33,308 nucleotides of DNA from a virus. The stretch spans positions 1 to 33,308 of the IMG/VR virus record IMGVR_UViG_3300023116_000176; one strand, written 5' to 3'. The position numbers were made by a program, and so were the translations under genes. Of this stretch, positions 1 to 33,308 are shown one piece after another. The notes beneath the pieces were generated by a model. It had not been told where the DNA came from and did not search any database. It saw only the letters and a program-made list of their open reading frames with translations. How positions within the stretch are numbered: position 1 is the first letter of the stretch; each line of letters starts with the position of its first letter.

Positions 1-176
1 CAATAACACCCGCAAAATTAACGAGTGCATTAGTAAAAGATGATACTCCTGTAAGAGTTAATAAAAATAGTATAAATACTAATATGACTATTGCATCGGA
101 TGAGAATGCATTTGTTGCTGGACCAGTAACAGTCAATAGTACAATAACAATAAACGGAACATTTACAGTAGTTTAA
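1..176 (+). CDS. C-terminal end of a tail-fibre-like protein (partial)
   Basis: The frame is open from base 3 to a TAA at 174-176, giving the last 57 residues of a protein whose start lies outside the window. The tail reads as a short beta-rich repeat with an ASDENAFVAGPVTV core, the kind of terminal segment seen at the end of many phage tail fibre or tail proteins. The next fibre gene starts one base after the stop, so it belongs to the fibre block. The frame does not match that of the truncated gene at the right end of the window. Assignment as a fibre end is by pattern and location. Confidence 0.6.
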   Translation, partial: ITPAKLTSALVKDDTPVRVNKNSINTNMTIASDENAFVAGPVTVNSTITINGTFTVV

Positions 177-177
177 T

Positions 178-729
178 ATGGCAAGTATATTACAAGTTGA
201 ACAAATTAAAGGACCTACATCTGGAGCTAGTGCTAATACTATTACGATTCCAAGTGGTCAGACATTAGATATGTCTAATGCCACGGTAAATGGAGCTTTG
301 ACTGAAATACAAGCAGCAGATATGCCGGCGGGTACGGTGTTGCAGGTTGTTCAAACTGAAGCATCAAGTGGATTTTCAACAACAAATTCTACAGTTCAAG
401 ATACTGGTCATTCAGCATCAATAACACCATCATCATCAAGTAATAAAATTTTAGTAAGTGTATCTTGGGTGGGATATAACAATTCCGCTAACAGAACTTA
501 CAAAGCGTATTTATATAGAGGTGCAACAAAAATTTATGGACAGCATTTAGGTGAAGATACTGGTTTAGCATTTAGGTCTAACGCAATAATTACTTTAGAC
601 TCTCCATCTACAACATCTTCTGTAACTTATACTATGTATGTAGGAACAGATGGAATAGGAACTGCTTACTATAGTGGTTCTGTTGCTCAAGGTGGTGCAA
701 CAATTACATTGATGGAGATAGCAGGATAA
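178..729 (+). CDS. Putative tail fibre / appendage protein, 183 aa
   Basis: The N-terminus (MASILQVEQIKGPTSGAS) and the following ITIPSGQTLDMSNA stretch match the N-terminal pattern I know from marine phage tail fibre proteins. It is followed by a Ser/Thr-rich beta-strand domain from about residue 55 to the end, ending in a hydrophobic strand (ATITLMEIAG), consistent with a receptor-facing beta-sandwich. It sits between another fibre fragment and an XkdW-like small protein, and its stop overlaps the next ATG by one base (TAATG). The exact receptor is unknown. Confidence 0.65.
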   Translation: MASILQVEQIKGPTSGASANTITIPSGQTLDMSNATVNGALTEIQAADMPAGTVLQVVQTEASSGFSTTNSTVQDTGHSASITPSSSSNKILVSVSWVGYNNSANRTYKAYLYRGATKIYGQHLGEDTGLAFRSNAIITLDSPSTTSSVTYTMYVGTDGIGTAYYSGSVAQGGATITLMEIAG

Positions 730-995
730 TGAATAAACACGAAGCAATCAGAGAATTAAACTCATCGGTAGTAAGTATCAAAGGTGATACTGCTTATGAT
801 ATAGATGGTAACGAAGTATCTTATGATTCAGATGCTGTTCAAACGTTAATGGATAGCAAAGCATACATTGACAACAGAAAAAGAGAATACCCAAGCATTG
901 GTGATCAACTAGATGCATTGTTTCAAGCTGGAGCATTTCCAGATGATATGGCTGCTCAGATACAAGCAGTTAAAGATAAGTATCCTAAGGAATAA
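729..995 (+). CDS. XkdW-like small tail-associated protein, 88 aa
   Basis: A small soluble protein whose C-terminal half (REYPSIGDQLDALFQAGAF, then KDKYPKE) is the pattern common to XkdW-like or tail-fibre-companion proteins of many phages. These usually lie next to fibre genes, as this one does between two fibre genes. Its start overlaps the stop of the preceding fibre gene (TAATG), which suggests coupled translation. The function is not established; a fibre-assembly or structural accessory role is an inference from context. Confidence 0.6.
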   Translation: MNKHEAIRELNSSVVSIKGDTAYDIDGNEVSYDSDAVQTLMDSKAYIDNRKREYPSIGDQLDALFQAGAFPDDMAAQIQAVKDKYPKE

Positions 996-997
996 TT

Positions 998-2083
998 ATG
1001 AGTAGTATAATTAAAGTCAATACAATACATGATACTACTGGTAATGATGCACTCACTATTGATTCTTCTGGTAATGTAACTGCATCTCAAGGGTTTGTAC
1101 CTTCGACACAACTAAGTCATAGAAACCTGATTATCAATGGTGCTATGCAGGTGGCTCAAAGAGGTACGAGTGGAACTAATACTGGTGATAGTCAGTTTCC
1201 AAGTGTAGATAGATGGTTGACAAGAACTTATAATGGAACTGGTCGTGTAACTCTAGCACGACAAAATATAGATTCAAATGGTTTTAGGTACTCAGTAAGA
1301 GCAACTCCATCAACTACAGATACTTCAGGCACTTATGGTTATACTTTAGGGCAATATATTGAAGGAAATAACACAAACCATTTAAACTGGGGAACATCTA
1401 GTGCACAAACAATAACATTATCTTTTTGGGTAAAATCTTCAGAAACTGGAACATTTAGTGTGTCTTTTAGAAATGGTGCAGGAGATAGAAGTTGGGTTTC
1501 TAGTTACTCAATAAGCACATCAGACACCTTTGAATATAAAACTATAACAGTTACTGGTTCAACTGACGGAACTTGGGCAACCGATACTAATGCTTCAATC
1601 TTATTAGAGTTTTGTTATGGTGGGCAAACATCTAAATCCACTTCTAGTTTAGACCAATGGGTAACTGGAAATTATACTGCTGCGACTGGACAAACAGATA
1701 TTATGCAAAGCACCAGCAACTATTTTGAAATTACGGGCGTTCAATTAGAAATGGGTTCAGTAGCAACTCCATTTGAACACCGTAGTTATGGTGAAGAACT
1801 GGCAAAATGTCAGAGGTATTATGAAATTGCTAGTGGTGGCTGGTATGGTTACCCTGCAGGTCAAAGTAATCATCGAATATCTGTTCCTTATAAAGCAACT
1901 AAGCGTGCTGCACCTACTTTAACTAAATTAGTATCAAGTGAAAATTGTGCTAGTGGTGTAGATGTTTTAGGTGGACACGAGGATGAAACAGCAAGTGGCA
2001 GAGTACAAGCAACTAATTTATTTCTTACTGGTGCAGATAAATATTTTTATGCTAAATTTTCAGCAGACTCGGAGTTATCATAA
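998..2083 (+). CDS. Tail fibre protein with putative carbohydrate-binding domain, 361 aa
   Basis: It starts with the marine phage fibre pattern SSIIKVNTIHDTTGNDALTI, then has NLIINGAMQVAQRG near residues 43-56 and a long beta-rich region. The TLSFWVKSSETGTFSVSF strand pattern and the QLEMGSVATPFEHRSYGEEL motif near residues 250-270 are typical of fibre proteins with a jelly-roll carbohydrate-binding-like domain, and the last ~80 residues form a variable tip. The start has an AAGGA ribosome site six bases upstream. It is followed in an overlapping start by a 65-aa companion. It probably binds the host surface; the ligand cannot be told from the sequence. Confidence 0.75.
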   Translation: MSSIIKVNTIHDTTGNDALTIDSSGNVTASQGFVPSTQLSHRNLIINGAMQVAQRGTSGTNTGDSQFPSVDRWLTRTYNGTGRVTLARQNIDSNGFRYSVRATPSTTDTSGTYGYTLGQYIEGNNTNHLNWGTSSAQTITLSFWVKSSETGTFSVSFRNGAGDRSWVSSYSISTSDTFEYKTITVTGSTDGTWATDTNASILLEFCYGGQTSKSTSSLDQWVTGNYTAATGQTDIMQSTSNYFEITGVQLEMGSVATPFEHRSYGEELAKCQRYYEIASGGWYGYPAGQSNHRISVPYKATKRAAPTLTKLVSSENCASGVDVLGGHEDETASGRVQATNLFLTGADKYFYAKFSADSELS

Positions 2084-2280
2084 TGAATATTACATCAGCA
2101 CAATATGTAAACGAAACTCTTTTTGATAAAGAAGGTGTACCTACAACTACTCAGTTTCAAATAAATGCAGTAATAGATGGTAAAACATATGTTGTACCAT
2201 TATGTGAAGGCAACAGACACTATGACGAGATTATGCGACAAGTAAATGCAGGTACATTAACAATAACGGATGCTGAGTAA
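2083..2280 (+). CDS. Small conserved phage protein next to tail fibre, 65 aa
   Basis: A 65-residue protein, predicted beta-rich and acidic overall, reading NITSAQYVNETLFDKEGVP at the start. Similar short proteins follow fibre genes in other marine phages, but I know of no assigned function. A GGAG sits eight bases before the ATG, inside the preceding fibre gene, whose last base is shared with this start. It ends in TAATG with the next tiny ORF, so the fibre gene, this gene and the following membrane genes form one tightly packed transcript. Confidence 0.6.
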   Translation: MNITSAQYVNETLFDKEGVPTTTQFQINAVIDGKTYVVPLCEGNRHYDEIMRQVNAGTLTITDAE

Positions 2281-2375
2281 TGCCTATATTAAGAAATCCA
2301 TTAAACGGAAGATTGATTAAAAATAATTTCTGGAATAGAATAAAGGTAGCTATATTAAGGTTGTTTAAGAAATGA
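2280..2375 (+). CDS. Basic 31-aa microprotein
   Basis: A short open frame overlapping its neighbours on both sides: its ATG shares one base with the preceding TAA and its TGA overlaps the next gene by four bases (ATGA). The product has about seven Lys/Arg residues and an amphipathic C-terminal half (NRIKVAILRLFKK). It fills what would otherwise be a 91-base gap in a block with almost no spacing. No family is recognised. It could be a membrane-associated basic peptide or merely a coupling frame. Confidence 0.5.
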   Translation: MPILRNPLNGRLIKNNFWNRIKVAILRLFKK

Positions 2376-2797
2376 TGACATTACTCACAAATGTGTTACC
2401 TATTATGAGTGGCTTCTTAATGAAGTTATTTGCACTTAATCAAGCTGCAAAACAAGAACAACATAAAATGCAACTAGAGGCATTAGTAGCTCAGAACAAT
2501 GCTATTAATGATGCTAGAAAAGCTGCTGAGAAAGAATCTCCAATGGCAGCAATGAATCGTAGAATTATTATTCTAACTATTCTTGCGTTAATTATATTTA
2601 CACAAATAGCACCTCCGCTATTAGATATTCAAACTGTTATACCTGTGGTTGAAAAGTCAGAAGGTTTCTTAGGCTTCTTTGCTAGTGAAGAAACTAAGTT
2701 TATTCCTGTAGAAGGTTTAGTTAAATATGAAGAGATATTTAAGTGGGCTTCTATGATTATTGAATTTTACTTTGGAGCGCAATTAGCGAAGAAATAA
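2372..2797 (+). CDS. Holin-like membrane protein, 141 aa
   Basis: Three hydrophobic stretches are visible: residues ~4-22, ~64-84 (RRIIILTILALIIFTQIAPP) and ~124-138 near the C-terminus, ending FYFGAQLAKK. A basic, charged helix lies at ~23-60. The RRII start of the second span and the final YFG motif are the pattern of a membrane protein widespread in marine phages, similar in layout to three-span holins of the GTA type. It heads a run of membrane and exported proteins, which fits a lysis role. Holin function is an inference; the topology is what the sequence shows. Confidence 0.6.
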   Translation: MMTLLTNVLPIMSGFLMKLFALNQAAKQEQHKMQLEALVAQNNAINDARKAAEKESPMAAMNRRIIILTILALIIFTQIAPPLLDIQTVIPVVEKSEGFLGFFASEETKFIPVEGLVKYEEIFKWASMIIEFYFGAQLAKK

Positions 2798-2967
2798 TGA
2801 CTGCAGCAGAAATAAAAGATATTGATAGACGACTGACTTCTTTAGAAACAGAAGTACATATTCAGTTTAAAGAAGTGTTTACAAGAGTTAAAAGATTAGA
2901 AGCAATAATGATTGGTACTAGTGGTACTATTATTGTTCTTTTACTTAAAGTAGCATTCGGTTCATGA
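2797..2967 (+). CDS. Small coiled-coil, tail-anchored membrane protein, 56 aa
   Basis: Residues 1-35 form a charged heptad-like helix (IDRRLTSLETEV, then FTRVKRLEA), followed by one membrane span at ~37-54 rich in Ile, Val and Leu. The layout is like XhlA-type holin accessories, with a cytoplasmic coiled coil and one C-terminal span. Its start overlaps the previous stop (TAATG) and its stop overlaps the next start (ATGA), so it is translationally coupled to the holin-like gene and to an exported protein. A lysis accessory role is an inference. Confidence 0.65.
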   Translation: MTAAEIKDIDRRLTSLETEVHIQFKEVFTRVKRLEAIMIGTSGTIIVLLLKVAFGS

Positions 2968-3557
2968 AGAAGTTTATATGGTTGTTACTGCTGCCGCTAA
3001 CCTTAAATGCAGCAGATACTACTATAGAAACAACTACCACTACCACTAACACATCTACAAGTACTAATACAAACACAAGTACTTCTACTATGGATTATAA
3101 GAATCAACCTGTGCAGAGAGCTGCTGCTCCTAATGTTACTGTCAGTAATAATGATGTGTGTGTTGCTGGAGTAAGTGGAGGCGCACAAGGAAATGCTATA
3201 GGTATTTCATTTGGTACTACAGTTACAGACCCTAACTGTGAAAGAATTAAACTAGCTAGAGAGTTACGCAATGCAAATATGAAAGTAGCTTCTGTAGCTA
3301 TATTATGTCAAGACCCTAGGGTATTCCAGGCTATGATAGATTCTGGTACTCCATGCCCGTTTAAGGGACTTATAGGACAGCAAGCTAAAGATATGTGGAA
3401 CAAGTATCCAGAACTTAGAGCTGATTATGCTGACTATCTTAAGAAAATAGACATCTTAGTACAAGCTGGTTATATGGATAAAGATGGAAATATGTTAGAG
3501 AAAGCTGATGCGGAAACTGATAGCAAGTTTAAGTCTAGTACTGACAACTGGAATTAA
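2964..3557 (+). CDS. Conserved exported protein with Thr-rich linker and four cysteines, 197 aa
   Basis: The N-terminus (MKKFIWLLLLPLTLNA, then AD) is a classic Sec signal peptide with cleavage expected after residue ~16. A Thr/Ser/Asn-only stretch follows to ~residue 42, then a globular domain with four cysteines (in DVCVAG, DPNCER, AILCQDP and TPCPFKG) that could form two disulfides in the periplasm. Proteins with the same VCVAG...DPNCERIKLAR...ILCQD pattern occur in other marine phages as unnamed exported proteins. It lies directly behind two small membrane proteins. The function is unknown; envelope disruption or protection are both possible. Confidence 0.7.
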   Translation: MKKFIWLLLLPLTLNAADTTIETTTTTTNTSTSTNTNTSTSTMDYKNQPVQRAAAPNVTVSNNDVCVAGVSGGAQGNAIGISFGTTVTDPNCERIKLARELRNANMKVASVAILCQDPRVFQAMIDSGTPCPFKGLIGQQAKDMWNKYPELRADYADYLKKIDILVQAGYMDKDGNMLEKADAETDSKFKSSTDNWN

Positions 3558-4638
3558 TGCTTTAACAAGCGATAATCTAGTACAAGACCCTTATGTTGAG
3601 TTTTTGGATAGCACTTACGATTATCCAAATATCCATAATCATGGCACTTGGTCACAAGACCCTTACATCTATACTGGTAGTAGCAGCTACGAACATACTG
3701 CTACATCTGATTACAACATTAATCTTGACACATTAAAGTTTGAAATAACTAAAGTTAATTATGGCTATAGTTATAAAGCCTACTATGATGGTTTAGGTGC
3801 TATTGGTTTAGCTATTATTGATGCTAATGGAGATATTATTGATAGTACTACTTATGAGTTTGATATAACTGCATCTAATGATTTAACAACTGTAGATAGA
3901 ATTTATAACGAAACTGCTTATCTTAAAGAAGCAGATACTATTAGATTAGGTGTTGGAGGTTTGTCTGATAGAAATGGTACAGACGACATAATGATTACTG
4001 ACATCTATTTAACTTATGATTATCAAGAAATTCCTCTAGATCTGATTACTGATAACTCTCTTAAGACAGCTTTAAACGATAGCGTGTACGACTTTCCTGC
4101 TTTAGAACTGCCTGAGATTAAAGTTGAACAACCTATAGAAACTAAAGTAGAACCTATAGAACAACCTTCAGCAGCTACCCCAGCACCTTCTAACTTAAGT
4201 ACACCTAAGGTATCTAATGATTCTGTTAAGGAAGTTAAGTCTGCTGCTGTAGTTGAACCTAAGTCAACTAAAGTAGAGTCTAGCACGAAAACAAAGAAAA
4301 GTAAAGAGGTAACAAAGAATGAATCTAAAACAAAGACAACAACGAAATCAAGAACTGCAGGAGTCTCTGAAGCTCTTGAGACAACATCCATGGTTTCTAT
4401 TGCTAGCAACAGCGTTAACCTTAACGACCCTGGTAGCTTTTTTGGCAGCATTGGAATGGACTTTGAATCTTATACTGGTGTTGAGTTAGTTGAGTTGATA
4501 CACTTAACAGAGCCGTCATTCTATGATGAACCAGATTTTTATGACACAGAGATAGCATTAACTGATAATATTCAGCTTAATAACATAGATTTTTATAAAG
4601 GAACTAATTGGTATGGAAGCAATACTAAATTTTATTAA
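3508..4638 (+). CDS. Second exported protein, beta-rich with Lys/Thr/Pro linker, 376 aa
   Basis: It begins with a second signal peptide (MRKLIASLSLVLTTGINA, cleavage expected after ~18), encoded in another frame inside the last 50 bases of the preceding exported-protein gene. Residues ~20-175 look like an extracellular beta-sandwich rich in Tyr, Asp and Gly. Residues ~205-290 are a low-complexity Pro/Val/Glu then Lys/Ser/Thr linker. The last ~85 residues form a small acidic domain. There is no lipobox cysteine. No family is recognised. Its place between holin-like genes suggests action on the host envelope, but no enzymatic motif is visible. Confidence 0.65.
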   Translation: MRKLIASLSLVLTTGINALTSDNLVQDPYVEFLDSTYDYPNIHNHGTWSQDPYIYTGSSSYEHTATSDYNINLDTLKFEITKVNYGYSYKAYYDGLGAIGLAIIDANGDIIDSTTYEFDITASNDLTTVDRIYNETAYLKEADTIRLGVGGLSDRNGTDDIMITDIYLTYDYQEIPLDLITDNSLKTALNDSVYDFPALELPEIKVEQPIETKVEPIEQPSAATPAPSNLSTPKVSNDSVKEVKSAAVVEPKSTKVESSTKTKKSKEVTKNESKTKTTTKSRTAGVSEALETTSMVSIASNSVNLNDPGSFFGSIGMDFESYTGVELVELIHLTEPSFYDEPDFYDTEIALTDNIQLNNIDFYKGTNWYGSNTKFY

Positions 4639-4969
4639 AGAAGCTTTGGCTGGTAAAAAGATGTCAGCCCAATGGATTGTTACTATAGCAGTAGCTGTAG
4701 CTGGTATTGCATGGTCAGGTACATTATTCTGGCAAGAGTATCAAGGTATGCAAGGTTCTATTGCAGGTTTACAAGAACAGGCTCATGACAAGACTCCAGC
4801 ATACGATGAAGCTCCAATAAGCGGTAGAGTAACAGCAAACGCTAATGCTATCATAAGTATTCAGGAAAGAATAAAGTCGCTAGAATCGAATATTTCGAGG
4901 CTTGACAAGGATATAATGAAAGCAGAAGACAAATATGACAATAGAAATTCTAACCCACTAGCAATGTAA
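4613..4969 (+). CDS. Single-span membrane protein with coiled coil, 118 aa
   Basis: An N-terminal helix is followed by a membrane span at ~21-40 (WIVTIAVAVAGIAWSGTLFW), then a charged region with a predicted coiled coil at ~75-110 (IISIQERIKSLESNISRLDK). The topology is N-in, C-out or the reverse. The start overlaps the preceding exported-protein gene by 26 bases. It resembles small phage lysis-cassette proteins in layout (pinholin- or spanin-like) but has no family signature that I can name. Confidence 0.6.
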   Translation: MEAILNFIKEALAGKKMSAQWIVTIAVAVAGIAWSGTLFWQEYQGMQGSIAGLQEQAHDKTPAYDEAPISGRVTANANAIISIQERIKSLESNISRLDKDIMKAEDKYDNRNSNPLAM

Positions 4970-4971
4970 CT

Positions 4972-5073
4972 ATGAAAGAATATAAAAAATCACAAGGTTT
5001 TAAACCATGCGCTTCATGCAAAACTAAAGCTAAATGTAAAAAAGCAGGTAGATGTCTTGCAGGGAGTAAATAA
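4972..5073 (+). CDS. Tiny cysteine-rich basic protein, 33 aa
   Basis: An ATG two bases after the previous stop opens a 33-codon frame whose product has four cysteines spaced CxxC-x5-C-x5-C (residues 13, 16, 22 and 28) and about ten lysines or arginines. This is the pattern of a minimal zinc-binding or disulfide peptide. Its TAA shares one base with the ATG of the next gene, and the GGGAG before that ATG lies within it. The cysteine spacing and tight packing argue that it is real. The role is unknown. Confidence 0.6.
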   Translation: MKEYKKSQGFKPCASCKTKAKCKKAGRCLAGSK

Positions 5074-5360
5074 TGCCAGCTAAAAGAGACCCTAGATTAG
5101 CTAGAGCAGGTGTAAACGGTTTTAATAAACCAAAGCGTACACCTAATCATAAAACTAAGTCTCATGTAGTTGTAGCTAAAGAAGGCGATAAGATTAAAAC
5201 TATTAGATTTGGTCAACAAAATGTTAAAGGTTCTCCTAAAAAAGCTGGAGAGTCAGCATCTTATGCAGCAAGAAGAAAGAGTTTTAAAGCTAGACACGCT
5301 AAGAATATTTCTAAGGGTAAAATGTCTGCTGCTTATTGGGCAGATAAAGTTAAATGGTAA
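5073..5360 (+). CDS. DUF6321-like basic protein, 95 aa
   Basis: A highly basic small protein with KRDPRLARAGVNGFNKPKRT near the N-terminus, KSHVVVAKEGDKIKTIRFGQ in the middle and RHAKNISKGKMSAAYWADKV at the end. This matches the DUF6321-type proteins I recall from many phages, and the length is normal for that group. It has a GGGAG ribosome site six bases upstream. The function is unknown. The charge and its position just ahead of the tail adaptor suggest a nucleic-acid or virion-associated role, which is inference. Confidence 0.75.
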   Translation: MPAKRDPRLARAGVNGFNKPKRTPNHKTKSHVVVAKEGDKIKTIRFGQQNVKGSPKKAGESASYAARRKSFKARHAKNISKGKMSAAYWADKVKW

Positions 5361-5378
5361 TCAATATAGGAGAAGACT

Positions 5379-5462
5379 ATGATTAATTGGGATAATTTTG
5401 TACCAGCTAAACCAGCTCCAGCAAAAGAAAAGAAAGCACCAGCTAAAAAAGAAAATAAGTAG
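5379..5462 (+). CDS. Lys/Pro/Ala-rich microprotein, 27 aa
   Basis: A strong ribosome site (ATAGGAGAAGACT) stands in front of an ATG that opens a 27-codon frame, MINWDNFVP followed by repeats of Ala, Pro and Lys. The TAG stop forms part of the AGGAG that serves the tail adaptor gene starting ten bases later. The ribosome site and the otherwise unexplained gap support expression. Low-complexity AP/K tails are typical of unfolded DNA- or virion-binding segments. No family is known. Confidence 0.55.
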   Translation: MINWDNFVPAKPAPAKEKKAPAKKENK

Positions 5463-5471
5463 GAGTAATAA

Positions 5472-6215
5472 ATGGACTACAGAGAATTAATTAATGAGGT
5501 TCTTATTAGATTAAGAGAGCCTACTATTGCGACTGACTGGTCTGGTAATATTAATGATAGCTCTGTTGTTTCTGATTATCAAAAAGTTATTGGAACATTA
5601 GTAAACGATTCTAAAAAGTATGTTGAATCTAAGCATGACTGGAATCCACTAAGAGAAACATTTAATGTTACTTTAGTTGATGGCACGCAGCAGTATCTAC
5701 TAGGAGATTCTTCTTCTGGTGTTGGTCTAACATTTAAGATATTAGATATTATTAATAAAGATACTGGTACTAAGTTACATCAAGTTAACAATGAATGGTT
5801 AAACGATAAGATGTTTCCAACTTCTAGTGTTGCTTATGGTGAACCTAACTCTTATGCTATTAACGGCAGCAGCCAGGCTACAGCATCAAGAGAACCAGAT
5901 GCTTTAATAGATTTTTATCCAGTACCTAATGCTTCTGTAGCAGGTAATGTTATAGCTGTTAATGTTGTAAAAGACCAAGAACCTTTAAAATTAGCAACAG
6001 ACATTATTAAAGTTCCATATCAGCCAGTAATACTTGGAGCATGGGCTAGAGCTATTGCTGAAAGAGGTGAAGATGGAGGTACTCAAACAACTGTAGTAAC
6101 TGCAGAAGCTCTTGAATCTTTAACTCAAGCAATACAACTTGATGCTGGTAACTTTAGATATGAAAAAGACTTTTATGTAAGCGAGCGTTATACAACTAAT
6201 TGGAATAATGGCTAA
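5472..6215 (+). CDS. Head-to-tail adaptor (tail tubular A-like), 247 aa
   Basis: The protein starts MDYRELINEVLIRLREPTI and has NDSKKYVESKHDWNPLRETF at residues ~45-65, a helical start followed by beta strands. This is the pattern of T7 gp11 / P22 gp4-like adaptor proteins that bridge the portal to the tail nozzle. The length is in the usual range (about 190-250 aa). It directly precedes, with an 8-base overlap, the large beta-propeller-like nozzle protein, as in T7 (gp11-gp12). AGGAG lies six bases before the ATG. Confidence 0.7.
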   Translation: MDYRELINEVLIRLREPTIATDWSGNINDSSVVSDYQKVIGTLVNDSKKYVESKHDWNPLRETFNVTLVDGTQQYLLGDSSSGVGLTFKILDIINKDTGTKLHQVNNEWLNDKMFPTSSVAYGEPNSYAINGSSQATASREPDALIDFYPVPNASVAGNVIAVNVVKDQEPLKLATDIIKVPYQPVILGAWARAIAERGEDGGTQTTVVTAEALESLTQAIQLDAGNFRYEKDFYVSERYTTNWNNG

Positions 6216-7797
6216 AGAATTATCATATTTACCACTAGATGATGTAGGAATTAATGGTCTTAATACTCAAGACAACTCTGCATCTTTAACACCAGCTTGG
6301 TTTACTAAAGCAGAAAACATAATCTTACAAGAAGGTGGACAGGTAACTTTTAGAAAAGGTTTAAAACAAAAATGTTTAGCTACTGATGGTCCTGTTAAAG
6401 CAATTATAGAATCAGAAGAAGCAGATAAGATATTTTCAGCTGTAGAAGATGACGATGGTAATGCATATATGTATGAAATGGACTTTTCTACTCCAGATGC
6501 AGCGTTTACTAATCAATTTGACACTACTGCAGCAACAGCTGACTGGCAAATGTTTGAATGGAATGGTGATATATGGGCATTTCAAGACGGAGTAGACCCA
6601 GTAACTTATGATTCATCAGCATCTGCTTGGTCACTTCAAAGAAGCATTACAGGTTTTCAAGAACCAACAGCATTGTCTGCAGCAACTGCTTTCTTACCTA
6701 CTTGTGGTATGGGTTACTATGGTAGGCTGTGGGTAGGCGGTATTCCAGAAACTCCAAATACTTTTTATTATTCAGATTTACTTATAGGTAAAGATTTTCA
6801 AGCAGCAGGAGCTGGTAGTGTAGATTTATCTAAAGTGTGGGGACAAGATGTTATTGTAGGTATTGCACCTTTTTATGGCAAATTAGTTATATTTGGTAGA
6901 AGTAATATTGTTTTATACTCTAATCCTTCATCTCCTGGAAGTTTAGAATTAGATGAAGTTATTGAAGGTATTGGTCTTGCTCATAGAGATTCTATACAAG
7001 CAGTAGGCGATGACTTATTATTCTTATCACCAACTGGTGTTAGGTCATTAGCAAGAACTACAGAAAAAGATAACTTACCTTTACAAGATTTTTCTAGAAA
7101 TATTAAAGATAGTCTTATTAGACTTATTAGTAAAAATAATCAAATTAAAAGTTGTTATCATGAAGATGAAGGTTTGTATCTTTTATCTTTTGTTGAGTCA
7201 AAGATAACTTATTCATTTGATTTAAAACACAGAACACAAGACGGTTCTCCACGAGTAACTACATTTAAATTTAATAGCACTAGAGATATAAACTCTATGG
7301 CATTTACACATAATCAAGGTTTTCTTGTAGGTCAATCTGGAGGGTCTATTGCTACTTATGAAGGATACTACGATAAAGTTTATGTTAGTGGTGGTGGTTA
7401 TACTGACTATCCTTATACTGGAACTTTTGCTACTATTTGGGTAGATTTAGGTAAATCAGTTATAGCTTCTATACTTAAAAAATTATTAGTTATTGTTGAA
7501 GGTGGTCAAGGTACTACAGTAGGTTTAAAGTGGTATACAGATTATGATGATAATAATCCAACTGCATTAAACTTTACTTTAAATCCTCAAGCATCTGGTA
7601 CTCCAGCATTATGGGGAGCTTCTACTTCTTTATATGGAACTTCTAAATATGCTCCTTACTATACATTTAAAGAGTATGGGGTATCATTATCAGGAAGAGC
7701 TAAATTTATTAAATTAGAAATGAATGCAATTACAGCAGGTTATGTGGCTTCATTGCAGGACATGAGTTTATTATTTAAACAAGGAAAAATACGATGA
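6208..7797 (+). CDS. Tail nozzle / tubular protein B-like, 529 aa
   Basis: A long all-beta protein in the second position of the adaptor-nozzle pair. The N-terminal pattern (INGLNTQDNSASLTPAWFTKAENI, then RKGLKQ) marks a nozzle- or stabilisation-type tail protein of podoviruses, in which a beta-propeller platform surrounds the tail channel (T7 gp12 / P22 gp10 type). GRLWVGGIPETPNTFYYSDL at ~180-200 and IAPFYGKLVIFGRSN at ~225 look like propeller blades. It is shorter than T7 gp12 (794 aa) and near P22 gp10 in length. The exact fold needs structural comparison. Confidence 0.7.
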   Translation: MAKELSYLPLDDVGINGLNTQDNSASLTPAWFTKAENIILQEGGQVTFRKGLKQKCLATDGPVKAIIESEEADKIFSAVEDDDGNAYMYEMDFSTPDAAFTNQFDTTAATADWQMFEWNGDIWAFQDGVDPVTYDSSASAWSLQRSITGFQEPTALSAATAFLPTCGMGYYGRLWVGGIPETPNTFYYSDLLIGKDFQAAGAGSVDLSKVWGQDVIVGIAPFYGKLVIFGRSNIVLYSNPSSPGSLELDEVIEGIGLAHRDSIQAVGDDLLFLSPTGVRSLARTTEKDNLPLQDFSRNIKDSLIRLISKNNQIKSCYHEDEGLYLLSFVESKITYSFDLKHRTQDGSPRVTTFKFNSTRDINSMAFTHNQGFLVGQSGGSIATYEGYYDKVYVSGGGYTDYPYTGTFATIWVDLGKSVIASILKKLLVIVEGGQGTTVGLKWYTDYDDNNPTALNFTLNPQASGTPALWGASTSLYGTSKYAPYYTFKEYGVSLSGRAKFIKLEMNAITAGYVASLQDMSLLFKQGKIR

Positions 7798-8174
7798 GTA
7801 ACTATTCAGTAATTACAGACTGGGATGGAAAAGATGCTCTAGCTGACTCTAATCCAGCTAAGGTTATCTCAGGCGATGAATTTCAAGATGAATTTGATGC
7901 TATTGCTACAGCAGTAGCTACTAAAGCAGATATTAATGGAGATGCTACAGAGTCATTTAGTGCAACTACAGCAGTTTCTGGAGCTAACACAACACAAGTA
8001 GCAACTACAGCCTTTGTAACTACAGCAATAACAAATGCAGCAGGTACAGGACTTACACATAATAGTGGAGCATTAGATATTTCTTCTACATCTAACGGTT
8101 ATGGTACTAGAACAGTATCAACTTCTGCACCAAGTGGTGGGGATAACGGAGATATTTGGTATAAAGTGAGTTAA
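7794..8174 (+). CDS. Small tail-fibre-like protein, 126 aa
   Basis: The first 45 residues (SNYSVITDWDGKDALADSNP, then GDEFQDEFDAIATAVATKAD) are the N-terminal module commonly found in tail fibre or tail-tip proteins of marine phages. A Thr/Ala-rich repeat segment (TTQVATTAFVTTAI) follows, a motif typical of fibre necks. It ends early with SGGDNGDIWYKVS, a motif often seen just before a fibre tip. It is therefore probably a truncated or two-part fibre whose tip is the next gene. It overlaps the nozzle gene by four bases. Confidence 0.65.
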   Translation: MSNYSVITDWDGKDALADSNPAKVISGDEFQDEFDAIATAVATKADINGDATESFSATTAVSGANTTQVATTAFVTTAITNAAGTGLTHNSGALDISSTSNGYGTRTVSTSAPSGGDNGDIWYKVS

Positions 8175-8177
8175 TTA

Positions 8178-8957
8178 ATGCCTAGTTATATTAAAGACAG
8201 CGGTTCTTGGAAACAACTTCAAGAAATATATATTAAAGACGGAGGCACTTGGAAAAGTTGTGTTGATGTTTACATTAAAGACGCTGGTTCTTGGAAATCT
8301 GTTTTATATGAACCAGGTTCACAAGATTTAACTACTGCAGGAACAACATCTTTTGTAGTGCCAGCTGGTGTTCAGTCAATAGATTATACAATTTATGGTG
8401 CTGGAGGCGGTTCTGGTGCTTGTGATAATAATGGTGATGCTTGGGTTGGTTCAGGTGGTGGTGCTGGAGGTAAAAGAACTGGCACAATAGCTACAACTCC
8501 TGGTGAAACATTAACTATGGTAGTTGGACTTAGAGGTTATGGTGCATCATATAGATTTAATTCTAGTTATTCATATAATCCAAACAACTCTACATTAGGT
8601 ACTGGTTTATCTGGTGAAGATACAATAATTAAAAGAGGTGCTACTGCATTAGCTACAGCAACTGGTGGTGGTAATGGCGCTCAATACGCTTATGGTGGTT
8701 CTGGTGGAACTCCAACAGTAGCAGGCACAGCACATCCAGATGGTCAAGGTGGACTAGGTGATGGTGGTAGAGGTGCTTCTCCAAGTTATATTGGATATGG
8801 TTATACTGGTGCTATTACTGGTGGAACAAATGGTTCTGGTACACCTCCTAGCGGAAACTCCAGCAATAGAGGTTCTGGATATGGTAATGGGGGTGGACAA
8901 CCTGGACTAGGTGTAGGTATTGATGGACAAGACGGTGCTATTTTATTGGAGTGGTAA
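8178..8957 (+). CDS. Glycine-rich adhesin / fibre tip with 14-residue repeats, 259 aa
   Basis: Three tandem copies of YIKDxGxWK begin at residues 4, 18 and 32, exactly 14 residues apart. After the linker, SFVVPAGVQSIDYTIYGAGG (~57-76) is the start of a glycine-rich domain (Gly_rich_2 type), and residues ~75-255 are dominated by Gly, Ser and Thr with many GG and GSGG runs. Such domains form polyglycine bundles in phage adhesins. Coming straight after a short fibre stem, it is likely the receptor-binding tip. The final strand DGAILLEW is a typical end. Confidence 0.7.
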   Translation: MPSYIKDSGSWKQLQEIYIKDGGTWKSCVDVYIKDAGSWKSVLYEPGSQDLTTAGTTSFVVPAGVQSIDYTIYGAGGGSGACDNNGDAWVGSGGGAGGKRTGTIATTPGETLTMVVGLRGYGASYRFNSSYSYNPNNSTLGTGLSGEDTIIKRGATALATATGGGNGAQYAYGGSGGTPTVAGTAHPDGQGGLGDGGRGASPSYIGYGYTGAITGGTNGSGTPPSGNSSNRGSGYGNGGGQPGLGVGIDGQDGAILLEW

Positions 8958-9428
8958 ATGCATGATGTAGATAAATATTTACCAACATATATAGAAAACT
9001 TTAAATATTGGTTTAACAACGATAAAAATGTAGTAGACTTTTGTTCTAAGATAGTTCATGTAATACATCTATGGGATGATTTAATTGATAAAGACAAACC
9101 TACAGAAGATGAAGATATTAATGAAGCATTTACAAGTCTTATGGTAGATATACCATTAAACCCATTTTATATTGCTAATATAAATTTTATAGCACCTATG
9201 TTGCAAAGTATAATTTCAAAATGGCATACAGCTAATGTTTTTGAAAGAGACAAAGGTGAAGGTGATGTTGAAAAAGCATATATGTTGAGAGCAGAAATGT
9301 ATCAATTATTTGTTTTATGTGCAGAATTAATAGGTGGAAGAGAATGGAGCAGGTTTGTTGCTCCTAATATTTGGAGACTCTACGGAGAAAAATTAGAAGT
9401 GTTTAAGAAGGAGGTTCAGGATGCCTAA
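8958..9428 (+). CDS. Conserved phage helical protein with DDxxD motif, 156 aa
   Basis: An all-helical protein of unknown function. Around residues 34-46 it reads HVIHLWDDLIDKD, with Asp at 40, 41, 44 and 46. This looks like the first aspartate-rich motif (DDxxD) of trans-isoprenyl diphosphate synthases, but no second DDxxD is visible and the protein is about half the length of those enzymes. Related unnamed proteins occur in other marine phages in the tail and internal-protein region. It has GGAG six bases upstream and overlaps the next gene by eight bases. An enzymatic role is speculative; a structural one is equally possible. Confidence 0.6.
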   Translation: MHDVDKYLPTYIENFKYWFNNDKNVVDFCSKIVHVIHLWDDLIDKDKPTEDEDINEAFTSLMVDIPLNPFYIANINFIAPMLQSIISKWHTANVFERDKGEGDVEKAYMLRAEMYQLFVLCAELIGGREWSRFVAPNIWRLYGEKLEVFKKEVQDA

Positions 9429-10245
9429 TCCTACAGTAGCTATAGCTGGCTCTAGTATATTAGGAGCCAGAGCAGCATCTAAAGCTAGTAAAGCAGCAGC
9501 ATCGTCTGCAGAAAGACAAGCAGAATTACAATATCAAAGAAGCTTACCATATCAAACATCAGGTGCTTTTGGTGATGTAGCTTTTGAAGGAGAAGGAGCT
9601 GATAAAACATTAAAGCTTAACTTATCTCCTGAAATGCAAGCTGAGTATGAAGCTCAGATGGGAGATATTGCTAAGCAAAGAGAGTTTATTTCTCAATATG
9701 AAGCTGACCCGTTTCAAGCAGCAGAGAAATATTATCAAATGCAAAAGCAGTTATATGCTCCAGAGCAAGAAGCAGAAAGACTAGCAACAGAAGAAAGACT
9801 TGTAGCACAAGGAATGTTTGGTTCTACTGGTGGTGCAGAGCAAATGAGAAAGTTAAGAGAAGCTCAACAAATGCAAGATATGCAAACTAGAGCTGCAGCA
9901 CAAGACAGAGTACAAACTCTTATTGATACATATAGAGGTCGTCAGGCAGGTGCATTAGGTGCAGCAGTTGATATTGGTCAATTACCTGTTAAGTACGGAG
10001 AACTAGCACAAGGTTTAGCTAGTGGTCAGCAGAAAGCAGCGGAAGCTTCTGCTAAGATGGCTACTTCAGCAGCACAAGCAAGAGCAGCAGGTTCAATGGC
10101 ACCTTATCAAGCATTATCAAATATTGCTGGTATGTATGCTTATGGTCAACAAGCTCCTCAAGCAGGTGGTATGTTTGGTCGTGGTAATTTTAGTACAAGC
10201 TGGGGTAGTGATGCTACTACTGCAGATTATTACGCCCCTTTTTAG
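9421..10245 (+). CDS. Putative internal virion / DNA ejection protein, 274 aa
   Basis: The N-terminus is a short hydrophobic, Ala-rich stretch (AIAGSSILGARAASKASKAA). A long Gln/Ala/Glu-rich helical region runs to ~residue 235, with many coiled-coil-like repeats (EQEAERLATEERLVAQG), and the tail is rich in Gly and Tyr. This is the composition of podovirus ejection proteins such as P22 gp7 or T7 internal core proteins. It opens the three-gene block that precedes the replication block. A strong AAGGAGG site is six bases upstream. Confidence 0.6.
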   Translation: MPNPTVAIAGSSILGARAASKASKAAASSAERQAELQYQRSLPYQTSGAFGDVAFEGEGADKTLKLNLSPEMQAEYEAQMGDIAKQREFISQYEADPFQAAEKYYQMQKQLYAPEQEAERLATEERLVAQGMFGSTGGAEQMRKLREAQQMQDMQTRAAAQDRVQTLIDTYRGRQAGALGAAVDIGQLPVKYGELAQGLASGQQKAAEASAKMATSAAQARAAGSMAPYQALSNIAGMYAYGQQAPQAGGMFGRGNFSTSWGSDATTADYYAPF

Positions 10246-10254
10246 GAGAATAAA

Positions 10255-11016
10255 ATGGCATTTACACCAGATGGAATGTTTTATGTAAGCGGTGAAGAGC
10301 TGACAAGTATTGTATCTCCAGGAGTTAAAGCTATTGGCGGTATGATGGGCTTTAAAACTAAAGAAGAAGCTATTAATGAAATTCTTCAAACTTCTGATTA
10401 TGATACTACTGAAGGTAGAAACGCTGCATTACAAAAAATTAGAGCTATAGACCCAGAAGCTTACTTTAAATATAAGAAGATGAATGATGACTATGAAGCT
10501 CAACAATCTAGATTAGAAACAGATAGAATGTCTAAAGAAGCTTATGCTAAATCTATTGATGTACAAGTAGAAGCTCAGAAATTTAAACAAGCTGAAAAGA
10601 AATATAAAAGTAGGTTAAAAAAAGACTGGATACCTCAAGAATCTGCAGAATTACAAAAATGGTTATTAGAAACTTTTCCTACTGTATTAACTGTTGATGA
10701 TGTTAGAAATGTTAAATCAAGAGCAGATGCTAAACGCATAATTAGAAGCTCTGATGTTCAATCTGAATACGCTCCAGATATTAATACTCGTAATATGTAC
10801 GATAAAGAACTAGATGATGACATGGACCAGAAGTATTCTATTTGGTCAACAGATAGATTATATGGTTTAATGTATGGTGATGATAATATTACATCAGAAG
10901 TTAGTCCTGGAAAAGCTAAATATACTGTAAATCCAGGAAGCGTTTTTAGTTTACCTCCTCGTATTGATGAATTTAATAAATCTTCTAAATACGAAGGAGA
11001 TGGTAAAGCTCTTTAA
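10255..11016 (+). CDS. Putative internal virion protein, 253 aa
   Basis: A charged, mostly helical protein with an N-terminal beta portion (MAFTPDGMFYVSGEELTSIV), a helical middle rich in Lys, Glu and Gln (~95-130), and an acidic C-terminal third. No family is recognised. It has an AGGAG site, lies ten bases behind a likely ejection protein and two bases ahead of the 1279-aa internal protein, and all three are on one strand. I infer that it is a minor virion or ejection component. Confidence 0.55.
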   Translation: MAFTPDGMFYVSGEELTSIVSPGVKAIGGMMGFKTKEEAINEILQTSDYDTTEGRNAALQKIRAIDPEAYFKYKKMNDDYEAQQSRLETDRMSKEAYAKSIDVQVEAQKFKQAEKKYKSRLKKDWIPQESAELQKWLLETFPTVLTVDDVRNVKSRADAKRIIRSSDVQSEYAPDINTRNMYDKELDDDMDQKYSIWSTDRLYGLMYGDDNITSEVSPGKAKYTVNPGSVFSLPPRIDEFNKSSKYEGDGKAL

Positions 11017-11018
11017 AA

Positions 11019-14000
11019 ATGAGTTTAGTAGAAAGAGATTTTTATGCCTCTAGCCCAGAAGTAACTGCAGCAGAGAATGCTGTAGATGATGCTTGGAAAG
11101 GTAATCAATCTTTTACTGCAGGTATAGCTGGAGGACATGAGACTTTTGGTTCATGGTTTAGCTCTGGTCTTACTGGTGCTACTCTTGCAGAGGGTATGTC
11201 AGAAGAAACTCAAAAAGATTTATACATTAAAAGAAATGCCGCTAACTTTGGCATGGAAAAAATCAACAATACTCTACAAGCTTTTGAAAACTTAGGAGCT
11301 GTTAGAAACTTTACAGAGTCTGAAGCAGAAACAATCCGCAACCTCCAACAAAGAAAACAATTAATGGAAGATGATTTAGCTTTTGTTAATGATAAGTTTA
11401 ATGGTGACTTAGATGCTGTAATAGATGTTGAAGGTCAATCATTTAATGATAGATGGGGAGCTGATAGCGAAGATGTAGATGTTATGGCTTTCTTAGAGTC
11501 TATGAAAAACAATCCAGAGTATGCTGCTGGTTTGTTAACTGGAGAAATTCTTAAAGATTTGCCATTGTCTGTATTAGCTTATTTTGGTCTTGCTGCTAAA
11601 GGTGCTAAAGGTGCCAGCATAATGACTAAGATTTACAATAAGTTAAATAAAATACAACCTAAAGCATTAAGAGGCATAGCTAAAGTAGCTACTCCTGTAG
11701 CTGTAGGTGCTGGAGCAGGTGCTGGATATGAAGCAACTTATTCTAAACTTAATGAAGGTAAGATTAAGTGGAATGATGTTCAGACAGGTGGAGAGTTTGG
11801 TGCTATCTTTGGAGCATTAGGTTCTTTAGGTGTTATAGCTAAAAGTGCTAAAAAGAAAATAGATTCTAAAAAACCTGAACCAGAAGAAGAACTACAAGCA
11901 TTTGAAAAACCACCATCTGAAATAACTGAACAAGCTCTTAAAGATTCAGAAGCATTAAGAATACAAAATGAAATCTTTATGGAACTTTGGAATAGAGACA
12001 TGAATATTATTCCAGAGGTAAGAGAAGGTATAGACTTTAAGATTGTTAATGCGACTAAAGGTTCCTTTAAACCATCAAAAATAGAGCAAGAAACTGGTGT
12101 AAAACCAGATGCTACTGTCTTAGATTTAAACAAAAGAAAAGTTATTTGGAATAAAGAAACTCTAGATGCTAAACATAAGAAAGTTTTAGATATTTTAGAT
12201 GGTAAGACTAAACCTACTAAGGCAGAAAAAGAAATTATTGAAGGTTTATCTCCTGTTCAAATAGCATATCTAAGAGATAGAAAAATATACGATGTATTTG
12301 AATATGCTAGAAATAAAGCTAAGATTAAACAATCTATGGATGGTCAGCAAGTAGATGAAGTTGCAGCTATCAATACAGCTATTGGTGAACTAGATAGAAT
12401 TTATAGAAGGCGTAAGGTAGATGAAGCAGATAACTCAGCTGTAGAGGCAGAGAAGGCTGTTGATATTGAAGTACAAGAAGGTAGATTAGATAAAGAGTTG
12501 AGGGTTGATGACTTTGATGAAAGACGCAGAGGATTTAAAGACGACCCTAGTCCTAAGATACAAGACCCTAACAGTAAAGTTATGAACTTTGTTGAAAAGT
12601 ATAGAGTACCTTTAGTTGCTGCAGGCATAGGTGCAGCCTATGGTTTATCAGATGACAAAGATTCAGCATTTTATCAAGCAGCATTAACTACAGGAGCTAT
12701 ATTAGCTGGTCCTAAGTTATATAAAGCAGCAGCTAAGAATACATTATCTCAAAACATTTTAGAGTTAAAGACTCAGGGTGCTAGAAATGTAGAAGACTTT
12801 GCAAAGATGGCTAAGATAGTTGAAGTAAGAACTCAAACACTTGGCGATAGAATAAACAAAACATTTAATACTCCAGAATTAGCGATACAATTCTTAAGAG
12901 ATGCAGAAAAACCTTTAGAGAAATCTAGGTTTAATCCTAAGTCAGAACAATACAAGATGCTTAAAGAGTATAAGACTTGGATGGCTGAGTTAGCTGCACT
13001 TGGTGCTGAGATTGGAATGTTTAAAGGTCGTAATGGTCGTGTTAATCTAGTATCTAACTACATACCTCACATAATCAGAGGTAAGAAAAACAAAGACGGA
13101 ACAGTCACACCGCTAACAGAAGCAGAGATGGCTAAGCTATCAGTTGAACTATCTAAGACATTAGATGGTAATGTTACTGTAAGAGGTGGTTTAAGAAATG
13201 TCCATGAAATACCTAGAAAGTTAGTAGACGATACTATAGAAACTCTTAAACAAAAAGGTTATGAGGTTGTTGATGACCCTGCACAGATTATGAATATCTA
13301 TGCTCAAGCATTTGGTAGGTCATTAATGAATAGAAAACTACTAGATAGTTTTGAGATGATGGAATTACCATATCACGAAACTAAAGCTGGTACTGTTATG
13401 AAACCTAAAGCTTTGTATAAGAAAGAAGACTTTGATAGTGCTGTCAGCAGAGGCGAAATAGAAGCTGATGATGTTATTAATTTTACAGAGTTTGACCACC
13501 CATCATTAAAAGGTTATATGGTTCATGAGAATGTTAAAGGTGTTCTTAATGACCACTTTGATGTAGCTAGAAGAGGCGGTGCTTGGGATGTAGCTGAAAA
13601 TATTCTTACTTTAAATAACTCGTTAAAAAGAATATTTGTATTTAGTTCTTTATTCCACGCTCAAGCACTAGCTTTATCAGCTTTATACTCTATGCCTGTT
13701 ACTTTAATGGCTAGAGGTTCTTTTAAAAACATTGACCCTAAGAGACTTAAGTTAGGTTCTGGTGAGTTTAATGCTGCTGTAGAAGAAGCAATTAAAGATG
13801 GACTACAGATTATTAATACTAAGACTATTGAATTAGTTAACCCAGGTAGAAGAGTTATTAACGATACTTTTGAAAAACTAGGTTTCTTTGGTAAAGCAGC
13901 CAACAAAGCGTTTGATAAGATTGACTACTTAACTTGGGAGTTTATGCACGATAGGTTTAAACTTGCTGCTCATTTAAGACATAAAGAAATCTTAATGAGA

Positions 14001-14858
14001 AAAGGTATAGATGAAGTTACTGCAGGTAAGTATGCTGCTGAATTTGCTAACGATGCATTTGGTTCATTAGATTGGAATAACTTTGCTACTAGATTATATG
14101 ACTATGCTAGAAAGAATCCATCAACATTAAGGTCTAAAGTTGCTATGAGAGCAGCTCAGGTTCTTCCTATGAAGAATAGAAAATGGATGAACCTTGCTTT
14201 GTTTGCACCTGACTGGACTATATCTAACTTAAGAATTGTAGGTAGAACTTTTTGGAATGCACCTAAAGTTACTAAAGCTTGGTTAAATAGAATACACAAA
14301 GGTAAGTTTAAACCTGAAGATGAAGAGTTTCTTAAGGTATGGAATATGTATTCAATGTATTCTGTAAGAGCTGGAGTTATTACTTCTGCTATGTGGTGGT
14401 TAATAACTTCAATATTCTCAGATAAAGAACCTACATGGGAAGGTGTTAAAGACTTTTGGATTGGAGAAAAATCAGGTAAATTAGATTTAGGAGGTGGAGA
14501 ATCTGTAGTTATATCTAAACAGATTGCAGAGCCTATACATTGGGTGCAGCATCCTATGCATACAGCCATGAACAAAGCATCTATAATACCTAAGACAATG
14601 GCAGAAATGTTTTATAACAAACAATGGATGTCAATGAAGAGTGGTCGTGTTGTTGGGCCACAGATTATAGAGGAAGATGGTACAAGTCATGTAGCCAAGT
14701 GGTTAGTTGGTAAGGCTGTACCTATTTCAGTTAAACCTCTTATTGATAATGAGTTATCATGGGGTGAAAGTTTTGAGAGAATGTTATCTGGTTTCTTTGG
14801 ATTCCCTCAATACGGAGCTGAAGATAAGAGTAAATCATTAAGAGAATTAAGGAGATAG
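11019..14858 (+). CDS. Very large internal virion protein (ejection channel-like), 1279 aa
   Basis: The longest gene in the window. It is mostly helical and charged, with several hydrophobic or Ala/Gly stretches: ~180-195, ~220-240, ~255-275, ~529-545, ~876-895 and ~1119-1130. This mixture resembles T7 gp16-type proteins that leave the capsid and span the envelope during DNA ejection, and the size is similar (T7 gp16 is 1318 aa). I see no lytic transglycosylase motif at the N-terminus, unlike T7 gp16. LSPVQIAYLRDRKIYDVFEY (~407-426) is a motif I also recall from other marine podovirus internal proteins. Its ribosome site is weak. Confidence 0.65.
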   Translation: MSLVERDFYASSPEVTAAENAVDDAWKGNQSFTAGIAGGHETFGSWFSSGLTGATLAEGMSEETQKDLYIKRNAANFGMEKINNTLQAFENLGAVRNFTESEAETIRNLQQRKQLMEDDLAFVNDKFNGDLDAVIDVEGQSFNDRWGADSEDVDVMAFLESMKNNPEYAAGLLTGEILKDLPLSVLAYFGLAAKGAKGASIMTKIYNKLNKIQPKALRGIAKVATPVAVGAGAGAGYEATYSKLNEGKIKWNDVQTGGEFGAIFGALGSLGVIAKSAKKKIDSKKPEPEEELQAFEKPPSEITEQALKDSEALRIQNEIFMELWNRDMNIIPEVREGIDFKIVNATKGSFKPSKIEQETGVKPDATVLDLNKRKVIWNKETLDAKHKKVLDILDGKTKPTKAEKEIIEGLSPVQIAYLRDRKIYDVFEYARNKAKIKQSMDGQQVDEVAAINTAIGELDRIYRRRKVDEADNSAVEAEKAVDIEVQEGRLDKELRVDDFDERRRGFKDDPSPKIQDPNSKVMNFVEKYRVPLVAAGIGAAYGLSDDKDSAFYQAALTTGAILAGPKLYKAAAKNTLSQNILELKTQGARNVEDFAKMAKIVEVRTQTLGDRINKTFNTPELAIQFLRDAEKPLEKSRFNPKSEQYKMLKEYKTWMAELAALGAEIGMFKGRNGRVNLVSNYIPHIIRGKKNKDGTVTPLTEAEMAKLSVELSKTLDGNVTVRGGLRNVHEIPRKLVDDTIETLKQKGYEVVDDPAQIMNIYAQAFGRSLMNRKLLDSFEMMELPYHETKAGTVMKPKALYKKEDFDSAVSRGEIEADDVINFTEFDHPSLKGYMVHENVKGVLNDHFDVARRGGAWDVAENILTLNNSLKRIFVFSSLFHAQALALSALYSMPVTLMARGSFKNIDPKRLKLGSGEFNAAVEEAIKDGLQIINTKTIELVNPGRRVINDTFEKLGFFGKAANKAFDKIDYLTWEFMHDRFKLAAHLRHKEILMRKGIDEVTAGKYAAEFANDAFGSLDWNNFATRLYDYARKNPSTLRSKVAMRAAQVLPMKNRKWMNLALFAPDWTISNLRIVGRTFWNAPKVTKAWLNRIHKGKFKPEDEEFLKVWNMYSMYSVRAGVITSAMWWLITSIFSDKEPTWEGVKDFWIGEKSGKLDLGGGESVVISKQIAEPIHWVQHPMHTAMNKASIIPKTMAEMFYNKQWMSMKSGRVVGPQIIEEDGTSHVAKWLVGKAVPISVKPLIDNELSWGESFERMLSGFFGFPQYGAEDKSKSLRELRR

Positions 14859-14860
14859 AT

Positions 14861-15694
14861 ATGGCAACTAAAGATATGAATCAAGAAGTAGACATTATTG
14901 ATTACTATGTTAAGAATGGTTTAGACGCTACTGCTAAAAAGTTTAACATGACTAAAGAGCAGCTTATGAATGACTATTATGTAATAGGTCAGACTGAAAG
15001 AGGTGACTCTGAGCAAGGTGGTTATGGTGACCAAAGCTCATCAGTTAAAGATACTTTATTAAAACTACTAGGTGTTGGTAAAGCTAGTGCTGCAGACGGT
15101 AGTTTTGTAGACAAGAATAAAGGAATGATGGAGCAGTTTGCTGATTATCAATTAGATAATCTAGGTAAAGCTAGAGAAGAAATAGCTGGACTACCTAAGA
15201 AAGCTAAAGATGCAGCCACTACAGACCAGCCAGGAAAGATAGATGGTTTTGAATTTGATGAGTTTGGTCGTATTTCTGAAGATGGTACATCAGAAGCAGA
15301 GAAAGAAGATACTACTGCTAAAGAATATGAAAAACCTAAAGAAGTTAAGAAAGATAAAGAACCTACTGATGAAGAACTAGAGACAATGTATGCTGATGTT
15401 TCTACTGGTTTAGGACTTAAAGGCGAAAGAGGCAAAGACGGCAGCCTTCTTACAGGTCAAAAGAAACAAACTGAAGAAGAAGACATGGCAGTTGATAGTG
15501 AAAACCCAGGCATGTATAAACCTAAGGGCGCTAACTTCTGGTCAGTTGATACACAAAGTCCATTCTGGAATACTAAAGAAGGTTATGACAAAGCTAAAGA
15601 ACTATACGGTGGTGAAGTCCCTAGCTTTGTAGGTTATAAACCAGAAGTAGCTGAACTAGATATTGATTACTTTAAGAAACTTCTTAGTTTTTAA
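14861..15694 (+). CDS. Acidic hypothetical protein, last gene of the structural block, 277 aa
   Basis: The N-terminus has a helical, HTH-like segment (DIIDYYVKNGLDATAKKFNM, ~10-29). A Gly/Lys/Asp-rich, highly charged low-complexity middle (~80-200) follows, then a small C-terminal domain with SVDTQSPFWNTKEGYDKAKE. Strong AAGGAG six bases upstream. It overlaps the stop of the convergent RusA-like gene by 11 bases. No family is recognised. It is probably a virion protein by position; the charged middle suggests an unfolded linker. Confidence 0.55.
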   Translation: MATKDMNQEVDIIDYYVKNGLDATAKKFNMTKEQLMNDYYVIGQTERGDSEQGGYGDQSSSVKDTLLKLLGVGKASAADGSFVDKNKGMMEQFADYQLDNLGKAREEIAGLPKKAKDAATTDQPGKIDGFEFDEFGRISEDGTSEAEKEDTTAKEYEKPKEVKKDKEPTDEELETMYADVSTGLGLKGERGKDGSLLTGQKKQTEEEDMAVDSENPGMYKPKGANFWSVDTQSPFWNTKEGYDKAKELYGGEVPSFVGYKPEVAELDIDYFKKLLSF

Positions 15695-16097
15695 GATAAG
15701 TAGTTAAATAATCTATCTCTGTATGCGAATACTCTATTCTTGGTTGACTTGAATAGAGTTTAGCAGCAGTAATTCTTACCACCTGTCTATCATCTTCAAA
15801 GAACACACCATTTAAACTATCTAGTGTTGCTTTAATATAGTTGTCGATGTCGCTGTTGTTTCCACAATAGCTGTTTTCAGCGTTTAATTTCTTTTTCTTA
15901 GACCAAGACTTAGGTATTTGAATATAAAAGGTTATATTGCAAGATATAAGCTCTTTAGTAGGTACCATTTGTACATCTCCTAGAGCTATTTCCATATCTT
16001 TCTTAAATTGACTGTACTTTTTAGGAAAGAATGTAGACCATCTAGTAACTCTAGCTCTACTTGCAGGGACTGGATTTATGTATATTGTCTTTTTCAA
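15684..16097 (-). CDS. rusA: RusA-family Holliday junction resolvase, TTG start, 137 aa
   Basis: The catalytic pattern of RusA is clear: SDIDNYIKATLDSL at residues 82-95 with Asp83, Asp85, Asn86 and Lys89, followed by the FEDDRQV motif with Asp102/103. The N-terminal INPVPASRARVTR is the family's conserved start. Length is normal (RusA is 120 aa). It resolves four-way junctions as a dimer using Mg2+, useful before packaging. The start codon is TTG (bases 16095-16097), overlapping the TGA of the upstream HTH gene as TTGA. The next Met would remove the conserved N-terminus. It is the last gene of the leftward block. Confidence 0.85.
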   Translation of the reverse strand: MKKTIYINPVPASRARVTRWSTFFPKKYSQFKKDMEIALGDVQMVPTKELISCNITFYIQIPKSWSKKKKLNAENSYCGNNSDIDNYIKATLDSLNGVFFEDDRQVVRITAAKLYSSQPRIEYSHTEIDYLTTYLKN

Positions 16098-16300
16098 TGT
16101 TCTAAATAGTATGTTGCTACTCTACACTTCTCACCAAACTGATTAGTTACAGCTGTGTTACCTGTTGTTATATTAGTTGTCTTTCTTAATCTAAAAATGC
16201 AGGCAGCTAATCTATAAACACCTAGCTCTGTCCATGCTTGCAGCGGTTGGATAGAACCGTTAACTTTTAAGTAATCTAGTACTCTTTCATCTTGACTCAT
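16094..16300 (-). CDS. Winged helix-turn-helix DNA-binding protein, 68 aa
   Basis: The layout VLDYLKVNGSIQPLQAWTEL, GVYRLAACIFRLRK, then a hairpin ending RVATYYL is a small winged helix domain of the HTH_39 kind found in many phages. It probably binds DNA as a regulator or recombination accessory. A GAGGAG site lies inside the end of the preceding 28-aa frame, six bases before the ATG. Its stop overlaps the TTG start of the RusA-like gene, so the two are co-translated. Confidence 0.7.
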   Translation of the reverse strand: MSQDERVLDYLKVNGSIQPLQAWTELGVYRLAACIFRLRKTTNITTGNTAVTNQFGEKCRVATYYLEH

Positions 16301-16303
16301 GGT

Positions 16304-16390
16304 TTACTCCTCTTTATTATCACCATAAAAAAATTCATATAGTAACCAAAACAATACTACTATGAATGTAACTTCAAATATGTCAGGCAT
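16304..16390 (-). CDS. 28-aa single-span membrane microprotein
   Basis: A 28-codon frame whose ATG shares a base with the TAA of the nuclease gene (TAATG). The product is MPDIFEVTF followed by an Ile/Val/Leu/Phe/Trp-rich span (residues ~9-22), then an acidic tail (GDNKEE). Its last codons contain the GAGGAG ribosome site of the HTH gene. It has no ribosome site of its own, so expression would depend on coupling. It is one of two such micro membrane frames in the leftward block. Confidence 0.5.
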   Translation of the reverse strand: MPDIFEVTFIVVLFWLLYEFFYGDNKEE

Positions 16391-17229
16391 TACTCGAAGA
16401 AATTATAAATTTCATTTACCTTAGGATAATTAACTATATGAGTTAAGAACCTAGGACCAGTAGAATAAGCAAATACTTTGACATCTGGATAGCAATGCTT
16501 CTTATATACACAGTAACTACACTCAGTACATAGCTTCATGTTACCTGACTTGCCATCTGGTACAGGTTCAAAGCAACGCTTAGGTTTGTCTTTGCTAGCT
16601 GTTAACCATTTAAGATATGCTATGCGTTCTTTAACTGGACTGTCGTATTTGAATGACTCAAAGTGTGTACACAATGCACCGTTCTGTTTATCGATTGCTA
16701 GCCATCCACCTTCATCTGTACCACTTGCTTCAGCATAACCATGTAATTGTTTGATGTAACCGAATGGGTCATCTTCTCTAAGCGTACCTTCTTTGAACTT
16801 CTTAAAGCCGTATGTAGAGGTTGTTTTTACATCCATAAGGTACCCATCAATGACGCAGTCCATCGAGCCTTTTATCCCTTCTATTTCTACTTCAGCTTGC
16901 TTTCCTTCTACAGTATGTCCAGATAACTCTGCTAATGCTAGAACTAGATGTTCTGTTGCATGACCGTATAGAAACTTCATAAGAGTTTGAGGTGTCATTT
17001 TTTCTGCTTCGTAGTCGTTGTATAAATACCACAAGTACAAATCTTGTTTACCTATGTTAGACATTCTAAGCTTGCGGCTGTCGTCACGCTCAGTAATTAC
17101 AGTACGCAGCATATCCTTCATTGCCTCACCGAACTCATTTATTACTTGATCGGTGTCAACTCCGTCTGCTGCTTTGTTTGTTTCTAGAACTTCGTAGATG
17201 TCATCTACTAATGTGCGTATGTTTTTCAT
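16390..17229 (-). CDS. PD-(D/E)XK (RecB/Cas4-like) nuclease with C-terminal cysteine cluster, 279 aa
   Basis: The nuclease core is visible: GHATEH at 89-94, GSMDCVIDG with Asp124, MDVKTTS with Asp133 and Lys135, and YIKQLHGY with Gln161 and Tyr165, which matches RecB-family motifs GxxxE, GxxD, DxK and QxxxY. The C-terminus has Cys219, Cys234, Cys237, Cys240 and Cys246 (CxxCxxC-x5-C), suggestive of the iron-sulfur clusters of Cas4 and AddB. It replaces the gp6-type exonuclease position of T7 and likely degrades or processes DNA for replication and recombination. AAGGAAGAG precedes the ATG, and a TATAAT lies 31 bases upstream. Confidence 0.8.
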   Translation of the reverse strand: MKNIRTLVDDIYEVLETNKAADGVDTDQVINEFGEAMKDMLRTVITERDDSRKLRMSNIGKQDLYLWYLYNDYEAEKMTPQTLMKFLYGHATEHLVLALAELSGHTVEGKQAEVEIEGIKGSMDCVIDGYLMDVKTTSTYGFKKFKEGTLREDDPFGYIKQLHGYAEASGTDEGGWLAIDKQNGALCTHFESFKYDSPVKERIAYLKWLTASKDKPKRCFEPVPDGKSGNMKLCTECSYCVYKKHCYPDVKVFAYSTGPRFLTHIVNYPKVNEIYNFFE

Positions 17230-17257
17230 AGCTCTTCCTTATTTATCCACTATAGTT

Positions 17258-17287
17258 ATTATAACTCATTAGTGTGTTTCACTCCAA
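17258..17287 (-). promoter_or_regulatory. Candidate sigma-70-type promoter upstream of the nuclease gene
   Basis: On the minus strand a perfect TATAAT (17258-17263) lies 18 bases downstream of TTGGAG (17282-17287), which overlaps the end of the polymerase gene. The -10 box is the centre of an 11-base palindrome GTTAT-A-ATAAC. The ATG of the nuclease gene is about 30 bases further on. The -35 match is only three of six, so this is a plausible but unproven promoter in the 39-base gap. Confidence 0.35.
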
Positions 17288-18996
17288 TTTATTCCTACCT
17301 TATATTCGCCATCTAACGGACAGTTAAGATTAAAGTATTCACCAGCCTCAACTATACTTTGCACAGCCAACCTACCAAACATATCAGCTTGGTGTTCTAT
17401 GACTTCTGTTTGTATCTCATCGTGTATGTTGCCTACAAACTTGTAATCTATATTTGCTGCGTCTGCTTTATCTTTAAGAATCAGTAGTGCTTTCTTCATA
17501 ACTATTGCACCAGCTGATTGGAATAAAGTATTAAGAGCTGTGTGTGGTTTATCTATTAAGAGTTGTCTTCCATCGAGTCCTTCGAGTCGACCTGATTCAG
17601 ACAATTTAGTAATTCGTCTTCGTAAATCTGCAAGTGCTGGCGTATTATTAAGGAAATTTGTCTTAAGTCGTTTACCATCTTCTGCTTCTCCTCCAACGAT
17701 AGACCCGATTTTTTCGTCACCAGCTCCGTACAGGAAAGCGTATATGAAAGTCTTTGCCTCATCTCTTGATTCAAGTTGTGCAGCCAACTGATTTGCTGTG
17801 TGAATGTCCCCATTTAATATCTCCTCTGTATATTTTTTATCGTTCATATAGTGAGCTAGCATCCGTAGTTCTAGTCCGCTAGCATCAACACCTACTAATT
17901 TGTAACCGTTCTCTACTTTGAATAACGCTCTGCATTTGTCTCCGTATGGACTGTATACTGCAGGCACTTGAGCTAGATTAGGTTTACTATGTGTCATCCT
18001 ACCAGTTCTTGCACCGTTGCTGTTGACTGAACCATGTATTCTAGCTGTAGTTATTCGTAGTGCATCCATCCAGGAATCAAGTAGACCTAATCGCTTTTGC
18101 AGCATTAAGTATCTAGCTATCATCTGTGCTTCTGGTATGTCTACATTCTCTAGGATTGTTTCAGAAACTATAGGTTGTCCAGTCTCTGTATATTCTAGAG
18201 GGTTCCATCCAAAGTGTTGCAAGTATCTGCCTATCTGCTGCCTACTTGCTAGGTTAAACTCTGGATATATTATGTGTCCCCACCCTTTCTCAGGATGTAA
18301 GTAAGATTGATTATCTAAGTGGCGTTGGAGAGCAGCCGACACAGAGCCATCTTTCTTATATGGATTCTTAGGAAAAGGTACAGGTTTGAAAGTCGGGAGA
18401 GGTTTGAAGACTTCCCTTACTGTATCTTCAGCTTTCATCATTTCATCCTTCAGCTCAGCCATGAGGCTTGTAGCTTTTATGTAGTCGAACCTCCAGCCAT
18501 TGACTGTCTGTTGATGTATTACTTTAGCTACCTCATGTTCTATTTCTAGAGCTGTAGGGTGGAGATTTGATTGGAGCATTAGGTCGTAGACTTTGTATGT
18601 GACACTTACATCTTGTATGCAATACTCTTTCATAGCATCACTATACTTTGTGAAGTCTTCAAAGCCTATCTTGTAGTCGCCTAAGTATTCACCCCATGCT
18701 TTTAGGTTATGCTTCCTGGAAGGATTATCCAGTCTAGACATGACGAGTGTGTCTTCTACAGCTCCTTCCCATTTGAAACCGTATACTAATTTCTCCAATA
18801 CGGGAATGTCATAACCTATAATATTATGACCAACTAGAGTATCGACATGGTTTTCTTTGAGCCAATCACCAAAAGATTCAATCTCCTCAGGTCCAAAGAA
18901 TCTCTCTATCCATGGCATTGTGTGTACCTTAGCATAGATACACCATACTCTAGTAGGTTCTAATCCGTTTGCTTCTATATCAAATACAGCTTTCAT
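17269..18996 (-). CDS. T7-type family A DNA polymerase, 575 aa
   Basis: Proofreading motifs: DIE (Asp6, Glu8), GHNIIGYDIP (55-64) and YCIQD (125-129). Polymerase motifs: A, VGVDASGLELR with Asp371; B, RDEAKTFIYAFLYG with Arg411, Lys415 and Tyr419 (equivalent to T7 Tyr526); C, NIHDE with Asp526. The EILNGDIHT stretch (392-400) closely resembles T7 gp5. At 575 aa it is ~130 residues shorter than T7 gp5, mainly through a reduced region ~195-250 where the thioredoxin-binding loop sits in T7. Its ATG shares a base with the primase-helicase stop, so the replisome proteins are co-translated. Confidence 0.95.
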   Translation of the reverse strand: MKAVFDIEANGLEPTRVWCIYAKVHTMPWIERFFGPEEIESFGDWLKENHVDTLVGHNIIGYDIPVLEKLVYGFKWEGAVEDTLVMSRLDNPSRKHNLKAWGEYLGDYKIGFEDFTKYSDAMKEYCIQDVSVTYKVYDLMLQSNLHPTALEIEHEVAKVIHQQTVNGWRFDYIKATSLMAELKDEMMKAEDTVREVFKPLPTFKPVPFPKNPYKKDGSVSAALQRHLDNQSYLHPEKGWGHIIYPEFNLASRQQIGRYLQHFGWNPLEYTETGQPIVSETILENVDIPEAQMIARYLMLQKRLGLLDSWMDALRITTARIHGSVNSNGARTGRMTHSKPNLAQVPAVYSPYGDKCRALFKVENGYKLVGVDASGLELRMLAHYMNDKKYTEEILNGDIHTANQLAAQLESRDEAKTFIYAFLYGAGDEKIGSIVGGEAEDGKRLKTNFLNNTPALADLRRRITKLSESGRLEGLDGRQLLIDKPHTALNTLFQSAGAIVMKKALLILKDKADAANIDYKFVGNIHDEIQTEVIEHQADMFGRLAVQSIVEAGEYFNLNCPLDGEYKVGINWSETH

Positions 18997-20627
18997 TAGT
19001 ATTCCTCTGGCATCTCTGGTACTTCTACCAATCTACCTGTTTCGTTGCTGTATTGTATGTACCCTGTGATACCAGTCTCACCAGTGTATCTGTTCTTGAG
19101 TACTCGAAGCGTTGTTGTGTTGCGTATGAGAGGATGCTCTGACTGTTGGTTACGCTCTAGTGCTATGACTATATTAGATAGCTGAGCAATACCTTGTGAA
19201 CCTCTCAAGTGTGTTAGTGATATGTTGCCGCCTTCTTCATGAGGCTTGCTGCCTGACTGTCTACTGAGGTGGGAGACAACAAACAATCCTATGTTAGTTT
19301 CTACTACGACTTCCCGCAGCTGAGTCATAAGAGCATCTATCTCTCTGCGTTCGTCACCGCCTGCATTACCTGACATAACTAAGTTAAGGTGGTCTAGTAC
19401 TACCCACTTAATATTCTGTGCCTTAGCCATAAGTCTGATGCGTGAGATAATCTTTTCTGTAGACATATCTTTGCCATCCCATAGCGTAAGTACATCTTCA
19501 CCATCTCGTATGAATAACTCATCGAATGCTGCGGATGCTTGGTCTTTGTCAGTCATTTGTCTGACTTCGTCTAGGTGGTAGTTGCGGTTGAGGTGTAGAC
19601 CTACGAGTCCGTCAATGGTTCTCTCTGGTGTTTCCTCTAGATGTATGATGCCTACCTTGTCTTTGGTCTTGGTAAGTAAGTGATACTCTAGTTCTCGTAT
19701 CATAGATGACTTACCCATACCAGTGCCAGAGGTGATAGTTACCATCTCGCCTTGTCTAAATCCTTTGGTTAATCTGTTAAGACAAATCCAAGGATAAGAT
19801 TGTGAGACCTGCTTAGGTCTGTCTAACCAATCTTTCTTTAACTTGGTTACGCTGATAACATCACTTGGTGTATAACCTTTAGCTTTCCAGAAGCGTTGTT
19901 CTAGGTCTTTGACAAGACCAGCTTGCAGCATATCTGATGCATCTTTGTATCCTTCTGGATATGTCATGACTCTGACTTTCTCTGGTGAGAACATTTCTGT
20001 AGCAACTTCTACAGCTTTCCTACCAGCCTCGTCATTGTCAAACGCTAAGACTATCTCATCAAACGAATCAATAAAGTCGTAGCTATCTGCTAAAGATTTC
20101 TTTGCCGATTGCGCACCATTCTTGAGGGAGACAACAGCCCACTTGCCATTGAATACCTCAGCCATGGATAGACAATCTATCTCCCCCTCGGTTATGGTTA
20201 GTATCTTACCACCTTTATCCCAGACACACTCACCGAATAGTGTTGTGTCTTTAAATGAACCTTCAATGGTAAAAGATTTAGTGTCACATTCTCTGACTTT
20301 GTAAGCACTCAGCCTACAGCCTGTGTCATTGAATGGATAGTAATGATGTGTGATTGCACCTTGGTCGTTCTTCTTGACTCGTACTCTGTATAGCTCGCAT
20401 ATCTTCTGTGATATTCTACGCTCTGGTATGCTGCTGTACTCTCCTTTGGGTTGCATCTCTTCGTTGACTTTCTTAGGTCTGTATGTATTCATTGATACTA
20501 TGCTGTCTTTCTTCAGGCTTTCGTAGTAACCGCAGCCTGGAGTAAAACAATGTTTATGGTCTTCATATACAGCAAGGTTATCCTTACTACCGCATGAAGG
20601 ACACGGTTCTTTTCTTATGTATGCCAT
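18996..20627 (-). CDS. T7-type DNA primase-helicase, 543 aa
   Basis: Domain order as in T7 gp4. A zinc ribbon at 9-32 (CxxC-x14-C-x4-C). A TOPRIM primase core with Glu147 (ITEGEID) and the DND motif at 197-199. A RecA-like DnaB-type helicase with Walker A SGTGMGKS at 300-307, Walker B VVLDHLN near ~404 and an LRGSQGIAQLSN motif near ~478. It unwinds DNA as a hexamer and lays down primers for the adjacent polymerase. The length is close to T7 gp4 (566 aa). AGGAG precedes the ATG. The gene looks richer in G+C than the structural genes when lines are compared by eye. Confidence 0.95.
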   Translation of the reverse strand: MAYIRKEPCPSCGSKDNLAVYEDHKHCFTPGCGYYESLKKDSIVSMNTYRPKKVNEEMQPKGEYSSIPERRISQKICELYRVRVKKNDQGAITHHYYPFNDTGCRLSAYKVRECDTKSFTIEGSFKDTTLFGECVWDKGGKILTITEGEIDCLSMAEVFNGKWAVVSLKNGAQSAKKSLADSYDFIDSFDEIVLAFDNDEAGRKAVEVATEMFSPEKVRVMTYPEGYKDASDMLQAGLVKDLEQRFWKAKGYTPSDVISVTKLKKDWLDRPKQVSQSYPWICLNRLTKGFRQGEMVTITSGTGMGKSSMIRELEYHLLTKTKDKVGIIHLEETPERTIDGLVGLHLNRNYHLDEVRQMTDKDQASAAFDELFIRDGEDVLTLWDGKDMSTEKIISRIRLMAKAQNIKWVVLDHLNLVMSGNAGGDERREIDALMTQLREVVVETNIGLFVVSHLSRQSGSKPHEEGGNISLTHLRGSQGIAQLSNIVIALERNQQSEHPLIRNTTTLRVLKNRYTGETGITGYIQYSNETGRLVEVPEMPEEY

Positions 20628-20647
20628 AATCCTCTCCTATTTAATAA

Positions 20648-20850
20648 TGACTGAATTGCATAGAACTGGCTCAGTCAGACCAGCGGATACAGCTTGAAAA
20701 ATTTATAGATAAAAGAGCTGTTCTATTGGGAGCTGGCTGTGTAGCAGGTTACAGCTTCCCTGGAGACTACTAATGTCATAGTCGCTACGCTTACCACTAC
20801 ACCGCTTATGATGGGCTAGTGCAGCAGTCGTCATGCATAACATGCATAAC
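20648..20850. other. Gene-free spacer with four inverted repeats and a tandem 9-mer
   Basis: Between the SSB and primase-helicase genes lie four short inverted repeats in a row: TGACTGA/TCAGTCA (20648-20654, 20671-20677), GGGAGCTG/CAGCTTCCC (20728-20735, 20752-20760), GACTA/TAGTC (20765-20769, 20779-20783) and CACTA/TAGTG (20795-20799, 20817-20821). A tandem CATGCATAA repeat sits right after the SSB stop (20832-20850). None has a poly-T tail, so simple terminators are unlikely. It could be a structured leader for the replication genes or a small RNA. Confidence 0.4.
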
Positions 20851-21243
20851 TTAAAATGGAGTTTGGTCCTCAAAGAACTCATCATCCGTAGCACCAAATG
20901 TTTCTTCTCCTAACTCTCTGATGAGAATACGCTTGACATAAGGTACATTACCTGCAGTCTGGTGCGGTCGTATGGTGTACTCTAGTTTTACTTTAGACCC
21001 AGATGGAATTTCTTTATTCCAAATCTGTTTATCTGCTGTGTAAACTGGTACAGCATAACGGGATGTAAACTTTCTTAAAGGTTCACCCTCATACTCTTTG
21101 ATTTTCATACCATCTTTTGCTAACTCTGCTGCGACCTTTGGGTCTAGTGTAATTTGTACAGCAAACTTACCAGTAGATTGTTCTTGGTATGTCTCGTGTT
21201 CGGTCAGATATGACCTGAAGATTGTAGTTCCTTCTACAAACAT
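20851..21243 (-). CDS. T7 gp2.5-like single-stranded DNA-binding protein, 130 aa
   Basis: A small OB-fold-type protein with beta strands through ~residue 110 and an acidic tail ending in aromatic residues (ATDDEFFEDQTPF), the hallmark of phage SSBs in which the terminal Phe docks on polymerase and helicase. It is shorter than T7 gp2.5 (232 aa). It protects single strands and coordinates the replisome encoded just downstream on the same strand. ATAGGAGAAG precedes the ATG. Assignment rests on the tail and the location, as the OB core is divergent. Confidence 0.75.
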   Translation of the reverse strand: MFVEGTTIFRSYLTEHETYQEQSTGKFAVQITLDPKVAAELAKDGMKIKEYEGEPLRKFTSRYAVPVYTADKQIWNKEIPSGSKVKLEYTIRPHQTAGNVPYVKRILIRELGEETFGATDDEFFEDQTPF

Positions 21244-21286
21244 AGACTTCTCCTATATTTAAAACCCTAGTTTATTGGTTTATATT

Positions 21287-21315
21287 TTTATAATCACCTC
21301 TCGTTCCCCCCACAA
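21287..21315 (-). promoter_or_regulatory. Candidate promoter for the SSB gene
   Basis: On the minus strand TTGTGG (21310-21315) and TATAAA (21287-21292) are separated by 17 bases, and the SSB start follows ~44 bases after the -10 box. The -35 is inside the stem of the hairpin element at 21295-21378, so folding and initiation could compete. The -35 match is weak (three of six); treat it as a candidate only. Confidence 0.3.
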
Positions 21316-21378
21316 CTGAGCAGCTTAGGGCTGCAAATCCCATACAAGTTGTGGTTTTTGACGAGGTCAGAAGAGGTG
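21295..21378. other. Nested hairpin element upstream of the SSB gene
   Basis: Three inverted repeats are nested within 84 bases: CACCTCT/AGAGGTG (21295-21301, 21372-21378), CCACAACT/AGTTGTGG (21310-21317, 21347-21354) and GCAGC/GCTGC (21320-21324, 21330-21334) with a five-base loop. TTTTT follows the middle stem on the plus strand (21355-21359). The element also holds a run of six C (G on the minus strand) that is unusual in this AT-rich genome. It lies in the SSB 5' leader on the minus strand. It does not fold as a tRNA. Confidence 0.5.
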
Positions 21379-21424
21379 TCCCCGATTACCTTTTGTATGA
21401 AAAGATAATGTTCCATTATAACAG

Positions 21425-21589
21425 TTACTGCAGCGTTTGCGTATGCAAATCAGGCACAGAATGTTGGTCAAGAATAGTGGTCAACAGCTCTTCGTTACTC
21501 ATTGAATCAACATGACGCTGAGCTTCTTCTTCTGTGTCTGCTTCTGCAGCTATAGTTATCTCTAGTAATACTTTAATATCATGAAACAT
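21425..21589 (-). CDS. Small acidic hypothetical protein, 54 aa
   Basis: A 54-codon frame beginning ten bases after the stop of the neighbouring zinc-ribbon gene. The product is helical and acidic in the middle (EADTEEEAQRHVDSM) with no recognised family. Its ribosome site is poor, but it fills most of an otherwise 355-base gap and follows the packing style of this early cluster. It might be unexpressed. Confidence 0.45.
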   Translation of the reverse strand: MFHDIKVLLEITIAAEADTEEEAQRHVDSMSNEELLTTILDQHSVPDLHTQTLQ

Positions 21590-21598
21590 TATGCTATT

Positions 21599-21781
21599 CT
21601 ACCACTCATCTCTTAGCTCAGCTTCAGATATTTCGTATGTTCTATGACTGCTGCAGCTTGGGCAGTATGGTTCGAAGTCTACCCATTGCTCGCAGCAATC
21701 TTTACACTCATAGTATTCATTGTCTTGATTAAACTCTGGATGTCTTAGATAATTTATATCATCGTATCTACATGGTTCCAT
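21599..21781 (-). CDS. Zinc-ribbon early protein, 60 aa
   Basis: Two cysteine knuckles, CKDC at 26-29 and CPSC at 40-43, eleven residues apart, form a compact zinc ribbon. The rest is acidic and aromatic. The ATG shares a base with the stop of the MPNWC-family gene, with AAGGAGG just upstream. Small zinc ribbons in phage early regions often bind host proteins or nucleic acids; which one is unknown here. Confidence 0.65.
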   Translation of the reverse strand: MEPCRYDDINYLRHPEFNQDNEYYECKDCCEQWVDFEPYCPSCSSHRTYEISEAELRDEW

Positions 21782-22326
21782 TAAACCTCCTTGATTTCTA
21801 AACGAACACCTTCTATCTCATCTTCGTCATCATAGTAGTCTTGGAGAAAACCAAACCTATCTGCTAACTCTGATGCTAGGTGTCCTATAAATTCACCAGA
21901 TTTGTGTTTTAGATAGATGTCGTATGGACTAAAGTCATCACCATTACAACCAACAAAGTCACAGCCTGGCTCAAAATAGTAAAGGTCATAATCTATCTCA
22001 GGATAGTTTTCTTGCAGCACTTCAAATGCTTGAACAGGTGGTGACCATGCACTATCGAATGATAGTTCTATTGTGTAGGTACCATCTTCTTCTTTTTTAT
22101 ACTCAACAAAATGACAATGAACATCCCACTTTGTTCCCCATTTATTTACACGCCAGTTGTACCAATTAACACCATCATCACTTGGTGCTTTGGTATCTTC
22201 TAGTTCTTCAGGCATTGGAGCAATCCATTGTAATAACTTACCTGCTTCTGCTGCTGCTATTAAATCTTTAGCTGGTTGTTCTTCCAGCCCCCATATTGTT
22301 ACATCATTCGTACACCAGTTTGGCAT
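21781..22326 (-). CDS. YubB/Api92-like ferredoxin-fold protein, 181 aa
   Basis: The protein opens with MPNWCTNDVTIWG, the signature of the family with a YubB-type ferredoxin-like domain that is common in phages and plasmids. An internal WKWGTKW-like aromatic region and an acidic C-terminus follow. An in-frame ATG six bases earlier (22330-22332) exists, but the GGAG at 22334-22337 is only one base from it and an ideal seven from the ATG at 22324-22326, which also gives the conserved N-terminus. The biochemical role of the family is not established. Confidence 0.75.
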   Translation of the reverse strand: MPNWCTNDVTIWGLEEQPAKDLIAAAEAGKLLQWIAPMPEELEDTKAPSDDGVNWYNWRVNKWGTKWDVHCHFVEYKKEEDGTYTIELSFDSAWSPPVQAFEVLQENYPEIDYDLYYFEPGCDFVGCNGDDFSPYDIYLKHKSGEFIGHLASELADRFGFLQDYYDDEDEIEGVRLEIKEV

Positions 22327-22477
22327 CTTCATTCTCCTCTCTAATTGATATTACTTCTGCTCCCCAGATGGATGCAGTTTCTTTTGCTTGTTCCATGATT
22401 GAGCCATTGGCTTTATCGTATTCTTCTCTAAAGAAAAACCTTTCACCATGCTCTATACAATGTACTACATATCTCAT
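22304..22477 (-). CDS. Small early protein, 57 aa
   Basis: A 57-codon frame whose ATG overlaps the stop of the preceding zinc-ribbon gene by four bases (ATGA) and has AGGAGG just upstream. The product reads MRYVVHCIEHGERFFFREEY and then a helical acidic part. Its end overlaps the start of the MPNWC-family gene and supplies that gene's ribosome site. No family is recognised. The ribosome site and coupling make it likely real. Confidence 0.65.
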   Translation of the reverse strand: MRYVVHCIEHGERFFFREEYDKANGSIMEQAKETASIWGAEVISIREENEDAKLVYE

Positions 22478-22734
22478 TCTTCCTCCTGATAATCATCTTC
22501 ATCTAATCCTCTAAAGTCAAACTCAGCCGTACAGCTATGGCAGTATGCGTATGGTAAACAAGCATGTTCTTCTGCTACCTTCATCATCTCTTCCATAGTT
22601 TCTATGATTCTATTACCGCTGAGTATCCTAAAGGTTCCATGTTTTAATTGTGGTCTGACATCGAACTTTGCCCCGTCTGCGACTGGGACAAGTTCAATAT
22701 CTGTGTCACCACAATACGGACAACAGTAAGCCAT
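22474..22734 (-). CDS. Zinc-ribbon early protein, 86 aa
   Basis: CPYC at residues 5-8 and CHSC at 65-68 make a split zinc ribbon, with an ~55-residue insertion carrying a helical segment. The tail is very acidic (DEDDYQEEE). It resembles Lar-like or restriction-alleviation-type small phage zinc proteins in layout, but I would not assign that function. It starts one base inside the stop of the coiled-coil gene and is followed by coupled small genes. Confidence 0.65.
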   Translation of the reverse strand: MAYCCPYCGDTDIELVPVADGAKFDVRPQLKHGTFRILSGNRIIETMEEMMKVAEEHACLPYAYCHSCTAEFDFRGLDEDDYQEEE

Positions 22735-23042
22735 TAGTATTTCCTCAATGATATATCAGCATCGATTTCCCAGTCTTCTATAGTTTCATCGACAACTCGT
22801 TTAATTTTGTCATTGATGTCACTATCTTCTAGTCTGTCTTCGAACCAGCCGTAGCCATTTATCTCTTCTTCGAATACAGTAATACGCTTTTCGATTAGTC
22901 GATTGACTACAGCTTCTAAGCTATTAGCTTTTTCGTTTCTTTCTTTCTCTTGCAAATCTTCTAGCTCTGCATTTAATAATTCAATACGAGCTATTAGTTC
23001 TGCTTTGTCTTTCTCTAGTGCTTCGATGTTTCTTTCTTTCAT
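22734..23042 (-). CDS. Coiled-coil early protein, 102 aa
   Basis: Residues 1-45 form a strong coiled coil (EALEKDKAELIARIELLNAE and on), followed by an acidic domain with GYGWFEDRLEDSDI near 64-77. Soluble, probably oligomeric. A clear AAGGAG ribosome site lies upstream of the ATG. No family is recognised. It sits in the run of small leftward early genes, so a host-interaction role is plausible but unproven. Confidence 0.65.
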   Translation of the reverse strand: MKERNIEALEKDKAELIARIELLNAELEDLQEKERNEKANSLEAVVNRLIEKRITVFEEEINGYGWFEDRLEDSDINDKIKRVVDETIEDWEIDADISLRKY

Positions 23043-23056
23043 CTTCCTCTCCTTGT

Positions 23057-23347
23057 TTAATACATATCTCTTAATGGTTTATCTGCTTTGAATAGCAGGT
23101 CTCTTTCAATACCTAAACCGAATCCTACTTCTACATCTTGTAGTTCTGGTATAGATACATAGCCTAACTCAGGAAATCCTAAGTCACATAATCCAAAACC
23201 TATACCGTCTTTATCCATACTGGTCAGGTACCAAGTACCATTACCAACTGGGTTAAAGAATTTAACTACAGGTTTTAGGTTAAGCTGGTCTTCTATGTTA
23301 TTGTTTTTTAACAACTTATCTTTAATTGTTTTCGTTAATAGCTTCAC
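23057..23347 (-). CDS. DUF2958 protein with GTG start, 96 aa
   Basis: PVVKFFNPVGNGTWYLTSMD, then FGLCDLGFPELGYVSIPEL and GIERDLLF, is the signature of DUF2958, a small domain found in phage and plasmid accessory genes. The open frame extends to an ATG ten codons earlier, but the GTG at 23345-23347 has AGGAG (23355-23359) at an ideal seven-base spacing and gives MKLLTKTI, the usual family start. The longer form would overlap the upstream gene much more. The function of the domain is unknown. Confidence 0.75.
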   Translation of the reverse strand: MKLLTKTIKDKLLKNNNIEDQLNLKPVVKFFNPVGNGTWYLTSMDKDGIGFGLCDLGFPELGYVSIPELQDVEVGFGLGIERDLLFKADKPLRDMY

Positions 23348-23501
23348 GAACTCTCTCCTTAGTTTCTGGTGATACATTTAAAAAGGCTTCTATTATTTCT
23401 TCTGGGTCAGCATCATCACCGTATGCTGCAAGCCTACCAAATAAATAACTAACAAACATTAATCCATCTTCATGATTGTTTAGTATCTTAACTAGCTTCA
23501 T
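23322..23501 (-). CDS. Small early protein, 59 aa
   Basis: A 59-codon frame with a strong AAGGAG seven bases before its ATG, overlapping the stop of the preceding 79-aa gene by 14 bases. The product (MKLVKILNNHEDGLMFVSYL and a C-terminal acidic helix) has no recognised family. The GTG start and ribosome site of the DUF2958 gene lie inside its 3' end, so the two are translationally linked. Confidence 0.7.
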   Translation of the reverse strand: MKLVKILNNHEDGLMFVSYLFGRLAAYGDDADPEEIIEAFLNVSPETKERVREAINENN

Positions 23502-23727
23502 GTTTCTGCTCCTTGTCTATCTGTTTGTTATAGTATTCAGCCATAGCGTTATACATTACATAGACTGCTGTCATAAAATGTGCTGGACTCTCACTACATT
23601 CAGCCATTCCTTGACAGTATTCTTGTGCGTCTGCTAAGCTTTTAATATCTACTATTCCTATTGGATTAATCTGCCAGTCATAGTGTAGTTCTGTGTTACT
23701 ACCTAGTGGTATTATTGTTTCAGCCAT
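23488..23727 (-). CDS. Hypothetical early protein, 79 aa
   Basis: A soluble protein with an N-terminal beta part (ETIIPLGSNTELHYDWQINP) and a C-terminal helical half (SPAHFMTAVYVMYNAMAEYY). GGGAGAGAG precedes the ATG. It overlaps the zinc-ribbon gene upstream by eight bases and the 59-aa gene downstream by 14. No family is recognised. Confidence 0.6.
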   Translation of the reverse strand: MAETIIPLGSNTELHYDWQINPIGIVDIKSLADAQEYCQGMAECSESPAHFMTAVYVMYNAMAEYYNKQIDKEQKHEAS

Positions 23728-23890
23728 TACTCTCTCCCATTAATTGTTTAATCCTTGCTGGAATAACTACTGTATCGTTGCAGTCATCACAACATTTCTT
23801 TTCATAAGAGTCTACGGGGTCAGGATTATTACCGTAGCCTCTTTCTTCTTTACCGCAGATGCAGCACTTATAGTAATCTTTAAGCTTCAT
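23720..23890 (-). CDS. CCxC...CCxxC zinc-ribbon protein, 56 aa
   Basis: Cysteine knuckles at 9-12 (CCIC) and 33-37 (CCDDC) bracket a short acidic loop containing NNPDPV. This is a small zinc-binding protein pattern that I recall in many phages. GGAGG lies upstream, within the end of the preceding gene, which it overlaps by 11 bases. It probably binds protein or nucleic acid; the role is unknown. Confidence 0.65.
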   Translation of the reverse strand: MKLKDYYKCCICGKEERGYGNNPDPVDSYEKKCCDDCNDTVVIPARIKQLMGESNG

Positions 23891-24158
23891 TACGCCTCCT
23901 CTCTTCTATACTATAAACTTGTGCTAGTGCAATCCAGAATGCACCATCGAAATGGTCATAGAAATTTCTCTCTGCTAGTCCGTGATTGTCATACCAGTTC
24001 CAAAAATCTTCTGGCCAAATACCCCAGTCAAGCATGTCTTTGACAGCTGCTGTTAGATTGCCATTAACAAACATGTCATACAACCAATCACCATAGGTTC
24101 TGATGTCGTCTACATGGTCAAATTTGGGAAGCTCATCATCTAATTCTATGCGTTTCAT
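23880..24158 (-). CDS. Hypothetical early protein, 92 aa
   Basis: An acidic, Trp-rich protein (LDWGIWPEDFWNWYDNHGLA at ~43-62) ending in a short basic helix (EERRRNEA). The start overlaps the upstream stop as ATGA, with GGGAG eight bases before it. No family is recognised. The aromatic-acidic middle looks like a protein-binding surface, which is only a suggestion. Confidence 0.6.
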   Translation of the reverse strand: MKRIELDDELPKFDHVDDIRTYGDWLYDMFVNGNLTAAVKDMLDWGIWPEDFWNWYDNHGLAERNFYDHFDGAFWIALAQVYSIEERRRNEA

Positions 24159-24355
24159 TGCTCATTCTCCCATGCTTGTTTGAGTCTACGCATTTCTTCT
24201 TGCAACTCTACTAACTCTTTGGCAGAGCAGTCAATATTCCATTGCAGTTGGTCAATACGGTCACGGACAAAACCCATACGAGTCAATGTGTTGGTATCTG
24301 GGTCAATAAAACCCAGTCTAATCTGTTCTTCTAGCCAGTCTTTGATTTTGCTCAT
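24155..24355 (-). CDS. Coiled-coil early protein, 66 aa
   Basis: The open frame extends nine codons further, but GGAG at 24363-24366 lies seven bases before the ATG at 24353-24355, and the upstream part is covered by another small frame ending one base before. This start gives MSKIKDWLEEQIRLGFIDPD. The C-terminal half is a coiled coil (SAKELVELQEEMRRLKQAWE). No family is recognised. Confidence 0.6.
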   Translation of the reverse strand: MSKIKDWLEEQIRLGFIDPDTNTLTRMGFVRDRIDQLQWNIDCSAKELVELQEEMRRLKQAWENEQ

Positions 24356-24356
24356 A

Positions 24357-24440
24357 CTATTTCTCCATCCATAGTGCAACAATGCACATAGTTAAAAATA
24401 TCATTAAGAAAATAAACAGAATAAAGATAGAGTCATACAT
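24357..24440 (-). CDS. 27-aa single-span membrane microprotein
   Basis: A 27-codon frame of which residues ~5-24 are almost entirely Ile, Leu, Phe, Met and Val, ending WMEK. It overlaps the stop of the 72-aa gene by eight bases and ends one base before the next ATG, and its last codons carry that gene's GGAG. Like the 28-aa frame at 16304-16390, it looks like a coupled micro membrane peptide. The lack of a strong ribosome site lowers confidence. Confidence 0.45.
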   Translation of the reverse strand: MYDSIFILFIFLMIFLTMCIVALWMEK

Positions 24441-24651
24441 AACGATGCTCTTCTCTGATAATAAGTTTATGAAAGTCTTTGAGCGCGTAGTCTATTGAGT
24501 ATCCGTAGTAAATCTGACTAACAAGATGTCTGTCAGGTATTAAATACTCCAGCAGCACACTACCATCGTATCTCTTGGACACCTCTACTTCATAAATCGC
24601 AGGCAATGCCCCGTCTTCGCAATGACGCTCGTCAATAATTGTTTCTCTCAT
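24433..24651 (-). CDS. Hypothetical early protein, 72 aa
   Basis: A small mixed alpha/beta protein (MRETIIDERHCEDGALPAIY at the start, then VEVSKRYDGSVLLEYLIP) with no recognised family. AGGAG lies six bases before the ATG. It is the first gene beyond the strong terminator at 24674-24698, so its expression may need read-through or an internal promoter. Confidence 0.6.
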   Translation of the reverse strand: MRETIIDERHCEDGALPAIYEVEVSKRYDGSVLLEYLIPDRHLVSQIYYGYSIDYALKDFHKLIIREEHRYV

Positions 24652-24673
24652 GTTACTCTCCTGTAATGAGTAT

Positions 24674-24698
24674 AAAAAAAGGGAGTCCGAAGACTCCC
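24674..24698 (-). terminator. Strong Rho-independent terminator after the first leftward gene
   Basis: On the minus strand the sequence is GGGAGTC-TTCG-GACTCCC followed by seven T. That is a seven-base-pair GC-rich stem (24681-24687 with 24692-24698) closed by a UUCG tetraloop, with the T-tract at 24674-24680. It starts about seven bases after the stop of the 133-aa gene and before the rest of the early cluster. This is the best terminator in the window. Confidence 0.9.
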
Positions 24699-24704
24699 TA
24701 GATG

Positions 24705-25106
24705 TTATAGTTTTCTTGGTTCGAAGTTAGAATCTACTTCTTGACTTGATGTGTCGAAGATTTTCTTCTTGATTGGTTTGGTATATTCTTTACCAACTAC
24801 TTCTTTGTATGCAATCTTGAGTGCATCTACGATGGGTGTTAGTTCATCGACTGTATCTTCATCTTGTTTAATTAACTTTTGAAGATATTGCATTTCTTTA
24901 GCATCTGATTCTGAACCAGTATCCATTTCTTTGAGTAAATCCCAGTTTGCAACTCGTTTGCGATGTTGCTTAACTGTATATTCAATATCATTTGATAATG
25001 AATATAGGTTTGCTCGAAGAACCCTGACTTGAGTGCTATACTCAATGTTGTATGCTTCTGTATTAAGTTGTTTGATTGATTTTATAAAAGTATCTATAGT
25101 TTTCAT
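24705..25106 (-). CDS. First leftward (early) protein, helical, 133 aa
   Basis: A charged, mostly helical protein with coiled-coil tendency (residues ~20-100) and a basic segment near 110-118 (KPIKKKI). AGGAG is six bases before the ATG. It is the gene nearest the control region and has its own strong terminator, so it could be transcribed alone at high level immediately after infection. No family is recognised. A host-takeover role is inferred from position only. Confidence 0.65.
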   Translation of the reverse strand: MKTIDTFIKSIKQLNTEAYNIEYSTQVRVLRANLYSLSNDIEYTVKQHRKRVANWDLLKEMDTGSESDAKEMQYLQKLIKQDEDTVDELTPIVDALKIAYKEVVGKEYTKPIKKKIFDTSSQEVDSNFEPRKL

Positions 25107-25159
25107 TTTTATCTCCTAAATTGGAAGTTTATATTGTTGTCCGAAGACACTAAATAGAT

Positions 25160-25259
25160 ACCATGCGACAGGACTGCGTCACCGAAGGGAAACAATAATC
25201 ACGGAGGTCGCTCCAGCGGATACCGTTATTATTGTTGACGCAAAGGACTGTCGTATGGT
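25160..25259. other. 100-base long-stem structured element
   Basis: The two halves pair over most of their length. ACCAT with ATGGT (25160-25164, 25255-25259). A G-T pair. CGACAG with CTGTCG (25166-25171, 25248-25253). A small internal loop. TGCGTCA with TGACGCA (25175-25181, 25236-25242). A ten-base one-sided bulge. ACAATAAT-c-ACGG with CCGT-t-ATTATTGT (25192-25204, 25223-25235). The tip contains CGC/GCG. About 36 pairs in 100 bases. Pairing is slightly better as plus-strand RNA (a G-U instead of C-A), but on the minus strand it would lie in the leader of the first early gene. Confidence 0.75.
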
Positions 25260-25314
25260 TTAGTTGTCATACTGAAGGACACCAATATGAAACTACTAAT
25301 TTACTGAGATACAA

Positions 25315-25437
25315 ATGGAAACTATAGGTGCTGTGTGTGATTGTATTGTGTTAGTAACTAAATACAGAACATGCAATGATTGTGATGTAATTAAGTGGTT
25401 TGATTGTGAATCATACAGACATTTATCTGAAATCTGA
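25315..25437 (+). CDS. Doubtful cysteine-rich 40-aa frame in the control region
   Basis: An ATG at 25315 opens a 40-codon frame with five cysteines (residues 8, 10, 20, 23 and 31), including CDC and CNDC. It has no ribosome site and is on the strand opposite to the neighbouring early genes. The cysteine pairs resemble the zinc ribbons of the early cluster, which is why it is listed, but chance is the simpler explanation. Confidence 0.2.
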   Translation: METIGAVCDCIVLVTKYRTCNDCDVIKWFDCESYRHLSEI

Positions 25438-25640
25438 TGACTACAGCGGTAGACAGCAGACAGACATAAGTAAATTAGTGTGAGTTTTAGGTAGGGGGGA
25501 GCCTACTCTGGATACTGCAGTAATATATAAACAATCACTAGCAGATTAAATAGGATTTGAGACCTCTTAAGACTGTTTTTAACAAAAAGTAAAGAAAATA
25601 CTGGACAAAAGTTAATTCATCAGGTAGACTCGACAGCGAC

Positions 25641-25784
25641 TACTTAAGTAAAACATCAGAAACATCTGCAAACAGGAGAGAAAATTAGCAGACAGGGACG
25701 ACACCTTAGGGGCCGACTCAGCCTCCTACCACTAATAAAACCTCCTACTAAAGATACTACTGATAAACTTAAGTAAACTTAAGT
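25641..25784. repeat. ACTTAAGT palindromes before the packaging genes
   Basis: TACTTAAGTA lies at 25641-25650 and two tandem copies of AAACTTAAGT end at 25774 and 25784, their centres exactly ten bases apart, about one helical turn. A related TCTTAAGA is at 25565-25572. The tandem pair sits 28 bases ahead of the TerS-position start. The phasing suggests a protein-binding operator, but CTTAAG also occurs elsewhere in this AT-rich genome. Confidence 0.4.
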
Positions 25785-25812
25785 AATTTAGCCTCATTAA
25801 GGAGATAACTAA

Positions 25813-26202
25813 ATGGATGGTAGAGCTAACAACGCTAATCTTCCTCATTTGTTTAAAAAAGGTAAGTCTGGGAATCCCAATGGCAGACCTAAAGGAAGTG
25901 TCAATAAATATACTCAATTAGCTAGAGAACTCTTAAGCTCTAGAGGAGAAGAGATAGTTGAGGTAGTCATAGATAAAGCATTAAAAGGTGATGTTCATTG
26001 TCTTAAAATGTGTATGGATAGAATTGTTCCTCCGCAGAAGGCGGTAGAAATTAAACACACTAAAGATGATGGTGGTTTAATTATTAATGTTGGAACTACT
26101 GACCAAATATCTGAGATGGCTAAAGGTAAGAAACTTAAGAATCCTACTATTAAGTCTGATGATGAGGTTATTGCTGAGGTGGTAGCTGATGGCAGAACTT
26201 AA
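25813..26202 (+). CDS. Putative small terminase subunit (DUF5681-type N-terminus), 129 aa
   Basis: FKKGKSGNPNGRPKGSVNKY at residues 14-33 is the signature of DUF5681, a short DNA-binding-like motif common next to phage terminases. A helical middle follows (LARELLSSRGEEIVEVVIDK). It lies directly before the large terminase, overlapping it by 14 bases, the normal place for the small subunit that recognises the packaging site. AAGGAG is eight bases upstream. The assignment is by motif and position. Confidence 0.75.
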   Translation: MDGRANNANLPHLFKKGKSGNPNGRPKGSVNKYTQLARELLSSRGEEIVEVVIDKALKGDVHCLKMCMDRIVPPQKAVEIKHTKDDGGLIINVGTTDQISEMAKGKKLKNPTIKSDDEVIAEVVADGRT

Positions 26203-27439
26203 TGTTGAGTTACATCCTGCTCAATTAAGCATATTTAATTCTGAAGCTAGATTTAAGGTAGTTGCTGCAGGTAGAAGATTTGGTAAGTCTAGGCTGGCTG
26301 CTTGGATTTTGTTAATTAAGGCACTACAGTCTGACTCTAAGGATGTCTTTTACATTGGTCCTACATTCCAACAAGCTAAAGACATTATGTGGTCTATGTT
26401 AAAAGAGTTGGGACAAGACCTTATTGTTGATGCCTACGAAAACACCGCCCGCCTCACCCTTGTAAACGGAAGAAAGATATTTTTAAAAGGTTCTGATAGA
26501 CCAGATACTCTTCGTGGTGTTGGTCTTGCTTATGTTGTACTGGATGAGTATGCATCTATGAAACCTAATGTGTGGGAACAAATTATTAGACCGACTCTTG
26601 CCGATGTTAAAGGTGGTGCATTGTTTATTGGTACACCTGCAGGTAAGAATCATTTTTATGAACTTTATAATGAGGCAAAGAAAGAAGATGACTGGGAAAC
26701 ATTCTCCTACAACTCAACAGATAATCCATATATTGATGACGAGGAAATTGAAGCTGCAAGAAAAAGTATGTCTTCTATGGCGTTTCGTCAAGAATTTGAA
26801 GCATCGTTTGAAACATTTACTGGTGGAATCTTTAAAGAAGATTGGTTCCAGTTAGGTGAAGAGCCTGAAGAGGGTAACTTTATTATTGCTGTTGACCCTG
26901 CTGGGTTTGAATCTGTTGAAAAAGAACGAGGTTTAAAGGGTTCTAAGCTGGATGAGACGGCTATTGCTATTGTTAAAACTAATGCTGATGAGTGGTGGGT
27001 TGCTGATATTAAACATGGTAGATGGTCTATCAAAGAAACAGCAAGAAAGATACTAGAAGCTGCTATGTTTTACGAAGCTACTACTGTAGGTATTGAGACT
27101 GGTTCACTAAGAAATGCTATATTGCCTTATTTACAAGATGAAATGCGCAGCAACGACAGCTTTGTCCACTTAGATGAGTTAAGACATGGCGGTAAAAAGA
27201 AGACTGAGCGTATAACATGGGCGTTACAAGGCAGAATGGAGCATGGTCAGATAACATTTAATGAAGATAAAGAGTGGAAACCTTTTATCTCTCAGATGTT
27301 AGACTTTCCTAACCATTTATCACACGATGATATGCTTGATGCACTAGCTTATATCGACCAAGTAGCTATAGCAGACTTTGCTTTTTCTATAGATTTTGAC
27401 GATGAATGGGAACCTATTGACGAAATAGCAGGTTACTAA
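26189..27439 (+). CDS. terL: Terminase large subunit, 416 aa
   Basis: ATPase motifs: Walker A GRRFGKS at 28-34, Walker B VVLDEY at 116-121 with catalytic Glu120, and the coupling motif GTPAG at 148-152. Nuclease domain: FIIAVDPAG with Asp236, VGIETGS near ~300, and SHDDMLDALAY with Asp380, Asp381 and Asp384. The length is normal for podovirus terminases. It cuts concatemeric DNA and pumps it into the prohead through the portal. Codons 82-95 are unusually GC-rich for this genome (see findings). Confidence 0.95.
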   Translation: MAELNVELHPAQLSIFNSEARFKVVAAGRRFGKSRLAAWILLIKALQSDSKDVFYIGPTFQQAKDIMWSMLKELGQDLIVDAYENTARLTLVNGRKIFLKGSDRPDTLRGVGLAYVVLDEYASMKPNVWEQIIRPTLADVKGGALFIGTPAGKNHFYELYNEAKKEDDWETFSYNSTDNPYIDDEEIEAARKSMSSMAFRQEFEASFETFTGGIFKEDWFQLGEEPEEGNFIIAVDPAGFESVEKERGLKGSKLDETAIAIVKTNADEWWVADIKHGRWSIKETARKILEAAMFYEATTVGIETGSLRNAILPYLQDEMRSNDSFVHLDELRHGGKKKTERITWALQGRMEHGQITFNEDKEWKPFISQMLDFPNHLSHDDMLDALAYIDQVAIADFAFSIDFDDEWEPIDEIAGY

Positions 27440-27462
27440 TAAATTTTTATGTTATATTACGC

Positions 27463-27485
27463 TTAAATTACTATAAGTAAATTAA
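27463..27485 (+). promoter_or_regulatory. Inverted repeat abutting the portal start, no ribosome site
   Basis: TTAAATTAC (27463-27471) and GTAAATTAA (27477-27485) form a near-perfect inverted repeat around TATAA, ending one base before the portal ATG. No Shine-Dalgarno sequence is present in the 46-base gap. A TATAAG hexamer here could serve as a -10 box of a leaderless or near-leaderless transcript, or the repeat could be an operator. Confidence 0.3.
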
Positions 27486-29441
27486 ATGGACCAAGAAAAC
27501 AAATATCAAGCGTTAACATCCTGGCTAATGTACCGACTAGAAAGTTGGAGAACTTGGAGAGATACTAATTATGTCTACAAATGGGATGAATACTACAGAT
27601 TATGGCGTGGAATATGGTTACAAGAAGACAGAACCAGAGAATCTGAGAAGTCTAGAATCATATCTCCCGCATTACAACAAGCAGTAGAAGCTACTGTTGC
27701 AGAATTAGAAGAAGCTACATTTGGTCGTGGCAAATGGTTTGACATTAAAGATGATATGTTGGACCAGAATCCACAAGATGCTGAATATGTACGCAATTTA
27801 TTGCAAGAAGACCTAGAAAGTACAGGTTGTAAAGATGCAATATCAGAGATTTTCTTAAACGGTGCTATATATGGTACTGGTATTGGAAAGATTGTTGTAG
27901 AACAAAACATAGAGCGTTCACCTGTGGAGGTTCCAGTAGAAGGGACTATGGCAACAACTAGAGAATTGGTTGAAAGACCTATCATAGATGTAAGAATCGA
28001 ACCCATATCCCCCAAAGAGTTCTTAATAGACCCTTCTGCTAACTCCATTAACGAAGCTTTAGGTGTTGCACATGAAGTAATTAAGCCTAGATACCATGTT
28101 GTTGATGGTATTAACTCTGGAATGTATAGAGATGTACCTCTAGATGGTGATTATGATACTGTTGACTTTGGTTATGACCCTGAATCTAAGCAAGCTGATG
28201 AGTCTGATAGTGTTAAGATTACAGAATACTGGGGTAAAGTACCTAAACGCTTTCTTAAAAAGAATGCAGATAAAGATGATTTTGAATACGATACAAAAGA
28301 TACAATGGTTGAGGCTGTTGTTACTATCGTAAATGATTCATACATCCTAAGAGCAGAAGAAAATGCTTTTATGATGAAAGATAGACCTTTTATTTCTTAT
28401 CAACATGACATTGTTCCTAATAAATTCTGGGGCAGAGGCGTGTGTGAGAAAGGATACAATCCACAAAAAGCGTTAGATGCTGAAATGAGAGCAAGAATTG
28501 ACTCATTAGCACTAACAACTACGCCAATGATGGCAGCAGATGCTACCAGATTACCAAGAGGTTCTAAGTTTGAGGTAAGACCTGGAAAGACTTTACTAAC
28601 GAATGGCTCGCCACGAGATGCAATTATGCCTCTAGATATGGGAACCACAGATGCTAACACATTTAACCAGGTCTCCTCATTACAAGCTATGATTCAGATG
28701 GGTACGGGTGCTGCAGATGTGCAAACTGCTGATAGAGCTACATCTTCTGGTATGTCTATGGCACAGTCAGCCGCTATCAAACGACAAAAGCGTACATTAA
28801 TGAATTTCCAGAATACTTTCTTAATTCCAATGATTAATAAATCACTACATAGAAAGATTCAATTTGATTTTGAGCGTTATCCTGTTGCAGATTACAAGTT
28901 TATTCCATATTCAACTATGGGAATTATGGCTAAAGAACTAGAAATGCAGCAAATGGTTTCACTAATGCAAAGTATTCCTGCAGATAATCCTGCGTTTAAT
29001 ACAATTCTAGTTTCATTATTCCAAAACTCTAGTATTCATAACAGAGACCAAATAGTAAATGGACTAATACAAGCAATGCAGCCTAATCCACAGCAGCAAG
29101 AACTACAAGCTATTGGACAAGAGATGCAAATGCGTATGACAGAAGCTGAGATTAATAAGTTAGTCTCTGAAGCTGCTGAAAATAACGCTAGAGCTGTTAA
29201 ATATCAATCAGATGCACAAAGTAAAGTACCAGATGCTATGCAGCAACAAGATAAATTACTTAAACTTCAAAAGTCTGTATTAGATATGGAGAATACTAAG
29301 GCAGATATTGAGCGTAAAAACTCTGAGAATGTAAGAAATATTCCTGAAATGGAACATCTTAAATCAGAAACTGCTCTTAATATGGCTAGAGCTAGAGCTG
29401 AAGCTAAAAAAGTAGAAATTGTAGATAAGTTTATTCAATGA
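27486..29441 (+). CDS. Portal protein, 651 aa
   Basis: The size, place after the large terminase and sequence style identify a podovirus portal: a helical N-terminus with WRDTNYVYKWDEYYRLWRG (~20-38), a long alpha/beta wing and stem region, and a Gln/Glu/Ala-rich helical C-terminal barrel or crown (~545-640) with coiled-coil repeats (QQQELQAIGQEMQMRMTEAE). NKFWGRGVCEKGYNPQKALD (~312-331) is a typical portal motif. It forms the dodecameric DNA gate for packaging and tail attachment. The start is unusual in lacking a ribosome site. Confidence 0.85.
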   Translation: MDQENKYQALTSWLMYRLESWRTWRDTNYVYKWDEYYRLWRGIWLQEDRTRESEKSRIISPALQQAVEATVAELEEATFGRGKWFDIKDDMLDQNPQDAEYVRNLLQEDLESTGCKDAISEIFLNGAIYGTGIGKIVVEQNIERSPVEVPVEGTMATTRELVERPIIDVRIEPISPKEFLIDPSANSINEALGVAHEVIKPRYHVVDGINSGMYRDVPLDGDYDTVDFGYDPESKQADESDSVKITEYWGKVPKRFLKKNADKDDFEYDTKDTMVEAVVTIVNDSYILRAEENAFMMKDRPFISYQHDIVPNKFWGRGVCEKGYNPQKALDAEMRARIDSLALTTTPMMAADATRLPRGSKFEVRPGKTLLTNGSPRDAIMPLDMGTTDANTFNQVSSLQAMIQMGTGAADVQTADRATSSGMSMAQSAAIKRQKRTLMNFQNTFLIPMINKSLHRKIQFDFERYPVADYKFIPYSTMGIMAKELEMQQMVSLMQSIPADNPAFNTILVSLFQNSSIHNRDQIVNGLIQAMQPNPQQQELQAIGQEMQMRMTEAEINKLVSEAAENNARAVKYQSDAQSKVPDAMQQQDKLLKLQKSVLDMENTKADIERKNSENVRNIPEMEHLKSETALNMARARAEAKKVEIVDKFIQ

Positions 29442-29668
29442 CAGATTTAGAAATACTAGAAACAAGATTAGACTTATTTGAACACGATGGCTGGAAAGAT
29501 GTCGTGGAAGAATTAAAGAACATATCTGATAGTATCAACGATGTTGATGGTATTAGAGATGAGCAAGGCCTTTGGGAAGCCAAAGGTAAGTTACAAGTTT
29601 TAAATTATATTATTAATTTAGAAAATGTAACTAGAACAACCATGGAACAACTGGAAACAGCTCCATGA
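29438..29668 (+). CDS. Small conserved head-region protein, 76 aa
   Basis: A helical acidic protein (LEILETRLDLFEHDGWKDVV at the N-terminus, then GLWEAKGKLQVLNYIINLEN) starting in an ATGA overlap with the portal stop. Small helical proteins of this kind lie between portal and scaffold genes in many podoviruses. The function is unknown; association with portal or scaffold is likely. Confidence 0.7.
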   Translation: MTDLEILETRLDLFEHDGWKDVVEELKNISDSINDVDGIRDEQGLWEAKGKLQVLNYIINLENVTRTTMEQLETAP

Positions 29669-29709
29669 TATTTTAACTTCATAACCCAATACGGGCGGAG
29701 ACCAAGAAG

Positions 29710-30528
29710 ATGAGTATTATAGTAGATAACCCTGAAGCAGTATCAGAACCAATAACAGAAAATCAAGAACTTACTACGGAAGAAGTAACTGAAGTAGAAG
29801 CTGCACCTGAAGCTGAGGAGCAAGCTTATGAAGTACCTGAGAAGTATGCTGGTAAGACACTAGAAGATGTAATTTCAATGCACCAAAACGCACAGCGTAA
29901 GCTGAGTGAACAAGGTCAAGAGGTTGGAGAACAACGAAAGATGATTCAACAACTACTTGAATTGCAACAAGCATCTATGCAGCAGCAAGCTACAAATACT
30001 GAACCACAACCAGAGGAAGACTTTCAAGAGTTATTGTATGATAATCCTAAAGAAGCTATAGCTAAGATAGTTGCTTCACATCCTGAAATACTAGCTGCTA
30101 AAGAAGCTAATATGAAGGCTGCACAACAATCAAGTATAGCTCAGCTAGAAGCTAAACATCCTGAGTTTCGTGATACGATACAGGATAATAAGTTTTTAGA
30201 TTGGGTACAGGGTAGTCCTGTTCGTACAGAGCTTTTCAGAAGAGCCAATGATAACTATGATGTTGATTCTGCTTCTGAATTATTTGATACATGGAAAACA
30301 CTTTCTATGATTGATAAGACTAAAGAAGTACAAAAGAAACAACAAAAGACTAGAGATAAGGAACTTCTACAAACTAGCTCTGAGACTCGTTCAAGCGGAG
30401 ATTCTGTAGGTGGTAAAAAAGTATATCGTAGGACAGATTTAATTGAACTACAAAGAAGAGACCCTGCTTATTACGCAGCTAACGCTGATGAAATAATGCA
30501 AGCTTATGCTGAGGGTCGTGTTAGATAA
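29710..30528 (+). CDS. Scaffolding protein, 272 aa
   Basis: An acidic N-terminal region (many Glu at 5-38) with YEVPEKYAGKTLEDVISMHQ (~40-59), then a Gln/Lys/Glu-rich coiled-coil helix (~60-115) and a basic C-terminus (~190-272). This is the standard make-up of a phage scaffold, and it lies immediately before the capsid gene. Scaffolds template prohead assembly and then leave. The tail PAYYAANADEIMQAYAEGRV is a motif I associate with marine podovirus scaffolds. Confidence 0.85.
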   Translation: MSIIVDNPEAVSEPITENQELTTEEVTEVEAAPEAEEQAYEVPEKYAGKTLEDVISMHQNAQRKLSEQGQEVGEQRKMIQQLLELQQASMQQQATNTEPQPEEDFQELLYDNPKEAIAKIVASHPEILAAKEANMKAAQQSSIAQLEAKHPEFRDTIQDNKFLDWVQGSPVRTELFRRANDNYDVDSASELFDTWKTLSMIDKTKEVQKKQQKTRDKELLQTSSETRSSGDSVGGKKVYRRTDLIELQRRDPAYYAANADEIMQAYAEGRVR

Positions 30529-30549
30529 TATTCTATAGGAGAATAAATA

Positions 30550-31437
30550 ATGGCAAACTCATTTGCAAGTGGCTCTACAGTCACAACAGCGATTGCTAAT
30601 AACTTTATTCCTGAACTTTGGTCGGATGAAGTAATTGGCTCTTATAAATCAAATCTAGTTTTAGCTAACTTAGTTACTAAGATGTCTCACAAAGGTAAGA
30701 AAGGTGATACTATTTACATCCCTGTTCCTTCAAGAGGTTCTGCAGCAGCTAAAGCCGCTAATACACAAGTAACTTTACAAGATGATACAAACACTAAAGT
30801 TACAGTAACAATTAACAAGCATTATGAATATTCAAAATTAATTGAAGATATTGCTGAGGTTCAGTCTCTAGCTTCAATGAGAAAATTTTATACTGATGAT
30901 GCTGGTTATGCACTTGCTACACAAGTTGATGATGACCTATTTGGTCTTTGTACTTCTTTAAACGGTGGTACTGTTCTTGATGGTGCTGGTGCTACATGGT
31001 CTTCAGGTACTGCTGCTGATATTACTGATGCAGGTATCCGTAAGATGATTCTTACTCTAGATGATAACGATGTTCCTATGGATAATCGTTCTCTAGTTAT
31101 CCCACCTATCGCTGCTAACGATATTTTAGGTATTGCTAGATTTACTGAGCAGCAGTTCATTGGTGATGGTAATGCTATCAAGACTGGTAACATTGGTTCT
31201 ATCTATGGAATTAATGTTTATGTTACTTCTAACTGCCCTTCAGCTGATACTAACGCTAACAGAGTTGGTGTTATGATGCATAGAGATGCTCTATGTTTAG
31301 CTGAGCAAGTTGGTGTTAGAACTCAAACTCAGTACAAACAAGAGTACTTAGGTGACTTGTTCACAGCTGACACTATTTATGGTGTTGCAGAGCTTCGTGA
31401 TGAGTCAGGTGTTGCATTTAAAGTAGCAGCTTCCTAA
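30550..31437 (+). CDS. Major capsid protein, 295 aa
   Basis: The sequence has the feel of an HK97-fold coat of the podovirus type: NNFIPELWSDEVIGSYKSNL at ~18-37, GDTIYIPVPSRG near 57-68, a long helical spine, and NRSLVIPPIAANDILGIARF near 180-199. A strong AGGAG site sits eight bases before the ATG, and a hairpin follows the stop, as expected for a highly expressed coat gene. It has no extra domains. Confidence 0.9.
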   Translation: MANSFASGSTVTTAIANNFIPELWSDEVIGSYKSNLVLANLVTKMSHKGKKGDTIYIPVPSRGSAAAKAANTQVTLQDDTNTKVTVTINKHYEYSKLIEDIAEVQSLASMRKFYTDDAGYALATQVDDDLFGLCTSLNGGTVLDGAGATWSSGTAADITDAGIRKMILTLDDNDVPMDNRSLVIPPIAANDILGIARFTEQQFIGDGNAIKTGNIGSIYGINVYVTSNCPSADTNANRVGVMMHRDALCLAEQVGVRTQTQYKQEYLGDLFTADTIYGVAELRDESGVAFKVAAS

Positions 31438-31446
31438 TCTCAATAG

Positions 31447-31468
31447 CACCCTCTTCGGAGGGTGTTAT
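31447..31468 (+). terminator. Hairpin terminator after the capsid gene
   Basis: CACCCTC-TTCG-GAGGGTG (31447-31453, 31458-31464) is a seven-pair stem with a UUCG loop, ten bases after the capsid stop. Only a short TTAT follows, so it is probably a partial terminator or an mRNA 3'-end stabiliser that sets capsid expression above downstream genes. It has the same loop as the early terminator at 24674-24698. Confidence 0.75.
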
Positions 31469-31478
31469 ACTAACTGAC

Positions 31479-31730
31479 ATGCCAATATACGAATACAAAT
31501 GTAAAAATGGTCATACATCTGACCACTTAGTGTCTTATAATGACAGAAAAAATCCTCAGGCATGTCCTGAGTGTAAAGAAGAAGCTAAATATACTTTAGC
31601 TTTTTGTACAAATGTACAATATGGAATTACAGAATCTGGCAAGAACTGGAACACAACACATGAATTAAGGACTCGCTGGAATCAAAGAGAAAATAAAAGA
31701 CACGGAACAACTGGTAAAAGTTATGCCTAA
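31479..31730 (+). CDS. FmdB-like zinc-ribbon protein, 83 aa
   Basis: MPIYEYKCKNGH at the N-terminus and CPEC at 29-32 form the FmdB-family zinc ribbon (the second ligand of the first knuckle is probably His12). A basic tail follows (RTRWNQRENKRHGTTGKSYA). FmdB-type proteins are thought to be regulators in bacteria; in phages they appear near structural genes without a known role. No ribosome site is obvious in front. Confidence 0.75.
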   Translation: MPIYEYKCKNGHTSDHLVSYNDRKNPQACPECKEEAKYTLAFCTNVQYGITESGKNWNTTHELRTRWNQRENKRHGTTGKSYA

Positions 31731-31809
31731 ACAAGAAAAAAATAAAAAAGCACCTAAGAAAAAAAGATTAGCTGGTTTTTTATCTATGCGTAGAAGATTA
31801 AGATTATGA
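31723..31809 (+). CDS. Highly basic 28-aa microprotein
   Basis: A 28-codon frame overlapping the FmdB-like gene by eight bases and the fibre gene by four (ATGA). More than half of the residues are Lys or Arg (RRRLRL at the end). The coupling on both sides supports translation. Such peptides could bind nucleic acid or the membrane; no family is known. Confidence 0.5.
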   Translation: MPKQEKNKKAPKKKRLAGFLSMRRRLRL

Positions 31810-33107
31810 GTATAGATAGAGGTTTTGGTCTTGGGACATCTACTTATGTAGCTGACCAGTATAATTTAGATGATTATATTACTGATGCAGAAGCAGCTCA
31901 AGCAGCAGCTGAAGCGGCACAAGCGGCAGCAGAGGCAGCTCAAGCAGCAGCAGAAACTGCAGAAACTAATGCTGAAGCTTCAGAGTCTAATGCTTCTACT
32001 TATGCTACTACTTCTGGAACTAATGCAACTAACGCTTCTAATAGTGCTAGTGCTGCAGCTACAAGCGAAACAAATGCTGCAACCTCAGAAACTAATGCAG
32101 CTACAAGTTCAACTGCAGCAGCAACTTCAGCAACATCAGCAGCAACTAGCGCTACTAATGCAGCCACAAGTGCAACTTCTGCAAGTACTGCACAGACTGC
32201 GGCAGAGGCAGCACAGACTGCAGCTGAGTCTGCTCAAACAGCAGCCGAAGCAGCTGAAACAGCAACAGAGAATTTATTTGACCAGTTTGGTGACCAATAC
32301 TTAGGTTCTAAAGCATCAGACCCTACAACAGATAATGATGGTGACCCACTGACAACTGGTGATATTTATTGGAATAGTACAGATAATGTACTTAAATTTT
32401 ATACAGGTAGTGCTTGGACAGCACCAGAAGATGTAGCAACAACTGCTGCAACTAATGCAAGTAATAGTGCCACAGCAGCTGCAACCTCAGCTACTAATGC
32501 TGCGACATCAGAAACTAATGCAAGTAATAGCGCAACTAGTGCTTCTACCTCTGCAACTAACGCAGCAACTAGTGAAACTAATGCTGCTACTTCTGAAACT
32601 AATGCTAGTAATAGTGCAACTTCAGCAGCTACTTCAGCAACTAATGCTTCAACTAGTGCATCTAGTGCAGCAACAAGTGCATCTAATGCATCTACTTCAG
32701 AAACTAATGCTGCTACTAGTGAAACTAATGCAGCAACTAGTGCAACCTCTGCATCATCTAGTGCAACAGCAGCAGCTTCTAGTGCAACTAGTGCTTCTAC
32801 TTCAGCAACTAATGCAGCTACTTCAGAAACCAACGCAGCAACATCAGAATCAAATGCTTCTACTTATGCAACAAATGCAGCAACATCTGCTTCTAACGCA
32901 AGTACCTCGGAAACCAATGCAGCAACTTCAGAAAGCAATGCTTCATCTTCGGCTACTTCAGCGGCATCAAGTGCAACAAGTGCAAGTACATCAGCAACAA
33001 ATGCTGCAACAAGTGAAACAAACGCAGCTACTTCAGCAACCGCAGCAGCAGCAAGTGCAGCCGCAGCAAGTGGAGCAGCCTTAGCATTCGCAATAGCTTT
33101 AGGATAA
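31806..33107 (+). CDS. Tail fibre with long Ala/Ser/Thr/Asn repeat stalk, 433 aa
   Basis: After a short N-terminal module (SIDRGFGLGTSTYVADQYNL) come AEAAQAA repeats (~28-55) and then ATSETNAATS-like repeats (~55-150). A small globular domain at ~155-205 follows, with GDQYLGSKASDP and YWNSTDNVLKFYTGSAW, a fibre domain widespread in marine phages. A second repeat stalk runs to the end (~215-425). These repeats form trimeric rods. The C-terminus ends without a tip domain, so tips may be separate proteins such as those encoded next. Confidence 0.8.
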   Translation: MSIDRGFGLGTSTYVADQYNLDDYITDAEAAQAAAEAAQAAAEAAQAAAETAETNAEASESNASTYATTSGTNATNASNSASAAATSETNAATSETNAATSSTAAATSATSAATSATNAATSATSASTAQTAAEAAQTAAESAQTAAEAAETATENLFDQFGDQYLGSKASDPTTDNDGDPLTTGDIYWNSTDNVLKFYTGSAWTAPEDVATTAATNASNSATAAATSATNAATSETNASNSATSASTSATNAATSETNAATSETNASNSATSAATSATNASTSASSAATSASNASTSETNAATSETNAATSATSASSSATAAASSATSASTSATNAATSETNAATSESNASTYATNAATSASNASTSETNAATSESNASSSATSAASSATSASTSATNAATSETNAATSATAAAASAAAASGAALAFAIALG

Positions 33108-33111
33108 TATT

Positions 33112-33308
33112 ATGGCAAACGCATTTAAATCATATCAATCAACATCGGTAACTACAGAGGCAACTGTATTAACTGGACCATCAGCTACAGAAACTACAGT
33201 TATTGGACTTAGTATTGCTAATACATCATCTAGTACAGCAACTGTAGATGTTAAATTAAACACAGCTTATATGGTTAAAGCAGCTCCTATACCTGTAGGT
33301 GGTTCTTT
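33112..33308 (+). CDS. Small tail/fibre-associated protein, truncated at window end
   Basis: An ATG five bases after the fibre gene opens 65 codons running off the end. MANAFKSYQSTSVTTEATVL is the N-terminus of a short conserved marine phage protein, usually ~100-110 aa, located near fibres. It has a beta-rich pattern, and the IVKDAPIP-type motif is present as MVKAAPIPVGGS. About 40 residues are missing. Confidence 0.65.
   Translation, partial: MANAFKSYQSTSVTTEATVLTGPSATETTVIGLSIANTSSSTATVDVKLNTAYMVKAAPIPVGGS

What the first reader, a model, noticed from the sequence alone, without database searches (positions are those of the whole stretch)
25160..25259. 100-base near-continuous hairpin in the divergent control region
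Four paired segments stack with only small loops and one ten-base bulge, so the element could fold as a long RNA or extrude as a cruciform. It contains no start or stop signal and no poly-T tail, so it is not a simple terminator. Its place, just ahead of the first early gene and opposite the packaging block, suits an origin, a packaging mark, a riboregulatory leader or a small RNA. I know of no described element of this type for this phage group.
Basis: seen in the sequence. Interest (0 to 1): 0.65.

Follow-up and report, generated by a model that had tools for sequence, protein, structure and literature searches.

The report
RNA hairpin core of mirror-image gene
The hairpin is real; it is the centre of a larger mirror-image stretch of phage DNA that in many relatives pairs a whole early gene with a non-coding copy of itself, and its pattern of sequence changes suggests that the core works as folded RNA read from one strand.

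Summary
The 100-base hairpin is real (RNA z -7.9; 0 of 200 shuffles fold as well). It is the centre of a quasi-palindrome (25094-25327 strict; 25048-25376 softer scoring) that reaches the start of the first leftward gene (24705-25106, "gene0"). About a dozen relatives (TerL 81-98% identical) have a 1.0-1.6 kb quasi-palindrome here: one arm is gene0 (126-145 aa), the other its non-coding mirror copy with 15-37 frameshifts. In the L018 lineage each gene arm is ~90% complementary to its own mirror arm (aligned columns) while homologous gene arms differ by ~20%, so the arms evolve together. The window has lost most of the outer mirror arm but keeps the core. Over 31 loci, core mismatches are 93 G.T to 9 A.C on the + strand (composition-corrected P 3e-11; loci are related, so indicative). 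This points to a core kept as RNA on the rightward, terminase-ward strand rather than as a DNA cruciform; the L018 lineage lacks the bias. No Rfam family or cultured phage matches. Best reading: a structured non-coding RNA, perhaps a long leader of the rightward transcript, inside an inverted duplication homogenised by template switching. Transcription, promoter and function are not shown.

The parts
25160..25259 (+). the reported hairpin: centre of the palindrome
   Evidence: RNA z -7.9, DNA z -6.8
25094..25327 (.). core quasi-palindrome, strict scoring (left arm 25094-25181, right arm 25236-25327)
   Evidence: 67% identity to own reverse complement, E 3e-15; 66 bits, at most 36.5 in 200 shuffles
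25048..25376 (.). core quasi-palindrome, softer scoring
   Evidence: 63% identity; soft scoring is not calibrated on AT-rich DNA, but 0 of 200 shuffles of this region reach the soft score
25198..25229 (+). apical motif ATCACGGAGG-N-GGATACCGTTAT shared with L006
24705..25106 (-). gene0: first leftward gene, 133 aa, helical hairpin protein of unknown function; in relatives it forms one whole arm of the palindrome
   Evidence: ORF; family; model pLDDT 85.7; no Pfam or PHROG family
24680..24699 (-). intrinsic terminator of gene0
   Evidence: 8-pair stem and T7 tail
25315..25437 (+). mirror of the gene0 start: ATGGAAACTATAG against ATGAAAACTATAG, in a 40-aa frame with no Shine-Dalgarno; probably not a gene
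25260..25812 (+). non-coding stretch from the hairpin to terS, without a rightward intrinsic terminator by the scan used
25813..26202 (+). putative terminase small subunit (DUF5681), first gene of the rightward block
   Evidence: position next to TerL

Best explanation
The hairpin is the conserved core of a structured non-coding RNA read from the + strand, towards the terminase genes, at the point where leftward (early) and rightward (packaging and structural) transcription part. Most likely it lies in the long untranslated region of the rightward transcript, where its helix could act in cis on RNA polymerase or on RNA processing. Shown: the fold, its presence in relatives, the strand-specific G-U pairing, the lack of long ORFs and of rightward terminators. 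Inferred: that it is transcribed, that it is a leader rather than a free small RNA, and the cis action. The core sits in an inverted duplication: in many relatives the whole first early gene is mirrored by a non-coding copy, giving a 1.0-1.6 kb quasi-palindrome. Clustered co-changes that are often transversions suggest that the arms are kept complementary by short template-switch copying during replication. The window is a partly deleted state that keeps the core.
For: Core mismatches 93 G.T to 9 A.C on the + strand over 31 loci; composition predicts 64 to 38, P 3e-11. In L024, L042 and L030 the core is 14:0 but the arms of the same phages 10:16, against a mutational strand bias. Structural alignment of eight cores: conserved G-U pairs, 12 of 33 pairs with two-sided changes. 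+ strand of the window region folds better against shuffles (z -7.8) than the - strand (z -4.4). No rightward terminator within 1 kb of the centre in 31 loci, although a gene0 terminator lies in the mirrored position in about 20. Mirror arm non-coding in all 12 rods examined. Concerted evolution of the arms. Template switching described in PMC8794818 and PMC8604942.
Against: No transcript data and no convincing promoter. The L018 lineage shows no G-U bias in core (2:4) or arms. Possible -35/-10 pairs near the right end of some rods would make a rightward transcript without the hairpin. The loci are related and several are copies of one contig, so the P values are indicative. Arms are absent in some relatives.
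Confidence: 0.45

Rival explanations
1. DNA-level element: the palindrome acts as DNA, as a replication origin, cruciform, regulator-binding site or packaging mark in the divergent control region.
For: It sits at the divergent hub next to terS; cumulative GC skew turns here, but so does gene direction; short operator-like repeats such as GTCCTATGGAC lie beside it in several relatives; the L018 lineage has no G-U bias.
Against: The 93:9 excess of G.T over A.C on one strand is not expected for a duplex DNA site.
Confidence: 0.2
2. By-product: an inverted duplication of the first early gene that is homogenised by template switching and slowly lost, with no function of its own.
For: The outer arms range from complete to absent among relatives; the window lost most of them while L006, with TerL 98% identical, kept them; co-changes are clustered and as often transversions as gene substitutions in general.
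Against: Interruptions are conserved in position (17 columns broken in 5-6 of 6 taxa, about 0.2 expected); the core persists where the arms are gone; strand-specific G-U bias; a compact phage genome keeps some 500 non-coding bases.
Confidence: 0.2
3. Antisense control: the + strand RNA overlaps the leader and start codon of gene0 and represses it, as RNA-OUT does in IS10 (general knowledge).
For: The palindrome covers the Shine-Dalgarno and ATG of gene0; + strand RNA signature.
Against: The antisense part is paired in cis with the mirror arm, which should hide it; no promoter found.
Confidence: 0.1
4. Assembly or amplification artefact (fold-back chimera).
For: Inverted duplications are known amplification artefacts (general knowledge).
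Against: The arms differ at 10-40% of positions, interruptions are shared between taxa, and the same structure recurs in contigs of different metagenomes.
Confidence: 0.01

Closest known systems
Quasipalindromes homogenised by replication template switching (PMC8794818, PMC8604942)
   Same: Imperfect inverted repeat whose arms change together in clustered, multi-base steps
   Different: Those papers treat RNA-gene stems and short inverted repeats; here up to 1.6 kb, with one arm a whole protein gene and the other non-coding, at one fixed place in a phage group
Coding palindromes of Nematomorpha mitochondria (PMC6649704)
   Same: Long inverted repeats overlapping protein-coding sequence
   Different: There the repeats are perfect, up to 284 bp, inside genes, with both arms coding; here imperfect, about 1 kb, with one arm non-coding
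Structured phage leader RNAs such as lambda N leader/RNase III sites, T7 RNase III sites and HK022 put RNA (from general knowledge)
   Same: Interrupted helix in an untranslated phage transcript near an operon start
   Different: Far longer; transcription, cleavage or antitermination not shown; no sequence similarity tested
IS10 RNA-OUT (from general knowledge)
   Same: Interrupted hairpin RNA from the strand opposite a gene start
   Different: Much longer, and its antisense part is paired with a mirror arm in cis
Obelisks and other rod-like RNA replicons (PMC11922315, PMC13096302)
   Same: About 1 kb rod-like fold with one protein-coding frame
   Different: Here a segment of a dsDNA phage genome; helical-hairpin protein, no replicon or circular RNA evidence

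Membership tests
Any Rfam 15 family | covariance-model score at or above the family's gathering score | tested here: not met
   no match in the window or in 8 relatives; no relevant match at E up to 5
Template-switch-homogenised quasipalindrome | arms of one locus more alike than homologous arms of relatives | tested here: met
   L088/L093: own arms about 90%, gene arms 79%, non-coding arms 70%
Template-switch-homogenised quasipalindrome | clustered co-changes not limited to transitions | tested here: met
   runs of adjacent co-changes; L088/L093 26 transversions to 20 transitions
Structured RNA under selection | two-sided changes that keep pairing, above shuffles and slid registers | tested here: met
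   108 pairs against a shuffle mean of 40 (max 53) and at most 26 when slid; not decisive alone, since template switching gives the same
Structured RNA under selection | strand-specific G-U pairing | tested here: met
   93:9 over 31 loci; absent in the L018 lineage
Structured RNA under selection | the RNA is made | not testable with these tools
   no transcript data
Intrinsic terminator | GC-rich stem followed at once by a run of T | tested here: not met
   no T run after the full hairpin; only weak small-stem matches inside it
Replication origin | replication initiates at the site | not testable with these tools
   the GC-skew turn is confounded with gene direction
Obelisk | Oblin-1 protein | tested here: inconclusive
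   gene0 has no significant PDB match and only weak viral model matches, and its model is a helical hairpin; no direct comparison with Oblin-1 was made
Obelisk | autonomous circular RNA | not testable with these tools
   the element lies in DNA contigs between phage genes; RNA forms were not examined

The most novel reading that the evidence does not exclude
A mirror-gene element: an uncultured phage lineage keeps a non-coding mirror copy of its first early gene so that a rightward transcript folds into a kilobase rod-like RNA with fixed bulges, its complementarity renewed by copying between the arms as the gene diverges, so that the two strands of one stretch carry a protein gene and an RNA structure.
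Probability: 0.2. Interest if true: 0.85.

Novelty: new variant of a known kind. Interest (0 to 1): 0.6.

Why it matters
I found no description of a phage gene whose whole length is mirrored by a non-coding arm that evolves in concert with it; the search was limited to open-access papers. If the rod is transcribed, it is a new large RNA architecture in an uncultured phage group with many metagenomic relatives. If it is not, it is a natural record of template-switch homogenisation at kilobase scale, and a warning that compensatory changes alone do not prove a functional RNA. Strand-specific metatranscriptomes can separate the two.

Tried and rejected
Soft-scored palindrome search: rejected as evidence on its own, because it gave spurious ~54% hits with tiny E-values in HTVC103P and HTVC202P; strict scoring and shuffles were used instead. 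Full-length rod in the window, suggested by the MFE fold: not upheld, the outer arms pair at about chance. Simple pseudogene decay: rejected for the L018 lineage, where own arms are closer than homologous arms and interruptions are shared. Stepwise compensation through G-U as the only cause: not supported by the transition/transversion counts. Regular spacing of bulges: only some loci differ from random. Promoter prediction: overall no better than shuffles. GATAGACAATC as promoter or terminal repeat: at both ends in a few loci, role unresolved. gene0 function: no Pfam or PHROG family, no significant PDB match, weak matches to uncharacterised viral models. TerL relatives in cellular genomes: none. 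Single-subunit RNA polymerase: none found, but the search's controls did not ring, so absence is not shown.

Full report
OBSERVATION. The hairpin at 25160-25259 is real: RNA MFE -48.7 kcal/mol, z -7.9, no shuffle as good; DNA z -6.8. It lies between a leftward gene of 133 aa (24705-25106, here gene0) and the rightward putative terminase small subunit (25813-26202, DUF5681). Comparing the region with its own reverse complement shows that the hairpin is the centre of a 234-base quasi-palindrome, 25094-25327 (E 3e-15; 66 bits against at most 36.5 in 200 shuffles), which extends to about 25048-25376 with softer scoring. Its outer part covers the Shine-Dalgarno and start codon of gene0 and gives a mirrored ATG at 25315. 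The same 851 bases occur in a second assembly (L004). The MFE fold suggests a longer rod, but beyond the core the arms pair at about chance (8 and 7 of 200 shuffles).

RELATIVES. Relatives were fetched through the terminase large subunit and through gene0. At the same place L006 (TerL 98% identical) has a palindrome of 1124 bp, and L017, L018, L024, L030, L035, L042, L044, L053, L135, L143, L146 and L149 have palindromes of about 1.0-1.6 kb. In all of these one arm holds the whole of gene0; in the rods measured it ends 26-55 nt after the stop codon. The window/L004, L019, L046, L051, L113 and L151 have partial versions. L012, L013, L014, L022, L032, L033, L064, L136 and L147 have a gene0 homologue without a palindrome over its start, though most keep a shorter inverted repeat in the region. 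gene0 diverges fast: the window protein is 34% identical to that of L006.

THE MIRROR ARM. In twelve rods it aligns to gene0 at 78-91% but carries 22-42 indels, 15-37 of them frameshifting, and the mirrored start is followed by only 2-27 codons before a stop. An intrinsic terminator follows the leftward unit in about 20 of 31 loci, while no rightward terminator was found within 1 kb of the centre in any; in the sequences read by eye the mirrored T tail is altered in most. gene0 is under purifying selection (dN/dS 0.20-0.56 between L018-type homologues; the L143 rows of that table used a misplaced frame and are ignored).

CONCERTED EVOLUTION. For L088 and L093 the gene arms are 79% identical and the non-coding arms 70%, while each gene arm is about 90% complementary to its own mirror arm (aligned columns). 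In six taxa 108 of 489 pairs show two-sided changes that keep pairing, against a mean of 40 (max 53) in shuffles and at most 26 when the partner is slid. Interruptions fall in homologous columns: 17 columns are broken in five or six of the six taxa, about 0.2 expected. Co-changes come in runs and are as often transversions as gene substitutions in general. That is the footprint described for template switching (PMC8794818, PMC8604942), so covariation alone does not prove selection on the fold.

STRAND. A test that template switching does not mimic is the kind of mismatch left between the arms. Read on the window's + strand, G.T mismatches are pairs in + strand RNA and A.C mismatches are not; on the other strand the roles swap. 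Over 31 cores the counts are 93 G.T and 9 A.C; composition predicts 64 and 38, P 3e-11. The loci are related, so P is only indicative: 19 loci have more G.T and 4 more A.C. In L024, L042 and L030 the core is 14:0 and the arms of the same phages 10:16, which argues against a mutational strand bias. The arms of L006, L044, L053 and L143 are also biased (12:1, 23:4, 19:2, 17:5); the rest of the L018 lineage is not. A structural alignment of eight cores has conserved G-U pairs and two-sided changes at 12 of 33 pairs. The + strand of the window region folds better against shuffles (z -7.8) than the - strand (z -4.4).

MECHANISM. The reading that fits best is a structured non-coding RNA on the rightward strand, probably in the untranslated region that leads to the terminase and structural genes. 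Promoters could not be located. Possible -35/-10 pairs near the right end of some rods would make a second, hairpin-free rightward transcript. How the RNA would act (on read-through, RNase III processing, stability, or antisense to gene0) is open.

PROTEIN AND NOVELTY. gene0 has no Pfam or PHROG family, no match in cultured phages, and a confident helical-hairpin model (pLDDT 85.7) with no significant PDB match and two weak viral-model matches. No Rfam family fits and no cultured phage record shares the DNA. Literature searches returned no description of such an element, within an open-access library only.

LIMITS. Everything rests on sequence. The contigs are fragments of uncultured viruses, several loci are copies of one contig, host and transcription are unknown, core boundaries were set by hand from the palindrome hits, and the number of independent lineages behind the strand bias was not counted on a tree.

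Noticed in passing
L024, L030, L042, L044 and, without full arms, L025, L028 (positions): An 11-base motif GATAGACAATC lies at both ends of the element in inverted orientation; it could be an operator, a leader element or a boundary.
   Followed up: partly
L143 284-1844: The longest quasi-palindrome seen, 1561 bp, reaching beyond the gene on both sides.
   Followed up: no
L095 and L113, central region (alignment A6): Nearly the same core in two contigs whose gene0 belong to very different subfamilies; suggests that gene and mirror arm are exchanged or rebuilt around a constant core.
   Followed up: no
window 24155-24382 (-): Small leftward protein with a weak match (E 0.0024) to a PHROG of Psu-like polarity suppression proteins that overcome Rho.
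   Followed up: no
window 1-176 and 33112-33308: Open frames at the two ends look like parts of one gene, so the record may be a circularly permuted genome, but the frames do not join exactly.
   Followed up: no
window 31806-33107 (+): Long protein of Ala/Ser/Thr/Asn repeats; the repetitive reading may be a tail component.
   Followed up: no
window 16390-17229 (-): Cas4-domain exonuclease-like protein (PHROG E 1e-39) in the replication block.
   Followed up: no
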